Virus record (IMG/VR): IMGVR_UViG_3300048914_000231
Location: 1 to 64,000 of that record
Strand: one strand, 5' to 3'
From: a virus
Length of the DNA stretch: 64,000 nucleotides
Part shown: positions 1 through 64,000 of the stretch, one piece after another
Position numbering within the stretch: the first letter of the stretch is position 1
Layout: each line of letters opens with the position of its first letter
Program-made: the position numbers and the translations under genes
Notes under the pieces: model-generated
Told to the model about the DNA's origin: nothing
The model's input: only the letters and a program-made list of their open reading frames with translations
The model's database searches: none

Positions 1-679
1 CGTCGATGGTGTCGGCCACCGTGTTCAGGAAGCAGCTGGCCAGCTGGCTGTGACGGGTGCCGGCGTTGAACAGGGTCGGCGTCGAGCTCATGAAATCGAA
101 CGAGGACAGGACGTCGTAGAATTCCAGCGCGCGGTGGGTCGGGTGGTCTTCCAGCACGGCCAGACCCATCGCCACGCGCATGAAGAAGAATTGCGGCAGT
201 TCTGCGATCTTGCCATTGAGCTTGATCAGGTAGCGGTCGGCGACGGTCTGCAGGCCAATGAAGTTGAATTGCAGATCGCGGTGCTGCACGATCGCCGCGT
301 TCAGGGCGGTCAGGTCGAACAGCGTGCCGAGACGGGTATCCAGCTTACCAGCTTGAACGCCGGCCGAAATGTACTTGGCCAGGTGCGGGTATTCGATGCT
401 GTCGTAGGCTTCCTTGTACAGCTTCTGCAGCAGCAGACGCGCGGCCACGAAGGTGTAGTCCTGGCGCTCGATGTTGATCAGGCCGGCGGCAGCCTGGATC
501 AGGGCGTCATGAATCTGGCTGGTCTTCATGCCGCTGAAGACCAGAAGGTTGGCTTCGACTTCCAGTTCCGACTGCGATGCATCCAGGCCGGCGGTGGCCC
601 ATTCGGTGACCTTGTGGATCTTACCGATGTCGTACGGCTCCGAACGGCCATCGCGTTTGGTGACTTGCATTGCCTGCAT
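1..679 (-). CDS. nrdA: Ribonucleoside-diphosphate reductase alpha subunit, class Ia (partial, C-terminus beyond window)
   Basis: Large catalytic subunit of class Ia ribonucleotide reductase, which makes deoxynucleotides for phage replication. Only about 226 N-terminal residues are visible; the gene leaves the window at position 1. Residues 6-20 read as an ATP-cone allosteric domain (VTKRDGRSEPYDIGK). Close to the edge comes STPTLFNAGT followed by QLASCF, the conserved entry to the catalytic barrel with its redox cysteine. ATG 679 is chosen over ATG 670 because AAGGA lies at proper distance upstream of it. It is preceded by an operator-type promoter at 716-740. The beta subunit is expected further left, outside this window. 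Confidence 0.93.
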   Translation of the reverse strand, partial: MQAMQVTKRDGRSEPYDIGKIHKVTEWATAGLDASQSELEVEANLLVFSGMKTSQIHDALIQAAAGLINIERQDYTFVAARLLLQKLYKEAYDSIEYPHLAKYISAGVQAGKLDTRLGTLFDLTALNAAIVQHRDLQFNFIGLQTVADRYLIKLNGKIAELPQFFFMRVAMGLAVLEDHPTHRALEFYDVLSSFDFMSSTPTLFNAGTRHSQLASCFLNTVADTID

Positions 680-715
680 GCTTTTTCCTTGTTGGTGTTG
701 GGGTGTGGGGAAGGG

Positions 716-740
716 ATTATATCCAAGTCAGTTCTGACTT
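716..740 (-). promoter_or_regulatory. Promoter with operator palindrome, upstream of nrdA
   Basis: AAGTCAG-TT-CTGACTT (725-740) has 7-bp arms and contains the 14-bp AGTCA-N4-TGACT repeat. Four bases further along the minus strand is a perfect TATAAT (721-716). Transcription would start near 709, 30 nt before nrdA. No convincing -35 box is seen. Confidence 0.75.
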
Positions 741-758
741 AGGTATAAGGATAAAAAT

Positions 759-1190
759 TTACCAGGCGCCGCTGCTGTTTTCCGGCACATCCGGGTTGAC
801 GACCGGCAGGTGCGTCATGTACTCGCGTTCAAAAACTTCGCGCGGCACGCCGTGTAGCGTGACCTCATTGGTGAACGGATCGACACTGTCCCACGCGGTT
901 TTCATGCGCTCCGCCACTTCGTGGTGGCAGCCGCCCGGTGCGCGGTCGCACTTGAGCCAGCCGTGAATCTTCGGCCGCATTGTCTTGTAGTCATCGTCAA
1001 TCATGGCGTGAACCTTTGCATTGGCGCAGCCAATGCAGCGTTGGTCCAGACGCGCCGCGGCTTCATGCTCAAGGTGCGCCTCGATCATTCTTTTGATGCG
1101 AACTTCATTTTCTCTCGCGCCGACCACCAGCGAATCGGCGCTATGCGTCACGCCTAATGGGCCGATGGCGTTCAAAAGAGGTTTTCCCAT
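759..1190 (-). CDS. Hypothetical protein with four-cysteine cluster (143 aa)
   Basis: Unrecognised 143-residue protein. Cysteines 52 and 55 (CIGC) and cysteines 81 and 88, the last followed by two histidines, could bind zinc. The C-terminal half is rich in charged and aromatic residues; no membrane segment or signal peptide is seen. The start at 1190 has GGAGCAGGA just upstream and lies about 20 nt below an operator-type promoter (1220-1238). It is a one-gene unit between that promoter and the nrdA promoter. No function is proposed. Confidence 0.75.
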   Translation of the reverse strand: MGKPLLNAIGPLGVTHSADSLVVGARENEVRIKRMIEAHLEHEAAARLDQRCIGCANAKVHAMIDDDYKTMRPKIHGWLKCDRAPGGCHHEVAERMKTAWDSVDPFTNEVTLHGVPREVFEREYMTHLPVVNPDVPENSSGAW

Positions 1191-1219
1191 GTTCCTGCTC
1201 CGATTCAGTCAGCATCTAC

Positions 1220-1238
1220 ATTATAGTCAGCGCTGACT
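1220..1238 (-). promoter_or_regulatory. Promoter overlapped by operator palindrome
   Basis: The perfect 14-bp palindrome AGTCAGCGCTGACT (1225-1238) overlaps by one base a perfect TATAAT (1225-1220) on the minus strand. It precedes the gene starting at 1190. An extra half-site (TCAGTCAG) lies near 1204-1211, in the predicted leader. Confidence 0.78.
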
Positions 1239-1256
1239 GAATTCATCAGACAAAAG

Positions 1257-1832
1257 TTATGCGGCCACGGGCATGGTGCGCCGCTCGTTACGGATAAGCT
1301 GACCTGCATAGGCCGGGGCGACGCCGTGCTTGCGTGCGAGCCTGGCAAGTTCGCCGCGGCCCTTATGCGATGCAGCCCAATCGCGACGCAAGCGTTCGAC
1401 AAGTTCGTCCGAATACTTTGCGCAATAGTGGTCCATGCCACGAATAAGCGTGCCATGCTCTCTCTTGTCATCTTCATTTTCCTGACGGCTGCCCCATCGT
1501 AGATTGCTCAGTCGATTATTTGCAGTATTGCCATCATTGTGGCAGCCCTCCCGCTTGTCTTTCGGCGCCGGGCCGACAAATGTCAGTAGTACCGCACGAT
1601 GTATCGCCACATTGCCGTTTTTGGTCGGCGTGCACAAGTGCGCGTACAGATAGCGCTTCTCTGCATCCAGACGCGGCGCAAGAATCTTTTCCTTCATTAC
1701 ACGTGAATATACCTTTCCGGTTCGACTTTGCTGCTCAATCGTCCTGGTAAGCGACTTGATCCGCCCGAGGTCGGAGACCGCATACCAGCCTTCGTACCCC
1801 GGGATTTCTTTCCAATTTTCCACAATCAGCAT
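1257..1832 (-). CDS. HNH homing endonuclease with NUMOD4 domain
   Basis: Free-standing homing-type endonuclease of 191 residues. Residues 6-29 (EIPGYEGWYAVSDLGRIKSL) are a NUMOD4 DNA-binding motif. Around residues 78-118 lies the HNH core: an early histidine (IHRAVLL), then HNDGNTANNRLSNLRW. The C-terminal region (ELARLARKHGV) looks like a helix-turn-helix target reader. It sits between ruvC and a cysteine-rich orphan, under its own operator-type promoter at 1838-1858, with an unusually short leader and no clear Shine-Dalgarno. Such genes are mobile; codon use looks similar to its neighbours. Confidence 0.9.
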   Translation of the reverse strand: MLIVENWKEIPGYEGWYAVSDLGRIKSLTRTIEQQSRTGKVYSRVMKEKILAPRLDAEKRYLYAHLCTPTKNGNVAIHRAVLLTFVGPAPKDKREGCHNDGNTANNRLSNLRWGSRQENEDDKREHGTLIRGMDHYCAKYSDELVERLRRDWAASHKGRGELARLARKHGVAPAYAGQLIRNERRTMPVAA

Positions 1833-1837
1833 CTTTA

Positions 1838-1858
1838 AGTCAGTGATGACTGATTATA
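1838..1858 (-). promoter_or_regulatory. Extended -10 promoter with operator just downstream
   Basis: TGATATAAT (extended -10; TATAAT at 1858-1853) is followed directly on the minus strand by AGTCA-N4-TGACT (1851-1838). The operator would cover the transcription start near 1846. The HNH gene begins at 1832, giving a leader of about 14 nt. Confidence 0.72.
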
Positions 1859-1873
1859 TCAAATTGCTTTAAA

Positions 1874-2473
1874 CTATGCAGCGATTTTATCCATCGACCG
1901 ATACATGTTCAAAAGGGAACGGAATTCATCCGTTTTCAAACCCGCCTCAATGGCCGAAAGTGCGTCGGCGATGTGCTCGCACTTGCTGGCGATCGGCACG
2001 CGCACGCCCTTCTTGACCTGCATGGGCCATGGCGCGCCCGGGTACTTGGCGACCATCGCCTCGATCATTTCCTCCTTGGTCGCGGTTTTGATTCCGCAGC
2101 CGGCCAGCTTGACTTCGGTCGGCGTGACCTGAATGATCGGCAGCCGCGCGCGCACCGCGGCGATGATGCCAAGCGAGACGCCGTACGAGACCATGGCACG
2201 CGCCGACTGGCTGCCGACCGGAACCTCGACAAAGGCGATCGCGCGGCCGTCAAGCAGTTCGACCACGCCGTCGTGCAGCGTGCCGGCGCGGTCCAGGTCT
2301 TCGCTGTTCTTGCGCACGACCTTCTTTTTGGTCTTGTCCTTTTCGGGCTCGGTGGTAACGACCGTCATGTCCTCGACGGTGATGTCCAGCGTGTCGATGT
2401 TCAGGCGCGCGCGTACGGCGCCGAAGTTACTCAAACTCGGATCGAGTCCGATGATGGCGATGGTGCGGCTCAT
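1874..2473 (-). CDS. ruvC: RuvC-like Holliday junction resolvase
   Basis: RNase H-fold nuclease expected to cut Holliday junctions and branched DNA before packaging; 199 residues, close to cellular RuvC. Acidic residues sit at the right places: AIIGLDPSLSNFG (about 6-18), FVEVP (about 81-85) and EHIADALSAIEAG (about 164-176). A lysine-rich stretch at residues 45-56 is an insertion in an otherwise compact fold. The start at 2473 has AAAGGA upstream. It ends the recombination set that begins with the RecA-like gene. Phage RuvC-like enzymes are often more general debranching nucleases, so exact specificity is open. Confidence 0.85.
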   Translation of the reverse strand: MSRTIAIIGLDPSLSNFGAVRARLNIDTLDITVEDMTVVTTEPEKDKTKKKVVRKNSEDLDRAGTLHDGVVELLDGRAIAFVEVPVGSQSARAMVSYGVSLGIIAAVRARLPIIQVTPTEVKLAGCGIKTATKEEMIEAMVAKYPGAPWPMQVKKGVRVPIASKCEHIADALSAIEAGLKTDEFRSLLNMYRSMDKIAA

Positions 2474-2489
2474 GTGTTTCCTTTCGTGG

Positions 2490-2909
2490 TTACCACGTGG
2501 GTGTGGAGGTGGGAATATCGGCGATCTTTGCTTCCAGCTCCTTGATCAATGCGCCCATGTCATTGCGCAGCTGGTTCATTTCCGCAGTCTGTTTGTTGAA
2601 CATGTCGAGCAAAACGGCATTATCATTCTCCAGCTTTCTGATCTTGTCCGCCGCCATGTGACCGCCGCTGACAAACTGGCGATTTATCTCCTGCGTTTCA
2701 ACGTATATGAAACGCCGGTAGAAGTCCCGCAGGCTGATCGGGGTATTGCTTTCGTCCCTGAATTCGACATCCCTGACAACGAATTTGCCTTCCTCGGTGG
2801 CAGACAATGCAATACTCGCGCTGGCAAGACTCGCGCCGGTGATGGTGAGAGTCCCTTTGCTTATTGTTGGGAAGGTTTCGGCGTCGGTGGCCTTGTCGTC
2901 TTTCACCAT
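2490..2909 (-). CDS. Hypothetical coiled-coil protein (139 aa)
   Basis: Unrecognised. Residues from about 85 onward (DKIRKLENDNAVLLDMFNKQ and what follows) form a clear coiled coil, ending in a short Pro/Thr tail. The N-terminal half looks like a small beta domain. Start ATG 2909 is preferred over upstream in-frame codons: it has AAGGAG directly upstream and overlaps the end of the preceding gene in the sequence ATGGTGA. It is cotranscribed with the 113-residue and 297-residue genes upstream. Confidence 0.7.
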   Translation of the reverse strand: MVKDDKATDAETFPTISKGTLTITGASLASASIALSATEEGKFVVRDVEFRDESNTPISLRDFYRRFIYVETQEINRQFVSGGHMAADKIRKLENDNAVLLDMFNKQTAEMNQLRNDMGALIKELEAKIADIPTSTPTW

Positions 2910-3244
2910 GTCTCCTTTCCTTGTGAGCTTTCGGGCAGGTCGCACCCTTCGGCTTCGGTTCTCTTCCTGCCGATCGGCAGGTCATAGTCGGTGCGTGGCG
3001 GCGCCTTGATGTCCGGGAATGTCGGGCGCGTAGCGACGGGCTTGAGCTCAACCTCCAGTCTCGTGCAGCCAATCAGGTCGTGCAGCATATCCCATTGCGT
3101 CTTGTCGCGACTGTTGACCCGGCATGTGATGGTCAGGGTGGCTTCGCTATCCATGTGCATTGCGACAGACCCTGTCAGGGTATCTGCCGTTTTCCTGTGA
3201 TGATCTACCTTGACCTGTATGTCGTCAACGATCGTCTTCACCAT
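2903..3244 (-). CDS. Hypothetical protein (113 aa)
   Basis: Unrecognised soluble protein. The N-terminal half alternates hydrophobic and polar residues like a beta sheet (TIVDDIQVKVDHH, ATLTITCRVNSRD). The C-terminus is polar and proline-rich. It overlaps the 297-residue gene upstream and the coiled-coil gene downstream with the same ATGGTGA junction, so all three are translationally coupled. The repeated junction suggests the three have long evolved as one unit. Confidence 0.7.
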   Translation of the reverse strand: MVKTIVDDIQVKVDHHRKTADTLTGSVAMHMDSEATLTITCRVNSRDKTQWDMLHDLIGCTRLEVELKPVATRPTFPDIKAPPRTDYDLPIGRKRTEAEGCDLPESSQGKETW

Positions 3245-4131
3245 GCGCCAAACTCCTGGTATTCACTGGACAGGCGCTGGTTTTCGATTTCCTGCAGCTT
3301 GGCGAAATCGATCGTGCGCACCTTTTCCAGTTCGACGTAGAAGTTGCCGCCGGCGGCGTGATCCGCGACCTGACGCCAGTGGTTGAGACTTGACTCACAA
3401 TCGCCTTGTGGCAGTTCGATGTAATCGTAATCGGACACGGCTGTCGGGCGCATCCTGAAGATTAGGCGGTGGCCCAGCTTGCCCGACCCCACGTACACCT
3501 CTTCCATGACGAATTCTTCGCCGCCGATATGGTTGCGCTTGCCAAAGCCGGCCTTGCGCATCACCGTGACGCTCATGGGTCCGGACAGTGTGACGCGGCG
3601 GTCCGGCTTGGGCATTCCACCCAGCCGTTCCGTCATGATCTGGGCCAGGTTTTCCAGTGCCGCGACAGCTTCGGGGCTGAGCGTCTTTTTCGCTTCCTTC
3701 ATTGCTGCCTCTTTGTCGATCTCTTCATTATTTCGCTTTTTCGGGTTGAGATTCGCCATCACTTTCTCAATTTCTTCGAATGTGATGGTGGACGAGCTTG
3801 TCGCCGCCGTCGTCATTGACTCTTTACCCAGCATGTCGTCCATTATGGATTTGCGCATGCTGCCCTGCAACTCTTCCGTCATCAGTCTTGACATGACGGA
3901 TTTGCCCATTTTGCGACCGCCCAAGAAAACCAATGATTCGCTGGGCTTAAAACCTTCCATCATCTTCTTGATGCTCTGGTACTGCGATTTCCACTTCTCT
4001 TCCTGCTTCCCGCACAATTTATCCAGCCCGCCGGCCGCCTTGATGGACTCGACGTCGAAAAAGGCCCGTGGACTTTCGTCCACAGCCTTCATGATTTCAA
4101 ATACGGCCGAAGCCGGATTCTTAGAGTCCAC
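3238..4131 (-). CDS. Hypothetical protein with P-loop-like motif (297 aa)
   Basis: Unrecognised. Residues 71-78 read GGRKMGKS, matching a Walker A pattern after a hydrophobic strand (LVFL), but no clear Walker B follows, so nucleotide binding is only a suggestion. The C-terminal half (about 190-297) is beta-rich with several aromatic strands. The open frame runs further upstream, but that part overlaps the HNH-like gene in another frame and is low-complexity. GTG 4131 with GGAG nine bases upstream is therefore the likely start. That ribosome site lies inside the duplicated 3' tail of the HNH-like gene (see findings). Confidence 0.7.
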
Positions 4132-4171
4132 GATGGGTCGCTCCGGTGATTTCAGATACCCCGCCCGCCTT
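4121..4171. repeat. Diverged direct repeat, copy at 3' end of HNH-like gene
   Basis: Ungapped match to 4657-4707. Both copies encode the last 17 codons of their gene, differing in only two residues ([11 protein letters not shown] shared). The DNA core GTGATTTCAGATAC is identical (4146-4159 and 4682-4695). The stop codons align exactly. Confidence 0.85.
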
Positions 4172-4657
4172 CTTGCTGCGGTTGCGGGCCTGTTCGGCTG
4201 GCGTCGCCCAGCGACAGTTGCCGGGTTCGTAGTCGCCGTCGTTGTTCGGGTAGCGGTCGAGTGTCTTGCCCGCCGGCCGTTCGCCCATGTCGGCCAGGAA
4301 GTTCGCGAACTCCTTCCAGCGCTCGCAGACGACAATCCCGCGTCCGCCATATCGGTGGTAGTCAGGGTTGTTCGGGTTGCCGCACCTACCTATCATTGAC
4401 TTCCACGACGTATAGGTTGGCGTACCGGCCTTGCGTGCACCGTGCTTCGTATGCAAAACCGAAGCGTCAGCCCGCGCCACGCACCCGCAAGATTCCTGGC
4501 CAGCATTCAGCACGGTGCTGAACAGAACCTTCACAGTGCCACAGTCGCATTTGCAACGCCACTTGGCCGTGCCGTTGCGGGACTTTTCCGCCAACTCCAC
4601 CACTTCGAGCTTTCCGAAGCGGCGCCTCTTCAGGTCTTTTGCTCTTCCCAGCTTCAT
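4121..4657 (-). CDS. Homing-type endonuclease, HNH-like with zinc-binding N-terminus
   Basis: 178-residue free-standing endonuclease-type protein. The N-terminal part has a zinc-knuckle-like run of cysteines (CKCDC, then ESCGC, about residues 35-60). The central part ([26 protein letters not shown], then [20 protein letters not shown]) is the arrangement seen in phage HNH/AP2-type homing proteins. Its last 15-17 residues duplicate the C-terminus of the upstream SbcC-like protein. ATG 4657 overlaps the upstream stop (TGATG). It separates the SbcC-like gene from the 297-residue gene. Confidence 0.85.
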
Positions 4658-4707
4658 CACAGTCCTTTGTGCGTAGCGCCAGTGATTTCAGATACGCCGC
4701 CGGATTT
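4657..4707. repeat. Diverged direct repeat, copy at 3' end of SbcC-like gene
   Basis: Presumed parental copy of the repeat at 4121-4171. It encodes the C-terminus of the SbcC-like protein and its stop codon. Confidence 0.85.
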
Positions 4708-6606
4708 TTTCACATTGATCACGGAGTCAATCCAGTCTTTCAGCGACTTGTGGCTGATCACCATCACGGTGCCGCGTTCCTTCGCCTTCTTCTCCAGCAC
4801 GCCGATCAGGCGCTCCAGGCCGGCCTCGTCCAGCGCATCGTCGATCTCGTCACCCAGCCACAGGTTGATCGGTTTCTCGGCGCGCGAAGCAACCATGTCC
4901 TGCAGCGCGAGATTGGTGGCCAGGCGCACCTTGCGCTTCTCGCCGCCGGACAGCAGCTTGAAGTTGTCGCCGCCCTTGGCATGCGTGACGTCGATGTTGA
5001 ATTTTTCCTTAAGCTCGCCCTTGCTGTTTTTCGCGAGCGTCGACCACGTTGCGGTGATGTTCCCGTCCGCCAGCGCGCCCAGATATTCGCTGGTACGCTC
5101 GTTGAGAAATGGCGTCACGGTATCGAGAATGTGCGCACGCACACCCGCCGGGCCGAACACTTTCGCGGCCTCTTCCATGAGGCGCGCTTCGTCTTCCTTG
5201 CCCGATGCGTAAATGGCGGCGTCGTCCAGGTCTTTCTCCAGTTTGGTGATGTCGGCCTGTTTGGTTTCGATCACCTTGGCCCACGGGTTCGGTTCGGTCA
5301 GGCGCGCGCGGGCGGCGTTCTTTACACTGGCAATCGCGTTTTCCCGGGCTTCGATGGCACCGATCAGCTTCTTGGCCGTGAGCAGCCGCTCATCGATTTC
5401 AGCCTGTTCGGCGGCAACCGCCGATACGTCCGGGATGGTGGCTGCGAAGTCCGCAACTGCTTGCTTTGCAGCATTATGCGCCGCGACCGCAGCTTTCGCC
5501 AAGCCGGCGGTTTTCAGCAGTGTCGTTTTTGCGTCGTCGATCGCCTTTTGCTTCGCCGCGCGCGCCGTGTCCAGGTCGTGTTCGTGGTACGGCTTGCCGC
5601 ATTCACCGCATGGCGTGCCCACCAGCGCCTCGACATTGGCAAGACCTGTCTGGCGCGCGGCCAGGTCGCGCTTTTGCGCCTCGACTTCACCCAGCAGGCG
5701 TGTTGCGTCGCGGTCGGCGTTGCGCTCGGCAACCTGCAGCGTCGCCAGCCTGTCGGTCAGCGTCTTGTGCCCGGTCAGGTCAGCCTGCAGTGCGGCGCGG
5801 CGCGCGGCAAGGGCTGTTTCGTCGATGCCGGCCAGGCGGTCCTTCGCGGTGCCGATCTGCGCCTCGTACGTGGGCACGTCCTTGAGTTCGTCGCGCGCGC
5901 GCGCCTTGCGCTCGGCTTCGAAGCTGGCGTGTTCGGTCTGGCTTTCCTTGAGACGCTCGCGCATGCCATCCAGCGTACCCTGCAGGCTTTTCACGTGCGC
6001 GGCCGCGGTGTTGTATTCCCTGTCGGCCGCCAGTGCGCGTGCATTCGCCTCCCTGTACGCGTCAGCCAGGATTTCGACGCCTGCGGCCTCCTCGATCAGC
6101 AGCTTGAGGTTCTTGTCGGTCATGCCGGGCAGGTCGGGCATCGCCTCCTGGCCCGCATAGATCGAACCCTTGAACACGTCGAGCGAGCAGCCGAGAATCT
6201 TTTCGATCACCGCCTGGGTCTCGCGGTCGGTGCCCTTGGTCAGGTCGTTTTCGGCACCGGTCTTGAGGTCATATTCCTTCACACCGACCATGTTCTTGCC
6301 GGTGCTGTGCTTGCGGTAGCGCGTGATCCGGTATTCCATGTCGCCGTCGCTCCAGACCTGGTCGACCGAGCATTCTTTTTTGGCGGCGCGGTTGACCACG
6401 ATGTCGCCTGAGGCGCCGCGCGCGGTCTCGCCGTACAGGCCCCAGCAGATCGCGTCGACGATGGAGCTCTTGCCGGCGCCGTTGCTGTTGGCACTGGTGT
6501 CGTCGTCGTTCTCGCCCTGGATGAGCAGCAGCCCGCGATTGTCCAGTTCCAGCTCGGCGTGACTGATCGTCAGGAAGTTGTCGATGATGATTTTTTTCAG
6601 GTCCAT
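4657..6606 (-). CDS. sbcC: SbcC/Rad50-like recombination nuclease ATPase (T4 gp46-like)
   Basis: SMC-family ATPase subunit that with the SbcD-like partner (6930-7997) resects DNA ends for recombination-dependent replication. Residues 1-60 hold the N-terminal ATPase half, with Walker A ending [10 protein letters not shown] long coiled coil follows, broken near residue 330 by the zinc hook CGECG. The C-terminal half has the ABC signature LLSGGEKRK and Walker [17 protein letters not shown] (about 580-610). At 649 residues it is nearer T4 gp46 (about 560) than bacterial SbcC (about 1050). One 105-residue gene separates it from its partner. Confidence 0.95.
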
Positions 6607-6615
6607 GTTATTCCT

Positions 6616-6933
6616 TCAGGGGGTGGTTCCGTTGTGATCGATCCAGTGCTGCATGCAGTCCGGGTGCAGACGCTCGCCGTGCCCGATGCATGCGCCGTCT
6701 TCCTCGATGGCGCCAACCCACAGGTACAGACCGGCCGGCAGCCGCGTGTCCGGGAAGATGAACAGGCTGTCGATGCCGCCACCCATGATGATCCCGGCGA
6801 TGTCGCTTGACGCCGCCATGATGCCGCCGGCGCCGGTGCCACGGTCGCCGCTGTGATTCAGCGCCGTGTGCGCGACCAGGGCCCAGCTGGCACCCGGCTT
6901 GATGGTGTAGATGAAACCTCCGACCTGACTCAT
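6616..6933 (-). CDS. Hypothetical protein between sbcD- and sbcC-like genes (105 aa)
   Basis: Unrecognised. ATG 6933 overlaps the stop of the SbcD-like gene (ATGA) and has AAAGGAGC upstream, so it is translationally coupled to that gene. Residues 30-60 are glycine- and alanine-rich and hydrophobic (GTGAGGIMAASSDIAGIIMGG). The C-terminus is His/Cys-containing and polar (HGERLHPDCMQHWIDH). Longer upstream frames lie inside the SbcD-like gene and are rejected. Position suggests an accessory to the nuclease complex, but sequence gives no proof. Confidence 0.7.
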   Translation of the reverse strand: MSQVGGFIYTIKPGASWALVAHTALNHSGDRGTGAGGIMAASSDIAGIIMGGGIDSLFIFPDTRLPAGLYLWVGAIEEDGACIGHGERLHPDCMQHWIDHNGTTP

Positions 6934-7997
6934 TCTGCCGCTCCTTTCACGCTGCGTACGGTGGTGAGAATGTCGGCGCATACCGACTGCAGCCTTGCCT
7001 TGTCGACCGCCGCGGTGCTGGTCGTGATGAAGTCGCCGACCGACTGCTCCAGGGTGGCGCCGGCCTTGATGGCGGGGCCGCCGGTGCGCGGGATGATCGA
7101 TGTGTCTTTCACCTCCAGGATCGTGATGCCGAGGGCGCCGCACTTGGTCAGGTGCGCGCGCAGCGCCTCGACGTCGCTTTTCTTGGCGCTGCTGATCTTG
7201 GCGCGCACGTAGTTACCCGGCACGATCAGGGGGATTTCATCGGGGTCGGTCGTACCGTCGATCTCAACGAACGAGGGCGCGCGCGACGCGCGCCATTTCA
7301 CCTCGCCGTCGGTGACGATCAGAAAGCCCGCTTTGGCGCCCACGTCCGACCACGTCTGGTGCGTGAGCGCACCGATCGACCATACTCGGGTGAATACGAC
7401 TTCCTTGTGATGATGGTAGTGGCCCGAAAACACGCGGCGGTAGCCCAGCCCGGCCAGGTAGGCGCCGTCGATACCATGGTCGGGCAGGCCCGGGATCACG
7501 CCGTCGATCGGCGCGTGGATCAGCAGATCCACGTCGGTGCGCGCATGCGCCGGATATTCCTCGACCGCTTCCCTGAATGCGGCCAGGTTGGAAATCCACG
7601 GTACGATGTGCATGCTAGCGTAGGTGGTTGGCTCGTTGACCACCGTGCAGCCAATGCCTTCGAGCGCGGTGATGGCCGACGACACGCGATCGGCTTCGCG
7701 GCCCTCCAGGTCATGGTTGCCGGCGTTGATGACGATATTGATACCGTTGTTGATGATGTGACGGTACGTGTCCATCGTCGGGTTCAGCACTGATGGCGCG
7801 ATGCTGCCACGCACGTGAAACAGGTCACCGCCGTGATAGATCGTCGTGCCGCCGGCTGCCGCGACTTCTTCCGCGCAGCGCAGCGTCTCGTCCAGAATCA
7901 GGCGCAAACGGCTGTTGACGCCGTCGTGACCGGTGGTGGCGAACGCAGACCACAAATGATTGTGGGTGTCGCTGATGATGCCAAAGGGTTTCCCCAT
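6930..7997 (-). CDS. sbcD: SbcD/Mre11-like metallophosphoesterase nuclease (T4 gp47-like)
   Basis: Nuclease subunit of the SbcCD/gp46-gp47 complex, 355 residues. The two-metal phosphoesterase motifs appear in order: ISDTHNH (8-14), GGDLFH (about 56-61), GNHDLE (about 92-97), a histidine in LIHAPIDG, and FSGHYHHH (about 192-199). ATG 7997 is preceded by AGGAG. The gene opens a unit controlled by the promoter at 8010-8067, whose operator lies just before the ribosome site. Confidence 0.94.
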   Translation of the reverse strand: MGKPFGIISDTHNHLWSAFATTGHDGVNSRLRLILDETLRCAEEVAAAGGTTIYHGGDLFHVRGSIAPSVLNPTMDTYRHIINNGINIVINAGNHDLEGREADRVSSAITALEGIGCTVVNEPTTYASMHIVPWISNLAAFREAVEEYPAHARTDVDLLIHAPIDGVIPGLPDHGIDGAYLAGLGYRRVFSGHYHHHKEVVFTRVWSIGALTHQTWSDVGAKAGFLIVTDGEVKWRASRAPSFVEIDGTTDPDEIPLIVPGNYVRAKISSAKKSDVEALRAHLTKCGALGITILEVKDTSIIPRTGGPAIKAGATLEQSVGDFITTSTAAVDKARLQSVCADILTTVRSVKGAAE

Positions 7998-8009
7998 TAT
8001 TTTCTCCTA

Positions 8010-8067
8010 AGTCAGTTATGACTGATTGCTGAATATGTATGATAGCGCCCGCTGTCAGGACTGTCAG
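8010..8067 (-). promoter_or_regulatory. Class B promoter with downstream operator, upstream of sbcD-like gene
   Basis: -35 CTGACA (8067-8062), 17-bp spacer, -10 TATCAT (8044-8039). The spacer contains TCCTGACAGCGGGCG, shared in part with three other promoters of the window. AGTCA-N4-TGACT (8010-8023) lies downstream of the -10, in the 5' leader. Confidence 0.75.
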
Positions 8068-8426
8068 CGTACGCGTATGGAACGTTTGATGACCGCCTCG
8101 CTCCTGGTCGGGTCGATGCGAAAGCGCACCAGCGGCAGTCCGCGGTACTTGACACCGTCAAACAGGAAGAAGCTGTGTTCGCCGTAGAAGTCGTTGATAT
8201 GCGTAAGGTGGATGCGCTTGGCGCCGTTCTTTTTCCAGATCACGCCGACCGCCTCGATACCCATGTCGCGGCACCTGGCCAGGGTCGATTCCTCGATCAG
8301 CCAGGCCTGCTTGCGGCGGTGTATCTTGCGCGACGTCCGGTGGGCCAGGTACAGCCTGTTGCCCGCCGGCGTCTCGTAGAACATGCCCGTGAAGGCGCCC
8401 ATCACGGTGTGCTTAGTTCGCGGCAT
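8064..8426 (-). CDS. Hypothetical protein (120 aa)
   Basis: Unrecognised basic protein. The N-terminal 40 residues carry many Arg, Lys and His (HRTSRKIHRRKQAW); a mixed alpha/beta pattern follows (IEAVGVIWKK, FFLFDGVKYRGLPLVRFRI). The layout resembles small phage proteins of unknown function with one compact domain. Its start overlaps the end of the upstream 407-residue gene by 14 nt. It is the last gene before the sbcD promoter, whose -35 box lies over its final codons. Confidence 0.65.
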   Translation of the reverse strand: MPRTKHTVMGAFTGMFYETPAGNRLYLAHRTSRKIHRRKQAWLIEESTLARCRDMGIEAVGVIWKKNGAKRIHLTHINDFYGEHSFFLFDGVKYRGLPLVRFRIDPTRSEAVIKRSIRVR

Positions 8427-9636
8427 CGGTGTTCGTCTTGATGGCCGGGCAATCGCCGCCGCACACGCAATCCATACCCATGCAGATCGGCACGTTTTTC
8501 ATCGACGGCAGGGTGCTGTCCGGGTGTACCTGGCTTGCAGCATCGGAACGTTCGTCAGCACTTGCTACACGGGGCGCCGGTCGCTGGGCCAGCATGTCTT
8601 CCGCCAGCATCTTGATATAGGCATGACCGGCACTTTTGGCCGATGCCGTGATCTCGCGCAATCCGGAAAGTACCCACGATGGCAGCACTGTGGCATCCCG
8701 CGCGTCGCCTGCTTGTGCTGGAGCGTCGTAGTTGAAGTTGCAGGTTGCTCGACTGGTGCAGCCGCAGTTTGGATACTGGCACTTCTTGCCATCCCCTTGA
8801 CCGGGCAGAGGTGCGCGGGCGAGGGCTGCGCGGGCCTTTACTAACGCCGCGTGAGTGCGCATACCCGGCGATGCGACCCCACGCATGATGCACCAGTCCA
8901 ATTCCGCCAGCAGACCGTCTGTGTTCACTGCCGCTACGCTCGGCTCTGCGCGGCGTGACACGGCTTCGTAGATCGCTCCATCACTCGCGCTTGACGTGGT
9001 GGCCGCAGTGGATGCGAGGTAAGGCGCAACGTGGTCCCATCGGCACCATGCGCCATCCTCGGCGTGCGACATCCATTCGCGATCCTTGCCGGGAACCAGC
9101 TTGTAGCGCGGAATGACAGCCGCCCCGTCCTTCTGGCTGACTGCGGGCGATGCGAGGGCGGCGCGGGCCGCATCCCATCCATGGGTGAACGCGATACGCG
9201 CATCCATCGAACGTTGCACGACGGACTGATGCGGGTTGTTTGGTATGGGGTACATCGAGTCGATGGCGCGCATGTAAGACGCCCGCTCATCTGCTGCTTG
9301 CCGGCTGACTGCGGGCGATGCGAGGGCGGCGCGGGCCTGCCATGCAGCCCATAGTTTTGGCACTGGATAAATGAAGTACTGTCCTTCATCATTTTTGCTA
9401 AGATTTTCGGAATAGCCCCTTGGTGCTGCGCCCGGATTATCTTCGCGATACCACGTCTCGAAAAGCGCCCGCTCATCTGCCGCTACGCTCGGCTCTGCGC
9501 GGCGGGCGAGATTGATCAGGGCATGCAAATCGAAGGCATCATTGCCCTTGCCCGCGCGTGCGAGCCATTGGGCGATGCCCTCCACTCGTTGTGTCAGTTC
9601 GTCCAGGTCGATGCCTGCGGTGTTTTGACTGTTCAT
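8413..9636 (-). CDS. Hypothetical repeat-containing phage protein (407 aa)
   Basis: Unrecognised modular protein. WQARAALASPAVS, DAARAALASPAVS and a weaker KARAALARAPL recur, as does RRAEPSVAA (twice). The first two modules are backed by exact 35-bp and 28-bp DNA repeats, so they are recent duplications. A cysteine cluster (CQYPNCGCTSRATC) lies near residue 290, and more cysteines sit at the C-terminus (CMGMDCVCGGDC), suggesting metal binding. Such patchwork proteins resemble the Ea22 type of phage accessory protein. The stop overlaps the next gene by 14 nt; the start overlaps the upstream stop (ATGA). Confidence 0.7.
   Translation of the reverse strand: MNSQNTAGIDLDELTQRVEGIAQWLARAGKGNDAFDLHALINLARRAEPSVAADERALFETWYREDNPGAAPRGYSENLSKNDEGQYFIYPVPKLWAAWQARAALASPAVSRQAADERASYMRAIDSMYPIPNNPHQSVVQRSMDARIAFTHGWDAARAALASPAVSQKDGAAVIPRYKLVPGKDREWMSHAEDGAWCRWDHVAPYLASTAATTSSASDGAIYEAVSRRAEPSVAAVNTDGLLAELDWCIMRGVASPGMRTHAALVKARAALARAPLPGQGDGKKCQYPNCGCTSRATCNFNYDAPAQAGDARDATVLPSWVLSGLREITASAKSAGHAYIKMLAEDMLAQRPAPRVASADERSDAASQVHPDSTLPSMKNVPICMGMDCVCGGDCPAIKTNTDAAN
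8928..8955. repeat. 28-bp direct repeat, copy 1
   Basis: Identical to 9477-9504. Encodes the RRAEPSVAA module of the 407-residue protein. Confidence 0.85.
9135..9169. repeat. 35-bp direct repeat, copy 1
   Basis: Identical to 9303-9337. Encodes the ARAALASPAVS module of the 407-residue protein. Confidence 0.85.
9303..9337. repeat. 35-bp direct repeat, copy 2
   Basis: Identical to 9135-9169, 168 bp apart (in frame). Confidence 0.85.
9477..9504. repeat. 28-bp direct repeat, copy 2
   Basis: Identical to 8928-8955, 549 bp apart (in frame). Confidence 0.85.
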
Positions 9637-9926
9637 TTCCCCTCCTGCTGTTCATTCGCCACGCCGGCGAGTAGCGTCGCCATCAGGCGGTACGCGCCGG
9701 TCAGGTCGACGTGTTTCATGGCCATGCCGAGCGCCGTTTGCGGGCGGTCGCGCTCCAGTTGCTCCGCGGTCGTGTTGACGGCTTCCCACGAACGGGCCGA
9801 ATCCAGGCCGAATGACTTGCGACAGACGTCGTACGCACCCTGGCGCACATTGGTCGAGATCGGCTTGCCCATCATGTTGAAGAAGTCCAACGGCGGCTCC
9901 GCCTTCTGGTTCAAGTGCTCGGCCAT
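9633..9926 (-). CDS. Hypothetical protein (97 aa)
   Basis: Unrecognised, mostly helical, no cysteine cluster or membrane segment beyond one Cys. ATG 9926 with GGTGGG upstream is preferred over an in-frame GTG at 9935. The stop of the upstream gene lies just before it, and its own stop overlaps the 407-residue gene (ATGA). It is part of the tight run of small genes from 10967 down to 8064. Confidence 0.6.
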   Translation of the reverse strand: MAEHLNQKAEPPLDFFNMMGKPISTNVRQGAYDVCRKSFGLDSARSWEAVNTTAEQLERDRPQTALGMAMKHVDLTGAYRLMATLLAGVANEQQEGK

Positions 9927-9927
9927 G

Positions 9928-10257
9928 TCACCCACCCAGCCGCGCGATCGCGTCTAGCACGTCCTGCACGTTCTCGATGCTGGTACGCATCAGGGCTTCT
10001 ACCGGCATTACGGCGTGAACCTTGCGCGCCTCCAGCTTCTTCCCTCTTGCCGCAGTGCCGACGAATTCGAAGCTGTCATGCCATTCATGCAGCGGGCGCG
10101 ACCACACATTGCCATCCAGATCGCGATACACGACAGTGGCCATGAAATCGGGACGCGTGGCGTTCAGGTTCGCCACCGCAACGATGGCGTATTCATTGCC
10201 GTGACGTTTGTGGCGCCAGATGTCGTCGGTCGACGGTTGACGTGCAGCTTGTTCCAT
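9928..10257 (-). CDS. DUF1653-like protein
   Basis: 109 residues. The stretch IWRHKRHGNEYAIVAVAN, then VVYRDLDGNVWSRPLHEWHDSF, follows the DUF1653 pattern (small beta-barrel: H-x-KGNxY, VVYR, W-x-RP-x-x-x-F), so it is assigned to that family or a close relative. DUF1653 proteins have no settled function. ATG 10257 overlaps the upstream stop (TAATG) and replaces an in-frame codon at 10272 inside the upstream gene. Confidence 0.65.
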   Translation of the reverse strand: MEQAARQPSTDDIWRHKRHGNEYAIVAVANLNATRPDFMATVVYRDLDGNVWSRPLHEWHDSFEFVGTAARGKKLEARKVHAVMPVEALMRTSIENVQDVLDAIARLGG

Positions 10258-10613
10258 TAAAATGCCCCCCATTGGTTGTATAGGTCCGCTTCCTTCAGAG
10301 GCGGGTCAAACGGCGTATCGTCCGGTTGTGTTTCTTTTTCGATGTCGACTTCGGGCCAGACCGCATGCTTGCCGTACTTGCCCTTGTCTGCCGAAATCGT
10401 CATGTTCAACAGCCTGAGAACTTCGATATCGAAGAATTCCCGGTTCGGCGGTGACTTCAGGCCAGTCTCGGGATTGGTTGACGGCTCGGCCTTCGCGTCG
10501 CGCAGCCACATCAGGTAGCCGGCGTTTTGCGTATAGACCGCCTCCACCGTTTTGCCCTTGTGCTTGCCAAACGGTATTGTATCTTTCAGCCCCAGCCTGC
10601 TGTCGACTCCCAT
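10257..10613 (-). CDS. ExoX C-terminal/DUF3820-like protein
   Basis: 118 residues. IPFGKHKGKTVEAVYTQN, then GYLMWLRD (about residues 13-38), is the signature of the domain found at the C-terminus of exodeoxyribonuclease X and in DUF3820 proteins (PFGKxKG, then Y-L-x-W). No exonuclease domain is present, so it is probably a DNA-binding or accessory module rather than a nuclease. The C-terminal half is acidic. It sits in the recombination region, which suits a DNA-related role. Confidence 0.6.
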   Translation of the reverse strand: MGVDSRLGLKDTIPFGKHKGKTVEAVYTQNAGYLMWLRDAKAEPSTNPETGLKSPPNREFFDIEVLRLLNMTISADKGKYGKHAVWPEVDIEKETQPDDTPFDPPLKEADLYNQWGAF

Positions 10614-10616
10614 GTT

Positions 10617-10967
10617 CTACTCCAGACGTTTCAAATAAATTACCGTACAGCGTTTATTATCTACCGCGATATGAGGACCAAAGAGCTTCCTGATATAGGC
10701 AATCAACCTGTCCGGTGCGCTGTCCGGTTCGTTGCGCAGTTCCCGGTGGTTGCGCCAGGCATGCTCCCGGCACATGTCGATCAGGTTTCCCTTGTGCACG
10801 GACACAACCTGCGCCCGGCCAAACACAATTTTAGTCTTCTCGTCCAGCAGGAGCACCTCCTGCCCGACAGTCAATCTGTTCGCCAGCGTCCAGCCCAGGC
10901 GGAAGGTATTGAATGCATTCTCAACACCTTCCACCGGCGGGATGAAGCCGATCGTCTGAACTTCCAT
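10617..10967 (-). CDS. Hypothetical protein, possibly ASCH/PUA-like (116 aa)
   Basis: Unrecognised with certainty. LTVGQEVLLLDEKTKIVFGRAQVVSV (about residues 32-57) has the layout of a small beta-barrel of the ASCH/PUA type, which binds RNA or modified bases, but key residues cannot be confirmed by eye. It is the first gene of a short run of small genes and has its own operator-type promoter at 10984-11016. Confidence 0.6.
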   Translation of the reverse strand: MEVQTIGFIPPVEGVENAFNTFRLGWTLANRLTVGQEVLLLDEKTKIVFGRAQVVSVHKGNLIDMCREHAWRNHRELRNEPDSAPDRLIAYIRKLFGPHIAVDNKRCTVIYLKRLE

Positions 10968-10983
10968 GTACGCACTCCCTATA

Positions 10984-11016
10984 AGTCATTATTGACTGAA
11001 CAACATGAATATTATA
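10984..11016 (-). promoter_or_regulatory. Promoter with downstream operator
   Basis: Perfect TATAAT (11016-11011) on the minus strand. AGTCA-N4-TGACT (10984-10997) begins about 13 bp after it, in the leader of the gene starting at 10967. No clear -35 box. Confidence 0.68.
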
Positions 11017-11037
11017 GTGGAATGCGGACATGAATTT

Positions 11038-12078
11038 TTAGGCAAACAGCTTGTTCAGTTCGGCAATCGCACCGGCCGCGCGAATCTGGTCGGCCAGGGC
11101 ATTCATGCCGATGCGCTTACCGTCCCATTCGGTGAAGCCCTTGGACGGCTCGGGCAGCTTGCCCATGTCGACCAGCGCCTGAATCGTCGACAGTTCCGGG
11201 TTGAAGTAGGCAATGCCGTCGTCGGTAAAGGACAGACGGATTTTGCATTCTTCGAACGGCTTGGTCAGCTTCGACTTCTGGCACTTGATCTTGATGTCCT
11301 GGCCCACGAATTCCTTCGTGCCGGCCACGACCTTCGTGACTTTGTCGCGCGCCAGGCTCATGCGCACCGTCGAGTAGTACTCCATGGCGCCACCGCCCGG
11401 GGTCGTGGTCGGATCGCCATACACGACGCCCGGCCTGGTGCGAATCTGGTTCAGGTAGATGAAGGTGGCGTTGTAGTCTTCGGCCGCGATCGCCATCGAT
11501 TTGAGCGTGGTCGACGTCACGCGCGCCAGCGCGGTCGTGTCGTTCATGGTCAGTTCGTCCATCGCCTTGCCGGCCGACGACGCCGGCACCGCCGACGCGA
11601 TCGAGTCCATCACGATGGCGATCGGCGCCCTCTCGTGAATCACGCCGCGCTCGCGAATCCACTGTGCGTACGCCAGTGCCTGCATGTTGCCCTCTTCCCA
11701 CGTGCGCGGCTTGCGATAGGACCAGTACGGCGGCGTCAGGTCGAGTCCGAAGCCGTTGGCCGCAACTTCCTGGTTGAACGAGCGTTCCCAATCGCGAAAA
11801 CCGGCGGCGCCGCCCATCTTCTGCGCGAAAGCCATCCAGAAGGTCGCCAGCGCGGTCTTGCCGGCCGACGATGGTCCGTACACTTCGACCAGCCGGCCCT
11901 GCGGCAGGCCGCCGTCAACGCGGCCGGAAATGGCCAGGTTCAGCGGAATGTAGCCAGTATCGATGAAGTCCGTCACGGTTGCCGATTCATCGTTGCCGCC
12001 CAGCTTCTTGTCGAACTCTTCCGCGAGGTCGGCGACAGTGGTGCCCTTCAGGACCGGGCGTGCGTAAGTGGTGGTCAT
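11038..12078 (-). CDS. uvsX: RecA/UvsX-like recombinase
   Basis: ATP-dependent strand-exchange protein of 346 residues, the centre of the phage recombination set. Walker A GPSSAGKT lies near residues 68-75. Walker B/VMDSIAS is near 155-162. FIYLNQIRTRPGVVYGDPTT, then PGGGAMEYYSTVR (about 210-245), matches the RecA loop L1/L2 region. It is preceded by a linker domain (KGTTVADLAEEFDKKLGG). Length agrees with both RecA (about 350) and UvsX (about 390). AAGGA precedes ATG 12078. It lies next to the flap nuclease, SSB and UvsY-like genes, so it most likely works as in T4. Confidence 0.93.
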   Translation of the reverse strand: MTTTYARPVLKGTTVADLAEEFDKKLGGNDESATVTDFIDTGYIPLNLAISGRVDGGLPQGRLVEVYGPSSAGKTALATFWMAFAQKMGGAAGFRDWERSFNQEVAANGFGLDLTPPYWSYRKPRTWEEGNMQALAYAQWIRERGVIHERAPIAIVMDSIASAVPASSAGKAMDELTMNDTTALARVTSTTLKSMAIAAEDYNATFIYLNQIRTRPGVVYGDPTTTPGGGAMEYYSTVRMSLARDKVTKVVAGTKEFVGQDIKIKCQKSKLTKPFEECKIRLSFTDDGIAYFNPELSTIQALVDMGKLPEPSKGFTEWDGKRIGMNALADQIRAAGAIAELNKLFA

Positions 12079-12087
12079 GCTTGTCCT

Positions 12088-13092
12088 TTACTTTTGAAAC
12101 GGTTTAACGAATTCGTCCAGGTTGCGCAGGATCGATGCGAATGCCAGTTCTTCGCAGACGCTGGCAAAGGCCTCCCTGTCGAGCGCGCCCTGAATGACCT
12201 TGATCTCGTCCTTCTTCGGCGGCGCCACGCGCAGCAGCTGCATCAGCTGGAAGTTGCGCTTGTAGATCAGGCGCCCCTGACCGGGCCAGGTATCGGCATG
12301 CTTCTGGCGCGCGCGCGAGTCATCCTCGTCGCCCATGTAGGTCGCCTCCATGTACCCGATCAGGTCGTGCTCGCATGCCCCCAGCAGGCGCTTTTGCACC
12401 TTGCCCTTGGGCTTGTGGTCGCCCTTCGCACACGCGAGCCAGAAATTGCGCATGCTCCCGAATTCAGCGATGAAGTCTGGCGCACCCTTGTCGCCCAGGC
12501 CACCGACACCCGAAATGCAGTCCGAGGTGTCGCCCGTCAGAATCTTGATTTCAAGATATTCGAGCGGCGTTCTGCAGCCGGTCTTGTCGTAGAAGTTCTG
12601 CGCATTGATGAATTTGGCGTCATCGCGCGGGTCTTTCCACCAGACGTTCTTGCGCACCAGCTGGACCCAATCGCCGTCGCCAGACAGCAGGCCGACCATG
12701 TTGTTCGGGTCGTTCGACAGCTTGGCCACGAAGTAGCCGGCCAGGTCGTCCGCTTCCATCTTGTAGGCCGTCATCTGACGCACGCCGAGGGCGGCTAGCA
12801 GGCGCTCGATGTAGGGCTTCTGTTTGGCGTAGGATTCCTTCATCGCGACCTTCTCGGGCGTGTCGCGACGGTTGGATTTGTACTCGGGATGCAGGGTGAA
12901 GCGCCAGTCGGCGCGACCGTCCCAGAGGACGAAGGGTGTGTAGCCGGGCGTCTCGATCAGCGCCTGGCGAATCGTCTTGATGATGCCATATGCGGCTTGG
13001 GTTTCGAGCGTGCCGCAGGTCAGGCGTGTCGCCTGCTGGGAAGCGTAACCGAGGCTGTTGCCATCAATTAACAGTGTGTGGGTATTGGCCAT
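12088..13092 (-). CDS. 5'-3' exonuclease / flap endonuclease (T4 RNase H / T5 D15-like)
   Basis: FEN-family nuclease of 334 residues, expected to remove RNA primers and 5' flaps. Conserved acidic motifs: LLIDGNSL (8-15), FVLWDGRADWR (about 55-65), KMEADDLAGY (about 112-121), LLSGDGDWVQL (about 137-147) and ILTGDTSDCISGVGGLGDKGA (about 185-205), the last ending in the helix-hairpin-helix region. ATG 13092 with GGAGAG upstream is chosen over an upstream in-frame codon at 13122. It lies between the RecA-like gene and the SSB gene, in the same transcript. Confidence 0.9.
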   Translation of the reverse strand: MANTHTLLIDGNSLGYASQQATRLTCGTLETQAAYGIIKTIRQALIETPGYTPFVLWDGRADWRFTLHPEYKSNRRDTPEKVAMKESYAKQKPYIERLLAALGVRQMTAYKMEADDLAGYFVAKLSNDPNNMVGLLSGDGDWVQLVRKNVWWKDPRDDAKFINAQNFYDKTGCRTPLEYLEIKILTGDTSDCISGVGGLGDKGAPDFIAEFGSMRNFWLACAKGDHKPKGKVQKRLLGACEHDLIGYMEATYMGDEDDSRARQKHADTWPGQGRLIYKRNFQLMQLLRVAPPKKDEIKVIQGALDREAFASVCEELAFASILRNLDEFVKPFQK

Positions 13093-13108
13093 GTTCTCTC
13101 CAGAGGGT

Positions 13109-13136
13109 AAAAGGGCCAGCACACCGGCCGGCCCTT
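13109..13136 (-). terminator. Possible weak intrinsic terminator after SSB gene
   Basis: On the minus strand AAGGGCC (13136-13130) pairs with GGCCCTT (13117-13111) across a GC-rich 12-nt loop. It is followed by only about four T (CTTTTACC). The short T run makes it weak; it may attenuate between the SSB gene and the flap nuclease. Confidence 0.4.
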
Positions 13137-13159
13137 GATTACAGCGTCGACGTGCCGGG

Positions 13160-13999
13160 TTATTCCGGCAGGTCGCTCAGGAGGTCGTCGAGCTCGGTGT
13201 CGAGCGACGGTGCTGCCGACGCGGCCGACTTGACGTCGACAGTTTCGGTCATGTCCAGGTCCGGCACGTCATCGAAGTCGGCCTTCGGTTTGCCCGTCAG
13301 GCGCGGGGCGCCCGCACCTGCCGTAGCCGCACCTGCCGCCGGCAACAGACCGGCGATACCGTTGACCGCGCCGATTGCACGGCGCTGCTGCTCGTCCGAT
13401 TCCTGCTTGACGTAGTCGGCCAGGTTGTTCAGCTTGGCCAGTACCGAGACGTTGTACGGCGCGGTTTTCGGCGTGATCTGCGCGGTGTAGGTCGTGTTCA
13501 GACCCTTGCCGTCGCGGTTGATCAGGATTTCCTTGCCGTTGGTCGGATCGAACACGGCTTCGGCGCCCCACTCGCTGATGATTTCGATCAGCTGGCCGAA
13601 TACGCTGCGCTTGATTTCCAGAATCTGCGGCGTGTTGGGTTCTTCCGAGTCCAGCAGCAGCGCGTTGATCAGGACGGTACGCGACGGACGACCCTTTTCC
13701 AGCACCTTGGCGAGCTCGTCGTCGCCGCAGTTCTTGATGCCCTGCGCGATGGCGTTGCAGACCGGGCAGTCCTGTTCGTGCGTGGCGCTCGTGCACAGGT
13801 ACACCGCCTTGATGGTGTCGGTTTCGTCCTTGATGAAGTGTTGACCGAAGTCCTGGAAGAAGACTTCTTCCCTGCCTTTTTCCCAGCCCGGCAGCAGGCG
13901 GATGCGGTTCTTGCCCGGTTTCAGTTTGGCGGTCTTTTCGACCTTTTGCATTGCGGCCTTTTTGGAAGCCATCAGGGCCATCAGTTTTGCGTTATCCAT
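13160..13999 (-). CDS. gp32-like single-stranded DNA-binding protein
   Basis: 279 residues, near T4 gp32 (301). LKPGKNRIRLLPGW (about 27-40) and FFQDFGQHFIKD (about 47-58) match the OB-fold region. YLCTSATHEQDCPVCN (about 67-82) provides Cys, His, Cys, Cys, the zinc-ribbon set of gp32. The C-terminus is Ala-rich, then strongly acidic (LDTELDDLLSDLPE), the usual protein-binding tail. The open frame extends to 14062, but the -10 box at 14072-14067 would start RNA near 14060, and the lysine-rich N-terminus begins properly at ATG 13999. Confidence 0.85.
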   Translation of the reverse strand: MDNAKLMALMASKKAAMQKVEKTAKLKPGKNRIRLLPGWEKGREEVFFQDFGQHFIKDETDTIKAVYLCTSATHEQDCPVCNAIAQGIKNCGDDELAKVLEKGRPSRTVLINALLLDSEEPNTPQILEIKRSVFGQLIEIISEWGAEAVFDPTNGKEILINRDGKGLNTTYTAQITPKTAPYNVSVLAKLNNLADYVKQESDEQQRRAIGAVNGIAGLLPAAGAATAGAGAPRLTGKPKADFDDVPDLDMTETVDVKSAASAAPSLDTELDDLLSDLPE

Positions 14000-14066
14000 G
14001 GTTTGCAGTCTTTCGTAGTGGTAGTAGTTTGTCAGCGCCTTTAGACTTGCGTCGTTCAGCACTTAC

Positions 14067-14086
14067 ATTATAGCTCAGTCGTGACT
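14067..14086 (-). promoter_or_regulatory. Class A promoter with degenerate operator, upstream of SSB
   Basis: On the minus strand AGTCA-CGAC-TGAGC (14086-14073) abuts a perfect TATAAT (14072-14067). The left half-site is perfect; the right half-site has two mismatches. It supports ATG 13999 as the SSB start. Confidence 0.72.
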
Positions 14087-14111
14087 ACATGAGCAGGCAC
14101 GACCGGGGTAT

Positions 14112-14402
14112 TTATTCAGGCGGATATTCGCCCTGATCAAAAACGTGCCAGACGGCGCCGTAAGTCATCAGGGCGGTGCCGACATGCGCGCCAAGTTCGC
14201 CGAACACCGGGTTGTCGGTGCCGACAATGGCGATCATGCGTTTGGCCAAAGGCTGGTCCTGATCAACCAGAGCCCACAGAAACAGGCCGGTCATACCGTT
14301 GACGAACTGTTCACCAACATGCAGCAGCCTTGCGTCCGCCGGCATCTGGATGATCTGCTGGTCCTTGATGTCCAGCGCATACTTGAAAATCACGCGCGCC
14401 AT
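14112..14402 (-). CDS. Conserved small phage protein, DUF7352-like (96 aa)
   Basis: The order IFKYALDIKDQQIIQMPADA, LHVGEQ, LFLWALVDQ, IAIVGTDNP, GTALM and WHVF matches a widespread small phage family listed as DUF7352. Its function is unknown; family members often lie near replication genes. It starts just after the UvsY-like gene (2-nt gap) and ends shortly before the SSB promoter. Confidence 0.7.
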   Translation of the reverse strand: MARVIFKYALDIKDQQIIQMPADARLLHVGEQFVNGMTGLFLWALVDQDQPLAKRMIAIVGTDNPVFGELGAHVGTALMTYGAVWHVFDQGEYPPE

Positions 14403-14404
14403 GA

Positions 14405-15565
14405 TCAGCGTGCCTTCGCCAGTTCCATCGCCCGTGATTTGGCGTCCGCGTGGGCGGCGCCGGCGGCGACGATGCGGGCCGCGCCCTTACCTTCCTCACG
14501 GCGGTCGGCGCCCAGCTGGATGATCATGTCGCGCCGCTGCTTGAGCGACTCGACCAGGCCCTTGTTGATCGTGGCGATGGTTTCGGCTTCGATCACGATG
14601 TTCTGGTTGTGCAGCCATTTCGGGTCGATCTTGACGGCGTTTTCGACCTGTTTCTCGGTCGCCTTCTCGCCGGCGGCGACCAGCGCCTTGCGGTGCGTGT
14701 CGTACAGCTGGGCCTCCAGTACGCCGAAGCGGGCCTTCAGGCGCAGGTATTGCGCTTCCGCTTTGGCGGCCTGCTCGACGTAGTAGGCGATCAGGCCGGC
14801 CTGTTCCATCATGCAGTTGTCCAGATTGGTCTCCGACACGCTGATGTCCTTGCGGAACTGCGCGACATCGATGCTGTGCTGCAGACCGGCCGGTGCCGTC
14901 GACCTGGCGGCTGCGGGCTTTTCCTCCACCGGCGGCGGGTTCGGGTTCTTTGGCGTTTCATCCGGGTCCGGCAGGGCCGCAGCGACCTTCCCGGCCGGCT
15001 TGAGCGTGCCGGCGATCGCCTTGAGTTCTTCGTCGAGCGTTTCCTCGCGTGCGGCTTGCGCCTGGGCCAGTGCAACAGCGTCATCCTCAGACACGACACC
15101 AGCCTTGTTCAGTTCTTTCGCCGCTTTCGGGATGTCGCTCGGATACTTGTCCTTGAGTTTGCCGGCCAGCGCGGCGAACTTGTCGTCCGGTTTCCTGGCT
15201 GCGGTTGCGGTGCCGCCCATTTCCGCTTCCAGTGCGGCGAGCTCGTCATCCAGGCTCGGTTCGGCGGCACTGGCATTTGCTGCCGCAATCTGCCTGTCCA
15301 GTTTGGCTTCGGTCTCCAGGTCGACGATGCCGCTATCACGCGGATCGGTCGGGTCCAGGTCGACAGCCGCCTCGACTTTTGCCGTCGTGGCCGGTGCGAA
15401 GACCGTCGGGTCTTCGTCCAGACCCGCCAGCGGATCATCCTCGACCACGGGCGCCGCCTTTGCGGCCGGTGGCGCCGCCACCATGCCGGCAGTTTCCTCT
15501 TCCAGCTGCGCCATCAGCGCGTCCAGGTCGTCATCGCCAATCGGCGTTTCCTGTTGTACGGCCAT
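14405..15565 (-). CDS. Putative UvsY-like recombination mediator with long acidic N-terminal extension
   Basis: 386 residues. The first about 240 are low-complexity, rich in Ala, Asp, Glu and Pro. The C-terminal about 135 are helical and follow the layout of T4 UvsY-type mediators: DLDNC-like start, YYVEQAAKAEAQYLRLKARF, then KATEKQVENAV, and a last helix SLKQRRDMIIQLGADRR. Synteny supports this: it lies between the polymerase and the gp32-like SSB, with RecA nearby. UvsY loads UvsX on gp32-coated DNA. The N-terminal extension is unlike T4 UvsY (137 residues). AAGGAG precedes ATG 15565. Confidence 0.6.
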   Translation of the reverse strand: MAVQQETPIGDDDLDALMAQLEEETAGMVAAPPAAKAAPVVEDDPLAGLDEDPTVFAPATTAKVEAAVDLDPTDPRDSGIVDLETEAKLDRQIAAANASAAEPSLDDELAALEAEMGGTATAARKPDDKFAALAGKLKDKYPSDIPKAAKELNKAGVVSEDDAVALAQAQAAREETLDEELKAIAGTLKPAGKVAAALPDPDETPKNPNPPPVEEKPAAARSTAPAGLQHSIDVAQFRKDISVSETNLDNCMMEQAGLIAYYVEQAAKAEAQYLRLKARFGVLEAQLYDTHRKALVAAGEKATEKQVENAVKIDPKWLHNQNIVIEAETIATINKGLVESLKQRRDMIIQLGADRREEGKGAARIVAAGAAHADAKSRAMELAKAR

Positions 15566-15598
15566 GTAATTCTCCTTCGTGTGTAAATCGGTTGAATG

Positions 15599-15645
15599 AT
15601 TATGGTACGGGTTCCGCGACCCGTGGCGCAAGTCAGTAATGACTT
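15599..15645 (-). promoter_or_regulatory. Operator palindrome upstream of UvsY-like gene
   Basis: AAGTCAG-TA-ATGACTT type site (15630-15645) containing perfect AGTCA-N4-TGACT. A possible -10 (CATAAT, 15604-15599) lies 25 bp further along the minus strand, without a good -35. The operator is clear; the promoter assignment is weak. A small hairpin (CGGGT/ACCCG) lies between. Confidence 0.55.
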
Positions 15646-15664
15646 ATTAGTCAGGCGATATGCT

Positions 15665-18600
15665 TCATTCGAGAATCTCCGCAACCTTGGCGAACACCGC
15701 GTTGAGGATTTCCTGCTTCGACGCATCGAAGTGGATCATACCCGGGTTGATACCGCAGACGATCGAGGCATCGAGCTTGGAGTCGTACACGACCTTGCCG
15801 ACCAGATCGGCCGGCTTGGCGCCCGGGATCAGGTGCTTGATCGCGGCGCTACCCAGCGCGACGATGATGGGTGGCCTGACCAGTTCCAGTTCGCGCCTGA
15901 AGAACCCGGTGCAGCCATTTAACTGCTCGCGCGTCAAGAACTTGTCATTCTTTTTGGCCTTCACCAGCGCGGTGTAGTAGCCCGCGTTCGGGCTCAACCC
16001 GTTTTCTTTCATCGCGAGCTTGATGCATTCCGCCGCGTCGCCAACGAGGTACTTCTCGTTCTTCTCTTCCTGCCAGGTCGGTGAGTCCTCGACGACCATG
16101 AACCTGGCCCTGTCGCCGGTGCGCACCGCCGGATGCAGCTGGCCTGCCAGGTCGCAGTCCTGGCACTTGCGGTATTCCTGCACGAGGTGAATGATCTTCT
16201 GGCGCACGAACGGGTCTTTCGTATCCGTCTCACGTTCCGCCTTGACGGCGTCGACGATCAGGCCGGGCATCAGTTCCATCTGCTCGCGCCGGCGGTCAGG
16301 GTGGCGCGCGGGAAGCGCGGTCGGGTCGACCGACGCCATCGCGCCGACCGCCTTGAGCACGTCCACGACCTTGCTGTTGACTTTCGAGCCGGCCAGACCG
16401 GCCGTCATTTCGAACTCTTCCACGCTGTCGAAGCGCCCCTTGACCGGGCCGGCCTTGTCGACGTCGTACACCGGCTCCAGCGTGCCGTCGCGCTTCTTCT
16501 TGTCGCGCACCTTGACGATGCCGCGGTTGTTCTCGCGCAGTTCAACGATGCGGCGCGCGGTGGTCTCCGAGATACCCTTGACGGCGCTGAACGGGGCCAG
16601 GATGTGCTTGTCGTCAGGGATCGTGAAGCGGTCGCTGGACAGGTTGATGTCGGGCGGCAGCACTTCGATGCCACACGAACGCGCGTCGTTGACCAGACCG
16701 GGAATCTTGTCCTCGTCATCCACGATCGACAGCGTGGCAGCGAAGTATTCGGCCGGGTAGCGCACGCGCATCCACATCGTCCACACGGAAATGATGGAGT
16801 ATTCCACCGAGTGCGAGCGGTTGAAGCCGTAGCCTGCGAACGCTTCGATCTTGTCGAACAGGTCGCCGGCGATCAGCGGGTCCATGCTGGACTTGGTCTC
16901 GCAGCCCTTAACCCACTTCTCGCGCATTTCGGCCATCTTGTCCTTGTCCTTCTTGCCCATCGCCTTGCGCAGGTGGTCTGCTTCGGCGCCGGTGAAGCCG
17001 GCCAGGTCGACGGACAATTGCATGACCTGTTCCTGGTACACGACCACGCCATAGGTCGGCGCAAGGGCCGGCTCCATGTTCGGGTGCTCGTAATACGGCA
17101 GCTTGTGGCCCTGTTTGATCGCGACGAAGTCCGACAGCATGCCGGACTCCATCGGACCCGGGCGGTACAGCGCGGTGGCCGCCGTAATGTCTTCGAACGT
17201 CAGGTTGCCGCCCTTGGCCAAGTCGCGCAGGAGCTTGCGCATGCCCGATGATTCGAACTGGAACACGCCAGTGGTGTCGCCCGCTGCGAATGCCGCCATG
17301 ACGTCGGGTTCCTCCAGCGGCAGATTGATGTAGCTGACGTCGATCCCATGCCGGTCCTTGACGTAACGGCGCGCGATCTCCAGCGTATCGAGCGTGGACA
17401 AGCCCAGAATGTCCATCTTGACCAGACCCCAGTCCTCGACCACGCGCTTGTCCCAGTTCGTGACCGGCAGGTCGCCCGCGCGTGTTTCGATCACGGCGCG
17501 GTTCGACAGCGGTTCGCCGCCCACGACGACGCCGGCGGCGTGCTGTGAGAAGTTGCGCACGATGCCTTCGAGTTTGAGCGCGTGGTTCCAGATGTCGGGA
17601 TAGTCGCGGCGCAGGTTGTCCAGTTCGTTGACGGCGTCGGCCGCCTCGGTCAGGCTCTTCGGGATGCCCTGCTCTTTCGGCACCAGCTTGGTTGCCGCCA
17701 GCACGCTGTTGTCCAGTTCGAACATGCGGCCCGTGTCGCGCAGGGCCGATGCCGACGCCAGCGTACCGAAGTTCGAAATGCCAGCGACGCGGTCTTCGCC
17801 GTACTTGCCGCGCAGGTACTCGATCACTTCGTGGCGACGCGTCGACATGAAGTCCAGGTCGGCGTCGGGCAAGTCCAGACGCTCCGGGTTGATGAAGCGC
17901 TCAAACAGCAGGTTGAAACGGATCGGATCGACGTCGGTAATGCCGATCAGGTAAGCGACCAGCGAACCGCCGACCGAACCGCGGCCAGGCCCGACGATGA
18001 TGCCATTTGACTTCGACCACATGACGAGGTCTTCGACCAGCAGAAAGTAGCCGGCAAAGCCCATCTTTTTCAGGACCGACAGTTCGTACTTGAGGCGGGC
18101 TTGATATTTCGGAATATCGGCCGGGTCCGGGACGTAGCCCAGGATCGGCTGCGTGAAGCGACGCTTCCAGCCGTCGATGCACTTCCTGCCCAGCGCTGCG
18201 AACTCGTCGTCCGCCATCTTCGGCAGCGAGACCGGCAGCTTCTTGAATTCGTAGGTGCAGGCGGCGGCGATCTTCTCGATGTTGGCCAGTGCCTGCTTCC
18301 ACACGTGACCGGCGTTGATGCCGTTCCACTTGACGATGCGGCCGTGCGCCGCGGTAACGCGCTTGGCGATCGATGTCGGCCCTTTGAACCCGAAGTCGCG
18401 CACGTACTGTTGCGCGCGCCACGGGTCGCTCATGCTCTTGATCATCGGGTTGCTGATGGCGGCCATGACTTCGAGCGTGTCGGCGTCGGTGTCGTTCCGG
18501 TACATGAACGGGTAGCTGGCGATTGGGCGCGCGGCCGCGCCCATCTTGCGGGACAGTTCCAGCGCCTGCAGCGCGCGGGCGTTCAGGGTATCGAACAGCG

Positions 18601-19135
18601 GCGTGTCGACCGGCGTCAGTTCGACGTACAGGCGCTCGCCGAACTTCATGGTCAGGTGGTTCAGGCGATGGTCGTATTCTGGATGCGTGAACAGGTTGTA
18701 GAAGTCGCCGGTGGTGACGATCACGCCTTCCAGGCCCAGCATTTCTTCCCAGCCGATGCGCGACTGGTAGTAGAAGTATTCCGGCGTGTTGCCCTTGGAA
18801 AGCGCCTTGATCAGGCTCTTGATGCCGGTGTCGTCGATGGCGTACGCCTTGAGCATCACCAGCGGGTTCGGCTTGGCTTCTTCACCCGAGTTCTTGGCCG
18901 GCGTGCGGTAGGTCGGATCGTCGACCACGCGCAGGCGGCAGCCGATGATCGGCTTGATACCGGCCTTCTTGCACTTGTTGGAGAAGTCCACCATATTGGA
19001 AACGCTCATGTCGTCGACCAGCGCCACCGATTCGTAGCCGTGCTTCTTGGCCTCTTCGATGATGTGGTCGACCTGCAGGAGCGAATTGCCGACGGAAAAA
19101 TCGCTGCGTACGCTTAACGCATGATTCAGGTTCAT
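15665..19135 (-). CDS. dnaE: DNA polymerase III alpha subunit (DnaE-like) fused to a uracil-DNA-glycosylase-like domain
   Basis: 1156-residue replicative polymerase. The N-terminal PHP-like domain lacks the usual metal histidines (ALSVRSDFSVGNS where HLHxxYSxxDG is expected), so it should not proofread. The C-family palm has GPGRGSVGGSLVAYLIGI and the aspartates of LPDADLDF; further on come VVYQEQVMQLS and FNRSHSVEYS. Residues about 988-1156 (nt 15665-16174) form a second domain: YRKCQDCDL, MVVEDSP, YLVGDAAE, YTALVKAK, PPIIVALGSAA and GINPGMI, in the order of family 4/5 UDG. ATG 19135 has AAGGCG upstream; the longer frame overlaps another gene. Confidence 0.93.
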   Translation of the reverse strand: MNLNHALSVRSDFSVGNSLLQVDHIIEEAKKHGYESVALVDDMSVSNMVDFSNKCKKAGIKPIIGCRLRVVDDPTYRTPAKNSGEEAKPNPLVMLKAYAIDDTGIKSLIKALSKGNTPEYFYYQSRIGWEEMLGLEGVIVTTGDFYNLFTHPEYDHRLNHLTMKFGERLYVELTPVDTPLFDTLNARALQALELSRKMGAAARPIASYPFMYRNDTDADTLEVMAAISNPMIKSMSDPWRAQQYVRDFGFKGPTSIAKRVTAAHGRIVKWNGINAGHVWKQALANIEKIAAACTYEFKKLPVSLPKMADDEFAALGRKCIDGWKRRFTQPILGYVPDPADIPKYQARLKYELSVLKKMGFAGYFLLVEDLVMWSKSNGIIVGPGRGSVGGSLVAYLIGITDVDPIRFNLLFERFINPERLDLPDADLDFMSTRRHEVIEYLRGKYGEDRVAGISNFGTLASASALRDTGRMFELDNSVLAATKLVPKEQGIPKSLTEAADAVNELDNLRRDYPDIWNHALKLEGIVRNFSQHAAGVVVGGEPLSNRAVIETRAGDLPVTNWDKRVVEDWGLVKMDILGLSTLDTLEIARRYVKDRHGIDVSYINLPLEEPDVMAAFAAGDTTGVFQFESSGMRKLLRDLAKGGNLTFEDITAATALYRPGPMESGMLSDFVAIKQGHKLPYYEHPNMEPALAPTYGVVVYQEQVMQLSVDLAGFTGAEADHLRKAMGKKDKDKMAEMREKWVKGCETKSSMDPLIAGDLFDKIEAFAGYGFNRSHSVEYSIISVWTMWMRVRYPAEYFAATLSIVDDEDKIPGLVNDARSCGIEVLPPDINLSSDRFTIPDDKHILAPFSAVKGISETTARRIVELRENNRGIVKVRDKKKRDGTLEPVYDVDKAGPVKGRFDSVEEFEMTAGLAGSKVNSKVVDVLKAVGAMASVDPTALPARHPDRRREQMELMPGLIVDAVKAERETDTKDPFVRQKIIHLVQEYRKCQDCDLAGQLHPAVRTGDRARFMVVEDSPTWQEEKNEKYLVGDAAECIKLAMKENGLSPNAGYYTALVKAKKNDKFLTREQLNGCTGFFRRELELVRPPIIVALGSAAIKHLIPGAKPADLVGKVVYDSKLDASIVCGINPGMIHFDASKQEILNAVFAKVAEILE

Positions 19136-19151
19136 ATTCGCCTTCGTGTTG

Positions 19152-19844
19152 TCAGGTTGAGGTTTTATTATCGCAACGCAGTGCAGGATTGAGCACGAAT
19201 CGCTCTTGGGGGTCTTGCACCATGATGCCGAAGCTGTACAGCAGCGCACAGCCAACGGCCACGTGACTGCCGGCGGTGCCGTCTGCCCAGTCCAGTTCCT
19301 TGACCAGGCGCGCTTTGTATTGCGCTTTCGTGAGACCGCCACGCAGCAGCATGTCGCATACGATGCGCAGGTACTGTGGCCCGCCCTTAGCGAACGGGTT
19401 TTGCCCGCGCGGGAGCATGGCGCGCATGTCGTTGACGCGGTTGTTTCTGCACAACGTGGCGGCGGCCTCCTTCGCCTTCACGCTCTTGGCGCCGAGCGCA
19501 TCGATCACGCGCTGGTCCTCGACGCTGACCGCGTAGGCAACCTTGGCTACCGGGGTGGTGCGCTCGACGATTGCCGCCACGTTCGGCTGCGTCACCGGGA
19601 TCGGCGACGTCACCATTGGGTGGCTGGGCGTCGGCGTGGCCAGCTGCGCCTTCCTGCGCGCATTCTCGTGCTGGGCCAGCAAGTCCTTGATGTTGACAAT
19701 CTCGCGCAGCGCCTGCAGACGCTCGTACGCCACCTGACCGCATGCCTGGTAGGCGACGCATGCCCGGCATACGGCCGAATCCGTGCTGTACGTGCTGGCG
19801 GCGCCAAAGCAACCCGGCGCCTGCTGTTCTGGTGTCGCGCTCAT
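19152..19844 (-). CDS. Hypothetical protein with N-terminal four-cysteine cluster (230 aa)
   Basis: Unrecognised. The N-terminus holds C12, C26, C29 and C35 in CFG-x11-C-x2-C-x5-C, which could bind zinc or an iron-sulfur cluster. A Pro/Thr-rich linker (about 68-95) leads to an alpha-helical C-terminal domain with basic stretches (KARLVKELDW). Its start overlaps the end of the sigma-like gene (ATGA), so the two are translationally coupled; it ends 16 nt before the polymerase start. A DNA-related or transcription-related role is plausible from position alone. Confidence 0.65.
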   Translation of the reverse strand: MSATPEQQAPGCFGAASTYSTDSAVCRACVAYQACGQVAYERLQALREIVNIKDLLAQHENARRKAQLATPTPSHPMVTSPIPVTQPNVAAIVERTTPVAKVAYAVSVEDQRVIDALGAKSVKAKEAAATLCRNNRVNDMRAMLPRGQNPFAKGGPQYLRIVCDMLLRGGLTKAQYKARLVKELDWADGTAGSHVAVGCALLYSFGIMVQDPQERFVLNPALRCDNKTST

Positions 19845-20608
19845 TCCCGTTCCGCCTTTTCAATCCGTTCAACCGCGCGCATCAGTTCACCCTGCGCCAT
19901 GGTCAGTTCGCGCTTCGTGAGGTCGCCGATGAGGGCGAGAAAGTCGCAGATCGCCGCCAGCGTGATGCCGTCGCGCAGACCGTATGCACGCTTGCCAAAA
20001 GCGGTGCACTCGTCAGCGTACGCGCGCTTTGCGGCGATCTCTTGCAAAAGCTGTTCGGGCGGGTCGCGCAGCATGTCGACGATGACACGGGCAAGGGGTG
20101 AGAGCCCCGCTTCTTCCTTCGCCCACAGGTCGGCCTGTTCGATGCGCGTAGCCGGGTCGATACCGTCGCGGTCGGCCAGGGCCGCCTCGAAAGGCTCGTC
20201 GCGAATGTCGTCACCCAGCGGCATGTTGCTGAACTGCGTCGGCTCCAGGCCGTACCTGATGTCAGGCAGTTCGCGCATGCCGGCGGCGCGGCGCCGCCCG
20301 TTCTCTTCCTTGCGTGCGGCGATTTCCGCGCGCTGTCCCTCGTTCAGATTCTTGACGCCGGTGATGATGCCGATTTCCTTGCGAAATTCGGAGAACGCCA
20401 CCTGCGTGTAGTAGGTGCTGAACTTGTGGCCGCTGTCGGGGTTGTAGCCGGCTGCCGCGACGTAAAACGCGAGGCTGGCGACCTGAAACATGTCGTTGTA
20501 GTCCAGGACGCCGCCGGCGCCGGCGCCCTGCGCCCACCTGTAGCCGTTCATGGCCTGCATGTGGATCAGACCTTTGTGGTCTTCAAAACGGGGTGCCGTT
20601 GCCTGCAT
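19841..20608 (-). CDS. Sigma-70 region 2-like protein without region 4 (putative phage sigma factor)
   Basis: 255 residues. Residues 11-80 match sigma-70 regions 2.1-2.4: HKGLIHMQAMNGYRWA, LDYNDMFQVASLAFYVAAAGYNPDSGHKFSTYYTQ (here split: DYNDMFQVASLAF, then NPDSGHKFSTYY), then AFSEFRKEIG. The motif D-x-x-Q, the hydrophobic core and G-x-x-FSTY are all present. The remaining 170 residues are mixed helical with no recognisable region 4. It could recruit host RNA polymerase to -10-only promoters, as T4 gp55 does. It could also be a sigma-derived protein with another job. It is coupled to the four-cysteine gene downstream. Confidence 0.65.
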   Translation of the reverse strand: MQATAPRFEDHKGLIHMQAMNGYRWAQGAGAGGVLDYNDMFQVASLAFYVAAAGYNPDSGHKFSTYYTQVAFSEFRKEIGIITGVKNLNEGQRAEIAARKEENGRRRAAGMRELPDIRYGLEPTQFSNMPLGDDIRDEPFEAALADRDGIDPATRIEQADLWAKEEAGLSPLARVIVDMLRDPPEQLLQEIAAKRAYADECTAFGKRAYGLRDGITLAAICDFLALIGDLTKRELTMAQGELMRAVERIEKAERE

Positions 20609-20610
20609 GA

Positions 20611-21297
20611 TTATGCAGCCTCCAACTGTTCGCCGCGTGCGCGCGCCCAGCGGCGATAACCCGCCTCCGACAGCTTGCGGCGTGTTTCTTCGGTCGCCTT
20701 ACGACCCTTGAGAGCCTCAGACAGTTTGCGCTTCGTCTCTTCGGCCAGCGGCTTGCCGGTGAACAGACTGCGCAGCTTTTCGATATGCTCGGCGCTGACC
20801 TTGCGACCCTTGCCGGATGCCGACAGTCTGGCCCGGGTCTCTTCCGATACTTGATACCCTGTCTCTTTTTTCATCTTTTCCCTTTCGATCGCCGCTTCCC
20901 GAAGGCGCTGCCTGGTCTCTTCTGAAATTGGCTTGCGCGCTTTGTGCGATGCGCGCATCTTGGCCTTTGTTTCTTCGCTGTGCTTCTTGCCCTTGTGAGG
21001 CGCTTCCGAGAACATGGCGACGTTGTAGCCGTTTCGCACCACGTCCAATTCATCGATCACTTGCTGCTCCCGTTCCAATAATCCATCTATCGGGTGTCGC
21101 TCCATGACCACAATCTTGAAAGCGCCTTCACCATATTCATTCCACGCCTCTTGCAGCTTGTATGAGTGATGCTTGTTGCCTCGCAGCTTGCTCAAGTGGG
21201 TCTTGAAGCGCCGGTGTAGATTGTGGGCGCTGCCGACATACTTCTTGCCGGTAGCGATATGTTCGATGCAGTAAATGCCAGAGTCTTTCAGGGTCAT
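20611..21297 (-). CDS. GIY-YIG homing endonuclease with NUMOD3 repeats
   Basis: 229-residue free-standing endonuclease. GIY-YIG core at residues 5-90: SGIYCIEH, KYVGSA, LHRRFKTHL with the catalytic Arg, and LLEREQQVIDEL with the catalytic Glu. After that come at least four NUMOD3-type motifs (KKHSEETKAKM, KPISEETRQRL, PLAEETKRKLSEA, KATEETRRKLSEA), the usual DNA-contact repeats. ATG 21297 is chosen because the -10 box at 21337-21332 rules out the longer frame. It lies between cobS-like and sigma-like genes, with the sigma-like ribosome site over its last codons. Confidence 0.92.
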   Translation of the reverse strand: MTLKDSGIYCIEHIATGKKYVGSAHNLHRRFKTHLSKLRGNKHHSYKLQEAWNEYGEGAFKIVVMERHPIDGLLEREQQVIDELDVVRNGYNVAMFSEAPHKGKKHSEETKAKMRASHKARKPISEETRQRLREAAIEREKMKKETGYQVSEETRARLSASGKGRKVSAEHIEKLRSLFTGKPLAEETKRKLSEALKGRKATEETRRKLSEAGYRRWARARGEQLEAA

Positions 21298-21331
21298 GAT
21301 GGGTAAGCCAATTCGTTGTGTCGACCTACCC

Positions 21332-21351
21332 ATTATAACTCATTCCTGACT
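21332..21351 (-). promoter_or_regulatory. Class A promoter with operator abutting -10
   Basis: On the minus strand AGTCA-GGAA-TGAGT (21351-21338) directly abuts TATAAT (21337-21332). One mismatch in the right half-site. Drives the GIY-YIG gene and probably the sigma-like and polymerase genes beyond it. Confidence 0.75.
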
Positions 21352-21365
21352 GAATACGCTGTGCA

Positions 21366-22568
21366 TTACTTCTTACTTCCGAATATCCTCTGCGCGATAC
21401 CGCCGGCGACTTCACGGTCGACCTTGGACAGCTTGCTGATGAACGACTTCTCCAGACCGTGCGCGAATGAACCGCGCATGATACCGATCTGGCTCGCGTA
21501 GATCAGCGTACGCGGCGAAATCGTGTCGCTCATCTTGGCGCCATCGAATGCCTGGCGAATTTCGGTTGCGAACTGGACCATCTTGTCGGCATCCTTCGGG
21601 GTCAGCTTGGCCCGGTTCTGCAGCATGATGATTTCCTTGTCCTTCGGCATGTACTGCTTGTGGATCACCATGCCGAAACGGTCGTAGTTCGCGCTGTTCT
21701 GGATCAGCGTGCCCTGATACAGGCCCGACTCGTCGCCCGAACCGTTGGTGTTGCCGGTGGCGACCAGACGGAAGTTCGGGTGCGGCTCGATCACGCGCAT
21801 TTCGGCCGGTGCTTCCTTGATCACCAGTGCCTTGCCTTCGAGGACCGGCTGGTACACGGCCAGCACGCTCGGCTGGGCGAAATCGTATTCGTCGAGCACG
21901 AGCGTCCAGCCATGTTTCATGGCCAGGGCCAGCGGGCCAAGTTCGAAGTGGGTGTTACCGCCCTTGACGGTCCATTGCCCGATGATGTGGCTCTCTTCGG
22001 TATTGGCCGAGTGCTGCACGCGCAGCATGGGGCGGTTGGTGCGGGCGCAGACCTGTTCGAACAGTTCCGACTTGCCCGAGCCCTTGTGGCCCCAGACGTA
22101 GCACGGGATGTTCACCTCCAGCGCCAGAATCACGTCCTTCAGTTCGCCCGGCAGGTAGACGTATTCCTCGCTGACCTTGGGCACCATGTTCGGCTGGTCG
22201 TGCGAAGCCAGCACCGAGATCGGGATCGGGCCACCCTTGGCGTTCATGGCTTCGGGGTCGCTGCCAAGTTCGAACACTTCGTGCAGCGGCTTCTTGATGA
22301 TGCCGCTGGGCGGGACCAGTGCGGCGGCGTTCGCGGCCGGCGTTTCCTTCACCGCGGCAGGCGCCGCCCCGGCAGCTGCAGCGGCTTCCTTCGCCTGTTT
22401 TTGGGCGATCAGCTGCTTGGCATACGGGGAGTAAATTTCGGCAAGCGGGTGCTTTTCCTGGTAGTCGGCCAGGCTCATGCCCGGGTGCGCCGACTCCAGG
22501 TGCTTGCTGATCACGTGTACTTCCGCGCCGCATTCTTCGCAGGTGATCTTGTCGTTCTGGTCTGCCAT
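21366..22568 (-). CDS. cobS: CobS-like MoxR-family AAA+ ATPase with N-terminal zinc finger
   Basis: 400 residues. Residues 10-28 form a C2H2 finger (CEECG, then HLESAH) of the Ros/MucR kind. An Ala/Pro-rich linker follows. From about 135 the AAA+ module: Walker A GHKGSGKS (160-167), LVLDEYDFAQPSV as Walker B, and RLVATGNTNGSGD as sensor 1. This is the architecture of cobaltochelatase CobS. Phage CobS/CobT pairs lack the CobN partner and probably remodel a protein target instead of making cobalamin. The VWA partner is 23359-25284. It has its own class B promoter at 22627-22668. Confidence 0.88.
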   Translation of the reverse strand: MADQNDKITCEECGAEVHVISKHLESAHPGMSLADYQEKHPLAEIYSPYAKQLIAQKQAKEAAAAAGAAPAAVKETPAANAAALVPPSGIIKKPLHEVFELGSDPEAMNAKGGPIPISVLASHDQPNMVPKVSEEYVYLPGELKDVILALEVNIPCYVWGHKGSGKSELFEQVCARTNRPMLRVQHSANTEESHIIGQWTVKGGNTHFELGPLALAMKHGWTLVLDEYDFAQPSVLAVYQPVLEGKALVIKEAPAEMRVIEPHPNFRLVATGNTNGSGDESGLYQGTLIQNSANYDRFGMVIHKQYMPKDKEIIMLQNRAKLTPKDADKMVQFATEIRQAFDGAKMSDTISPRTLIYASQIGIMRGSFAHGLEKSFISKLSKVDREVAGGIAQRIFGSKK

Positions 22569-22626
22569 GTTGTTTCCCTTTTCGTGTTATGGGCACGTCG
22601 CCCGGTTCATGTTCGCTACAGGTTTA

Positions 22627-22668
22627 ATGATACGGTCGCCCGTCAGGATTGACAAGTCAGCGATGACT
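22627..22668 (-). promoter_or_regulatory. Class B promoter with operator over the -35, upstream of cobS-like gene
   Basis: -35 TTGTCA (22655-22650), 17-bp spacer containing TCCTGACGGGCG, -10 TATCAT (22632-22627). Perfect AGTCA-N4-TGACT (22655-22668) overlaps the -35 by one base. The operator is also flanked by a 9-bp inverted repeat (CCCGTCAGG 22640-22648, CCTGACGGG 22672-22680). Confidence 0.8.
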
Positions 22669-22698
22669 GACCCTGACGGGTTGCCTACAGATGGTGCA

Positions 22699-23355
22699 TT
22701 AGCCGGCCGACTGATCGAACCCCAATGCGCTCAACGTCTTGAGGATCGGCGCCACCGGAACGGTCAGAGGCATTGGCTTTTCGTAGTCCGGCAGATGTTT
22801 TTCAAGTTCCGGCATCTTCTCCACGATTTGCTTGTACGTCTTGACCGAATACAGAAACAGGCGCAGTTCGTCGCGGGCGCGTTTTTCATCTTCGCGAATC
22901 TTGTGTGCCTTCTTGAGCAGGTCGGCCAATTTGGCCTCCCAGCTTTCCATGTCAGCGGGGTTTCGCACGGGGTTGGTCCGGTCCGTGTAGTCCATGCCCT
23001 GATCAATGAAGTCGCTGCGACTGAAGCGGGTATTTATCGGGTGCCGGAACGGTTCGAACGATACTGGTATGCCCCAATGGCCGCTGCGCAGCTGTTCGTC
23101 CGACCATGTGGCGACACAGACCGGGTTGGCATTCGCCTTAATGTTTTCGGATGCGATCAGCGGGAACCATTCGGGCGGCAAATTCTTCGTCGCTGCCGGG
23201 AATTCTTTCGGTACACGCTCCAGGCACAGGGCACGCACGCGCGCCTCGGTGGCGCGCGCGAGTTCTTCCTTGCGCTTCGGGATAGTCGTGCCTTTTTCGA
23301 TCACGGAATCGATGATTTTCCGGCGAATTTCCTTGTTCAGTGTTGTCATGGTCAT
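22699..23355 (-). CDS. Hypothetical protein, possibly Nmad5-like (218 aa)
   Basis: Lies between the CobT-like and CobS-like genes, starting 3 nt after the former. It opens with TLNKEIRRKIIDSVI, has LPPEWFP near residue 60, a helical region (KAHKIREDEKRARDELRLFL), and ends near VKTYKQIVEKMPELEKHLP. This order recalls the phage family Nmad5, linked by gene neighbourhood to DNA base modification, but I cannot confirm it without a profile search. No catalytic motif is seen. The position inside the pair hints that it is a partner or substrate. Confidence 0.6.
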   Translation of the reverse strand: MTMTTLNKEIRRKIIDSVIEKGTTIPKRKEELARATEARVRALCLERVPKEFPAATKNLPPEWFPLIASENIKANANPVCVATWSDEQLRSGHWGIPVSFEPFRHPINTRFSRSDFIDQGMDYTDRTNPVRNPADMESWEAKLADLLKKAHKIREDEKRARDELRLFLYSVKTYKQIVEKMPELEKHLPDYEKPMPLTVPVAPILKTLSALGFDQSAG

Positions 23356-23358
23356 TCC

Positions 23359-25284
23359 TTATTTTGCCAGCAAGAGTCTCAATTCACGCATGATGAGGGG
23401 CGGGAGTTCCTTGACGTCATGGATCACCATCGCCTTCGGGTAGAACTCACGCACCGAATCATCCTTGATACCGATGCCAATCATGTTCACGCCGGACATC
23501 GACATGCGCTCCACGACCTTTTTCAGGTGCAGGTTCAGGCCGTCGTAGTCGCTCGTGTAGCAGGCCGGATGGCCGTCGGACAGCACGATCATGATCTTGC
23601 CCTTTTCCTTGCGCCGCAACAGGCGCATGCCGGCCAGTTCGACCGATTCGCCGTCGACGTTGTTGGCCAGGCTGCTGCAGTTGGGCAGCCAGGCGAAGCG
23701 CTGCTTGACGCCGGTAGACATGCGCTCGTCGAAGCCCTTCAGGATCGGCATGTACAGCGGCTCGACCCGGGTGAAGCCGCGCCCGAGCATTTCCTCTTCC
23801 TTGAGCACGTCTTCCGACTTCAGATAGCTGTGGCCACCGGTAGTGAAGCAGATCACTTCGCTGGTGATGCCGATCCGGTCCAGGGTCGAGGCCAGCGCAT
23901 ACGCCGCTTTGGCCGCCGTGTGAATCTTCCCGCCCGACATGGAGCCGGACATGTCGATCACCAGTTCGACCGCCACGTCCTTCGTCAGCACTTCCTGACG
24001 CTGGCGGAACACGCGGTCGTCGCCGGTCGACAGGCGATGTAGCGCCGCCGGGTTGACGCGGCCCGAACGCTGGCCGGGCGACCAGCGCTTGAGGCTGCGC
24101 GCGCTGATGGCGCGCTCCAGGTCTTTCTGCATCGGGCCGACCATGTGGTCGACTTCGTCCTGCATCGATTGCAGCATGGTCGGCTTGTATTCCGAGCCCA
24201 CCTTGAGCGGTTCGACCACGTCGTGGTCCGTGGTCCAGACGAGGTAGGGCGCCGCCTTGCTCGCGTCGATCACGCCGCTGGTCACCAGCTGCGAGAGCTT
24301 TTCGTCATACGTGTTGGCGAGCTCCTTTTCGATCGCGGACAGGCTGCCGCTGGTGCTGCCGTTGATGTGCGAGGTTATCGTTGCCTCTTCACGGTCGTCG
24401 CTCGGGTCTTCCTCTTCCTCACCTTCGCCCCCGGCAGCCGGGTCTTCCTCTTCGCCCTCGTCCTCTTCCTCGCCCGGCTTCTTTTCTTCCTTCGCCGAGT
24501 CATCGGTCAGACCAGGCTTGAAGCCTTCATCCTCTTCCCCTTCGCTCGGCCCGCCCCCACTGGTCAGCCCGCCCCCGCCACCGCCGGCACCGGGCTTGGT
24601 CATCGACGACATCCCGCTCGACGGCGCCGGCGTCGCGCCCCTGAGTGCCGCGCTGGCCTTTTCGGCGACACTCAGGGCGTCAGCACTGCTGCGCGCGCCG
24701 GCAATCAGCGGCTCCAGCGGCTTGAGCTTGTCGTACACGTCCTGAATATCGGCCATGTGCTGGTCGACGAAGTCCTTGAACACCTGCTGGCCAGCCATGC
24801 CGCGAATCACTGGCATGGTCAGAAGCGCCTCGACCTTTTCCTGATCGCCCGCAGCCTTCGCTTTTTTCAGTTCCGGGATCGTGTAGTTCTCCAGCAGAAA
24901 ACGCCCGGTGCCGGACAGGTTCTCGGCCGACCCTTCGAAGCGCTCGGCCATCAGGCGCTCGATGCGGGTGTCTTCCATCACGTTGTACATGCCGCCGATG
25001 CCCATCGACTGCGCCTTCGGCATGTCGTTGAAATCGGTGAACATGATGTGCGCGACCTCGTGGTCCAGGTAGCCCTGCAGCGCATCCAGCAGTTCCTGGG
25101 TGGCGTTGTCGGGAATGTACGGCAGGTTGACGCGAATCGGCTGACCCTTCGAGTCCGACTGCACATATGCCTGCGTACCCACTTGCGTGACGCTGATTTT
25201 CTTGCCTGCCAAAATCTGCGTGATTTTGACGATCGCCTCGCGCATCACGTGGATACGCTCTGCCATTCCCATTCCCCTGATCAT
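23359..25284 (-). CDS. cobT: CobT-like VWA-domain protein with HExxH motif
   Basis: 641 residues. Residues about 438-635 are a von Willebrand A domain with the MIDAS motif VIDMSGSMSG. The middle (about 240-300) is Gly-rich, then extremely acidic. Near residues 75-79 lies HEVAH in DHEVAHIMFTDF, the zinc-metalloprotease signature, followed by RIERLMAERFEG. CobT-type proteins work with a MoxR AAA+ ATPase, here the CobS-like gene. ATG 25284 is preferred: it has AAAGGGG upstream and lies below the operator, while codons nearer 25320 would lie at the RNA start. Confidence 0.87.
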   Translation of the reverse strand: MIRGMGMAERIHVMREAIVKITQILAGKKISVTQVGTQAYVQSDSKGQPIRVNLPYIPDNATQELLDALQGYLDHEVAHIMFTDFNDMPKAQSMGIGGMYNVMEDTRIERLMAERFEGSAENLSGTGRFLLENYTIPELKKAKAAGDQEKVEALLTMPVIRGMAGQQVFKDFVDQHMADIQDVYDKLKPLEPLIAGARSSADALSVAEKASAALRGATPAPSSGMSSMTKPGAGGGGGGLTSGGGPSEGEEDEGFKPGLTDDSAKEEKKPGEEEDEGEEEDPAAGGEGEEEEDPSDDREEATITSHINGSTSGSLSAIEKELANTYDEKLSQLVTSGVIDASKAAPYLVWTTDHDVVEPLKVGSEYKPTMLQSMQDEVDHMVGPMQKDLERAISARSLKRWSPGQRSGRVNPAALHRLSTGDDRVFRQRQEVLTKDVAVELVIDMSGSMSGGKIHTAAKAAYALASTLDRIGITSEVICFTTGGHSYLKSEDVLKEEEMLGRGFTRVEPLYMPILKGFDERMSTGVKQRFAWLPNCSSLANNVDGESVELAGMRLLRRKEKGKIMIVLSDGHPACYTSDYDGLNLHLKKVVERMSMSGVNMIGIGIKDDSVREFYPKAMVIHDVKELPPLIMRELRLLLAK

Positions 25285-25301
25285 GTGTTTCCCCTTTGTA
25301 A

Positions 25302-25353
25302 AGTCATTCGTGACTGACAACGCTATGATAGACTTGACCCGCAGGAGTCACAA
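25302..25353 (-). promoter_or_regulatory. Class B promoter with downstream operator, upstream of cobT-like gene
   Basis: -35 TTGTGA (25353-25348), 17-bp spacer beginning CTCCTGCGGG, -10 TATCAT (25330-25325). AGTCA-N4-TGACT (25302-25315) covers the region just after the transcription start and before the ribosome site of the gene starting at 25284. Confidence 0.78.
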
Positions 25354-25378
25354 GCTGCACGGTGATCTTTGCCTGAAA

Positions 25379-25403
25379 ATAAAAAGGCGGGCATCAGCCC
25401 GCC
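25379..25403 (-). terminator. Intrinsic terminator
   Basis: On the minus strand GGCGGGC-TGAT-GCCCGCC (25403-25386), a perfect 7-bp GC stem with a tetraloop, then TTTTTATTTT. Lies 20 nt after the stop of the 67-residue gene and upstream of the cobT promoter. Confidence 0.9.
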
Positions 25404-25422
25404 TGTGCATGCGTGTGCGTGC

Positions 25423-25626
25423 TTACATGTAGACGATCGCGTTACGATCGCCGGTCGAATTGACCAGGACCATGTTGCCGCGCTGTGAATGCCTTACCTT
25501 GAGCACAATGACGGCACCAAGGTCCAGTTTTTCGATGATGACCGAGTCGGACAGCATGTCGGCAAACGCCTCCAGGTTGATAATTTCGGATACTTTGATG
25601 GTGGCGTTAGTCTCGGTTGCGAACAT
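25423..25626 (-). CDS. Hypothetical small protein (67 aa)
   Basis: Unrecognised 67-residue acidic protein with alternating hydrophobic strands (VIIEKLDLGAVIVLKV, then GNMVLVNS), like a small beta-barrel. GAGGAGC lies before ATG 25626. It is a one-gene transcription unit: promoter-like element at 25711-25730 and strong terminator at 25379-25403. It is divergent from the XRE gene and shares its control region, so it may be an early or regulatory gene. Confidence 0.75.
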   Translation of the reverse strand: MFATETNATIKVSEIINLEAFADMLSDSVIIEKLDLGAVIVLKVRHSQRGNMVLVNSTGDRNAIVYM

Positions 25627-25710
25627 GGATGCTCCTCTGGGTAAATTTGATTCGTGATCCCGGTGTCGGTCTATTCTTACAAAGCAATGCTCCCGGGGCT
25701 TACATGCTTT

Positions 25711-25730
25711 ATTATAGCTCAGTGCTTAGT
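25711..25730 (-). promoter_or_regulatory. Class A-like promoter with degenerate operator
   Basis: On the minus strand ACTAA-GCAC-TGAGC (25730-25717) abuts TATAAT (25716-25711), the same arrangement as other class A sites but with four mismatches. Would give a leader of about 78 nt for the 67-residue gene. Confidence 0.5.
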
Positions 25731-25861
25731 TATAAATTGCGAAAAATCAACTGTGTGGCAGCGCAACTTAATTTATGCTTATTGGGGTGCGCTTCTGTGA
25801 AAATTAAGCGACAATCGCAGTTCGCCATCCCCAATTCACATGCATTTAATAAAATATTAAC

Positions 25862-25898
25862 TATAATGCACATGTCAGTAATTAAATCAGCAGCGACT
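25862..25898 (+). promoter_or_regulatory. Plus-strand promoter with degenerate operator, upstream of XRE gene
   Basis: TATAAT (25862-25867) in AT-rich DNA. AATCA-GCAG-CGACT (25885-25898), two mismatches from the operator consensus, lies about 17 bp downstream, just after the expected transcription start. No good -35. Consistent with weak autoregulation. Confidence 0.5.
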
Positions 25899-25928
25899 GA
25901 ACGGCTGCGCAACGTCAAGGAGCAATCA

Positions 25929-26381
25929 ATGAGTCTCGCAACTCACACCGCCACCAAGGGCACGGTTCGTCGCAGCAAGGGCGCTCGCGAAATTACCGTT
26001 GCCGAATACATCAACGGCCTGATCGAACTGTCCGACAAGACTCAGGCCCAGATCGCACAGGAAGCTGGCTTCCAGAAACCCAACATCATTTCGATGATCA
26101 AGCAGGGCGCCACCAAACTGCCGGTTTCCAAGGTTGCGCCGATGGCACGTGCCCTGAACGCCGATCCGGTCTACCTGTTCCGGCTGGTGATGAACGAATA
26201 CGAGCCCGAAACCTGGAACGCGATCGAAGAGGCCATCCTGCACCAGCCCGTCATCACGGACAATGAATACGAGATCATTCGCACAATTCGCAAGGCTGGT
26301 CTGGCCGACTTCAAGCTGCCCAATACCGATGCGCGCAAGCGTTTGATCGATTTGATCGCACAGGTCGGCGAAAACCAGTAA
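25929..26381 (+). CDS. XRE-type helix-turn-helix regulator, only plus-strand gene
   Basis: 150 residues. Residues 39-60 (QAQIAQEAGFQKPNIISM, then IKQG) form the helix-turn-helix of the lambda repressor/Cro (XRE) family; the fold continues to about 92 (ARALNADPVYLFRLVM). The C-terminal 55 residues are helical and could mediate dimerisation. The lysine/arginine-rich N-terminus may add DNA contacts. ATG 25929 has AAGGAG upstream; the frame is open further up but without a ribosome site. It is transcribed alone, against all other genes, and ends at a strong terminator. It is the best candidate to bind the AGTCA-N4-TGACT sites. Confidence 0.85.
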   Translation: MSLATHTATKGTVRRSKGAREITVAEYINGLIELSDKTQAQIAQEAGFQKPNIISMIKQGATKLPVSKVAPMARALNADPVYLFRLVMNEYEPETWNAIEEAILHQPVITDNEYEIIRTIRKAGLADFKLPNTDARKRLIDLIAQVGENQ

Positions 26382-26407
26382 CATATCCTTTTACCCTTCG
26401 TGTTTTT

Positions 26408-26431
26408 GGCGCCCTTCGGGGCGCCTTTTTT
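26408..26431 (+). terminator. Intrinsic terminator of XRE gene
   Basis: GGCGCCC-TTCG-GGGCGCC, a perfect 7-bp stem with a UUCG tetraloop, followed by six T. 27 nt after the XRE stop codon. Confidence 0.95.
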
Positions 26432-26500
26432 ATTGCTCGACGGAAGAATTATATCTGGCCGTGTTCGGTTTTCTGTGGGAAATTTTTTTGACTGTGGAAG

Positions 26501-26537
26501 GTAAACAACGAACGCCGCCGGCGGTAACCGGGCGGCG
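26501..26537 (-). terminator. Possible minus-strand terminator
   Basis: On the minus strand CGCCGCC (26537-26531) pairs with GGCGGCG (26519-26513), followed by GTTCGTTGTTTACC. T-rich rather than a clean T run. Placed between the end of the replication block (26548) and the convergent XRE gene. Confidence 0.4.
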
Positions 26538-26547
26538 CTGATAATGC

Positions 26548-27234
26548 TTATTCTGCCGGCAATTGATATTCGGCGCCGATGATGCCGGCGGCGCGCGCCG
26601 CCTCCAGGCCAAGTCTGCGCACATGTACAGCGATGGTTGCCTCGATTTCGATCTTGGCATGATTGACAAGATGCTCCATCGCTTCCTGACCCATTTCGAC
26701 GATGAAGCCCATATGATTCGGCAATCCTTCGATGGTGTTCGACAGGGCCTTGTGAATATCGCGCAGGGTCGTTTTTGACAGCTTGCCCGATTCGATCGCC
26801 TCGCCCAGCCTGGCCACTTCTTCGCGCGCTTCCTGCATGCGCTTGTGCGCGGCCGACTCCACCTCGCGCATGAGCATGTCGGTCTTGTTCTCCACGCCCT
26901 CGATACCCGGCTGCATTTCACCCATCACTTCCGTGATGGTACATGGCGTACCTTCGCCGCGGTTGCCCGTGGTGATGAACTCGGCAAACTGCGCATGCGA
27001 CATTTCAATCTCGATCAGGCGCGGTCCATGCGCGTGATACCAGTCGGTGTTCAGGTCACGATCATGGCGCCCGCGTCTGACGACGATACGGACGCGATGC
27101 TGGTGGTTGATGTCGCTGGCGAACAGTTTGCCGCCACCGCTGACGATGTGCATGCCGACCAGGCCGTAGGCCGGGTGCGCGTAGGTCTCCCTCTTGCCGT
27201 CATGCTGCATGACCGGCTTCTCGTGCTTACGCAT
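26548..27234 (-). CDS. Conserved phage protein of unknown function (228 aa)
   Basis: The pattern AYGLVGM, GGKLFASDINHQHRVRI, DWYHAHGPRLIEIEMSHAQFAEFITTGNRGEGTPCTI (here in parts) recalls a protein widely found in phages of Proteobacteria, without assigned function. The second half is a long helical region (EVESAAHKRMQEAREEVARL) that could form a coiled coil. Its start overlaps the previous stop by 8 nt. It is the last gene of the 35324-26548 block. Confidence 0.7.
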   Translation of the reverse strand: MRKHEKPVMQHDGKRETYAHPAYGLVGMHIVSGGGKLFASDINHQHRVRIVVRRGRHDRDLNTDWYHAHGPRLIEIEMSHAQFAEFITTGNRGEGTPCTITEVMGEMQPGIEGVENKTDMLMREVESAAHKRMQEAREEVARLGEAIESGKLSKTTLRDIHKALSNTIEGLPNHMGFIVEMGQEAMEHLVNHAKIEIEATIAVHVRRLGLEAARAAGIIGAEYQLPAE

Positions 27235-27418
27235 CCTTCTCCTCCTTTTGACGCGTCAATAACGCGCTCATGTGCACGACAAACGCCGTGATGGTCAGTA
27301 GCGGCACTTCACGCCCGGTGTTGTCGATGATTTTGATCAGGGTCTGGCGACCCTGTGTGAAGTTGTGTTCGGTCCAGGGCATGGTGGCCCTGACCCGCTT
27401 GAACTCGTCGTCAGTCAC
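27227..27418 (-). CDS. Hypothetical small protein (63 aa)
   Basis: Unrecognised. Begins with GTG 27418, overlapping the upstream stop by 8 nt, with GAAGGCGG as ribosome site. The middle (IIDNTGREVPLLTITAFVVHMSALL) is hydrophobic but too short and mixed for a sure membrane segment; the C-terminus is highly charged. Tight coupling on both sides supports it as a real gene. Confidence 0.55.
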   Translation of the reverse strand: MTDDEFKRVRATMPWTEHNFTQGRQTLIKIIDNTGREVPLLTITAFVVHMSALLTRQKEEKDA

Positions 27419-27824
27419 AGTGACCGCCTTCGCTGTCGGTCAATACCCCGCCCACCTGCAAAACTGGCGCGCGCTGGGGCATGCTGCAGTCCATGCGGTT
27501 GAAAGCGTCGATGGCGCTGTCGATCACGGCATTGTTGCGCACGAACACGCGTCCATAGACCCAGGCGCCGTCCTCGGTCGGATCGACCATTGCGTCGTCG
27601 TCAATTTCCACGTCGTCATCGCTGCCGGTCGCGTATTCGTCCTGGGCCTTTGCCACGTACAGCTTGTCAATCTCGTCGCCGCTACTCCAGACGCCGCTAA
27701 CGTTGATGGCGCCGGCCGGGCGTTCACTCTCGATCATGTCCTCGACCGCGCCAGAGACACGGCTGTAGACCCGGGCCGCCAGGCTGTCGTCACCTTCGAT
27801 GATGATGGTGATCTGATGTTTCAT
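27411..27824 (-). CDS. Hypothetical acidic protein (137 aa)
   Basis: Unrecognised. Strongly acidic centre (SDDDVEIDDDAMVDPTEDG). The N-terminus (MKHQITIIIEGDD) looks like a beta strand. ATG 27824 overlaps the ligase stop (ATGA), so it is translationally coupled to the ligase. The open frame continues far upstream inside the ligase gene, but that part is a shadow. Confidence 0.7.
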   Translation of the reverse strand: MKHQITIIIEGDDSLAARVYSRVSGAVEDMIESERPAGAINVSGVWSSGDEIDKLYVAKAQDEYATGSDDDVEIDDDAMVDPTEDGAWVYGRVFVRNNAVIDSAIDAFNRMDCSMPQRAPVLQVGGVLTDSEGGHCD

Positions 27825-29242
27825 GCCGCCTCCTTGATCGATTCGTCTTTCAGTTTCTTGCCCAGCTTGGCCGCCGCTTCGATTGCAAACGCGCGCTCCA
27901 GACTGTCGGCCGTGAACTTGTCGGTGCGCGGTGTCGCGCTGGTGAAGCGCGGCAGGAACAGGCTGTGCAGCGGGTTCGATTCGCTCGGTTTCATGATCAT
28001 GTTGGCGGTGACGGGCATGATCTTGCCCAGCCAGCCATCCTTGTCCGCATCGACCGCGTCGCGCATCGCTTCGCCCTTGATGGCGACGTCGACTTCCAGA
28101 TTGCCGCAGCTGGAACGGCATGTCAGGCTGCCGACGCGGCCCGCATTCTTGGTATTGTCGCGGCCGGCGACGAAGCCGACGATCTCCAGGTCGACTTCGA
28201 ATTCCAGCTTGAGCTTGACCTGCTCCTTGCTGGTGCCGTCCTTCCAGATGGCCGTGCGGCGCTTGAGAATGCCGCCCTCCAGACCGCTCGCCATCCACCC
28301 GCCGGCGATGCTATACGCTTCGTCCAGGCTCTTGACGATCTTGGTGGTGATCAGGCTGATCGACTGCTGCGGCTTGCCTTTCAGCTGGCCGATGATCGCG
28401 CGCAGACGGTCGATGTACGGCGTCTCGCACTTGCCTTTCGGGACCGCGCACTCCAGCGGAATCTGGTCCCACACTTCGAATACCGGGCGCTCATTGGCCG
28501 CAAATGCGCCACCCTGTGCGACCTTGTTCAGAATGCCGTTGCCGATCTCGCGCGCGAGAATCTTGCCGTCGCGCTCGACCAGCATTTCGCCATGTGACTG
28601 TGTGCCCATCGGGAACGTGTTGTGAATGTCTTGCAGCAGCTGGCCGAAGGCCTCGGTCGGGAACATCGTGCCGGCGCGCGAGTACATGAAGACTTCGCCG
28701 GTGTCTTCGTGGTCGATGTTGACGAACATGCCGTCCGCCTTGATCTGCAAGATTTCGCCGTCTTCCCATTCGGTCCAGGCTTCGGGCTTGGCATCCTTCG
28801 GCAGCGAACAGCGCATGTAGGCGGTGTCGGGCACCAAGCCCGGCCAGACCTTGTTGCAGGTTTCGGCCGAGAAGCCCGCGCGCATGTCTTTCAGCAGGAT
28901 GCGCTGGAACAGCTGCGCGCTATCGCCAGTCAAACGTTCGATGTGGTCTGCGATCGCCGTATGCATGGCGCCGCCGGTCAGTGTGCGGTCACGCAGGCGC
29001 GCGATAATGCCCCACGTCTCGTCGGTGAAAGTCGTCCCGCCGGAGAACGTACTGGTGCGCAGTGGCACCGCCCTGATGCCGTACTTGTCGGTGTTGTATG
29101 CGGCGCGCAGCACGCGCTGCAGTAAGGCGTCGCCAGCAACGGCCTTGAGCATCGCGATCTTGTCGTTCTTGCCGGACGTGGCTGCGATCTGGTCCATCAG
29201 GCCCAGAATCTGGTCGGTGTTCATGTCGGGTTTCAGGCTCAT
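27821..29242 (-). CDS. ATP-dependent DNA ligase
   Basis: 473 residues, near T4 gp30 (487). Motif I KADGMFVNID (about 164-173) holds the adenylated lysine; FMYSRAGTMFP follows; EGGILKRR and VKLKLEFEVDLEIVGF give motifs IV and V, with the OB domain after. The N-terminal helical domain (about 1-130) is like T4/T7-type ligases. It joins Okazaki fragments during phage replication. ATG 29242 is the likely start; the extra 22 codons upstream overlap the neighbour. Confidence 0.9.
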   Translation of the reverse strand: MSLKPDMNTDQILGLMDQIAATSGKNDKIAMLKAVAGDALLQRVLRAAYNTDKYGIRAVPLRTSTFSGGTTFTDETWGIIARLRDRTLTGGAMHTAIADHIERLTGDSAQLFQRILLKDMRAGFSAETCNKVWPGLVPDTAYMRCSLPKDAKPEAWTEWEDGEILQIKADGMFVNIDHEDTGEVFMYSRAGTMFPTEAFGQLLQDIHNTFPMGTQSHGEMLVERDGKILAREIGNGILNKVAQGGAFAANERPVFEVWDQIPLECAVPKGKCETPYIDRLRAIIGQLKGKPQQSISLITTKIVKSLDEAYSIAGGWMASGLEGGILKRRTAIWKDGTSKEQVKLKLEFEVDLEIVGFVAGRDNTKNAGRVGSLTCRSSCGNLEVDVAIKGEAMRDAVDADKDGWLGKIMPVTANMIMKPSESNPLHSLFLPRFTSATPRTDKFTADSLERAFAIEAAAKLGKKLKDESIKEAA

Positions 29243-29249
29243 TGTTTCC

Positions 29250-29945
29250 TCATTGTTTGGCTTTACGAAGTTCCGCCATGCGGCGGGCGAATTGCAGCGG
29301 GGTTTCACCCGGCTGGATTTTTGGCGCGGTCGACCCGGTGCCAGGCGGCAAGGTGGGTGGCAGCTCCACCCTGACCGGATTCCTGATCAGTTCCTGGCGC
29401 AGCTGCTCCATCGACAGCGGCGCCGGTTGTGGTGCCGGCATGGCCTTGATGGCCCGGTCTTCCGGGTAGTCGCCCTGCGACGGGCCGGCGCTGGCCTGAT
29501 TGGTGATCGCGATCGCCAGCGCGTCGACTTTCAGTTCGTCGTTCATGGTCTTCTTCGGCGGCGCCTTCCCGCCAAACGGTCTGGCCGGCTTCGGGATCAG
29601 GGCCGGGTCGGTCAGGTTGGTGATCAGGACGCCGAACTGGCCAGCGGTGGCGACCGGCAGGAACGGCTTGCTCTTGCGCGGGAAGTAGAACAGCGCGGTG
29701 CCGGCCAGCTGCTCCTGCTCGCGCATGCCGGCGGCGATACAGCGGCCCTCGCGCGCGGCCCTGACGCATTCGGCGGTGCGCTCGTTGTTTATGCCCATGT
29801 CAATGTCATGCAGACGTGACAGGCAGGCCGTGTACGCCGGCCCGCGCTCGATTGCCGGGCAGTGTTTCAGGTAGTAGGCGTTGTCAGGGCCGGCGCTGGC
29901 CGTGATCGGGTATTTGGTATCGTGTTCGATGGGTTGATTTTGCAT
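29250..29945 (-). CDS. Hypothetical protein with four conserved-looking cysteines (231 aa)
   Basis: Unrecognised. C29, C41, C60 and C69 in HCPAIERGPAYTACL, then AECVRAAREGRC, suggest a small metal-binding module, followed by a hydrophobic segment and a Pro/Lys-rich C-terminal half (GGKAPPKKTMNDE, PPTLPPGTG). ATG 29945 with GGAGAG upstream is preferred over an in-frame codon at 29978. Sits directly upstream of the ligase gene. Confidence 0.65.
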   Translation of the reverse strand: MQNQPIEHDTKYPITASAGPDNAYYLKHCPAIERGPAYTACLSRLHDIDMGINNERTAECVRAAREGRCIAAGMREQEQLAGTALFYFPRKSKPFLPVATAGQFGVLITNLTDPALIPKPARPFGGKAPPKKTMNDELKVDALAIAITNQASAGPSQGDYPEDRAIKAMPAPQPAPLSMEQLRQELIRNPVRVELPPTLPPGTGSTAPKIQPGETPLQFARRMAELRKAKQ

Positions 29946-29962
29946 TTTTGCTCTCCGTGTTT

Positions 29963-30157
29963 TTACCAACTGGCCCACGAATCGTTCGTGCGCTCGGTCG
30001 TGCCTTCTTTCTCTTTTTCGATGCTCTGGTAATTGATGAAGCAGCGAATCTTCCAGATCATGTCCTTGCGAATCGCCTCCTGAACATGGGGCGACAGACG
30101 GTTGAGAAAATCGGACACCGCCTGTTTCTGTACAAATTTCAATGCCTCGTTCGCCAT
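29963..30157 (-). CDS. Hypothetical small protein (64 aa)
   Basis: Unrecognised, helical and basic. ATG 30157 overlaps the stop of the upstream gene (TGATG). Its last residues (SWASW) copy the end of that upstream protein (GWASW), and the DNA around the two stops is alike, hinting at a small duplication when this gene was acquired. Confidence 0.55.
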   Translation of the reverse strand: MANEALKFVQKQAVSDFLNRLSPHVQEAIRKDMIWKIRCFINYQSIEKEKEGTTERTNDSWASW

Positions 30158-30654
30158 CACCAACTCGCCCAGCCGGCGCCGCGGTCTATATCGTCAAAGC
30201 CATCTTCGACGATGACGTCGTTTTCGTCCGCATCGCCCAACCCCAGACCGAAGTAGCCGATGGTCGCCTGGCGCTCGGCCGTGCCGTAGTGCTCGTTGAT
30301 GGCAGTAGCAAGCTCGGCCTCGTGCAGCGACCGCACATGCCCGGAAATGACCTTCCTGCCCAGGCCAAATGTCGGGGCCGACGCCTTCTTGTACACGCCC
30401 TTGCCGGCGCGCGGCGTCGTTTTTTCCTTCAGAATCTTGCTGCACTCGCCCTGCACCTTGCCGTCCGAACCCCTGATGATCTTGACCTGGCCGCCGCCGG
30501 TATTGGCTTCAATCTTGCCCCAGCGCTGCAGCAGGATTGCGGCGCCGGCAACCCCTTCTGCAGTCTGCTCGGTAATCGTTACCGTTTCATAGAACTTGGT
30601 GCCGCCATCGTGCTCCAGATAGTTCAATGCAACCTGATATGTCCTGTTTCCCAT
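30157..30654 (-). CDS. WGR-domain-like protein (165 aa)
   Basis: KFYETVTI (about 20-27), then RWGKIEANTGGGQVKI (about 44-59), fits the WGR domain, a nucleic-acid or protein-binding module named after W-G-R (here W-G-K). The rest is acidic towards the C-terminus (DADENDVIVEDGFDDID). ATG 30654 with GAAGGG upstream is preferred over GTG 30675. It heads a unit with its own class B promoter and is coupled to the 64-residue gene. Confidence 0.6.
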   Translation of the reverse strand: MGNRTYQVALNYLEHDGGTKFYETVTITEQTAEGVAGAAILLQRWGKIEANTGGGQVKIIRGSDGKVQGECSKILKEKTTPRAGKGVYKKASAPTFGLGRKVISGHVRSLHEAELATAINEHYGTAERQATIGYFGLGLGDADENDVIVEDGFDDIDRGAGWASW

Positions 30655-30694
30655 TTCTGAATTCCCTTCGCGCACATCGCGCAGTCACATTGTC

Positions 30695-30736
30695 ATGGTA
30701 GCGCGCCCGGTCAGGAGCGACAAGTCAGTTCTGACT
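30695..30736 (-). promoter_or_regulatory. Class B promoter with operator over the -35
   Basis: -35 TTGTCG (30723-30718), 17-bp spacer with CTCCTGACCGGGCG, -10 TACCAT (30700-30695). Perfect AGTCA-N4-TGACT (30723-30736) overlaps the -35 by one base, exactly as at 22627-22668. Confidence 0.78.
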
Positions 30737-30743
30737 GAATTTC

Positions 30744-31829
30744 TCAGGCGCGACCGTACATCAGTTTGAGCTTCGTGGCGCTGCCGGGCGTAAGCGGCGT
30801 GGCGTGATAGAACGCGCGGCGCACAACGTCGGGTGGCACTTCGTTTGGATCCTTGTCTTTCGGCAGAATCGCAATGCGCACCATGAAGCCGGCGCCGCGC
30901 AGCATCAGGCCGGCGTCGACCGCGTCGACGATCGCCTTCGCCTCGCCGTCCCACATGATCGTGATCATGCCCAGCCCTTCCTCCTTCAGCTGCAGCAGAC
31001 GTGCCAGCTGGCTGTCGGCAGTGCCATACGACAGGTGCTTGCCAAAGGTGCCGACCGGGACCACGTCACGCAGCGCCATGTCGCCATCGAGCGCGATCTT
31101 GATGGCGGCCACATCGAACACGCCTTCGCCGATCACAACCTGCTCGGCACCATGTGCATTATGGCCGTTGTACAGGACAGAGCCGGTGGAGGCAAATCCG
31201 GGCGGGAACAGATACTTTCGATCTGCCGTGCCAGTAATGTCGCGCCCCTGGAACGACACCAGCTGGCCTTCCAGATCAAATATAGGGACGATGACCCGGT
31301 TGGTGTAATCCTGCTCCATGGGCTCGCCGGCGGTGTCGAGATACGGGAATTTTCCATTGTGTGAAAACCTCAGTTCGAAATAGGCCGCCACGTCACCGGT
31401 GATGCCGCGGTTGTCCAGGTATTTCAGATTGCGCCCGTTGTGCGGCAGGGCGATCGACGCCGGCAGCGTCAGGGTGCCTTCGCTAGTGGCCGCGGACTTG
31501 ACCCGCTTCGGGCGCCAGCCCTGTGTGCGCGCGAAATGCTTGATGTGCTCGATCGTGGCGCGCGCGGTGCCACCCAGCGTGGCATGAATGAACTTCCATT
31601 TGTTGAATTTCGTTTCACAGTCGCCATGAAAGCAGTTACCGAGTCCGTTTTCCTGATTCAGGAACACCTTGTACTTGGAATTGCCACAGACCGGGCACTC
31701 CTTGACGTTGAACTGCGCGCCACTCTTGCCGCGCGTGGAGCGGTATCGAACACCCTCGGCGTCCAGCCAGGCCTCCATGTCAATGGTATCGAGCGCCTCT
31801 TGTAATTCCGTGTTATCGATCTTGCTCAT
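30744..31829 (-). CDS. DNA primase (DnaG-type zinc ribbon and TOPRIM)
   Basis: 361 residues. Zinc ribbon C45, C48, C66, C71 (CPVC, then CFHGDC). RVIVPIFDLEGQLVSFQGRDITG matches the DnaG catalytic core, and QVVIGEGVFDVAAIKIA is the TOPRIM glutamate motif. No helicase domain; the DnaB-like helicase is a separate gene nearby. ATG 31829 overlaps the stop of the HNH gene (ATGA). The longer open frame upstream overlaps that gene and is rejected. Confidence 0.9.
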   Translation of the reverse strand: MSKIDNTELQEALDTIDMEAWLDAEGVRYRSTRGKSGAQFNVKECPVCGNSKYKVFLNQENGLGNCFHGDCETKFNKWKFIHATLGGTARATIEHIKHFARTQGWRPKRVKSAATSEGTLTLPASIALPHNGRNLKYLDNRGITGDVAAYFELRFSHNGKFPYLDTAGEPMEQDYTNRVIVPIFDLEGQLVSFQGRDITGTADRKYLFPPGFASTGSVLYNGHNAHGAEQVVIGEGVFDVAAIKIALDGDMALRDVVPVGTFGKHLSYGTADSQLARLLQLKEEGLGMITIMWDGEAKAIVDAVDAGLMLRGAGFMVRIAILPKDKDPNEVPPDVVRRAFYHATPLTPGSATKLKLMYGRA

Positions 31830-32161
31830 CCCAATCCCCTGACCGGCCAGTAGAATAGATTGTCCAGGCGGTTGTTGTCGATGTTGTCGGTACGGTGGGT
31901 TGCCACCATGCCGGCTGGCGGCGCACCCCTGAACGCCAGCATGACGAGGTCGGCAACCCGGGCGGAAACCGCTTCGCCGTCGCGCATCAGGTCGACATAC
32001 AGGTGCCGGCCGAAGCCGACCCTCTGGCTGATGATCTTTTCCCACAGGTGACGTCTGGCACCGCGTTCGCCCGCCCGACGCTCGACCCGGCGCACCCGCC
32101 CGAACGAAGAGGCTTCGTAAAGCCCTTCAAGGCCCGGTACGGCGCGCCATTGCTCCCACAC
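31826..32161 (-). CDS. HNH homing endonuclease with NUMOD4 domain (111 aa)
   Basis: Short free-standing HNH protein. EQWRAVPGLEGLYEASSFGRVRR is the NUMOD4 motif (split here: WRAVPGLEGLYEASSFG, then RVRR); THRTDNIDNNRLDNLFYW is the HNH core. It probably starts at GTG 32161, right after the upstream stop, with CGGGG upstream; longer frames overlap the upstream gene. It sits exactly between a coiled-coil gene and the primase, whose ATG overlaps its stop. Confidence 0.8.
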   Translation of the reverse strand: MWEQWRAVPGLEGLYEASSFGRVRRVERRAGERGARRHLWEKIISQRVGFGRHLYVDLMRDGEAVSARVADLVMLAFRGAPPAGMVATHRTDNIDNNRLDNLFYWPVRGLG

Positions 32162-32162
32162 C

Positions 32163-32588
32163 TCAGTATCCCCGCACCAGCATGCGCAGCGCGCGCAGAA
32201 CGCGGTTACGCGGCTTGTAGGCGGCAACGACAATGTCGCGCGCCTCTTCGGCGGACGGGAACCCGAAGCCCGGACGCGCACGCTGCAGCGCCATCATGAT
32301 GTCGAGCATGCGGTTGTCCTGCTGGTGCCGGGCGTCCAGCTCCCGTGCGTGCATCTTGCGTTCGAATTGCAGATCATCCAGCAGCTCCGTCTTCTCGCGC
32401 GCCAGCGTCTCGGCCTGTCTCAGTGCGCCGGCCAGCTGTTCTTCCAGACGGCGAATGTAGACTTCGACGTCCTGACGCAACACCAGTTCCTTGTGCTGCA
32501 GCGCCGGAATCGGCTCCTTGAAAATCGGCCCGATTTCTTCGCCGCTGCTGGAATGGACCGGGATATATGCACGCGTTTGCAGTTCCAT
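32163..32588 (-). CDS. Hypothetical coiled-coil protein (141 aa)
   Basis: Unrecognised. Residues 30-95 are a strong coiled coil (YIRRLEEQLAGALRQAETLA, then EKTELLDDLQFERKMHAREL). N-terminus beta-like, C-terminus basic (YKPRNRVLRALRMLVRG). Adjacent to the DnaB-like helicase stop with no gap; could act with the helicase, as loaders do, but no ATPase motif is present. Confidence 0.65.
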   Translation of the reverse strand: MELQTRAYIPVHSSSGEEIGPIFKEPIPALQHKELVLRQDVEVYIRRLEEQLAGALRQAETLAREKTELLDDLQFERKMHARELDARHQQDNRMLDIMMALQRARPGFGFPSAEEARDIVVAAYKPRNRVLRALRMLVRGY

Positions 32589-34070
32589 TTATTCAATCCT
32601 TACAATGCTGGCGATGAACTTCATCTTGGCCAGTTCCTGTTTGATGAAGATGGTAAAACCACCCTCCTGATTTCGGGACGCCGCGAAGTACAGCCGCGCC
32701 TCGCCGTTTGCCCGTTCTTCGTCGGTAACGTTGATTGAAATCATAATGTCAACCGTGCGGACCTTGTTGTAATCGTCCGCGACGTGCTCGCCCTTGAGCA
32801 CAACCGCCTTGCTGCCTTCCCGGTTGCCCTGCGTCGCGGTGAGCATTGCCACATTCTCTTCGGCCGCCAGCGCGCGCAGCGCCAGGTAGATGCTCTTGCT
32901 GTTCTCGATCGTGTCCTGGGTACGAAAGTCCGGCGCCATGATGTCGGCGTAGTCGACGACGATCAGGTCGAACTGGATCGGCGGCGCTACCGTGCCGTCA
33001 GGCATCATGCGCGGGCTCTTGTAACGCTCGATGCGCGCCTTCAGCTGGGATGGCGTCAGGGTGCCGGACGGGTACTCGTGAATCTTGATCACGCCCGCGC
33101 GCGGCATGGTCGCCTTGATCTTGCCGGCGACGTCGTGCATGCGGTCCACCAGAAGCTTGACCTCGGTGTCCGACATGGTCGCGTCCATACGTTCGGCGAT
33201 GATGCGGCTGGAGACCTCGCAGGTGGCGTACAGAACGTTGTAGCCGGCCAGACTGGCCGCTTTGGCAAAGTTGATCAGCGCCGTCGTCTTGCCCGATTTC
33301 GGCCCACCCAGCAGCACGGCCAGTTCCTTGCGGCCCCAGCCCATGTGGTAGAGCAGCGCGTCAATGTCCTTGAACCCGGTCGTGATGCCGGTTGGCGGCA
33401 GCTTGCCGGCCTTCTTGTCCGCACGTTCGGCGGTACGGCTTTCGATCTCGGTAAAGTAATCGTATTCGTCGCCGTCGTTGTTCAGGCCAACCTCGCATGC
33501 CGCCCTGACGCGTTTTTCGATCTTGTCAAAGTCACGCTTCTCCAGCAGTTCGACCGCTTCGAGAATCGTGGCCTGCATGGCCTGGTGACGTACGAATTCG
33601 GCCACGCGCTCGGCGATCGGGTCGCCGTCGGACAGGTCCGCGCCGGGGTTGAAGCATGCCCTGAAGGCGTCGACCGCGACCGGCTTGATGTCCGAACGGA
33701 TCACCTTGTCGCGAATGTCGTCCGCGAACATGGTCTTGGCCAGTACCATCGTCGGCACCGTACCGTAGCGCTCGTAATAGCGCAGGGCGATGTTGACCAT
33801 GGCGGCTTCGCCCGCGTTCTCGAAATAGTCCGGTCTGAGCAGGTGCGCCGCCTTGCGCATGAAGGCCAGGTTGCGCATCGCGTGGATCGCAATCTTGGTC
33901 TGAAATTCCTCGTCGAATTCGAACTTGGAGGTGGATATCGCGGCCGGGCCCGCTGCCGCAATCGCCGCCGGCGACGAGGCCGCGCTGTGGGTCGGGTCGT
34001 AGCGTTCGGCGATCATGCCGACGACGGCCCGCTGCGCCGCTTCAATGTCGGTGATTGCCGCTTCGCTCAT
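32589..34070 (-). CDS. dnaB: DnaB-like replicative DNA helicase
   Basis: 493 residues with a RecA-like motor from about 220. GITTGFKDIDALLYHMGWGRKE leads into Walker A GGPKSGKT (about 252-259); FDLIVVDYADIM is Walker B (about 345-356); MLTATQGNREG gives the sensor glutamine. The N-terminal 180 residues are helical like the DnaB N-terminal collar. Works with the primase (30744-31829) and the DnaE-type polymerase. Start 34070 overlaps the end of the Hfq-like gene (ATGA). Confidence 0.92.
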   Translation of the reverse strand: MSEAAITDIEAAQRAVVGMIAERYDPTHSAASSPAAIAAAGPAAISTSKFEFDEEFQTKIAIHAMRNLAFMRKAAHLLRPDYFENAGEAAMVNIALRYYERYGTVPTMVLAKTMFADDIRDKVIRSDIKPVAVDAFRACFNPGADLSDGDPIAERVAEFVRHQAMQATILEAVELLEKRDFDKIEKRVRAACEVGLNNDGDEYDYFTEIESRTAERADKKAGKLPPTGITTGFKDIDALLYHMGWGRKELAVLLGGPKSGKTTALINFAKAASLAGYNVLYATCEVSSRIIAERMDATMSDTEVKLLVDRMHDVAGKIKATMPRAGVIKIHEYPSGTLTPSQLKARIERYKSPRMMPDGTVAPPIQFDLIVVDYADIMAPDFRTQDTIENSKSIYLALRALAAEENVAMLTATQGNREGSKAVVLKGEHVADDYNKVRTVDIMISINVTDEERANGEARLYFAASRNQEGGFTIFIKQELAKMKFIASIVRIE

Positions 34071-34531
34071 ACGCGGGTTCCTGCTGCCGCGCGCGAACTG
34101 GCCGGCGCCGCGGTTGTCGTATAGAATTCGCTGATGTCATGCTTGAACAGCACGCGGTCATAGGGTTCCCTGATCGTATCGACAGCATCGCTGCCGGCAC
34201 GCTGGATACAGGCCACGTTCACGGTCAGGGTGTATTTGTCGCTGTGCTTGAGCTTGCCCATGTAAATGTCGCCCGACATTTTCTCGATCACGATGTCGGC
34301 GCCGGACAGCTGCAATGCCTTCAGAAAGGCTTCGTGACCCTTGGTCTTGGATACGGGCGCCGCGCCCGTGCCGCGGTTGACCGGTGCCGGCGTACGCACC
34401 GTGGTCTTGGTACTGCCTGGCAGCGAAATGACCCGGCGCTCTCCCTCTGCCAGGCGACGGCCTTCTTCGATCTGTTGACGACGCAATTCGGCAGCGTCCA
34501 GTTCACGCTGCATATCGGTGGGGTGATTCAT
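34067..34531 (-). CDS. Hfq/Sm-like RNA-binding protein
   Basis: 154 residues. Residues about 66-138 have the Hfq order: an amphipathic helix (HEAFLKALQLSG), strand IVIEKMSGDIYMGKLKHSDKYTLTV (here split: IVIEKMSGDIYMGKL, then SDKYTLTV), an insertion, and the Sm2-like VLFKHDISEF, parallel to VYKHAIS in E. coli Hfq. The first 60 residues are a charged, probably disordered extension not found in Hfq. It precedes the helicase gene and is coupled to it, with an operator-type promoter of its own. Whether it forms a ring and binds RNA is inference. Confidence 0.7.
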   Translation of the reverse strand: MNHPTDMQRELDAAELRRQQIEEGRRLAEGERRVISLPGSTKTTVRTPAPVNRGTGAAPVSKTKGHEAFLKALQLSGADIVIEKMSGDIYMGKLKHSDKYTLTVNVACIQRAGSDAVDTIREPYDRVLFKHDISEFYTTTAAPASSRAAAGTRV

Positions 34532-34582
34532 TTGAAAACTCTCCGTGTTGGGTGGGGTGCGAACTTCTCGCTTGACCCGTTC

Positions 34583-34613
34583 ATTATAGTTCAGTGCTGA
34601 CTTATCCTGTCAA
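34583..34613 (-). promoter_or_regulatory. Class A promoter with operator, upstream of Hfq-like gene
   Basis: On the minus strand TTGACA (34613-34608) lies 19 bp before TATAAT (34588-34583). AGTCA-GCAC-TGAAC (34602-34589) sits between them and abuts the -10. The right half-site has two mismatches. Confidence 0.75.
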
Positions 34614-35324
34614 GGACATGTCGATCGCCTCTTTAACCGCCGCCCCAGGCAGCAGGGCCAGGGCGGCCTCGATGCGCATGGCGTCGTACTGGTACAACGC
34701 TGTTCGAATTGCAAATTTCGGATGCGCGCGCTGCATGATGCGCTCGGCCAGGTGGCGCTCGTAGGCGATCTGGTCGTCGGCGCCGACAAACTGCGCAACC
34801 GTGTAACGCGGCAGCTTGGCCCACTGAATCCTGCCGCGCTGTTCCATTTCCCACAGGTTGGCCACCTGGATGATCAGGTCCGGGTTGTTCAGCACGTGTG
34901 ACGGGCGCGGCGGCTGGCGCCAGCCATTTTCGGCGCACCAGGCCATCGCGTGCCGGCAAAAGAAATCGTAGCGCATGCCAAGTTCGTCGACTTTCTGACG
35001 CAGCCGCCAGAACGACTTGACTTCCCGGCAATTCATCACGTCCTTGCCCTTGAATGCCACCATGAAACGCTTCTTGCGGTCGAAACATTCACCCATGTGG
35101 TCGCCATAGGCGCGGTTGTAGCAGTGCGCCAGCAGGTAGGTTGCCACCGTGGGGTGCAGGGGCCGGTAGTCGAACCATTTGCTTTTATATAATGCGGGCT
35201 CGTGCGCGAGAATCTTGCGGTCGATCCGGGCGATGGCCAGCGCGTCCCGCGTGCGCTCATCGATCTTCATGCCGAAAAAAGGACCATGCAGGGTTTCCAT
35301 TTCCGCATCGCTTGGGTGTTGCAT
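34602..35324 (-). CDS. Hypothetical protein (240 aa)
   Basis: Unrecognised. Basic, Trp- and Tyr-rich N-terminal half (KSKWFDYRPLHPTVATYLL, FWRLRQKVDELGMRYDFFC) and a helical C-terminus. Looks like a compact, possibly nucleic-acid-binding protein. GGAGG lies before ATG 35324, below the AT-rich spacer after the PhoH terminator. The stop codon overlaps the next operator. Confidence 0.65.
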   Translation of the reverse strand: MQHPSDAEMETLHGPFFGMKIDERTRDALAIARIDRKILAHEPALYKSKWFDYRPLHPTVATYLLAHCYNRAYGDHMGECFDRKKRFMVAFKGKDVMNCREVKSFWRLRQKVDELGMRYDFFCRHAMAWCAENGWRQPPRPSHVLNNPDLIIQVANLWEMEQRGRIQWAKLPRYTVAQFVGADDQIAYERHLAERIMQRAHPKFAIRTALYQYDAMRIEAALALLPGAAVKEAIDMSLTG

Positions 35325-35396
35325 GGGGCTTGCCTCCGTTTTCGAAAATACTTTAATATTTCATTACTTACATATTGAATATAGAAAGAACTTATC
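35325..35396 (-). promoter_or_regulatory. AT-rich upstream region of 240-aa gene, no operator seen
   Basis: Short AT-rich spacer (35345-35395) between the PhoH terminator and the 240-residue gene. It has several TATATT- and TATTAA-like boxes on the minus strand. It is the only spacer between transcription units here without a recognisable AGTCA-N4-TGACT site. Confidence 0.35.
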
Positions 35397-35426
35397 GAAA
35401 AAGGGTGGAGACCCCAAGCTCCACCC
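35397..35426 (-). terminator. Intrinsic terminator after phoH
   Basis: On the minus strand GGGTGGAG (35426-35419) pairs with CTCCACCC (35410-35403) around an 8-nt loop, followed by five T. About 30 nt after the PhoH stop codon. Confidence 0.9.
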
Positions 35427-35456
35427 CAAGCTCTTTCGAACAGATTGTCGCGGCGT

Positions 35457-36218
35457 TCAGTACGTTGCGATAGAGGGAGAGAACTCGCGGGCCTCGAATG
35501 CCTCGATCACTTCCTGGACGAACCCGGAGCGTACGATGTCCTGCTTGCGGAAAGCAACCACTTTCACGACCGGAATGTGCTGCAGCCGGGCCGCTGTTTC
35601 CATCAGGCCTGACTTCTTGATATCGGCCTGGGTCTCGTCGCCGTTGATGACGACGGTGGCGCCTTCGCCCATGCGGGTCAGGAACAGCTTGAACTGCTCC
35701 ACGGTCGCGTTCTGGGCCTCGTCCAGGATCACGAATGCGTTTCTGAAGGTCTTGCCGCGCATGTAGGCGAACGGTTCGCACTTGATGCGGCCATCCTTGA
35801 TCAGGTATTCGACGAACGAGCGGCCGAGGCGCTCCTCCAGCACGTCGCGGAACGGATCGAAATAGGGGTCGAACTTCTGTTCCTTTTCGCCAGGCAGAAA
35901 GCCCAGATTCTCGCCGCCGGCTTCGACCGCCGGGCGCGTCAGGATGATCTTCTCGACCCGATTGTCCAGCAGGGCTTCGGCCGCCAGGCAGCCCGCGACA
36001 TAGGTCTTGCCGGTGCCGGCCGGGCCGAGGCCAAACACCACACTGCCGGCGCGGCGCATGGACGACGCGTACACGCGCTGGTGTTCGGTCTTCGGTTCGA
36101 AAGGCTGTGCCCTGGGACGCGCCGGTGGCGGCAGTGAGCCCGCCATTTGCTGCTCCGGGAGCATTCCCGCATGTTTGGCTGCACGGCGGGATTTGTCGTT
36201 GGATTGCTTGTTGCGCAT
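35457..36218 (-). CDS. phoH: PhoH-like ATPase
   Basis: 253 residues. FGLGPAGTGKTYVAG (about 59-73) is Walker A; FVILDEAQNAT (about 163-173) is Walker B; TRMGEGATVVINGDETQ matches the conserved PhoH stretch. PhoH proteins are P-loop ATPases common in phages, linked to RNA metabolism; their exact role is unsettled. The N-terminal about 45 residues are basic and low-complexity. One-gene unit with an operator-type promoter (36250-36269) and its own terminator. Confidence 0.92.
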   Translation of the reverse strand: MRNKQSNDKSRRAAKHAGMLPEQQMAGSLPPPARPRAQPFEPKTEHQRVYASSMRRAGSVVFGLGPAGTGKTYVAGCLAAEALLDNRVEKIILTRPAVEAGGENLGFLPGEKEQKFDPYFDPFRDVLEERLGRSFVEYLIKDGRIKCEPFAYMRGKTFRNAFVILDEAQNATVEQFKLFLTRMGEGATVVINGDETQADIKKSGLMETAARLQHIPVVKVVAFRKQDIVRSGFVQEVIEAFEAREFSPSIATY

Positions 36219-36249
36219 GAGGCATTCCTGGTCGGTGATCGGAGCCCCA

Positions 36250-36269
36250 ACTATAACTCAGCGATGACT
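36250..36269 (-). promoter_or_regulatory. Class A promoter with operator, upstream of phoH
   Basis: On the minus strand AGTCA-TCGC-TGAGT (36269-36256) abuts TATAGT (36255-36250). One mismatch in the right half-site. Lies just beyond the terminator at 36280-36306. Confidence 0.75.
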
Positions 36270-36279
36270 GATCGAACAG

Positions 36280-36306
36280 TAAGAAAAAGCCGCTCATGGC
36301 GGCTTT
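36280..36306. terminator. Bidirectional-looking intrinsic terminator after lysis cassette
   Basis: AAAGCCGC (36286-36293), loop TCATG, GCGGCTTT (36299-36306). On the minus strand the stem is followed by a T-rich run (TTTTCTT) right after the Rz1 stop; on the plus strand by CTTTAT. Confidence 0.88.
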
Positions 36307-36308
36307 CT

Positions 36309-36656
36309 TTATCTGGCTTGCTGTTTCAACCAGTCATTTACGGCGTCGACCAGCTCGTCATGCCGGCGCGCCAGTTCCCGGTACATTCTGGTGACGGTGA
36401 TGCTGTCGTCAGCCAGTTCCTTCAGGCCGATACTGCTCGGCGCACTGTCGGCGGCGGCCGGGTCAACCGGCAGGACCGGCAGCGGGCGGCTCCTGGTCAT
36501 CGCGGCCGCCGGCGGCACGAAGCTCGGCCCCGGTACGGGCGGCGTTGAGCAGCCGGACAGTGCCAGCATCAAGCACAGGATAATCCAGGTCGCGATGATC
36601 AGCCTGAACAGGGTTGGCGGCTTCGGCGCCGGGTCGCTGGTCGTTGACAGGGGCAT
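36309..36656 (-). CDS. Rz1: Rz1-like outer-membrane spanin lipoprotein
   Basis: 115 residues. Hydrophobic signal (LFRLIIATWIILCLMLALSG) followed by the lipobox cysteine in LSGCS (about residue 36), then a proline-rich stretch (TPPVPGPSFVPPA), typical of o-spanins. The start lies inside the Rz gene in another frame (194-nt overlap), the usual embedded spanin layout. With Rz it would fuse inner and outer membranes at the end of lysis. The C-terminal part is longer than lambda Rz1. Confidence 0.88.
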   Translation of the reverse strand: MPLSTTSDPAPKPPTLFRLIIATWIILCLMLALSGCSTPPVPGPSFVPPAAAMTRSRPLPVLPVDPAAADSAPSSIGLKELADDSITVTRMYRELARRHDELVDAVNDWLKQQAR

Positions 36657-36924
36657 GGTGATTCTCCTTGTAGGTGGGCTTGTTCAGGCGTGTGCTGACC
36701 TGCGCGCGTATGTCTTCGATGCGCGCGCCATCCGCACGTACGTCGCTGTCGACCTTCTCGCTTGTCTGGACCGCGTGTTCGATATTCAGGCTGGTCGCGT
36801 GCCTGTCGATCCGCAGCTGCATGACCTTCTTGTGCTCGTCGAAATAGCCGCGGTAGGCCCAGCCGGCGCCGAACACCGTCAGCACCAGCGCGAACCAGAT
36901 CAGGAGTCGCTCTGGCAGGCCCAT
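36463..36924 (-). CDS. Rz: Rz-like inner-membrane spanin
   Basis: 153 residues. One N-terminal membrane segment (LLIWFALVLTVFGAGWAY, residues 7-24) as signal anchor, then a charged periplasmic region. The last third overlaps Rz1 in another frame, so its Pro/Ala-rich tail is shaped by the overlap. TAATG joins it to the putative holin gene upstream. Confidence 0.82.
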   Translation of the reverse strand: MGLPERLLIWFALVLTVFGAGWAYRGYFDEHKKVMQLRIDRHATSLNIEHAVQTSEKVDSDVRADGARIEDIRAQVSTRLNKPTYKENHHAPVNDQRPGAEAANPVQADHRDLDYPVLDAGTVRLLNAARTGAELRAAGGRDDQEPPAAGPAG

Positions 36925-37148
36925 TACTTCGCCTCCAGCGGGTGGCTGGTCACGAAGCGCAGCACGACGTTGGCGATCGTGATGGCCATCAGCGTGTTCT
37001 GGTAGTGGGTCGGGCCGAGCACCGGCTGCAGCTGCGGGATGAGTTGCAGAATCTGGTCCGAGTAGGCAAGGCCCAGGGCGGCGGCGGTGTTGAACCAGAC
37101 GGTCTTCGAACGCCAGATGTTCTTCAGCTTGTCGATGAATTTTTGCAT
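36924..37148 (-). CDS. Putative holin (74 aa)
   Basis: Small membrane protein with two hydrophobic segments (WFNTAAALGLAYSDQILQLI and LMAITIANVVLRFV), a basic N-terminus and a charged C-terminus. Size, topology and place between endolysin and spanins fit a holin, though holins share no strict motif. GGAGTAGC precedes ATG 37148. Confidence 0.7.
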   Translation of the reverse strand: MQKFIDKLKNIWRSKTVWFNTAAALGLAYSDQILQLIPQLQPVLGPTHYQNTLMAITIANVVLRFVTSHPLEAK

Positions 37149-37151
37149 GTG

Positions 37152-37787
37152 CTACTCCTTGATGATGGCCTGGATCGCACGCAGGCGCACCAGACGGTTG
37201 ATAAAGCCGATCGCGTCACCGTAGGCGGTGGTTTTCCTGCCGATGTTGACGATGTCGCACACGCCGTCGAAATCGTTGTGATCGGCGTAGTCGTTGCAGC
37301 CGCGGGTTTTCCAGAACCAGGCGGCCGACATCAGCGCACCTTCCGGCGAACGCAGCCAGGCGTACATGTCCTCGTCGCGCTTGCCGAAAAAGGCCGCGCA
37401 GGCGTGCTGGTTGGCCTTGAAGGTCAGCTGGATGGCGCCGGCGCCGCGGTAGCGCCATCCATCGCCCGATTTTTCATCGCCATTACCGCCGCGCAGGGCA
37501 TACACCCTGTTGGCGATTCTCTCGGGCTGGCGCGCGTACTGCGCCGCGGTGGCGGCGTCGAACCGTTTGGGCCAGGTGCGCATCAGGCCTTCGGCGCTGT
37601 AGTTGAGGTTTTCCTCCAGGTGGCGCAGATCGTCCGATTCATAGGCGACCGTGGCCATGAACATTGTCAGGCGGTTGCGCGTGGTGGCGCCGGCCAGGTT
37701 GATGGCCATGGGGAGGTAGGGGAGAAAATCTTGCGCGCGCGTGCCCAACATCGGCATGCACGCCTGCAGTTGGGCGAGCGTGAGCAT
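37152..37787 (-). CDS. GH19 (chitinase-type) endolysin
   Basis: 211 residues of glycoside hydrolase family 19, cutting peptidoglycan glycan strands. TVAYESDDLRHLEENLNYSA (about 47-66) carries the first catalytic Glu in AYES where HES is more common, and a second Glu in the next helix. YARQPERIANRVYA, GNGDEKSGDGWRYRGAGAIQ (about 115-135) and FWKTRGCNDYAD are typical. No signal peptide, so it needs the holin. ATG 37787 starts 2 nt after the previous stop. Confidence 0.92.
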   Translation of the reverse strand: MLTLAQLQACMPMLGTRAQDFLPYLPMAINLAGATTRNRLTMFMATVAYESDDLRHLEENLNYSAEGLMRTWPKRFDAATAAQYARQPERIANRVYALRGGNGDEKSGDGWRYRGAGAIQLTFKANQHACAAFFGKRDEDMYAWLRSPEGALMSAAWFWKTRGCNDYADHNDFDGVCDIVNIGRKTTAYGDAIGFINRLVRLRAIQAIIKE

Positions 37788-37789
37788 GA

Positions 37790-38104
37790 TCAGTTGGCGT
37801 AGTGTTTGATGACCTGGCCGCCGATGTAGATGACGCCGGAACCGAAAGCGGCCCACATCCATTTCATGGCGGTCGAGATACCGGCGATGTTTGCCTCGAA
37901 CTTGGCGTGGTCGAGTACCACGGCGGTCAGGCGTTCGTCCAGCTTGTCCTGACGCGTGATCATCTTTTCGATGGCCGTGTTGGCGGTCAGGTTGCGTTCT
38001 TCGAGGACGGAGAGTTTGGTCAGGGCGTCCGCCATCTTGCTCATTGCCGAGCGGATGTCGCGCATTTCCTCCTGCAGGATGTGCAGGCTGTCTTGGTCAG
38101 GCAT
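37790..38104 (-). CDS. Coiled-coil protein with C-terminal membrane segment (XhlA-like)
   Basis: 104 residues. Long amphipathic helix (about 5-75; LHILQEEMRDIRSAMSKMAD, LSVLEERNLTANTAIEKM) followed by one membrane segment (MKWMWAAFGSGVIYIGGQVI, about 80-99) at the C-terminus. This is the layout of XhlA-type haemolysin/holin partners in lysis cassettes. First gene of the lysis unit, with its own promoter at 38169-38209. Confidence 0.72.
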   Translation of the reverse strand: MPDQDSLHILQEEMRDIRSAMSKMADALTKLSVLEERNLTANTAIEKMITRQDKLDERLTAVVLDHAKFEANIAGISTAMKWMWAAFGSGVIYIGGQVIKHYAN

Positions 38105-38168
38105 TATTTGTCCTTGTGAGGTTGGAATGTCGACCTTTGACGTTCGCTCGCAAAGAAGTCTGCCGGCG

Positions 38169-38209
38169 ATTCTAACAGAAAAGCCGGCAGTTGTAAGTCA
38201 GCGCTGACT
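38169..38209 (-). promoter_or_regulatory. Lysis-cassette promoter with operator
   Basis: Perfect palindrome AGTCAGCGCTGACT (38196-38209) overlaps by one base a -35 TTACAA (38196-38191). 16-bp spacer, -10 TAGAAT (38174-38169). The -35/-10 region also contains an 8-bp inverted repeat (CTGCCGGC/GCCGGCAG, 38160-38167 and 38183-38190). Confidence 0.7.
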
Positions 38210-38213
38210 AAAT

Positions 38214-38654
38214 TCAGGACAAACCAAGGAACTTTTTTACGGTCAGCAGCGTACTGGCGAAAGGGTGACTCCAGACGGCGTTGGCGACATCGTCCGCACT
38301 GGGTGCGCTGCCCGTTCCGCCTCCCGACCCGGCGGCGCTGGTCGTGGCGAACGCAAGCGACTTGGTCTGGAAAACGAACACGCCGGCCACGCCCACCACT
38401 TCGGCATTGATATTGCCCGTGATGGTGTAGTTGCCGGCTACCGGGAAGCGCAGCTTCCAGCCGTTGATGAAGTCCACCGAGTAGAAGTAGCCACCCCCGC
38501 CCACGTCCAGCGCGCGGAACGTGTGAATTGGCGGAAACAACATGCCGGTCGTCGATGCCTCCAGCGCGCGCAAGTCCTGGTGAAAGGTTACCAGGTCCGT
38601 AATGCTGGAGGACGAATCGATGATTCTGTTGTCCCAGTCGGGGGTAAGGGCCAT
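38214..38654 (-). CDS. Tail-associated structural protein (146 aa)
   Basis: Last gene of the tail cluster. The beta-rich centre (GGGYFYSVDFINGWKLRFPV, GNYTITGNINAEVVGVAGVF) and the Ser/Gly linker before VANAVWSHPFASTLLTVKKFLG resemble small virion proteins near fibre genes. No enzyme motif. Function inferred from place and composition only. Confidence 0.6.
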   Translation of the reverse strand: MALTPDWDNRIIDSSSSITDLVTFHQDLRALEASTTGMLFPPIHTFRALDVGGGGYFYSVDFINGWKLRFPVAGNYTITGNINAEVVGVAGVFVFQTKSLAFATTSAAGSGGGTGSAPSADDVANAVWSHPFASTLLTVKKFLGLS

Positions 38655-38656
38655 GA

Positions 38657-40087
38657 TTACTGGTCGCTGCTACGGATCACGTTCAGGGAGCCGCCATTGC
38701 TACCGACGGCGAAGGTGGCTTCGAACGGCTGGATCACGGCGTTGTTGTTGCGTACCACCACGCGCGCGGTGAACGGGGCGTTATACAGGAACGTCACCGA
38801 CTCCGACGTGCCTGTGGCCGTCTTGAACAGGAACGGTACGAACGCGACCGCGTTGGCGGAAAGGGCGGTGCCGGTCTGGGCGCCGAGCGTGAACACCTTG
38901 CCGGCCCAGGACATGTAGGCGAACGACCTGGTGCCGACCACAATGGTGCCCGCGGCCGGCGTGTCCGGCGAGACGGTCTCGTTGACGGTGATGGTCGTGG
39001 CGGTCGATCCGTGGGCGCCATTCAGGGTGTACTCGTCCTGCTTGATGCCGCTGCCGGTATCGCGCCCGACCACGATGGCGTCGCCCGCCGTCAGGTTCGA
39101 AATCGTGATGCCAACGATGTTCGGCGGCACCTGGCTGGTGCCGTCGGCGGCCGTCAGCTGGTAGTTTTGCGATTCGGCCGGCAGCACGCCGGCGATCTTC
39201 CAGCCACGCGCGAGAATCCATTTGCCGGCCGAGAACGTGCCCATCGGCGCCGCGTCGTTCGGCGTGTAGCCGCCCAGCGCGCGAAAGCGCCAGCCCTCGA
39301 TGCCATTGATCGAGACGGTCGACGTCTCCGAGCAGATCGCCTGGCAGTACTGGTAGGCTTCCTGCAGCGTGCAGCCGTTTTGCAGCGTGATGGTGGCGTC
39401 GTAGTTCTTGCTGCCATTGCCATTGCCAAGGTCGAGCGTGGTGGCGCCGACCGTGATCACGACCTTGGGCGTGCCGCCGGTGCCCAGCGCGAGCGCGTTG
39501 GCCAGGGTCAGGGTGGCCGCGTTGTCGACCGACACCGACAGTGCCGCCGAGTTCTCGCCGCCGGCGGAGAGGTCGACGTCGAAGGTCGAGAAGGTGTTGC
39601 CCCACTGGCGCGAGAACACGGTTGCGGTGCCGCCGCCGATGAACGCGCCCGCGTCCTTGGCCTTGACCATGATCTGGATATGACCATTGGCCCAGTACTT
39701 GGTCAGCTTGGCGTTGTTCTGCACGACGTAGATCGACGAGCCGGCGACGATCGTGCCGATCGACTTGATGCCGGCGTACATCGTGTTGCCGCCGCTTTGC
39801 TTGATCGAACCCTTGTTGATGAACTGCGCCACCGAATCATCGATGTTGAAGCCATTGATCAGGTTCAGGCGCGATGCCACAAGCGTGTCGCGCGGGCCGT
39901 CCAGCTTGGACGGGTTGGAGGACAGGATCGACAGCTGGTCGTCGCCAGACTGGGCAAGATTGTCGGCCAGGTCCTGCAGCCAGGTGTGCAGGTCGAGGAC
40001 CGGATAGACGTTGGTGGTAGCCGGCGACGCAGCCCGGCGGATATTGCCAGATGCATCGATCTGGAAGTCTGCTGCATTGATGGTCAT
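38657..40087 (-). CDS. Tail or fibre structural protein (476 aa)
   Basis: Unrecognised structural protein. Opening residues (MTINAADFQIDASGNIRRAA) and the long Gly/Ala/Thr/Ser-rich beta region are typical of phage fibre or tip proteins. No Cys-rich or catalytic motif. Follows the 133-residue gene by 3 nt; likely a receptor-binding or baseplate component. Confidence 0.6.
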   Translation of the reverse strand: MTINAADFQIDASGNIRRAASPATTNVYPVLDLHTWLQDLADNLAQSGDDQLSILSSNPSKLDGPRDTLVASRLNLINGFNIDDSVAQFINKGSIKQSGGNTMYAGIKSIGTIVAGSSIYVVQNNAKLTKYWANGHIQIMVKAKDAGAFIGGGTATVFSRQWGNTFSTFDVDLSAGGENSAALSVSVDNAATLTLANALALGTGGTPKVVITVGATTLDLGNGNGSKNYDATITLQNGCTLQEAYQYCQAICSETSTVSINGIEGWRFRALGGYTPNDAAPMGTFSAGKWILARGWKIAGVLPAESQNYQLTAADGTSQVPPNIVGITISNLTAGDAIVVGRDTGSGIKQDEYTLNGAHGSTATTITVNETVSPDTPAAGTIVVGTRSFAYMSWAGKVFTLGAQTGTALSANAVAFVPFLFKTATGTSESVTFLYNAPFTARVVVRNNNAVIQPFEATFAVGSNGGSLNVIRSSDQ

Positions 40088-40090
40088 TGC

Positions 40091-40492
40091 TTACTCGTCC
40101 GAGAGCTGGTTGATAAAGATGGATTGCGTACCAAGCGCTGCGACAGCCTGCGTCTCGTACGGCTGGTAATACGGTGCGCCGCTTGCCTTGCGTACCTTGA
40201 TCCTGAGGTTGTTGCGGGCGCTGCCGGACAGGTACACCGGCACCAGCATCGACACCACGACGTCCGTTGTCGTGCCCGAGACCGCCATTTCACCGGCGCC
40301 GTTTTCTACGTCGTAGGTTGATCCGACCACCACGTTGGTCAGGACCAGGGTCATCGACCCGACCGGATCGGTGGCCAGCAGCTGGCGTTCGATGACGTGG
40401 CCGAAATTGACATTCATCCTGCCGTTATCGGACGGGAGCTCCATCGTTCCGCCGCCGGTCCCGCGCATATTGATAAACATGGCGTTTGACAT
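40091..40492 (-). CDS. Small tail structural protein (133 aa)
   Basis: Beta-rich, Gly/Thr/Val-rich protein without recognised domain. Its start (40492) overlaps the stop of the 662-residue protein by one base, so it is coupled to it. Probably an accessory fibre component. Confidence 0.55.
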   Translation of the reverse strand: MSNAMFINMRGTGGGTMELPSDNGRMNVNFGHVIERQLLATDPVGSMTLVLTNVVVGSTYDVENGAGEMAVSGTTTDVVVSMLVPVYLSGSARNNLRIKVRKASGAPYYQPYETQAVAALGTQSIFINQLSDE

Positions 40493-42480
40493 CAGACCAC
40501 CTTCAGTTCCGGATCGATGAACGTACCCAGCGTGGCATTGGCCACCGAGGCGTGCAGCCTGATGTAGATCGACACTTCGCAGCCGTTGGCCATGTCCGGG
40601 CAGAACAGGCTGATCTGCTTCTTGGCGAACGTCTGACCGCTGTAGGACACGGCACCGCCAGCTTCACTCGACCAGACGGTCGTGGTGTCCGGGGTGAGGG
40701 CGGTATTGCCCGTGACGTCCAGCGAATCGACATAACGGATACCGCCCGTGCTGTCGAGGTAGGTCGCCATGAAGCTGATGTCGGCCATCGTCCACGACAG
40801 GGTTGATTCCACCGCAAAATTCAGCGTGACCGTACGGTCACCGGTGGCCAGCGTGTTCACCTTGTTGATGGTGGGGAGCTCGAAAGGCGAGGCCCGGCTC
40901 AGCATGAGGTTGTACGTGGCGGGGATCGCGTAAATGACCCATGGCGTCACGCCATCCAGCAGGCGGGCCGATGCGGTCGGGTAACCCTTGGCCGAATTCC
41001 ATTCGCAAAAGCCGTTGCGGCGGTCGATCAGAAAATCGCGATAACCGTACTTCGATTCGGCCGTATAGCTGTCGGCTGCCATCGTCGTATTACCGGCGCC
41101 ACCCAGGGCCACGTTGGGTCCGCGATCCTTGATGGCGCCGAAATCGCAATTACGGAACGACACGTCGCCGCCCGAGGAGATGTTACCGCTTGTCATCAGG
41201 CGGCAGGTGCTGATGAAGCCGATGAACTTGCAGTCCGTGTAACGTGCCAACACCGGATTGCCGCCACTGGAAGGGGCAAGAATCGGGCTGATCGCATTGG
41301 TGCAGTCGTTGACGACGAATTCGTGCGCTTCCAGGCTGTAGTTACACGATCCGTTAATGGACGAGGTGACAAAGCCACCCATGCTGTTGTTGTCTTTTGC
41401 CCATACCTGGCGACAGCCGATCATGCGGGTGCGAACCTGGAGGGAGCCCGAGGTTGCCAGCTTGAGGGCGTTGATTGCCGTCGAGGTCTGGGAGTTGCCA
41501 GGGGCATCCATCAAAAGATTTTCCCATGTCATTGGGGTATTACCGATGGCGATGACAAATCCGGCAAGGCTGGTGGATGTGGCGGATGCTTCCATGACCA
41601 GATTGCGCTGGCTGGAACTGTAGCGTTTGGACTTGATGTGGCAGAAAGTGGTGCCCAGCCCCTGGAAAGTGATGTTGCTATTGCTGGTCCAGGTACAGGC
41701 GATTTTGAAAACCGGACTGCTGCCGTCGGCGGGCCAGGTTGTGCCATCATCGATTTCAAAGAGGACCGGCTGCGTGGCCGAACCCATGGCGGCGAACGTG
41801 ATGGTGGTGTTGCTGTTGGTGGCGAACTGAAGCGTCTTGCTGGCGCGGACCCTGATGCGGTCGCCCAGATCCATCACGCCGGCGATGGGCTTGTTGGTGC
41901 CCCAGCAGCCGTACTGGCCAATACTCCAGTTGGATTTGCCAAACGTGGCCAGGTGGTTCACGAGGTAGCCCCATGCGCCACCGGCACCGCCGGAAAACTG
42001 CGCATTGAGCTGGCTGCCACCGGTGAGGCCAGTAGAGGTCACGGCAAAGAACGACGTGCCGTTGAAGGCTGCCGACCCTGCGCGCGTCTGGATGTTCAGC
42101 GTGGCGCCGCTGGAAGTCGCATACAGGATGTCCTGCAGTTTGCAGGCGGTCCAGCCCAGCAACGGGTTGGATGCCCCGATTACCGTGATCAGGTTGGTAT
42201 TCGCCGTCTGAATGATGGCAGCGGCCAGGTTGGCCGCAAGGGTTGAGCCGCTGCCCGCGTTGAACTGGTTGGCGCCGGCGCCGGAAGCCACGCAGGTCAG
42301 CTGGGCGCCGGCGATCGTGACGGTATTGCCAGCGGCAGCCGTGTAACCGGTCAGGTCGATGGAGCAGGTGGCGATGGTCGCCGCGCCGCTGGAGGTGCCG
42401 TCACCATCCTGGCACACGCCGGCGCCAGGTGTAGCGCTCCAGGCCGCATACAGGCCGTGATCGAGATATTTAGTAGCCAT
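40492..42480 (-). CDS. Putative receptor-binding tail protein with beta-helix-like region (662 aa)
   Basis: N-terminal 30 residues (MATKYLDHGLYAAW) look like an attachment segment. Residues about 35-165 form an Ig-like module (TVTIAGAQLTCVASGAG, LAANLAAAII, FFAVTSTGLTGG) that resembles the insert in the major tail protein. From about 200 the pattern of Asn- and Ser-rich turns and short strands suits a right-handed beta-helix, as in tailspikes. No hydrolase motif is evident. Overlaps the upstream gene by 11 nt. Confidence 0.65.
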   Translation of the reverse strand: MATKYLDHGLYAAWSATPGAGVCQDGDGTSSGAATIATCSIDLTGYTAAAGNTVTIAGAQLTCVASGAGANQFNAGSGSTLAANLAAAIIQTANTNLITVIGASNPLLGWTACKLQDILYATSSGATLNIQTRAGSAAFNGTSFFAVTSTGLTGGSQLNAQFSGGAGGAWGYLVNHLATFGKSNWSIGQYGCWGTNKPIAGVMDLGDRIRVRASKTLQFATNSNTTITFAAMGSATQPVLFEIDDGTTWPADGSSPVFKIACTWTSNSNITFQGLGTTFCHIKSKRYSSSQRNLVMEASATSTSLAGFVIAIGNTPMTWENLLMDAPGNSQTSTAINALKLATSGSLQVRTRMIGCRQVWAKDNNSMGGFVTSSINGSCNYSLEAHEFVVNDCTNAISPILAPSSGGNPVLARYTDCKFIGFISTCRLMTSGNISSGGDVSFRNCDFGAIKDRGPNVALGGAGNTTMAADSYTAESKYGYRDFLIDRRNGFCEWNSAKGYPTASARLLDGVTPWVIYAIPATYNLMLSRASPFELPTINKVNTLATGDRTVTLNFAVESTLSWTMADISFMATYLDSTGGIRYVDSLDVTGNTALTPDTTTVWSSEAGGAVSYSGQTFAKKQISLFCPDMANGCEVSIYIRLHASVANATLGTFIDPELKVV

Positions 42481-42916
42481 TGTTGATTGCCGCTCCGTAG
42501 TTGACCATCAGGGCGACCTGTTCCATGTGTGCCGCTGGGGTTTCGAGAATGCCCGCCTTCAGTTCGGGCGTGCACAGTCCTTTGGAAATCAGCAGGTCGA
42601 TCGCACTGGCCACGTCGGCCCGGCGCAGGTCGACCCACTTCCTGGATTGCACATCACGGACCACGGCCACCACCAGTGGATCGGTGGAGGCCAGAATCCC
42701 GATTTTCCTGGTGTCGAAGCGATCAAAGAATGGCCCGATGTCCATCAGCCACTTGGTTGCCAGGTCTCCCGGCTGCGGCAGTGTCGGATTCAGCTGGTCC
42801 TGCGCGACATGGTCATACTGGTCGAGCGGATAGAGTTCGGTATTGGACACATGCAGGGCGCCATAGGCATACACGTCCCTGCCGGTGGCTTTGTCGAAAA
42901 CAAGGTAGGTGGTCAT
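42470..42916 (-). CDS. Hypothetical tail-cluster protein (148 aa)
   Basis: Unrecognised. Mixed alpha/beta with a hydrophobic C-terminal half (ASAIDLLISKGLCTPELKAG). ATG 42916 lies 3 nt after the upstream stop; the longer frame is a shadow. Could be a fibre-assembly chaperone by position. Confidence 0.6.
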   Translation of the reverse strand: MTTYLVFDKATGRDVYAYGALHVSNTELYPLDQYDHVAQDQLNPTLPQPGDLATKWLMDIGPFFDRFDTRKIGILASTDPLVVAVVRDVQSRKWVDLRRADVASAIDLLISKGLCTPELKAGILETPAAHMEQVALMVNYGAAINNGY

Positions 42917-42918
42917 GC

Positions 42919-43299
42919 TTACTCGTAGGTATAGGTGACACGGTCGGTCCAGGCGTACGCGAACGCACCGCCGCCGACCCATGTGGTTACGACGTCGACG
43001 GCGCCGATAATGGTTTTGCTGATGCGCCAGACCGGGCTGGCGTCGTCGCTGCCCGACGCGGCCCAGCCCTTGTAGACCGAGACGTCACCGGACATGTCGA
43101 CGCGGCGCGCATACACGGTGTCGGCTGCCGGGGGACCGGGCGGGCCCTGCGTGCCCACTTCGATGATGTCGACGTCGACGTTCTCGACCACCAGTGTGGC
43201 ACTCTCTACCGTGTCGGTAATCGTGTCTGCGCCCGTGCCTTCCACCAGTACCGACGTCTCGTTTTGCACTTCGAGAAGGATGATTTGCGGCTCCGGCAT
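42919..43299 (-). CDS. Small tail protein with collagen-like GPPGPP stretch (126 aa)
   Basis: Acidic N-terminal half, then GTQGPPGPPA (about 50-59), a very short collagen-like linker typical of fibres, then DMSGDVSVYKGWAASGSDDA, SPVWRISKTIIGAVDVVTTW, which recurs in phage fibre proteins (here split in two). ATG 43299 overlaps the upstream stop (TGATG). Confidence 0.65.
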   Translation of the reverse strand: MPEPQIILLEVQNETSVLVEGTGADTITDTVESATLVVENVDVDIIEVGTQGPPGPPAADTVYARRVDMSGDVSVYKGWAASGSDDASPVWRISKTIIGAVDVVTTWVGGGAFAYAWTDRVTYTYE

Positions 43300-43655
43300 C
43301 ACGCTGCCTTTCTGGTGACGGCCGGCGACAGCTTGACGGCGCCTTCGATCAGACGGATCGCGGATTCGTCACCCACGTACAGGTACATGTCGTAGACGGC
43401 CGACTGGAACGTCAGCGCGGCGGTCTGCGCCGGCGTGAGCTTCAGCTGGATGGTGCCGGCCTTGCCGCCCAGCGTGATGCCGCCGTTTTCAGTCGACATT
43501 TCCACCAGGACCGTGCCGCCAACCTTGTCGCGCACCTGCAAAAGCGCGGTGTAGCCGGTCAGGTCGACCGCGCGCTTGTTCTTGTCACGCCACACAAGAC
43601 GCTTCGAATACTCGGCGCCTTGTTCGAACGTAAGATTGAGTTTCAAAGCTGACAT
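43299..43655 (-). CDS. Tail protein with BppU-like N-terminal type domain (118 aa)
   Basis: LNLTFEQGAEYSKRLVWRDK, DLTGYTALLQVRDK and KLTPAQTAALTFQSAVYDMY follow the beta-sandwich pattern common at the start of phage baseplate/fibre proteins. ATG 43655 is deduced from the promoter: the -10 box at 43688-43683 starts RNA near 43676, so the longer frame to 43802 is excluded; AAGGG serves as ribosome site. Confidence 0.65.
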   Translation of the reverse strand: MSALKLNLTFEQGAEYSKRLVWRDKNKRAVDLTGYTALLQVRDKVGGTVLVEMSTENGGITLGGKAGTIQLKLTPAQTAALTFQSAVYDMYLYVGDESAIRLIEGAVKLSPAVTRKAA

Positions 43656-43682
43656 CGGACTGACCCTTATAGGAATCGCCCG

Positions 43683-43711
43683 ATTATATGTCAGTGCTGA
43701 CTTAGTTTCAA
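43683..43711 (-). promoter_or_regulatory. Class A promoter with operator between -35 and -10
   Basis: -35 TTGAAA (43711-43706), 17-bp spacer, -10 TATAAT (43688-43683) on the minus strand. AGTCA-GCAC-TGACA (43702-43689) fills the spacer and abuts the -10. One mismatch. The clearest complete promoter of this class. Confidence 0.82.
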
Positions 43712-44247
43712 GGACGCACTTGTAGCCGAGGCGGGCCAAGTTCCTCGACCAGTTCGCCTGGCGAGAGCATGCGGTTGTGATCCAGCCAGGCCGGCGGCAC
43801 ATTCATGTTCATGCTTTTCATGTACAGGGCCGCGATTTCGTAGATGGACACGCTGCCACCCGAGCACACCACGATCTTGCGCCAGTGGATGAAGGTTTTC
43901 AGGCCCAGAAAGCAGCGCAACCCGATCACAAAGAAGGCCAGAAAGCCATAATTGATCGGATTGGCCAGCCAGTCGAAGACGGCGCGCTCGATGCAGGTGC
44001 GGTCGTCGGCGCCGGCCGGCGGGCTGCACACGTCGAAGGACTTGAACTGCGACAGCGGATGCAGCGCGTTACGGCCCGAGTTCAGGTCGGCCATGAAAAG
44101 ACGATTTGCGCACCAGACGGCCACGCCGGTATGCGTGTAAGGCTTGCGGGTAAAGAATATCGTCAGCCTGCCCAGCCAGTTGTGCACGTCGCGCACGCCG
44201 ATCAAATCGCCGGTCCGGATCTGGCTGCGCGCTTCATCGTATTTCAT
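43708..44247 (-). CDS. Permuted NlpC/P60-like (YiiX-type) papain-fold protein
   Basis: 179 residues. RTGDLIGVRD (about 11-20), KPYTHTGVAVW with a candidate catalytic His (about 35-45), and IVVCSGGSV with a candidate catalytic Cys (about 129-137): His before Cys, as in the circularly permuted papain fold. Such enzymes act on peptidoglycan or lipid/amide bonds. A hydrophobic stretch (YGFLAFFVIGLRCFLGL) precedes the Cys. Sits among fibre genes, apart from the classical tail peptidase at 56289. Confidence 0.65.
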   Translation of the reverse strand: MKYDEARSQIRTGDLIGVRDVHNWLGRLTIFFTRKPYTHTGVAVWCANRLFMADLNSGRNALHPLSQFKSFDVCSPPAGADDRTCIERAVFDWLANPINYGFLAFFVIGLRCFLGLKTFIHWRKIVVCSGGSVSIYEIAALYMKSMNMNVPPAWLDHNRMLSPGELVEELGPPRLQVRP

Positions 44248-44256
44248 GGCTTGTCC

Positions 44257-44934
44257 TTATGCGTAGGCCCGAATGAAAAACTTCCAGTTGGCGTTCGTCA
44301 GCGTGACCGCGGCGCCGGTGGTCTTGTTCAGGGCGGCCAGCGGGGTCGCCGCCGAGGTCATGCGCACCGACAGGTTGGTGGCGTCCGACGTGAGCGACAT
44401 GTCGGTGAAGATGTCGGCCGGGATCATGTCGCCCACGGCATAGCCGAATTCGGCCGTCATGCACTTGAGGTAAGCCTGCACCAGCTTGGGCGCGGCGCCC
44501 AGGCCGTGCGCCAGCGTGTACAGGGCGGCCGGCGTAACCGTCTGGTCGGCGCTCTGAAAGTACTTGGTGATCGGCAGTACGCTGTTGTCAGCAGCCGTGA
44601 GCAGGGTCTGGATGCGGTTCATGGCGGCGGTGAATACCGCGGCCGTGCCGACGTCACCCTGTGCAATGGTCGGGATCATGCCCGGGTAGGTGGCGTCGAC
44701 CGCGAACACGCCGGTCGCGGTCGGGTTCGTGGCGCCCTGGTAGTTGCCCGTCAGCGTGACCGTGGTCAGGCCGGTGCCGGCGTTGTAGGTCGAATTGATG
44801 GAGACGAAATAGGGCACCAGTTCGGTATCCACCATGAAAATGGTATTCGCCTTGATGCGCGCCGTCTGGTCGCCCGCAACCGTCACGGTCTGGGAGCCAT
44901 TCGTCACCGAACAGGTTTTCTTGATTTGTGCCAT
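44257..44934 (-). CDS. Tail fibre-like structural protein (225 aa)
   Basis: Ser/Thr/Ala-rich beta protein (CSVTNGSQTVTVAGD, GLTTVTLTGNYQG), with a helical middle (AAVFTAAMNRIQTLL) and a C-terminal domain ending KFFIRAYA. The layout is that of phage fibre or tip accessory proteins. ATG 44934 with GGG upstream is preferred to the longer frame, which overlaps the promoter at 44966-44989. Confidence 0.6.
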   Translation of the reverse strand: MAQIKKTCSVTNGSQTVTVAGDQTARIKANTIFMVDTELVPYFVSINSTYNAGTGLTTVTLTGNYQGATNPTATGVFAVDATYPGMIPTIAQGDVGTAAVFTAAMNRIQTLLTAADNSVLPITKYFQSADQTVTPAALYTLAHGLGAAPKLVQAYLKCMTAEFGYAVGDMIPADIFTDMSLTSDATNLSVRMTSAATPLAALNKTTGAAVTLTNANWKFFIRAYA

Positions 44935-44965
44935 GTCATTACCCTGATAATGTGGCGGCCAGTCT

Positions 44966-44989
44966 ATCATAAGTCATTCATGACTTATG
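44966..44989 (-). promoter_or_regulatory. Class A promoter with extended operator
   Basis: CATAAGTCA-TTCA-TGACTTATG (44968-44989), the longest copy of the repeat with perfect 9-bp arms. The right arm runs into a -10 TATGAT (44971-44966) on the minus strand. Upstream of the gene starting at 44934. Confidence 0.75.
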
Positions 44990-45010
44990 AACTGGCGGCC
45001 GCAAAAAGAT

Positions 45011-45529
45011 TCACGCCGCCAGGATCGCCGACCTGTTCGTGACCAGAATCCACTGGCGGTGCGCCTCCCAGCTGTCCTCCCTGATCAGGCCGGCCTTGAG
45101 CAGGTTGGCGCGGTACAGCGCGGACATCACGAGACCCTCCTGGATCACCTGCGGGAAATCCGGATGTGAAGCCAGCGCCGCGGCATTCCACGCGTCGCGC
45201 GCCTGTTCCTCGCTGCAGTCCGGATTGGCCTTGACAAAATCGACCGCGGCGGCCTTGGCAGCGAAACGTTCGGTTTCCACCAGCTGCGTCACGGTCGACT
45301 TCGGTCCGAAGTCGGCGGTGATCCCGGCGCCGGAACCGGACTCCAGCGACGTGATCATGGCCTGCACTTCCGTCAGGGCGATCTGGGCGTCGCTGTTGAC
45401 GCTGTTGAGCTTTTGCACGGCCGACGCGGTGGCGTCGATCTGGCCCTGCAGATTGGATTTTTTGAGACGCGCCGCCTGCAGGCGCGCTTCGTTGGCGAGA
45501 GCTTCTTGAATTTCGGTGGTCGTGGCCAT
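45011..45529 (-). CDS. Hypothetical coiled-coil protein in tail cluster (172 aa)
   Basis: N-terminal coiled coil (LANEARLQAARLKKSNLQGQ, then LTEVQAMITSLES) and a helical C-terminal domain (SEEQARDAWNAAALASHPDF). Probably an assembly chaperone or internal tail component by position; not recognised. Lies between the giant Hint-containing gene and the promoter at 44966. Confidence 0.6.
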   Translation of the reverse strand: MATTTEIQEALANEARLQAARLKKSNLQGQIDATASAVQKLNSVNSDAQIALTEVQAMITSLESGSGAGITADFGPKSTVTQLVETERFAAKAAAVDFVKANPDCSEEQARDAWNAAALASHPDFPQVIQEGLVMSALYRANLLKAGLIREDSWEAHRQWILVTNRSAILAA

Positions 45530-45544
45530 TGCGATTCCTTTCGG

Positions 45545-48500
45545 TTAGGGGAGCATCTTGAAGTTGTGGCAGAGCAGGCCGCCGGCAAAATAGGTGCCGG
45601 CGCCTTCAACGCGGAACGATACCACCTGACCTTGTCCGACGGCAAGGACGCTGGTCACGATCGATTCCTGCATGCCGAGAATGTGGTCGCCCGCGCGCAG
45701 GTTCTGCACGTGGACCCAGCCGCGGTCCTCGACGGCGAAGCGGTGGTTTTCGCTCCATTCGGTTGCGCGACCGTCCGCCAGCGTGACGCGGTAGCGCTGC
45801 GCCCAGATCGTGCAGCAGTCACGGATGATGCCGCCCCTGGCGATCGGCTCAAGCGTCGTGTCATTGACCGCCTGTACGACAGCGCCGTCGTGCAGGTCGC
45901 TGGCGTTGACCTCCCTGCCGCTGGCCAGGCGTACCTTGACCCACGGCGCCGGGCAGGCGCCACCACCGCCTGCGGACGTGCCGCCCGAGCCGCCGCCGGA
46001 TGAGCCCGACGTGCCGGTGATCGTCGTCGTCGACAGGTTGGCATTGACACTGGCGTTGCCGGCGAAGTCCTTGGTTGCTGACCAGCCGTACGAGTTGGCC
46101 AGGCGCACGCGCATGCAGCCGGTGAACAGGCCGTTGCTTTCCAGCTGGGTGCTGATGGTGCTGAGCGAGCCCGATCCGCTGAAGCGCCAGCCCCACGACC
46201 ACGAGCCCTGCACGATGCCACTGTCGCCGTCGTAGGTGCGCGACGGACACGGCCAGTAGAACTCGGTGAACGGGAACGTCGACGAGGTCGACTGAAACAG
46301 CTGGACGTGAATTTGCTGCATCGCGTCGAGGTTGTCGGTATAGGTGCTGTACGAGGTCGGCACCAGCTTGAAGCTGTGGTAAATCTGCTGGAAGTTGGAG
46401 TTGATCACCTGCGACGAGATAAACGAAATCGTCAGGCGGTTGATGTCCGGCGCACCGCCGCGCGTGGTGGCGTCATTGTTGCCGCGCCAGATCACCCGGC
46501 CATTGGCCTGGTTGCCGTCGATTGCCTGCACCAGGCGGAACCAGTAGTCGGAAAACGTCACGCTGCCGACCTGGAACGAGTTGTTGGCCACCTTCAGCGC
46601 CGTACCGGTCGAGGCCAGCTTGGCGCCCGCGGTCGGGTTGCCGGAACCGTCCTCGGCGTAGTTGGTGGTGCGCAGATCGGAAATCATCGCCGACTGGATT
46701 GCCGCGGACCGGATATAGGTGGAGGCATTGGCCGTGGTGATCACCGAGTCGCACCATGGCGTGACCTTGTTGCCCAGCTCCACCTTGATATTGGCAATCA
46801 CGATGTTGCCGCCGCCGGCGGCCGTCGTGAACATGCGCAGGCGGCACAGCGGCGCATTGGCGTTGGCCAGCGCCGTCTCCGTGAAGGAGTAGCGGGTCAT
46901 TGTTGTGGTAAGCGCAACCGAAATGCCGGTGCTGTCGTAATCGATGCTGTTGACGACGTCCACGTTCAGAATACGGCCGGCGGTGGTGCAGTAGGCGTCA
47001 AAACTAACGGTGTATTGAGATCCCCAGGGAATCCCCAGCGCCTGCGATTCGGCGCCGCTATAGCTCGAATCCGCGGTGGTGGCGATCCACACATACTGCC
47101 CGTCACCGAATCGCACGTCGCCGTTGCGGTTGCCGGTGGCAGTGTTGTACATCGTCATGCCGGTCGGGGCCGGGCACAGGTTCGGGTTGGTCGAAGTCTG
47201 CTGGGCCAGGCTGCTGCCGGAGGCCAGCAGCACAGTGCCATCGTCGGCCAGAATCGTGGCCGAACGCATGCTGATGGCACCAGAGGTGCCATCAATGGTG
47301 ATGGTATTCACGCCGCTGCTGTTGTAGGCGACGACGCCGTTCTTGTTCATCATCATGCCGTAGCCGCCAGTGCGTACGCCAGTCGAACTGTTGTACGTCA
47401 ACGTGCCCGCCGTGAAGCCAGCGCCGCCAGTCAGCACGTTGACCGTATTGTTGCGCATGCGCTGGGCCAGGCCGGTGGTGGGGTCATTGACGGCGCTATA
47501 CGCCTGCACACCATTCCAGTTGCTCGACAGGGGGCCAAAGCGGATGCTCTTCATCACGGCGCCAACACTGAAGAACGAACTGTCGAAGAACAGCACCTGG
47601 TTCGCCGTGGTGGAAGCGGCATCCAGGGATGTATAAAATACAACCCCGTTTTTCAGATACTTGACACTGGAGCCATCATAAACCACGGCGAAGACGTCAT
47701 TTGCCGCCCAGGTTCCACGACTGCCGCCAATCTGAGTCCCAGATTCAATGACCTTAATGGAGATTGGGTTCGTAGTGGCATCAAGGCAGAGAGACCAGTC
47801 GATCCCAGTAAAATCGACGCCCGTCAGGTCACCGGAACTATTAAGGCCGAAGGATATCGTGCTCGTGATGTCGGCTGCAACAATGGAAGCGTACGCGCCT
47901 CCCGTAAAACTGTCCCGGCTGTACACCTGTCCGTCCCAACCCGACCCGGTGCCCGTACCTTTGGTGGCGGTATTGCCGCTGACGGTAACCGAACCGGTCG
48001 CCACCAGGGCAATGTCTGCGGTCGCATTGTCGACGGGCTTGCCGGTGCCGGTGATTGCCGACCACACGTTGACGTTTGCAACCGGGATGCCGTTGATCGT
48101 GCCGGTAATGTTGCCAGTGAATGCCACACTTGTACTTGGCTGGTAGGGGTTCTCGGCCGCGAGGGACGGAACCGCGATTGTTGACATGATGACGCCCGCC
48201 GCATTGACGTCCTTGTCGACCGAGCGGTACGCGCGCACGCCGAACTTTGTGAACAGGGTGGCGCCGACGCCATACATGATGAACGCACGTTTCGCCGCAG
48301 GCAGGGTGAACACGGTTTCGGCTGCCGGCGTGGTGCCGAAGGTGTATGCGGCATTCGTAGATGCCTGATACACGTAGACCAGGAAGCCGTCGATGTCTCC
48401 CTCATTGCCCGACCATGCCCATTCGAACGAAATGTCGGCCGAGCCATCGGTGCGGATCGTGTGATCGACCGCCGTGCCATCGGCCAGGATGGTTGGCGCG

Positions 48501-51181
48501 GCAATGGCAGTGCTGTTGCGGTCGTTGGAGGCGTTGAAATTGGTGGTCGCAGTGGCCACTGTGGAAGCCGCCACACCGGCCACAAAGGTTCCGGCCGGAG
48601 CGCCCACGGTAGCGCCGTCCTCGGGTTTGCCGGTGCCGCCGATGTTCGCCCAGTTGTTCGACGTCAGCGGGCCGAAGCGGACGCCATTCAGCTTGCCGCC
48701 CGAAGTGGCGAACGAGCTGTCGAAGAACAGTACCTGTCCGGCCACCTTCGATGCGGCAGATACCGAAGTGTAAAAGACAACTCCATTTTTCAGGTAGTCC
48801 ACGCCGGAGCCGTCGTACGCTACCGCAAACACATCGCCGCCCACGTACGAGCCGTAGGTGCCGCCAACCTGCGCGCCACTCTCATAGACGAGGATTGCAC
48901 CGTCGCTGCGCAGATAGATCGCGTAATCCAGCGTGGTGTAGCTGGTGTCGGTCAGGTCGCCTGCCGAATTCAGGCCGAACATCAGCGAGTGCGTGGCGTC
49001 CTGCGGCGATGCCGATGCGTAGGCGCCGCCAGTGAAAGAATCCCTGCTGTAGGCACCGGCATCCCATGCTTCCGCAATCGACACGTTGTCGACGCCATAG
49101 GTGCCAGCCGCCGCGCGGAGGAACATGAGGTATGAAGTCGTGGTTGTCGCGGTGAACGTGAAGTTGCGACCAGTGCCAGGTTGCGTCAGGGCACTTGTGG
49201 GGTTGTACAGGTCGTTAACGCCGTTGGCCGTACCCACGACAACAATGACTGGCCCGGTCAGGATGTCGAACGTGACAGAGTAGGTCCGCCCCGGCACAGT
49301 GGCGATCGACTGGCTCACGGATGCAGTACCGTTGGAGCCGTTCGGTGTCAGCTGCGCAATGCCCGAAGACCACGCCACCGAACCAGTGGTAGTCCAACCA
49401 TTCAAATTGGACGCGAACGTGCCGTTTGTGATGGAGGGCGCGGTCGCCGCCGGCTTGCTGGCGAGATTGCCGGCGACCGCGCCCACGCCGGTGGCCACCA
49501 GCGTGACATCGGCCACCGCGTTGATTGCACCCGATACCGTGTCATCCACCACGATGCTTTGCGTGTCGATCTGGCTGGCAGTCAGCTTGCCCACCGTGAT
49601 CTGGTTGGCATTCAGCGTGCCCGTGTACACGTAGCCGGACCAGATTTGCGCTGCAGTAATCGTGTTCGCGGCGATTTCGTTGGCCGTAATCGCGCCGGCG
49701 GCGATCTGTCCCGCTGTGATCGTGCGCGCGGCGATCTGGGTGGCCGTGATGGCGCCATCCACGATCAGTTCGCCCTTGTTGCGGCGCATGACCTTGAGAT
49801 TGCGATAGCGCCAGGTCGACAACACGCCATTGGTGACCGGGTGCTGGATCCAGACGCGCGCATAGGCGGCGCCAGCGGGCGCCACACTCTTTGCGCTGCC
49901 AGTCAGCCAGGTGGAGGTGCCGCCCGCAACCGTGGCCGGGCCATTCCACGTCTGACCCGCAATGGTCGGGTAGCCCGTGCTGTAGCTCAGGCCCACGTTG
50001 GCCTGGCTGGTGTCGCCCGACATCCATTTGCCATCGAAACTGATCCAGAACTCGTCACCGGGCACCACCGGGAACCAGTTGTCCAGGTACATATCGCGCG
50101 AGCCGCCGGCCACCTCGATGGCGGGCGCGCTGGTGTCCGTGACCGAAGCTACGCTGCCATATGTGACGGAGAACCAGCCCTCGGCGTTGAGCGTGCCGTT
50201 CGGGTTGCGCACGAGGTTTTCAAAGTCGCCAACGGCGATCTTGCCGGCCGTGACCGCACCTGCTGCCAGTTCGGTGGCGCCGATGGCGCCGGCGGCAATC
50301 TGCCCTGCCGTGATGGTGTCGGCGGCGATCTGCGCGGCAGTGATCGTGTTGGCGGCAATCTGGCCCGCCGTGATGGTATTGGCGGCGATCTCGTTGCCGG
50401 TGATGGTGCCCGCCAGAATCTTGGCGGCCGTGACGGCACCGGCGCCGATCTTGGCCGTGGTGATCGAGTTGTCCGTGATCTGCGTGCTGGTGATCTGGCC
50501 AACCAGCTTGGTGACGTCGATCGAGGCAATCTGCGCGCTGGTCAGGGCGCCAACCAGTTTGGACGAGTCCACGGAGGCGATCTGGCTGCTGGTAAGCGTA
50601 CCTGTGATGTCGATCGCCGGCGTGGCCGAAGTCCAGGCTGATCCGGTGTAGCGGTACAGCTTGCTGTCGGTCGACAGCATCACCACCTTTGGCCCCGTGT
50701 AGCCGGACACGGCCGGCAGGGCCGACACGATCGACACCGGCTGGATGCCGCTGGCAAAGGATGCCGTGGATACCACACCGGAAGCCAGGTTGCCCGTCAC
50801 CGGATCGATCGCTGCCACATTCAGGTTCGACGCCTGCACGGCGCCGGCGGCGATGTCCAGGTTGGTCGCCAGCAGCGACTTGGCCACGGCCGAGTTGGAC
50901 CAGGTTCCATCCGTGCGGCCGTAGATGTTGATCGCGCGCACCCAGTAATAGCGGTTCGTCACCGGATTGACGCTGGTGGACGAGTCCGTGAAGGTGTTCG
51001 TCGTCACGGTGCCGATCTTGGTCGCGCTCGCCACGCTGTTGGTCGAGTTGCTCCAGATTTCGGCGCCGGCGTAGGTCGTGTCGGTAGGCATGTCCCACAA
51101 CAGGACCACGGCGCGCAGGCTTGGCGTGGCCGTCAGGTTGTTCAGGGTCGGTGCCGGTACGGGACGGATATTAAGCAGCAT
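45545..51181 (-). CDS. Giant tail protein with FN3, repeat, ConA/SPRY-like and C-terminal Hint domains (1878 aa)
   Basis: Residues 5-105 are a fibronectin III-like domain (AVVLLWDMPTD, RYYWVRAINIYGR). About 250-320 is a tandem ITAGQIAANT-type repeat. Two copies of a jelly-roll module (SRDSFTGGAYAS, FAVAYDG, YLKNGVVFYTS, VLFFDSS) lie at about 706-847 and 1080-1224. The last 136 residues are a Hint domain: Cys1 at 1743 (CPAPWVKVRLASGREV), SENHRF as block B, WVHVQNLRAGDHI, and the terminal His-Asn followed by FKMLP. Likely a side-tail or tip protein that autoprocesses. Start overlaps the 154-residue gene by 11 nt. Confidence 0.85.
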   Translation of the reverse strand: MLLNIRPVPAPTLNNLTATPSLRAVVLLWDMPTDTTYAGAEIWSNSTNSVASATKIGTVTTNTFTDSSTSVNPVTNRYYWVRAINIYGRTDGTWSNSAVAKSLLATNLDIAAGAVQASNLNVAAIDPVTGNLASGVVSTASFASGIQPVSIVSALPAVSGYTGPKVVMLSTDSKLYRYTGSAWTSATPAIDITGTLTSSQIASVDSSKLVGALTSAQIASIDVTKLVGQITSTQITDNSITTAKIGAGAVTAAKILAGTITGNEIAANTITAGQIAANTITAAQIAADTITAGQIAAGAIGATELAAGAVTAGKIAVGDFENLVRNPNGTLNAEGWFSVTYGSVASVTDTSAPAIEVAGGSRDMYLDNWFPVVPGDEFWISFDGKWMSGDTSQANVGLSYSTGYPTIAGQTWNGPATVAGGTSTWLTGSAKSVAPAGAAYARVWIQHPVTNGVLSTWRYRNLKVMRRNKGELIVDGAITATQIAARTITAGQIAAGAITANEIAANTITAAQIWSGYVYTGTLNANQITVGKLTASQIDTQSIVVDDTVSGAINAVADVTLVATGVGAVAGNLASKPAATAPSITNGTFASNLNGWTTTGSVAWSSGIAQLTPNGSNGTASVSQSIATVPGRTYSVTFDILTGPVIVVVGTANGVNDLYNPTSALTQPGTGRNFTFTATTTTSYLMFLRAAAGTYGVDNVSIAEAWDAGAYSRDSFTGGAYASASPQDATHSLMFGLNSAGDLTDTSYTTLDYAIYLRSDGAILVYESGAQVGGTYGSYVGGDVFAVAYDGSGVDYLKNGVVFYTSVSAASKVAGQVLFFDSSFATSGGKLNGVRFGPLTSNNWANIGGTGKPEDGATVGAPAGTFVAGVAASTVATATTNFNASNDRNSTAIAAPTILADGTAVDHTIRTDGSADISFEWAWSGNEGDIDGFLVYVYQASTNAAYTFGTTPAAETVFTLPAAKRAFIMYGVGATLFTKFGVRAYRSVDKDVNAAGVIMSTIAVPSLAAENPYQPSTSVAFTGNITGTINGIPVANVNVWSAITGTGKPVDNATADIALVATGSVTVSGNTATKGTGTGSGWDGQVYSRDSFTGGAYASIVAADITSTISFGLNSSGDLTGVDFTGIDWSLCLDATTNPISIKVIESGTQIGGSRGTWAANDVFAVVYDGSSVKYLKNGVVFYTSLDAASTTANQVLFFDSSFFSVGAVMKSIRFGPLSSNWNGVQAYSAVNDPTTGLAQRMRNNTVNVLTGGAGFTAGTLTYNSSTGVRTGGYGMMMNKNGVVAYNSSGVNTITIDGTSGAISMRSATILADDGTVLLASGSSLAQQTSTNPNLCPAPTGMTMYNTATGNRNGDVRFGDGQYVWIATTADSSYSGAESQALGIPWGSQYTVSFDAYCTTAGRILNVDVVNSIDYDSTGISVALTTTMTRYSFTETALANANAPLCRLRMFTTAAGGGNIVIANIKVELGNKVTPWCDSVITTANASTYIRSAAIQSAMISDLRTTNYAEDGSGNPTAGAKLASTGTALKVANNSFQVGSVTFSDYWFRLVQAIDGNQANGRVIWRGNNDATTRGGAPDINRLTISFISSQVINSNFQQIYHSFKLVPTSYSTYTDNLDAMQQIHVQLFQSTSSTFPFTEFYWPCPSRTYDGDSGIVQGSWSWGWRFSGSGSLSTISTQLESNGLFTGCMRVRLANSYGWSATKDFAGNASVNANLSTTTITGTSGSSGGGSGGTSAGGGGACPAPWVKVRLASGREVNASDLHDGAVVQAVNDTTLEPIARGGIIRDCCTIWAQRYRVTLADGRATEWSENHRFAVEDRGWVHVQNLRAGDHILGMQESIVTSVLAVGQGQVVSFRVEGAGTYFAGGLLCHNFKMLP

Positions 51182-51635
51182 TGAAGTTCACCACGAAGTC
51201 AAGGTTGGTGCTGTATTTGATGGTGGCGGTGTAGGCGCCCGCCACCGTCGTCGTAAGGGTCAGCGAGCCGTCGCTGATGGTGCCGTTGGCGATCGGGTTG
51301 ATGCCAACGCCAATCGGCACATCGATCTGGTACGTCGCGCCATTCGGAATCGGGCTGATCGTGATCGAATCGGTGCCGTTGGCAACGATCGAAGTCTTGT
51401 TGGCCGCGATCTGGGTGCCGCTGACGGCAATTGGCGGGCGCGCCTTGGTTGGCAGGTCGCCGCCGATCGGGATCGCATTCACGTCCACCACCTGCGTGAC
51501 CGGGTCGGAACCGGTGATGATCACGTTGGTGCCGGGCGAACTGCCCTGCAGGCGCGCGGACGCCTCCGTCATCGCGGTGCCGGTGCGCAGAATGGCGCCG
51601 GTGGTGGTGTCGTACACCGTGTACTGGATTGTCAT
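51171..51635 (-). CDS. Small tail structural protein (154 aa)
   Basis: Beta-rich; residues about 65-154 (AANKTSIVANGTDSITISPI, LTTTVAGAYTATIKY) look like an Ig/invasin-type module. Sits between J-like and giant tail genes, overlapping both (ATGA with the former). Not recognised further. Confidence 0.6.
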   Translation of the reverse strand: MTIQYTVYDTTTGAILRTGTAMTEASARLQGSSPGTNVIITGSDPVTQVVDVNAIPIGGDLPTKARPPIAVSGTQIAANKTSIVANGTDSITISPIPNGATYQIDVPIGVGINPIANGTISDGSLTLTTTVAGAYTATIKYSTNLDFVVNFNAA

Positions 51636-54600
51636 TTCTTAACGCCCATCATGAAGATTTCGTTGTAGCCAAGGATGACGTCGGGGTGCGCCGACCACTC
51701 CACCTCGACCTTGGTCGTGCCGGCCGGCAGCTTGACTGACGCCGAGCACACCGGAGCATCGTTGGCGACGCGGCCCATGATTCCGCGCACCACGGTGCCG
51801 GCAACCTTGATGCGGATCGACCAGTAGCGGCTGTTGTTGGCAAAGCCCTGCGCGCTGGTGACCAGGATGTAGACCATGCCGTCCTGCGGCATTGCCATGT
51901 AGCCCTCGTTGACGACGGTCCAGGTGCCTTCACCCACGCCCTTGCGCTGGCGGTCCGGCGCGGTGACAACGATCGGCACCGTGACGGCTTCGCCAGCCAG
52001 CTTCAGCGTGTTGATCTGGGCATCGCCAATCATGGCCGACGAGATCGAGGCGTCGCCGATCAGGGCGTTGGACAGAATCACGCGCGGCACGCCGTTCACG
52101 GTGCCGACAGTGAATGGCTGCACACCCGGGTAGCTCGGCATGATCAGGCCGAACTTGTCGGCGTAGATCACGAACTCGGACGTGCCCACGCCGGCCAGGC
52201 TGGAGGTCGAAGACAGGCCAAAGCCGGCGATGTAGCCGTTGTTGTCGATCTTGAGGCTGTACTGGCCGGACAGGCCGCTGATCGTATTGGCGTTGGTCGA
52301 GAACGCCTGCTCCATCGTCACGCCGCCAACGTTGTTCAGACGGCTGGTGATCTGGTAAATCGCCTGGGCCGCGGCGGACGTCGACGTGGCTGACACGTTG
52401 TTGAGCTGCGTGATCGCCGCGGTGGCGGCCGGCAGGCCGGTGGTGGCGTCGTTGACCTGTGCCTTGAGCTGGTACAGCGTCCTGGCGTTGGTCGAGGCCG
52501 ACGTGGCCGACACGTCTTCCAGCGCGGTGATCTTGGCCGTCGCCGCCGGCAGGCCGGTGACCGGGTCGTTGAGAACGTCGCTGACGGCCTTCACGCGCGC
52601 GTTGACGCTGCCGGCCACGGTGTCCGCGGCGTCGATCAGGTCGATCCTGGTCTTGAGCGCCGGCAGCAGCTTGGAGTCCGCGATGACGCCATCGGCGATT
52701 GCCGCCACGTTCAGGTTGGTGGTGGTGAACGTCTGCATCGACGACACGTTCAGTTCCGTGCGGCCGAAGGCGTCGTAGGCCGCCAGTTTGTAGTAGTAGA
52801 CGGCGTTGAACATCAGGCCGGGCACCGCGAACGACGTGTCCGGGCCGCTGTAGACCAGATAGGTGTCGCTGGGCGTGCCATTCAGGTTCGAAGCGTTCTG
52901 CGACATCCACATGCACACGCCGGCGAAATCCGGATCGTCCGTATGCTGGTAGCTGACGCTGACCGAATCGAACGACGGCAGCGCGCTGAAGCTGGTCAGG
53001 CCCGGCGACGGGTTGAAGGCGTCGAGCAGGGCCGGCGTGCCGAGATTGTTGAACGTGTCGCGCTGGCGAACCTGAAACACCAGATGGCGGGTCAGGCCGT
53101 CCGAGAAGTTCTTGTCGTAGATGTAGACGTAGCTGTTGTCCGTCGTGTACTCGGTGCGGCGCAGTGTCGTGCCGTCGGCTTCGAACACCTTGATTTCGTA
53201 ATCCTTGAAATGCGGATCGAGCGCACCGGCATCAGCGCCGTTCGGTTCGCTGCCGAACTCGTAGGAGTGCGTGACCGAGTTGTAGCGCCAGTTGATCTTG
53301 CAGTCACGGCCGGACCAGACATAGTCCACGCCGGTAGGCATGCCGACATCAATACCCTGCGTCTCGCCAATCACGGTATAGGTCGCGGTTGGCGCGTCCT
53401 CGTACTGGCTGCGCTTGTCGAACAGGTCGAACGCCACCACGCGCACGCCCAGGACGTCACCGCGCGCGGCGCTGATGACGACGCTGGTGACGCTCTTTAC
53501 GGTATTGATCTTTTCTTCCGTGCGTCCGTTTCTGGTGACGTACACGTCGGCGCCGCCGTACATGCCCACGGTCGACGCCGTCCAGCTGGCCACCACGCTG
53601 GTGACGACATTGTCACCGGCAATGTAGGTCTCTTCGTAGACGGCCAGGTTGGCAACCGGTCCAATCGGAGTGTTCGGGTTGGTCGGTACGGCCACGTTGC
53701 TGCCGTAGCGGCTGTAGTCATACACTTCGGGGCGGTATTCGATGGCGGTAATGTCGCGCCGGTATTCGGAGTCGCCCGTGATCGACTTGATGCGAAACGC
53801 CTTCTTGACGCGCGCGGCCTCGCCGAACATCCATTTCGTGAACTGGGCCGGTGCGGCGCTCATGGGCGTTTGCAGCGTGACGGTATCGCTGGTGCCAGGC
53901 GTGACCACGACCGGGAATTCCTCGATCACGTCGGTATCCCACAGCACATAGGTCTGGCCCGGAACGACCCCGGCGACGCTTGACAGAATGACGCCATTGC
54001 TGAAGGTGCCGTCGACGCCGATATCCTTGCCGCCCACGACAATGCGCCTGACAGTCAGGCCGGGCGTGAAGCCGGTCAGCGTCACGCTGTTGCCGGTTAC
54101 GCTGACCACGCTGCCGCTGGCGCGCTGCACGCTGTCACGCATCGCCAGCAGATTGTAGGTCTTGCCCGAGGCCATGGTCACGGGGCGGTCAAGCTGCATG
54201 ACCGACGTGGTGGAGCCCGCGTTGAAGCGCCCGGCCTGCGCCCAGTTGGTCAGGTCGGTCTGTACATAGATCAGGTCGCCCACGCGGCAGGCGATCGCCT
54301 CCAGCGGTGCCCCGAACGTGATGGTCTTGAGGATGTAGCGGTTCAGGTTCAGCTGGAACTGCGCTTCCTTGTAGGCGCGGTCATAATCGACCACGCCATA
54401 CAGCGTGACGGCGCTGTTGCGCTGCGGTGCGCCTGAAGTGAATGCCACCGGATCATAGACCTTGATGGTGCGCTGCTTGTACCTGTCGGTCCTGTCGAAA
54501 AAGGTGACGTCGATCTCGTTGGCGCGGTCGGCGGTGCCCAGCCAGGTTTCCTTGTACGAGCCCTGGATCATGTTCGCGACCGAGAACATCATCACCGGCG

Positions 54601-56317
54601 TATCGGGCTTTTCCGTAATGACGGTAAAGCGCGTGCCGGATGGCACCAGCTGGCTGTGCCCGACGCGCAGCACCAGCTGGCAGGCGTCCCAGACATTCGT
54701 TTCGGTCTCGATGGGGCCATTCCAGGTCATGCCCTGCGCGTCGCAGTAATCGGCAAAACTCTTGAATGCCACCAGATCCAGCCGTGCGGTCGGCATGGCG
54801 CCGCCATAGCGCGTGTGCGTGAGAATGTCCCAGACGATCCAGGCCGGATTGGTCGACGCGGCGACGCTCCAGTCGGTGCCGTCGTACACGCTGATCATGC
54901 GCCCGCCATTGACGAACGTGACGTTGGGCAGGCCGGACAGCTGGTCGGTCATCTTGATCTTGAGCGCGACCAGCGCCGTGTTCGGATAGCTCACGTCATC
55001 CAGCGTGATTTCGTTCACGTCCGACAGGTACACGTCGTCCAGGATGTTGTCCTTGGTCGACTTGGGCGTGACGCGGCGCACGCGAATTTCATAGGCGCCG
55101 TTGGTCAGTACATTGGTCGTGTACGAGCGACGCACGGCGCTGCGCTTGTCCGAGCCGATCGTCACACCGGCCGAGTAGACCGGATAGCGCGCGGCACGCA
55201 CGCCATCCACGGTGCTGATCACCGCGCCCGATTGCTCCACGTAGGCGAGCGTAAACAGGTCATCGACCGGATCGCCGGACGGGCCGGTCCAGGTGTGGCC
55301 GTCATAGGTCGCGTATTCCCACGCGGCGATATCGGTCAGCAGCGGCAGCGTTGCCCAGTTGGTGTCGCCCACGCGGCGATATTCGACATCGATGTCGACC
55401 GAGTAGTGTTTGGACGAACCATTGCCGGTGTCGATCTCGCACATGCCGGTCGGCGCCACGAAATCCAGGCGCATCTTGTCGACGTTGGCCGTGGTGGTCG
55501 AATAGAACCAGTCGGTCGTAAGTTTCTGGCTCTTGTTGATCGGCGTGATGTTATCGTTGAACCAGTCGATCATCGTCTGGTTCGACGTGCCAAGACGCGT
55601 CTGAACTTCGACGTCGTGATAATCCGTCAGCGGATTTTCGTTGATCTCGATGTCCGTGATCGAATTGACCGGTCCCTCGCCGGCCGAGACCAGCATGAAC
55701 AGGGTCTGGTTGTCGTCTTCGTCGGTGGTGGTGTACATGCCGACGATGTTGCCGCCGGTGCGAAACTGGCCGTAGCAGACCGGAACCGGGATACCTTCGA
55801 TCGATGTGTTCTTGGCGCCATCAACACCATAGGACGACCTGGTGTCGCTCGCGGTCGTGGTCGGTTTCGGCGGCGCGAAGATCGTATTGACCAGCATCGA
55901 GCCGGCAATCGTGATGCCGGCCTGAATTACAGCACCGCCGATGGTGAGTCCGGTGCCGGTCATGCCCATAGCGCCAGCGATGGCCGCGCCGGTGCCCGCC
56001 GTCATGACCGAAACGGCGATCAGTGCCACGATCGCCAGAATCTGCTTGGTGCCACCGCCGCCGGCCGGCACCGGGCAGATCACGACGTTGTCGGTCTTGT
56101 CCAGGTACGTGACGGCAAACTGTTCGGGCTGCACGATGCGGCCTGACACCGAAACCACAATCGGATCGGCTTCGACCAGCGGAAAGTAGTCGGCCAGGGT
56201 CTTTTTGCTGCGCCAGACCAGTTCGGTACGCTCCTGCTCGCGCGGATTGAACGGATTGAGAATCCGAATTACCGGAATCAGGTGCTTTTTACCTTGGCGC
56301 TTCTTCGTTTCCGACAT
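51632..56317 (-). CDS. J: Lambda J-like tail tip attachment protein (1561 aa)
   Basis: Host-specificity/tip protein forming the distal tail. N-terminal region with IPVIRILNPF, a hydrophobic Gly/Ala-rich stretch (ILAIVALIAVSVMTAGTGAA, about 90-140) and EGIPVPVCYGQFRTGGNIVG, then GEGPVNSITDIEINENPL: the standard order of J-family proteins. FN3-like domains follow (VASWTASTVGMYGGADVYV), and a C-terminal region with repeated short helices (VINDATTGLPAATAAI-type) and a tip domain. Length is larger than lambda J (1132). Confidence 0.92.
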   Translation of the reverse strand: MSETKKRQGKKHLIPVIRILNPFNPREQERTELVWRSKKTLADYFPLVEADPIVVSVSGRIVQPEQFAVTYLDKTDNVVICPVPAGGGGTKQILAIVALIAVSVMTAGTGAAIAGAMGMTGTGLTIGGAVIQAGITIAGSMLVNTIFAPPKPTTTASDTRSSYGVDGAKNTSIEGIPVPVCYGQFRTGGNIVGMYTTTDEDDNQTLFMLVSAGEGPVNSITDIEINENPLTDYHDVEVQTRLGTSNQTMIDWFNDNITPINKSQKLTTDWFYSTTTANVDKMRLDFVAPTGMCEIDTGNGSSKHYSVDIDVEYRRVGDTNWATLPLLTDIAAWEYATYDGHTWTGPSGDPVDDLFTLAYVEQSGAVISTVDGVRAARYPVYSAGVTIGSDKRSAVRRSYTTNVLTNGAYEIRVRRVTPKSTKDNILDDVYLSDVNEITLDDVSYPNTALVALKIKMTDQLSGLPNVTFVNGGRMISVYDGTDWSVAASTNPAWIVWDILTHTRYGGAMPTARLDLVAFKSFADYCDAQGMTWNGPIETETNVWDACQLVLRVGHSQLVPSGTRFTVITEKPDTPVMMFSVANMIQGSYKETWLGTADRANEIDVTFFDRTDRYKQRTIKVYDPVAFTSGAPQRNSAVTLYGVVDYDRAYKEAQFQLNLNRYILKTITFGAPLEAIACRVGDLIYVQTDLTNWAQAGRFNAGSTTSVMQLDRPVTMASGKTYNLLAMRDSVQRASGSVVSVTGNSVTLTGFTPGLTVRRIVVGGKDIGVDGTFSNGVILSSVAGVVPGQTYVLWDTDVIEEFPVVVTPGTSDTVTLQTPMSAAPAQFTKWMFGEAARVKKAFRIKSITGDSEYRRDITAIEYRPEVYDYSRYGSNVAVPTNPNTPIGPVANLAVYEETYIAGDNVVTSVVASWTASTVGMYGGADVYVTRNGRTEEKINTVKSVTSVVISAARGDVLGVRVVAFDLFDKRSQYEDAPTATYTVIGETQGIDVGMPTGVDYVWSGRDCKINWRYNSVTHSYEFGSEPNGADAGALDPHFKDYEIKVFEADGTTLRRTEYTTDNSYVYIYDKNFSDGLTRHLVFQVRQRDTFNNLGTPALLDAFNPSPGLTSFSALPSFDSVSVSYQHTDDPDFAGVCMWMSQNASNLNGTPSDTYLVYSGPDTSFAVPGLMFNAVYYYKLAAYDAFGRTELNVSSMQTFTTTNLNVAAIADGVIADSKLLPALKTRIDLIDAADTVAGSVNARVKAVSDVLNDPVTGLPAATAKITALEDVSATSASTNARTLYQLKAQVNDATTGLPAATAAITQLNNVSATSTSAAAQAIYQITSRLNNVGGVTMEQAFSTNANTISGLSGQYSLKIDNNGYIAGFGLSSTSSLAGVGTSEFVIYADKFGLIMPSYPGVQPFTVGTVNGVPRVILSNALIGDASISSAMIGDAQINTLKLAGEAVTVPIVVTAPDRQRKGVGEGTWTVVNEGYMAMPQDGMVYILVTSAQGFANNSRYWSIRIKVAGTVVRGIMGRVANDAPVCSASVKLPAGTTKVEVEWSAHPDVILGYNEIFMMGVKK

Positions 56318-56678
56318 ACTCGAAATATCCTACGATGCGGTGCTGCCAGTCCGCCAGGCGGACAATCGTCACGCCACCGGAGGGTTCCCAGGCGTGAATC
56401 ATGTGGTGTGGACCGAATACATAGCCCACGTGCGCGGCATACCTGCCGACCCGGATGAATGCCACGGCGCCGTGACGTGGTTCGATCTGGCGCCACTGGG
56501 GCAGACTGGCCGTCATCATGGCCATGATGGTCGGCTGGTCGGTCGCGCTGCCGAAGTCCGGCAGCACCACGCCGTCGCGGCGCGCGCATTCCATCACCAG
56601 GCCATAGCAGTCCAGCGCGTCGGGTCCGCGCGCGCCGTATTCGAACGGCACGCCGATCAGGTCGGCGAAATCAGCCAT
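56289..56678 (-). CDS. K: NlpC/P60 tail assembly peptidase (lambda K-like C-terminal domain)
   Basis: 129 residues. FEYGARGPDALDCYGLV with catalytic Cys (about residue 21), AAHVGYVFG with catalytic His (about 83) and HMIHAWEP. Corresponds to the NlpC/P60 half of lambda K; the JAB1 half is absent. Possibly trims peptidoglycan during entry or assembly. ATG 56678 overlaps the upstream stop by 8 nt; the gene end overlaps the J-like start by 29 nt. Confidence 0.88.
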   Translation of the reverse strand: MADFADLIGVPFEYGARGPDALDCYGLVMECARRDGVVLPDFGSATDQPTIMAMMTASLPQWRQIEPRHGAVAFIRVGRYAAHVGYVFGPHHMIHAWEPSGGVTIVRLADWQHRIVGYFEYVGNEEAPR

Positions 56679-57303
56679 AGCGGGTGTCGCGCGAATTGAT
56701 GCCCGGGAAAGCGCCGAAATGAATGACGTTCTGATGCGCGCGGCAGCCATTGGCGCCTTCAAGCGACAGGTCGCACGACGACATCGAGCCGGTATAGCCA
56801 CATTCCTGACTCTTGTAGCGCCACTGGCAGTAATCCTTGGTCTGGCGCCGGCGCGGGAAGGTCTTGGTAATGTTGTTCTCGGCGCCCAGCGTGAAGGCGC
56901 AGACGTAGTTGGCCGTCTCGGCGGCCGTGACCTGGAAGTACTCGATCACCTCGGGGCTTTGCGTCAGGTTGCCGGCGTTGACGACGGTGACCGTGACGGC
57001 GAACCCTACGCCGCCGCCATAATCCTGCATGCGCTGCTGTACCGTCAGCGTGTAATCCTTGATCGACAGGTTGATCTCGGACTGCGTGCCGGCCTCGGAC
57101 TTGAGCGTGATGTCGAATGCGGCCGGCGAGTACGTAAAACCGTTGTACGTGACCGGGTCCGGGTTGCGGGCCAGATGCAGCGTCTCGACGGTGACCAGCG
57201 TCGCCGGATCGATCACGGCGACGTCCAGAAGAATGATCCAGGGTACTTCGGAAGAAATCCGGTTCTTCTCGATGATGCTGGCGACGGAAAGGGAGGTGGT
57301 CAT
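56671..57303 (-). CDS. L: Lambda L-like tail tip protein (putative metal-cluster protein)
   Basis: 210 residues. VTYNGFTYSPAAFDITLKSE, ending with cysteines in KDYCQWRYKSQECGYTG, SSCDLS and NGCRAH: four Cys arranged as in lambda gpL, whose homologues bind an iron-sulfur cluster. Part of the tail tip complex with M-, K- and J-like proteins. The first in-frame ATG below the promoter is 57303, placed exactly where RNA should begin, so the mRNA may be leaderless. Confidence 0.85.
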   Translation of the reverse strand: MTTSLSVASIIEKNRISSEVPWIILLDVAVIDPATLVTVETLHLARNPDPVTYNGFTYSPAAFDITLKSEAGTQSEINLSIKDYTLTVQQRMQDYGGGVGFAVTVTVVNAGNLTQSPEVIEYFQVTAAETANYVCAFTLGAENNITKTFPRRRQTKDYCQWRYKSQECGYTGSMSSCDLSLEGANGCRAHQNVIHFGAFPGINSRDTRYG

Positions 57304-57309
57304 GCGGCG

Positions 57310-57339
57310 ATTATACATCAGTCACCGCTGACCTATCAA
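57310..57339 (-). promoter_or_regulatory. Promoter with operator upstream of L-like gene
   Basis: -35 TTGATA (57339-57334), 18-bp spacer, -10 TATAAT (57315-57310). GGTCA-GCGG-TGACT (57333-57320) lies in the spacer, one mismatch, four bases from the -10. Predicted transcription start coincides with ATG 57303. Confidence 0.75.
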
Positions 57340-57346
57340 TCGGGCA

Positions 57347-57718
57347 TCAGGCCTGCGCCAGTTTGAAGGCGACGTCCCACAGTTTGGTTGGTCCGATACC
57401 GGAGTACCTGAACGTCATGTCGCCATCGAAACGCACCTGCCAGGTGGTCAGATTGACCGGATCGGTCCAGTCGAAGATTACCGCGCCGCCACCCACCGTG
57501 GCGTAGAAGTTCATCAGGGTGGTGCGGTCCGCGTCCGTGATGCCCTTGTAGCCGGTGGTGAAGGTCTTACGCGGCGTGCGGGTGTGGCGCGCGCGCGAGA
57601 CGACATAGCCACCTTCCATTTCGGACTTGATGGCCACGTCCTCGATCGCGATCGAGTACTGGGTGGAATCCTGGCCGCCTTTACCCAGGGCCAGGGTGGG
57701 GAATACCGGATTTGTCAT
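57347..57718 (-). CDS. M: Lambda M-like minor tail protein
   Basis: 123 residues. TRTPRKTFTTGYKGI, then TLMNFYATVGGGAVIFDWTD and WQVRFDGDMTFRY, ending WDVAFKLAQ, is the pattern of M/tip-barrel proteins that join tape measure and tip complex. Starts 3 nt after the tape measure stop. Confidence 0.75.
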   Translation of the reverse strand: MTNPVFPTLALGKGGQDSTQYSIAIEDVAIKSEMEGGYVVSRARHTRTPRKTFTTGYKGITDADRTTLMNFYATVGGGAVIFDWTDPVNLTTWQVRFDGDMTFRYSGIGPTKLWDVAFKLAQA

Positions 57719-57721
57719 AAA

Positions 57722-60700
57722 TTAACCTTTCAATGCGTCCTTCATGCCCGAGCGAAACGGACCCGGGGTGGTTACGGCCGACAGCACCACGTCCAGAACC
57801 ATCTGCTTGCCATCAAAGCGGGCGTTGCCCTGCTGGGCGTTGACCGGCGTGGACGTCTGGTTGATCACGTTGACCTGAACGTTGGCGCCGGCGGCCTGTG
57901 TGCTACCCTTCATCGTCACCGGAATCGAACGTCCGTCCGGCAGCGGGACGTAGGCTTCCGTGCCGGCTTCACCGTAGATCGCGACCTGCGGGCTGTTGGC
58001 CACGCCGCCGTTGGCGTACTTGCGCAACTGCAGCGGCCCCATACTCGTCATGATGCCGCCGTTGGCAAACATGAACTCGGCGACCGAGCCTGCCCCAACG
58101 CTGTTTTCCGCTGCCGTGGCACCGGCGGCCATGTCACCGCCGCCAAACAGGGAGCCCAAAAATCCACCGCCACTCACGCCAGACCCGCTTGTCATCAGCC
58201 GTTCGGCGAACATCTGCAGTGCCGGAATGGCCTGGCTGTAGATCGTGGTGCCCATCTGCATGGAGGCGCTGGCCGTGGTCTCGTCGGCGGTCACACGCTG
58301 GGCCGCCGCGGCCGTGGCCGCAACATCGCTGGCGCCCGTTTTGGCCATGCCGAACACGTTGGTCTTGAGCCAGTCGCCGCCGGCATCGGACAATTGTCTG
58401 AGCGGCTCGGCCAGCGCCTGTTTCAGTTTGGCCGAAGCGATCTCCATCAGCATTTTCTTGATGAAGTCCTTGACCGCCAGATGACCGGTATTGAGCGAGT
58501 CCACGATCATGCTGACAAAGCTGTCGGCCGCGTTGGCGCCAATCTGGTCGACCGCTCTGCCGACGTCCTGCCATTCGCGCGCCATTCTGGCGGTCGCGGA
58601 CTCCATCTGGCGCGCTTCCTGTTCCGCGCGCAGCCGGCGGCGCTCGTTATAGATGCGGTCGGTGTTGTCGCGGTCGCGCTGGTAATCCTCGTCGATGGCC
58701 AGCAGCATTTCGGTGCGCTGCTCCTCGGTCTCGATGCCGGATTCCTTGCCCAGTGTGGCGCCCGCGATCAGGCTGCGCTCCCTGGCGTACGTATCGTCCA
58801 GCGTCTTTTTGCGCATGTTCAGCTGCGCATCCTCGGCCGCGCGCTCGGCTTCCAGACGCAGGCGAATGCGCTCGCGCTCGGTATCGGCCAGTTCGGCCTT
58901 CGACTGGCGGTTCTTGTCCAGGTAGCCCAGCGCGAACGTATTGTTGTCGGCGCGCGCCTGGTTGAACAGGGCCATCCCCTTGGCGATATTCCACTTTTCG
59001 AACGCACTGGTGCCGGCGCCAAGACGCTGTTCGGCACGCTGCAGCTCCTTGTTCAATGCCTTGAATGCGTCGGTCTGCTTGGCGAGACCGCCATTTTCCA
59101 GCGTATTCATCGCTGAATTGGCTTCGTAGAGGGACGCAGCGACACGCTCGTTGGCAAACGTCACGGCCTTGATCTGCTCGTTGTAGAGCATGGCCTGATA
59201 GGTCTCATCCTTCAGCTGCCTGATTTTCGGATCGTCCGCGGCCGGATTCTTCGTCTTGTCGTGGTTGACCGAATAGTCGCCCGCCTTGCGCTTGCCCTCG
59301 ACCAGATCGATCGCCTCCTGGCGCAGGGTCTCCAGCGTCTCGCCGCCGGCCACCAGCGCATCCAGCTTGGTCTTGGCGGCGTTCATCTTGCCCTGTTCCT
59401 CATACAGGGCTTCGTTCAGCGGATCGCGGTCGCCGCGGCGCTTGCCGCTGGTGGCCGCGGCATTGTCGATGCGCGCGGTCAGTTTGTCGTTCGGCTTGTC
59501 CTTGGGTTCGGCGACTTTTTGCTCGACGCGCTTGTCCGGGGTCAGCCTGACCGGCTGGCGCTTCTTGCTCTCTTCCGTGATCAGGGTTGCATCGTAGCGA
59601 TGCTCGTTGATTGCCGAACGCCTGTCGATGTCGGCTTTCTTGCCGGCGTACTCCTCGTCGCTGTCCAGGTGTACCAGATGGCGTGCCCAGGCCATCAGAC
59701 CTTCGCCGCCCAGCGTCAGGCGACGCCAGTTCGCGATGATGTGGGTGATGGCGTTATCGATGCGCTCGCCGATCGTCAGCGTCATCGTACCGAACAGGTC
59801 GAACGAATCGAGCCAGTTGCCGATCACCGTGCCGATGTCAAACGCCAGCACGACGAGGCCAAACACCTTGAACACCTTGGTCAGCGCGGCAAAGGCGCTA
59901 CCGATGAGGCCGACACTACCGGCCGCGGCCGGGCCGACGCCAATCAGCGAGCGCAGCACACCCATCAGGCCGGTGGCACCGAACATCGACATGAAGCCCT
60001 TGACCGACAGCACGACACCGGCGAAGCCGGCACCGATCACGGACAGGGTCGCGGCCACCTGGTTGTTCTGGCCAAACTCGCGAAACATCATCACGACACG
60101 GCTGCCGAACTCCAGCAGCTTGGTCAGGGCCGGCAGGATCGTATCGCCGACGATGACCTTGAAATTGGTCAGCTGGGCGTTGAACTTCTGCATGTTGGCC
60201 GCGTAGCTGCCACCCAGGCGCTCGGCGGTCTTGTTGACGCCGTCGGCGCTGTTGATGGTTTGCGACTGGTGTTCAAGGCGCTCGCGCGCGGCTGGCGTGC
60301 CCACGGCGGTGACGGCGGTGACGGCCGACTGCGTGATGCCCAGGCGCTGCAGATACTGCTGGACCGCCAGCATCTGGTCCTGAACATTGTTCGGATCCAT
60401 GCCGTTCTTGTAGAAGCGCGCGCGGTTCTTCTGCGTGTAGGCGACGATCTGCGGCACCATGTCCTGAATCGCACGCACCGGGTCGCGCAGCCACAGATCG
60501 ACGTTCTTGAAGCTGCCGTTCTTGGCGTCCTTGAGCACGCCGGCGTCATCCTTCGACAGGTCCAGGCCGCTCTCGTCGAGAATGCCGGCGCCGATCGTTT
60601 CCTGAACCGCCTTGTTCGACTTGGTCTTGCCGGTGGCATAGGCCTGCATCATCTTGATGATGGTGCCGACGGTCGACACGCCGCCGCCCGAGCCGCCATC

Positions 60701-62275
60701 GCCGCCCGAGACCTTGAACTGGTCGATCAGGCCGACGAGATTGACCAGGCCTGCATCCGACAGCATGTTGGCGCCCGAGCCGACGCGACGCAGTGCGTTT
60801 TCCATGTCGGCCAGGTTGACCTTGCCGGCGGTGCCGATCATCGACTTGTTGAGCACGTCGAAGGTCTTGAGCATCGCGTCCGGATCGGCCGTCTGCTGGC
60901 GCATTTCGGTCACGCCGTAGATGTTGCGCAGCGTGGACTGCAGGTCGCCGTGGCCGGCGCCGAGCAGCTCCATGTTGTTGGCGGCCGAGATCGCGGCCGG
61001 CAGGGTCGCGTCGATCACGCTTTCGTGGTTGTAGCCGAGCGACGAGATCGCCGACATCTTCGACTTGATCGCGTCCTTGGTCGAAACGACCCCCAGCTGG
61101 TCGCTGATCCTTTGCGCGTCCGCAAACAGCTTGTCTTCCTGAACCTTGGGCAGGTTCAGCGCCTGCACCATGATGCGCGCGCGCTGGTCATCGTCGGCCT
61201 CGCCGACCGACCTGCCGATACCCTGCTCGATCTTGGCGCCGGCATACATCTGCGCCATGCCGCGCCACATGTCGGCGATCATCTTGGCCTGGGCACGCTG
61301 TTCTTCCAGTTCCTGACGCTGGATGCGACGACGTTCTGCCGACGCCTCGCGCGCGGCGCGCAGGCGTTCTGCCTCCGCCTGACGGGCGGCGCGGACCTTT
61401 TCGGCCTCCGCCGTGCGCACGTCGCGCGCCTCTTCTTCGGCGTAGACCTTTTTCTGGCGCGCGAAGTCGGCAGCATTCTTGGCGGCGTCGCGCGCGGCCT
61501 GGGCTTCGCGCCGCGCGGCCATTTCACGAATGCGCGCGATTTCCGCGTCGTTACCCTTGCCGACGGCTTTCGACACCCGGTCCATCTGCAGTTTGGCTTC
61601 AACGTTGCGCAGAATCGCCTGACGCTCGGCATCCAGCGACGAGATCGAGGAAATGCGCGCGGCCTGGGCCGTGCGGGTGCTGGCGATCAGGGCGTCGGTG
61701 GCGGCGATTTCGCGCCGTACCAGTTCGGCGTTCGCGTTCAGGCGTGCAGCCTCGCCCTCGTAGCCGGTAGCGGTGGCGCCGGAACCAGCCTTCTTGCTGC
61801 GACGCGCCTTTTCGGCGGCCAGTTCCGCGGCCATTGCCTCGGCGCGCATCTGCGACTCCAGCTTGCGCAGTTCGGCATGGGTCTTGATGCGCGAATCGAG
61901 CAGCTTCTTGTTGGAGTCGATTTCGTTTTCGAGCACCTTGAGCTTGGCGTCAATCTGCGCGGTCGCGGCAGCCTTGGCCTGGGTCGCGGCGTCCTTGACG
62001 CCCTTGCTGATGCTGGACATGCCACCCAGCAGATTTTTCTGCAACGACTCGACGGTCGTTGCCAGCGATTTGGACAGCGAGGCGAAGCCGTTGGCGAAGC
62101 CGGACATGCCGCTGGACATATCCTTCAGGCCGCCTTCAACCTTGCTGGTGGATTTGGTAAGGCCGTCCAGCTGACCGGACAGGCCTTTCACCTCTTCCTG
62201 ATTCTTGCGGACCTTGACGCTGAATCCGCTGTCGTCCATCGAGAGAACGACCTTGATTTCCTTACCGATCGGCAT
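57722..62275 (-). CDS. H: Tape measure protein (1517 aa)
   Basis: Sets tail length and is injected with DNA. N-terminus KVVLSMDDSGFSVKVRKNQE, LSGQLDGLTKSTSKVEGGL is typical of tape measures; long Ala/Arg/Glu-rich coiled coils (about 130-340), an Ala/Gly-rich hydrophobic centre (about 740-800: FAGVVLSVKGFMSMFG, GSVGLIGSAFAALTKVFKVF) and further coiled coil (about 980-1220). A minor Gly-rich C-terminus ends in a beta domain. Size predicts a tail of roughly 220 nm by the usual 0.15 nm per residue rule. Directly after the GT chaperone. Confidence 0.93.
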   Translation of the reverse strand: MPIGKEIKVVLSMDDSGFSVKVRKNQEEVKGLSGQLDGLTKSTSKVEGGLKDMSSGMSGFANGFASLSKSLATTVESLQKNLLGGMSSISKGVKDAATQAKAAATAQIDAKLKVLENEIDSNKKLLDSRIKTHAELRKLESQMRAEAMAAELAAEKARRSKKAGSGATATGYEGEAARLNANAELVRREIAATDALIASTRTAQAARISSISSLDAERQAILRNVEAKLQMDRVSKAVGKGNDAEIARIREMAARREAQAARDAAKNAADFARQKKVYAEEEARDVRTAEAEKVRAARQAEAERLRAAREASAERRRIQRQELEEQRAQAKMIADMWRGMAQMYAGAKIEQGIGRSVGEADDDQRARIMVQALNLPKVQEDKLFADAQRISDQLGVVSTKDAIKSKMSAISSLGYNHESVIDATLPAAISAANNMELLGAGHGDLQSTLRNIYGVTEMRQQTADPDAMLKTFDVLNKSMIGTAGKVNLADMENALRRVGSGANMLSDAGLVNLVGLIDQFKVSGGDGGSGGGVSTVGTIIKMMQAYATGKTKSNKAVQETIGAGILDESGLDLSKDDAGVLKDAKNGSFKNVDLWLRDPVRAIQDMVPQIVAYTQKNRARFYKNGMDPNNVQDQMLAVQQYLQRLGITQSAVTAVTAVGTPAARERLEHQSQTINSADGVNKTAERLGGSYAANMQKFNAQLTNFKVIVGDTILPALTKLLEFGSRVVMMFREFGQNNQVAATLSVIGAGFAGVVLSVKGFMSMFGATGLMGVLRSLIGVGPAAAGSVGLIGSAFAALTKVFKVFGLVVLAFDIGTVIGNWLDSFDLFGTMTLTIGERIDNAITHIIANWRRLTLGGEGLMAWARHLVHLDSDEEYAGKKADIDRRSAINEHRYDATLITEESKKRQPVRLTPDKRVEQKVAEPKDKPNDKLTARIDNAAATSGKRRGDRDPLNEALYEEQGKMNAAKTKLDALVAGGETLETLRQEAIDLVEGKRKAGDYSVNHDKTKNPAADDPKIRQLKDETYQAMLYNEQIKAVTFANERVAASLYEANSAMNTLENGGLAKQTDAFKALNKELQRAEQRLGAGTSAFEKWNIAKGMALFNQARADNNTFALGYLDKNRQSKAELADTERERIRLRLEAERAAEDAQLNMRKKTLDDTYARERSLIAGATLGKESGIETEEQRTEMLLAIDEDYQRDRDNTDRIYNERRRLRAEQEARQMESATARMAREWQDVGRAVDQIGANAADSFVSMIVDSLNTGHLAVKDFIKKMLMEIASAKLKQALAEPLRQLSDAGGDWLKTNVFGMAKTGASDVAATAAAAQRVTADETTASASMQMGTTIYSQAIPALQMFAERLMTSGSGVSGGGFLGSLFGGGDMAAGATAAENSVGAGSVAEFMFANGGIMTSMGPLQLRKYANGGVANSPQVAIYGEAGTEAYVPLPDGRSIPVTMKGSTQAAGANVQVNVINQTSTPVNAQQGNARFDGKQMVLDVVLSAVTTPGPFRSGMKDALKG

Positions 62276-62290
62276 GCCTACCTCAAAAAG

Positions 62291-62949
62291 TTACTGGCCT
62301 GTGTTCTGGCCCGCCATCCTCTTGAGTTCGGCGAACCCATCTTCGTCGCGACGTGCGAGCATTGGATTGACCTCGTCATCCATGCGCACGATGGTGCCGG
62401 CTTCCAGCACCAGAGCCTGCCTGAGAGTCGCAACATTCTCCGGCGTGCCTTGTGAAACCATACTGAGCGTCAGACGCCGCTGATCGTCCCTGGCTTCGAT
62501 TCGGTCGATGTTCCGGTTCATGGCCCAGAACGTTTTCAGGGGCAGTGCGCGGATTGCGTCAAACCCCATGCCGTAGTAACCCATCACCCGACAGAAGAAG
62601 AACCCGAAATCGAGCTCCTCTACCTGCCGGTCTTCTACTTTCCCGCTTCGTCGGCGACTTCCTCGGCGCCCTCGACATCGGCACCGCGCACGAATTCGGC
62701 GATCTGGTTGAGTTGCTCCAGCGTATATTTCCTCAGCTTCTCTTCCTTGAGCGTCGGCACCAGGCGCAGGATGGTCTTGACCGTGAAGCGCACCTGCGCT
62801 TCGACATCCTCGTGATCCATGGCCTTGACCGCCATCGTGGTCTCGATGAACGCATCGACGTCGATGCTGTTGATGGCGTGATCGACGCCGTCGACCTTCA
62901 GGAAGCGGCCCGTGGCGGGAGTGAATTTGTCCAGGTCGAGAAATTTCAT
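62291..62949 (-). CDS. GT: Tail assembly chaperone GT, made by -1 frameshift
   Basis: Fusion of the G frame (62949-62638) with the T frame (62638-62291) by -1 slippage on GGGAAAG at 62644-62638, three bases before the G stop codon. The product has 104 + 115 = 219 residues. After the slip the frame reads VEDRQVEELDFGFFF and on without a stop into FDAIRALPLKTFWAMNRNID. The T part has no good start of its own. G and GT together chaperone the tape measure, encoded next. Confidence 0.9.
62635..62949 (-). CDS. G: Tail assembly chaperone G
   Basis: 104 residues, acidic at both ends, helical centre (AQVRFTVKTILRLVP, LRKYTLEQLNQIAEFV). Position between major tail and tape measure genes, and the slippery heptamer near its end, identify it. 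AAGGAG lies before ATG 62949. The slippage yields GT as a minor product. Confidence 0.9.
   Translation of the reverse strand: MKFLDLDKFTPATGRFLKVDGVDHAINSIDVDAFIETTMAVKAMDHEDVEAQVRFTVKTILRLVPTLKEEKLRKYTLEQLNQIAEFVRGADVEGAEEVADEAGK
62638..62644 (-). promoter_or_regulatory. Slippery heptamer GGGAAAG for -1 frameshift
   Basis: In the G frame it reads G-GGA-AAG followed by the TAG stop, an exact X-XXY-YYZ site, and the same heptamer as lambda G/T. The -1 frame stays open through 62291. Confidence 0.92.
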
Positions 62950-63007
62950 GATGTCTCCTTGGGAGGATCAGCCCCGCCAGGGAGGCGGGGCTTGGGTTGC
63001 CGGCCGG

Positions 63008-63850
63008 TTACTGGCCGATGTAGAACAGCTTGTTGGTGGTCGGGTCCGGGTAGGCCTTGAACTCGGCGTTGAACACGCGCTCGTCTTCCAGCTTGTACGC
63101 GAACGTCAGTGCGCCCGACGAAGCGGCCAGCGGAATGACAAAGTCGTCCGACTTGTCGTTGTCGGCCTTGCCCAGCGGGTGCAGGCGCAGTTCCTTGGCG
63201 ATCGACAGCAGGTCGATGCCGATACCGGTCGACACGTCCACGCGCGCGGCGGTGACGGCAGTGCCGCCCGACAGGGTGGCGCCAGACACGGTGACCGATG
63301 CGCCGGCGGTGCCGGTTGCGATCGTGAAGGCGTTGCCGGCGGTGCCGCGCAGGTCGTAGGTCACGGTGACGATGTTGGCTGCAGCGACGTAGTTGGCCAG
63401 GGCGATGGCCGGCACGCTCGACGCGTTCAGCACGGTGGCCAGGTTGGCTGCGGTGACGGCGGTGGTGCCGCCGATGGTGACGTCCAGCGGGCCGGCGGCG
63501 GCGGTCTTGAACGTGACCGTCTGGCCGTTGATCGTGATCGTCTGGCCGTTGGTCGGCTGGGTCGCGATGGTGACGGTGCCGGTTGCGAACACGCCGTCCG
63601 AGGTCAGGGTTGCGCCCGGCATCGTGGCCACGAGGTTGTCCAGCGTGGTTTCAGCCAGCGGGGCCTTCACGGTGCACTGGCGGCCCATGATGTATTCGTT
63701 GATCGGGGTCTTGCCGAACTGGTCGACGTTGACCTCGTGGGTGTCGGTTTTCACCTCCACCTCGACGCCACCCTTGGTGTAGCCGAGATCCGTTCCGTTG
63801 AACAGAACGCGGCACACGCCAAGCTTGACGTTTTTAGTATCGCTTGCCAT
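63008..63850 (-). CDS. Major tail tube protein with Ig-like insert (280 aa)
   Basis: GVCRVLFNGTDLGYTKGGVEV, VKTDTHEVNVDQFGKTPINEY and GRQCTVKAPLAET are typical of siphoviral tail tube proteins; ending FNAEFKAYPDPTTNKLFYIGQ. Residues about 85-190 hold an extra module (GQTITINGQTVTFKT, TAANLATVLN, GNAFTIATGT), probably displayed on the tube surface, similar to one in the 662-residue tail protein. Located upstream of G/GT as expected. AAGGAG precedes ATG 63850, within the palindrome CCTTTGCAAAGG. Confidence 0.88.
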   Translation of the reverse strand: MASDTKNVKLGVCRVLFNGTDLGYTKGGVEVEVKTDTHEVNVDQFGKTPINEYIMGRQCTVKAPLAETTLDNLVATMPGATLTSDGVFATGTVTIATQPTNGQTITINGQTVTFKTAAAGPLDVTIGGTTAVTAANLATVLNASSVPAIALANYVAAANIVTVTYDLRGTAGNAFTIATGTAGASVTVSGATLSGGTAVTAARVDVSTGIGIDLLSIAKELRLHPLGKADNDKSDDFVIPLAASSGALTFAYKLEDERVFNAEFKAYPDPTTNKLFYIGQ

Positions 63851-63868
63851 CTAAAACTCCTTTGCAAA

Positions 63869-63888
63869 GGTATAAGTCAGTACTGACT
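63869..63888 (-). promoter_or_regulatory. Operator palindrome upstream of major tail gene
   Basis: Perfect AGTCAGTACTGACT (63875-63888). On the minus strand it abuts TATACC (63874-63869), a weak -10 in the class A position; a TATATT also lies 6 bp upstream of the operator (63899-63894). Which box is used cannot be told. Confidence 0.65.
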
Positions 63889-63919
63889 GACGGAATATAT
63901 CACAAAAGTGGACAGTTTC

Positions 63920-64000
63920 CTACATGAAGTCACGCAGAATGTCCACCAGTTCCGCATCAATGGTGGCGTCGATTTCCGCTTCCACCGCACGGTCCATGAA
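63920..64000 (-). CDS. Partial CDS, C-terminal end only
   Basis: The last 26 codons of a gene entering from the right: acidic (AEIDATIDAELVDILRDF), stop TAG at 63922-63920. In siphoviruses the gene before the major tail protein is usually a tail completion or terminator protein, but too little is visible to say. Confidence 0.55.
   Translation of the reverse strand, partial: FMDRAVEAEIDATIDAELVDILRDFM

Follow-up and report, generated by a model that had tools for sequence, protein, structure and literature searches.

The window, that is the whole stretch of 64,000 nucleotides which was analysed, is part of a virus record of 114,062 bases. On its minus strand, at 15665-19135, an open reading frame of 1156 amino acids begins with ATG at 19135 and continues uninterrupted to its stop at 15665. 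The original prediction had stated that this frame runs unbroken from a C-family polymerase core into a part resembling uracil-DNA glycosylases (UDGs), and the 1156 open codons confirmed this. The protein is a member of PHROG_405, a family named only 'DNA polymerase'. The following features were assigned to it:

15665..19135, minus strand: DnaE-type (C-family) polymerase with C-terminal UDG-like domain, 1156 aa; PHROG_405 covers residues 4-1155
18650..19114, minus strand: PHP domain, residues 8-162, metal ligands substituted (Pfam 4.9e-18; ligand census of 39 sequences)
17402..18187, minus strand: polymerase catalytic core DNA_pol3_alpha, residues 317-578 (Pfam 1.3e-81)
17858..17866, minus strand: catalytic Asp424 and Asp426 in PDADLDF, kept in 39/39
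17411..17413, minus strand: catalytic Asp575 in KMDILGL, kept in 39/39
16895..17395, minus strand: fingers domain, residues 581-747 (Pfam 6.2e-52)
16502..16672, minus strand: HHH motif (HHH_6) of the beta-binding region, residues 822-878 (Pfam 2.5e-13)
16259..16282, minus strand: candidate clamp-binding motif QMELMPGL, residues 952-959 (from its conservation; putative function)
15668..16174, minus strand: UDG-like domain, residues 988-1156 (Pfam UDG, PDB profile matches, AlphaFold2 model, Foldseek)
15911..16165, minus strand: candidate 3Cys-1His metal site, stretch with Cys991, Cys994, His1001 and Cys1075, all four in 50/61
16064..16090, minus strand: motif A EDSPTWQEE (Asp1017, Pro1019, Glu1023, Glu1024) replacing GEAPGxxED; Asp1017 in 61/61
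15941..15979, minus strand: pocket strand YYTALVKAKKNDK, residues 1053-1065, with Ala1056 replacing the pocket Asn; Tyr1053, Thr1055, Lys1059 and Lys1062 invariant
15743..15754, minus strand: motif B GINP, residues 1128-1131, replacing HPS/HPA; Asn1130 in 60/61, Ser in 1/61

The three catalytic aspartates and the order and fold of the PHP, core, fingers and HHH regions place the protein in the C-family, and its full-length model (pLDDT 87.6, pTM 0.72) was matched in Foldseek to the bacterial DnaE 2hpi at 2.8e-59, with UDGs matching at its end. The core, fingers, HHH motif, PHP fold and active-site aspartates are shared with DnaE (DNA polymerase III alpha; Taq 3e0d, E. coli 2hnh), whereas the phage protein differs in its substituted PHP ligands, its UDG-like tail and the OB/tau part: neither the OB fold nor the tau-binding domain gave a Pfam match in the 1156 residues, and PDB sequence matches to cellular DnaE end at residue 874. 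These two C-terminal domains are accessory and are not required for C-family membership. The UDG-like domain occupies the place which they usually have in DnaE. Just before it and after the HHH motif stands the QxELMPGL motif, conserved in 39 sequences (Q in 35/39, Leu955 in 37/39) and always separated from the UDG-like domain by 36-41 residues; by its resemblance to bacterial clamp-binding motifs it probably binds the sliding clamp.

The PHP domain had been described as degenerate and deprived of its metal histidines, and the ligand census bears this out: at 8 of the 9 positions where a ligand is expected the window's protein has another residue, and nearly all of the 39 relatives are alike in this respect. 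Intact PHP metal ligands are not universal in the C-family, and the PHP domain of E. coli DnaE is also degenerate. A separate DnaQ-type exonuclease is encoded in all 23 related records (here at record position 100203-100679), so that proofreading in trans by this phage exonuclease is likely. Taken with the E. coli case, the degenerate PHP domain therefore needs no link to base modification.

The identity of the C-terminal domain was established by several searches. Pfam UDG (PF03167) matched residues 1009-1116 at 2.5e-6, above the curated cut-off, and the C-terminal piece alone at 1.2e-7. In the PDB a single-sequence search found TM0511 at 1.4e-10, and the profile search that had been proposed as a check, made with a profile of 35 rows, found the family 4 UDG 4zbx at 8.3e-18. 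The AlphaFold2 model of residues 960-1156 (197 residues; pLDDT 89.8, pTM 0.89) has family 4 UDGs (4zbx, 1vk2, 1ui0; TM 0.79-0.82) as its best solved relatives in Foldseek. By its model the domain thus has the predicted alpha/beta fold of family 4 UDGs, the original proposal having been a UDG-like domain in family 4/5 order, and all the motifs then quoted (CxxC, VEDSP, YLVGDAAE, YTALVKAK, PPIIVALG, GINPG) are present. With the family 4 enzymes (4zbx, TM0511, TthUDG) it shares the fold (TM about 0.8) and mostly the CxxC and the fourth cysteine position; it differs from them in the replaced motif A Glu, pocket Asn, third Fe-S cysteine and motif B His, and in an added His1001. In the profile alignment the KRRIH-type insert of UdgX, with the covalent His109, is missing from the domain.

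Alteration of the usual UDG motifs, also part of the original prediction, proved to be general. In the set of 61 C-terminal sequences motif A reads xDxPxxxEE against GE(A/G)PGxxED in family 4, with Glu replaced by Asp in all; the pocket Asn of the family 4 TNxVKC is Thr, Ala, Ser or Gly in 61/61; and the place of the motif B His is taken by Asn in 60 sequences and by Ser in the remaining one. No canonical Glu, Asn or His is therefore kept in any of them. In 80 cellular family 4 UDGs the three residues are kept in 80, 79 and 80 cases; these proteins were found by a scan that used motif A, which biases the count for Glu but not that for His. Among three stand-alone phage UDGs, Glu and His are kept by all and Asn by two. 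When the fusions are compared, Glu, Asn and His are kept in 0, 0 and 0 of 19 C-family domains versus 1, 1 and 6 of 11 family A domains. Judged by sequence alignment, the (nearly) invariant residues are mostly located at the former pocket (Asp1017, Pro1019, Glu1023, Glu1024, Tyr1053, Thr1055, Asn1130), and the others are the nearby lysines 1059, 1062 and 1065. The dN/dS ratio of the domain was 0.055-0.26 in nine pairs, compared with 0.05-0.19 for the core, and was mostly below that of the PHP domain. The UDG-like domain is a working part under strong purifying selection, not a decaying one. Replacement of the canonical residues together with this low dN/dS supports the earlier suggestion that the domain may bind without cutting; the alignments suggest that UDG chemistry was lost and the pocket retained. 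It should be emphasized that an enzyme may remain active without the canonical residues: motif B reads NPS in E. coli MUG, and motif A reads GLAPA, without the Glu, in family 5 UDGs, and yet both are active.

The metal site of the domain has also changed. The third Fe-S cysteine position of family 4 is occupied by another residue in all 39 full-length relatives, and instead of the four Fe-S cysteines the set Cys991, Cys994, His1001 and Cys1075 is found together in 50/61 sequences and is absent as a set in the remaining 11. Such an all-or-none pattern is what a metal site predicts, and we therefore regard these residues as a candidate metal site. The copies of RHEph10 and SSU5 are without this Cys-Cys-His-Cys set. 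The set was also lost in one IMG/VR copy (L047) whose near relatives (L041, L055, L038) keep it; according to the tree, this loss occurred independently of the one in the RHEph10-like group.

The fusion is widespread. With tblastn it was detected in 57 IMG/VR loci and, at a coverage of at least 80% of the protein, in 31 records of named phages and in 906 plasmid records, most of all these matches spanning the full length; many of the plasmid records are from Acinetobacter, Klebsiella, Escherichia and Rhizobium hosts. The frame interruption which the original prediction had named as one point against it, like any sequencing error, is excluded by this recurrence in IMG/VR, phage and plasmid records. 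The full-length set comprised 49 copies (IMG/VR loci, named phages and the window's protein). In all 23 whole related records searched the UDG domain lies in the polymerase frame, and the sole second UDG copy was found in a 215 kb record (G010), in a different frame of polymerase length (1149 aa). Two genes (L042 and L062) are split. Their breaks fall around residue 749, within the polymerase, and leave the UDG part connected to the beta-binding region; no intron was found in either of these genes with Rfam.

Of the named relatives found, the nearest are A. baumannii plasmids about 107-115 kb in size, with 56-58% polymerase identity. AB_1 phage-plasmids were described as distantly SSU5-like (PMC12977533), and the size and host of these A. 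baumannii plasmids fit the AB_1 group. The polymerase-UDG fusion is common to the SSU5-like and AB_1 phage-plasmids (SSU5, RHEph10, A. baumannii p1DB053), as is the gene setting of CobT, CobS, polymerase, 5'-3' exonuclease and often RecA, whereas their polymerases are only 37-58% identical to that of the window. Among phage records, megablast with 20 kb of the window revealed no nucleotide relatives, and the relatives there are at the protein level only. By polymerase homology and gene order the phage of the window appears to be a large relative of the AB_1/SSU5 phage-plasmids.

UDG-like domains are also carried by phage polymerases of an unrelated family. When phages were searched with the C-family domain and with the N-terminal domain of the family A polymerase of Lebethron, such domains were found on family A polymerases of SPO1, Serbin, Zuko, SM1, Vibrio MAR10 and others, and a Foldseek comparison with viral models yielded SP-15, EFLK1, Porthos, Motura and others as further phages whose polymerases have UDG-fold domains. 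These family A fusions (e.g. SPO1 gp31, PaBG gp205, SM1) resemble the window's protein in having a UDG fold in one chain with a replicative polymerase and in the frequent loss of the canonical residues: among the 11 domains the motif A Glu is kept only in SPO1 and the pocket Asn only in phiXF1. They differ in the polymerase family, in the N-terminal position of the UDG domain, in Fe-S cysteines which are mostly kept, and in the motif B His, which is kept in six. The solved family A polymerase of phiLo (PDB 9qhs) was also aligned to the domain by Foldseek (E 8.9e-5, TM 0.59), although the sequence search with the domain gave no match to it. Because a tree lacking other UDG families might have grouped the polymerase domains through its rooting, family 5 and UdgX were added as further groups and the motif columns were excluded. 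In the resulting trees the C-family domains are monophyletic (100/99), and family A and C fusions group together at 76/86 with all rows and at 97/92 after removal of five long rows; the alternative to this grouping was not rejected by the AU test (p 0.089). A single origin with transfer between the polymerase families is favoured by these trees, not proven.

The UDG fusion to a family A phage polymerase was published for PaBG (PMC7412058), and the PDB holds UDG-family entries titled 'Phage SPO1 DNA polymerase-related protein'. In the literature searched, in which subscription papers were mostly not covered, no description of a C-family polymerase-UDG fusion was found, and an earlier one may exist; UDG is not mentioned in a 2026 polymerase survey or in a 2024 polymerase-swap paper and preprint. 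Mention of the C-family fusion was found in record-level notes only, as 'uracil-DNA glycosylase-like' in RHEph10 and as 'uracil-DNA glycosylase family protein' for a split A. baumannii copy. This polymerase is present on hundreds of plasmid records, yet among the sources found its tail was noted only as automatic annotation.

On balance it is probable that the UDG-like domain is a non-cutting DNA-binding module acting in cis in place of the OB fold, as its fold and its position suggest. A DnaE ancestor would have given up its OB fold and tau-binding tail, and a family 4 UDG fold in diverged form would now stand in their place. The domain would no longer cut N-glycosidic bonds; it would hold template or single-stranded DNA in cis, as the lost OB fold would do, its altered but invariant pocket might read a flipped base, the QxELMPGL motif would dock the sliding clamp, and proofreading would be performed in trans by the DnaQ-like exonuclease. 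Several results argue for this binding module: the domain has the UDG fold, a DnaQ-like exonuclease is encoded in 23/23 records, cellular DnaE matches end at residue 874 with no Pfam OB or tau domain, the fusion is universal in the group, the split genes keep the UDG part with the beta-binding region, the canonical residues are lost while dN/dS is low and the invariant residues gather at the pocket, and UDG-fold domains recur on many phage polymerases. Against it stand the active MUG and family 5 enzymes, and the domain could instead serve in place of the tau-binding tail as a docking site for proteins. Should the UDG-like tail indeed be a module that does not cut, a repair enzyme would have become a component of the replisome, apparently common to two unrelated polymerase families.

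It is conceivable, though rather unlikely, that the domain is a read-ahead base sensor, which would flip and read uracil or changed thymine in the template and stall the polymerase; this overlaps with the binding module. In archaeal family B polymerases an N-terminal uracil pocket acts in such a read-ahead manner. A conserved but rebuilt pocket would suit a sensor, and so would the setting of several related domains: that of SPO1 gp31 adjoins a dUMP hydroxymethylase in a phage with changed thymine, the sampled family A fusions often adjoin thymidylate synthase or dCMP deaminase genes, and by fold the polymerase of SP-15 and the phiLo structure, solved 'with modified template', also belong here. 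However, none of the C-family copies has kept the Asn by which family 4 selects uracil, the approximately 45 genes scanned included no recognised enzyme of thymine hypermodification, and the fold is also present in EFLK1 (Enterococcus) and Porthos, for which to our knowledge no thymine modification is known. A broader proposal, which we hold only tentatively and consider doubtful, is that one UDG-derived module, transferred between polymerase families that are unrelated and shifted from the N-terminus to the C-terminus, is a non-cutting template-base reader with a rebuilt pocket and a CCHC metal site, a phage counterpart of the archaeal uracil read-ahead pocket.

A pure protein-docking module, replacing the tau-binding tail and having no role on DNA, is also unlikely: the position of the domain in place of the OB and tau domains would be explained by it, as would the lineages which lose the metal site yet keep the domain, but the invariant residues are located in the ligand pocket instead of being spread across the surface, and the fold comes from a DNA-binding superfamily. 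We regard it as improbable that the domain is still active as a glycosylase whose chemistry or substrate has changed and which, held at the fork, removes uracil or lesions. The conservative Glu to Asp change in motif A, the conserved acidic pair 1023-1024, the motif B Asn shared with MUG and the strong purifying selection would be compatible with it, but the canonical residues are kept in 0/61, the Fe-S cysteine set is altered or absent, and excision of bases from the template would leave blocking abasic sites at the fork.

A wider link of the domain to uracil or modified DNA, also suggested originally, was not upheld. The record encodes a ThyX-like protein and a ribonucleotide reductase; uracil-DNA phages are expected to be without TS/Thy1 and dUTPase according to a jumbo-phage survey (PMC7824862), so that the ThyX-like gene argues against uracil DNA. 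The dUTPase PF00692 was found in only 6/23 records, and uracil control by this route would thus be at most partial. ThyA or ThyX is present in 23/23 records; its universality was considered as a pointer to modified thymine, but this idea was abandoned, since one of the two genes is found in most jumbo phages (PMC7824862). The Nmad5-like gene at 22699-23355 is genuine (5.7e-12), but as a hint towards modified DNA it did not hold, being present in only 11/23 related records as against 23/23 for the UDG domain. An adaptive role of the domain in a phage whose DNA contains uracil or is hypermodified is thus very improbable, since, apart from this gene and its nearness to the ThyX-like gene in relatives, the ThyX-like gene itself, the patchy occurrence of Nmad5 and the lack of any known base-hypermodification gene among those scanned all speak against it. 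The role of Nmad5 is unsettled; in a Dhillonvirus a point change in nmad5 escapes the Tmn defence and deletion of nmad5 does not (PMC11846954). In the relatives of the window's phage the distance between the Nmad5 gene and the ThyX-like gene is at most about 2-6 kb.

It was found that the thymidylate synthase type divides the 23 records (that of the window and 22 related ones) exclusively and completely, being ThyX-like in 18 and ThyA-like in 5. The genes considered here are the following (window positions unless stated otherwise):

Record 108749-109669, outside the window: thymidylate synthase locus, ThyX-like
22699-23355: Nmad5 gene, adjoining CobT
21366-22568: CobS-like AAA ATPase
23359-25320: CobT-like VWA protein
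20611-21333: GIY-YIG/NUMOD3 gene, near the polymerase
19841-20608: match to sigma-70 region 2, weak and under the cut-off (4.4e-4), upstream of the polymerase
13160-14062: T4 gp32-like single-strand binding protein (1.6e-22)

In most of the related records bearing Nmad5, this gene stands about 2-6 kb from a ThyX-like gene, whereas in the window it is next to CobT and distant from ThyX. Two UDG-polymerases, two DnaQ, two Nmad5 and two differing ThyX genes were detected in the IMG/VR record G010 (215,656 bases, containing locus L043), which is probably an assembly joining two related phages.

The polymerase gene is divided by a break near residue 749 in two related loci, L042 and L062, and in both of them a segment of the DGT...TVEEA..AGV type closes the first piece; this type of segment is also present, uninterrupted, in SSU5. 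No intron was recognized by Rfam in these two split genes. In the A. baumannii copy NZ_CP096699 a NUMOD4 gene is located at the polymerase break.

In the window the CobS-like and CobT-like pair lies upstream of the polymerase at a distance of a few genes, and the arrangement recurs in RHEph10, SSU5, nickie and A. baumannii p1DB053. In RHEph10 a gene annotated as a sigma factor occupies a position similar to that of the weak sigma-70 region 2 match. The gene of the T4 gp32-like protein, which co-occurs with a DnaE-type polymerase in this phage, adjoins the 5'-3' exonuclease and RecA genes.
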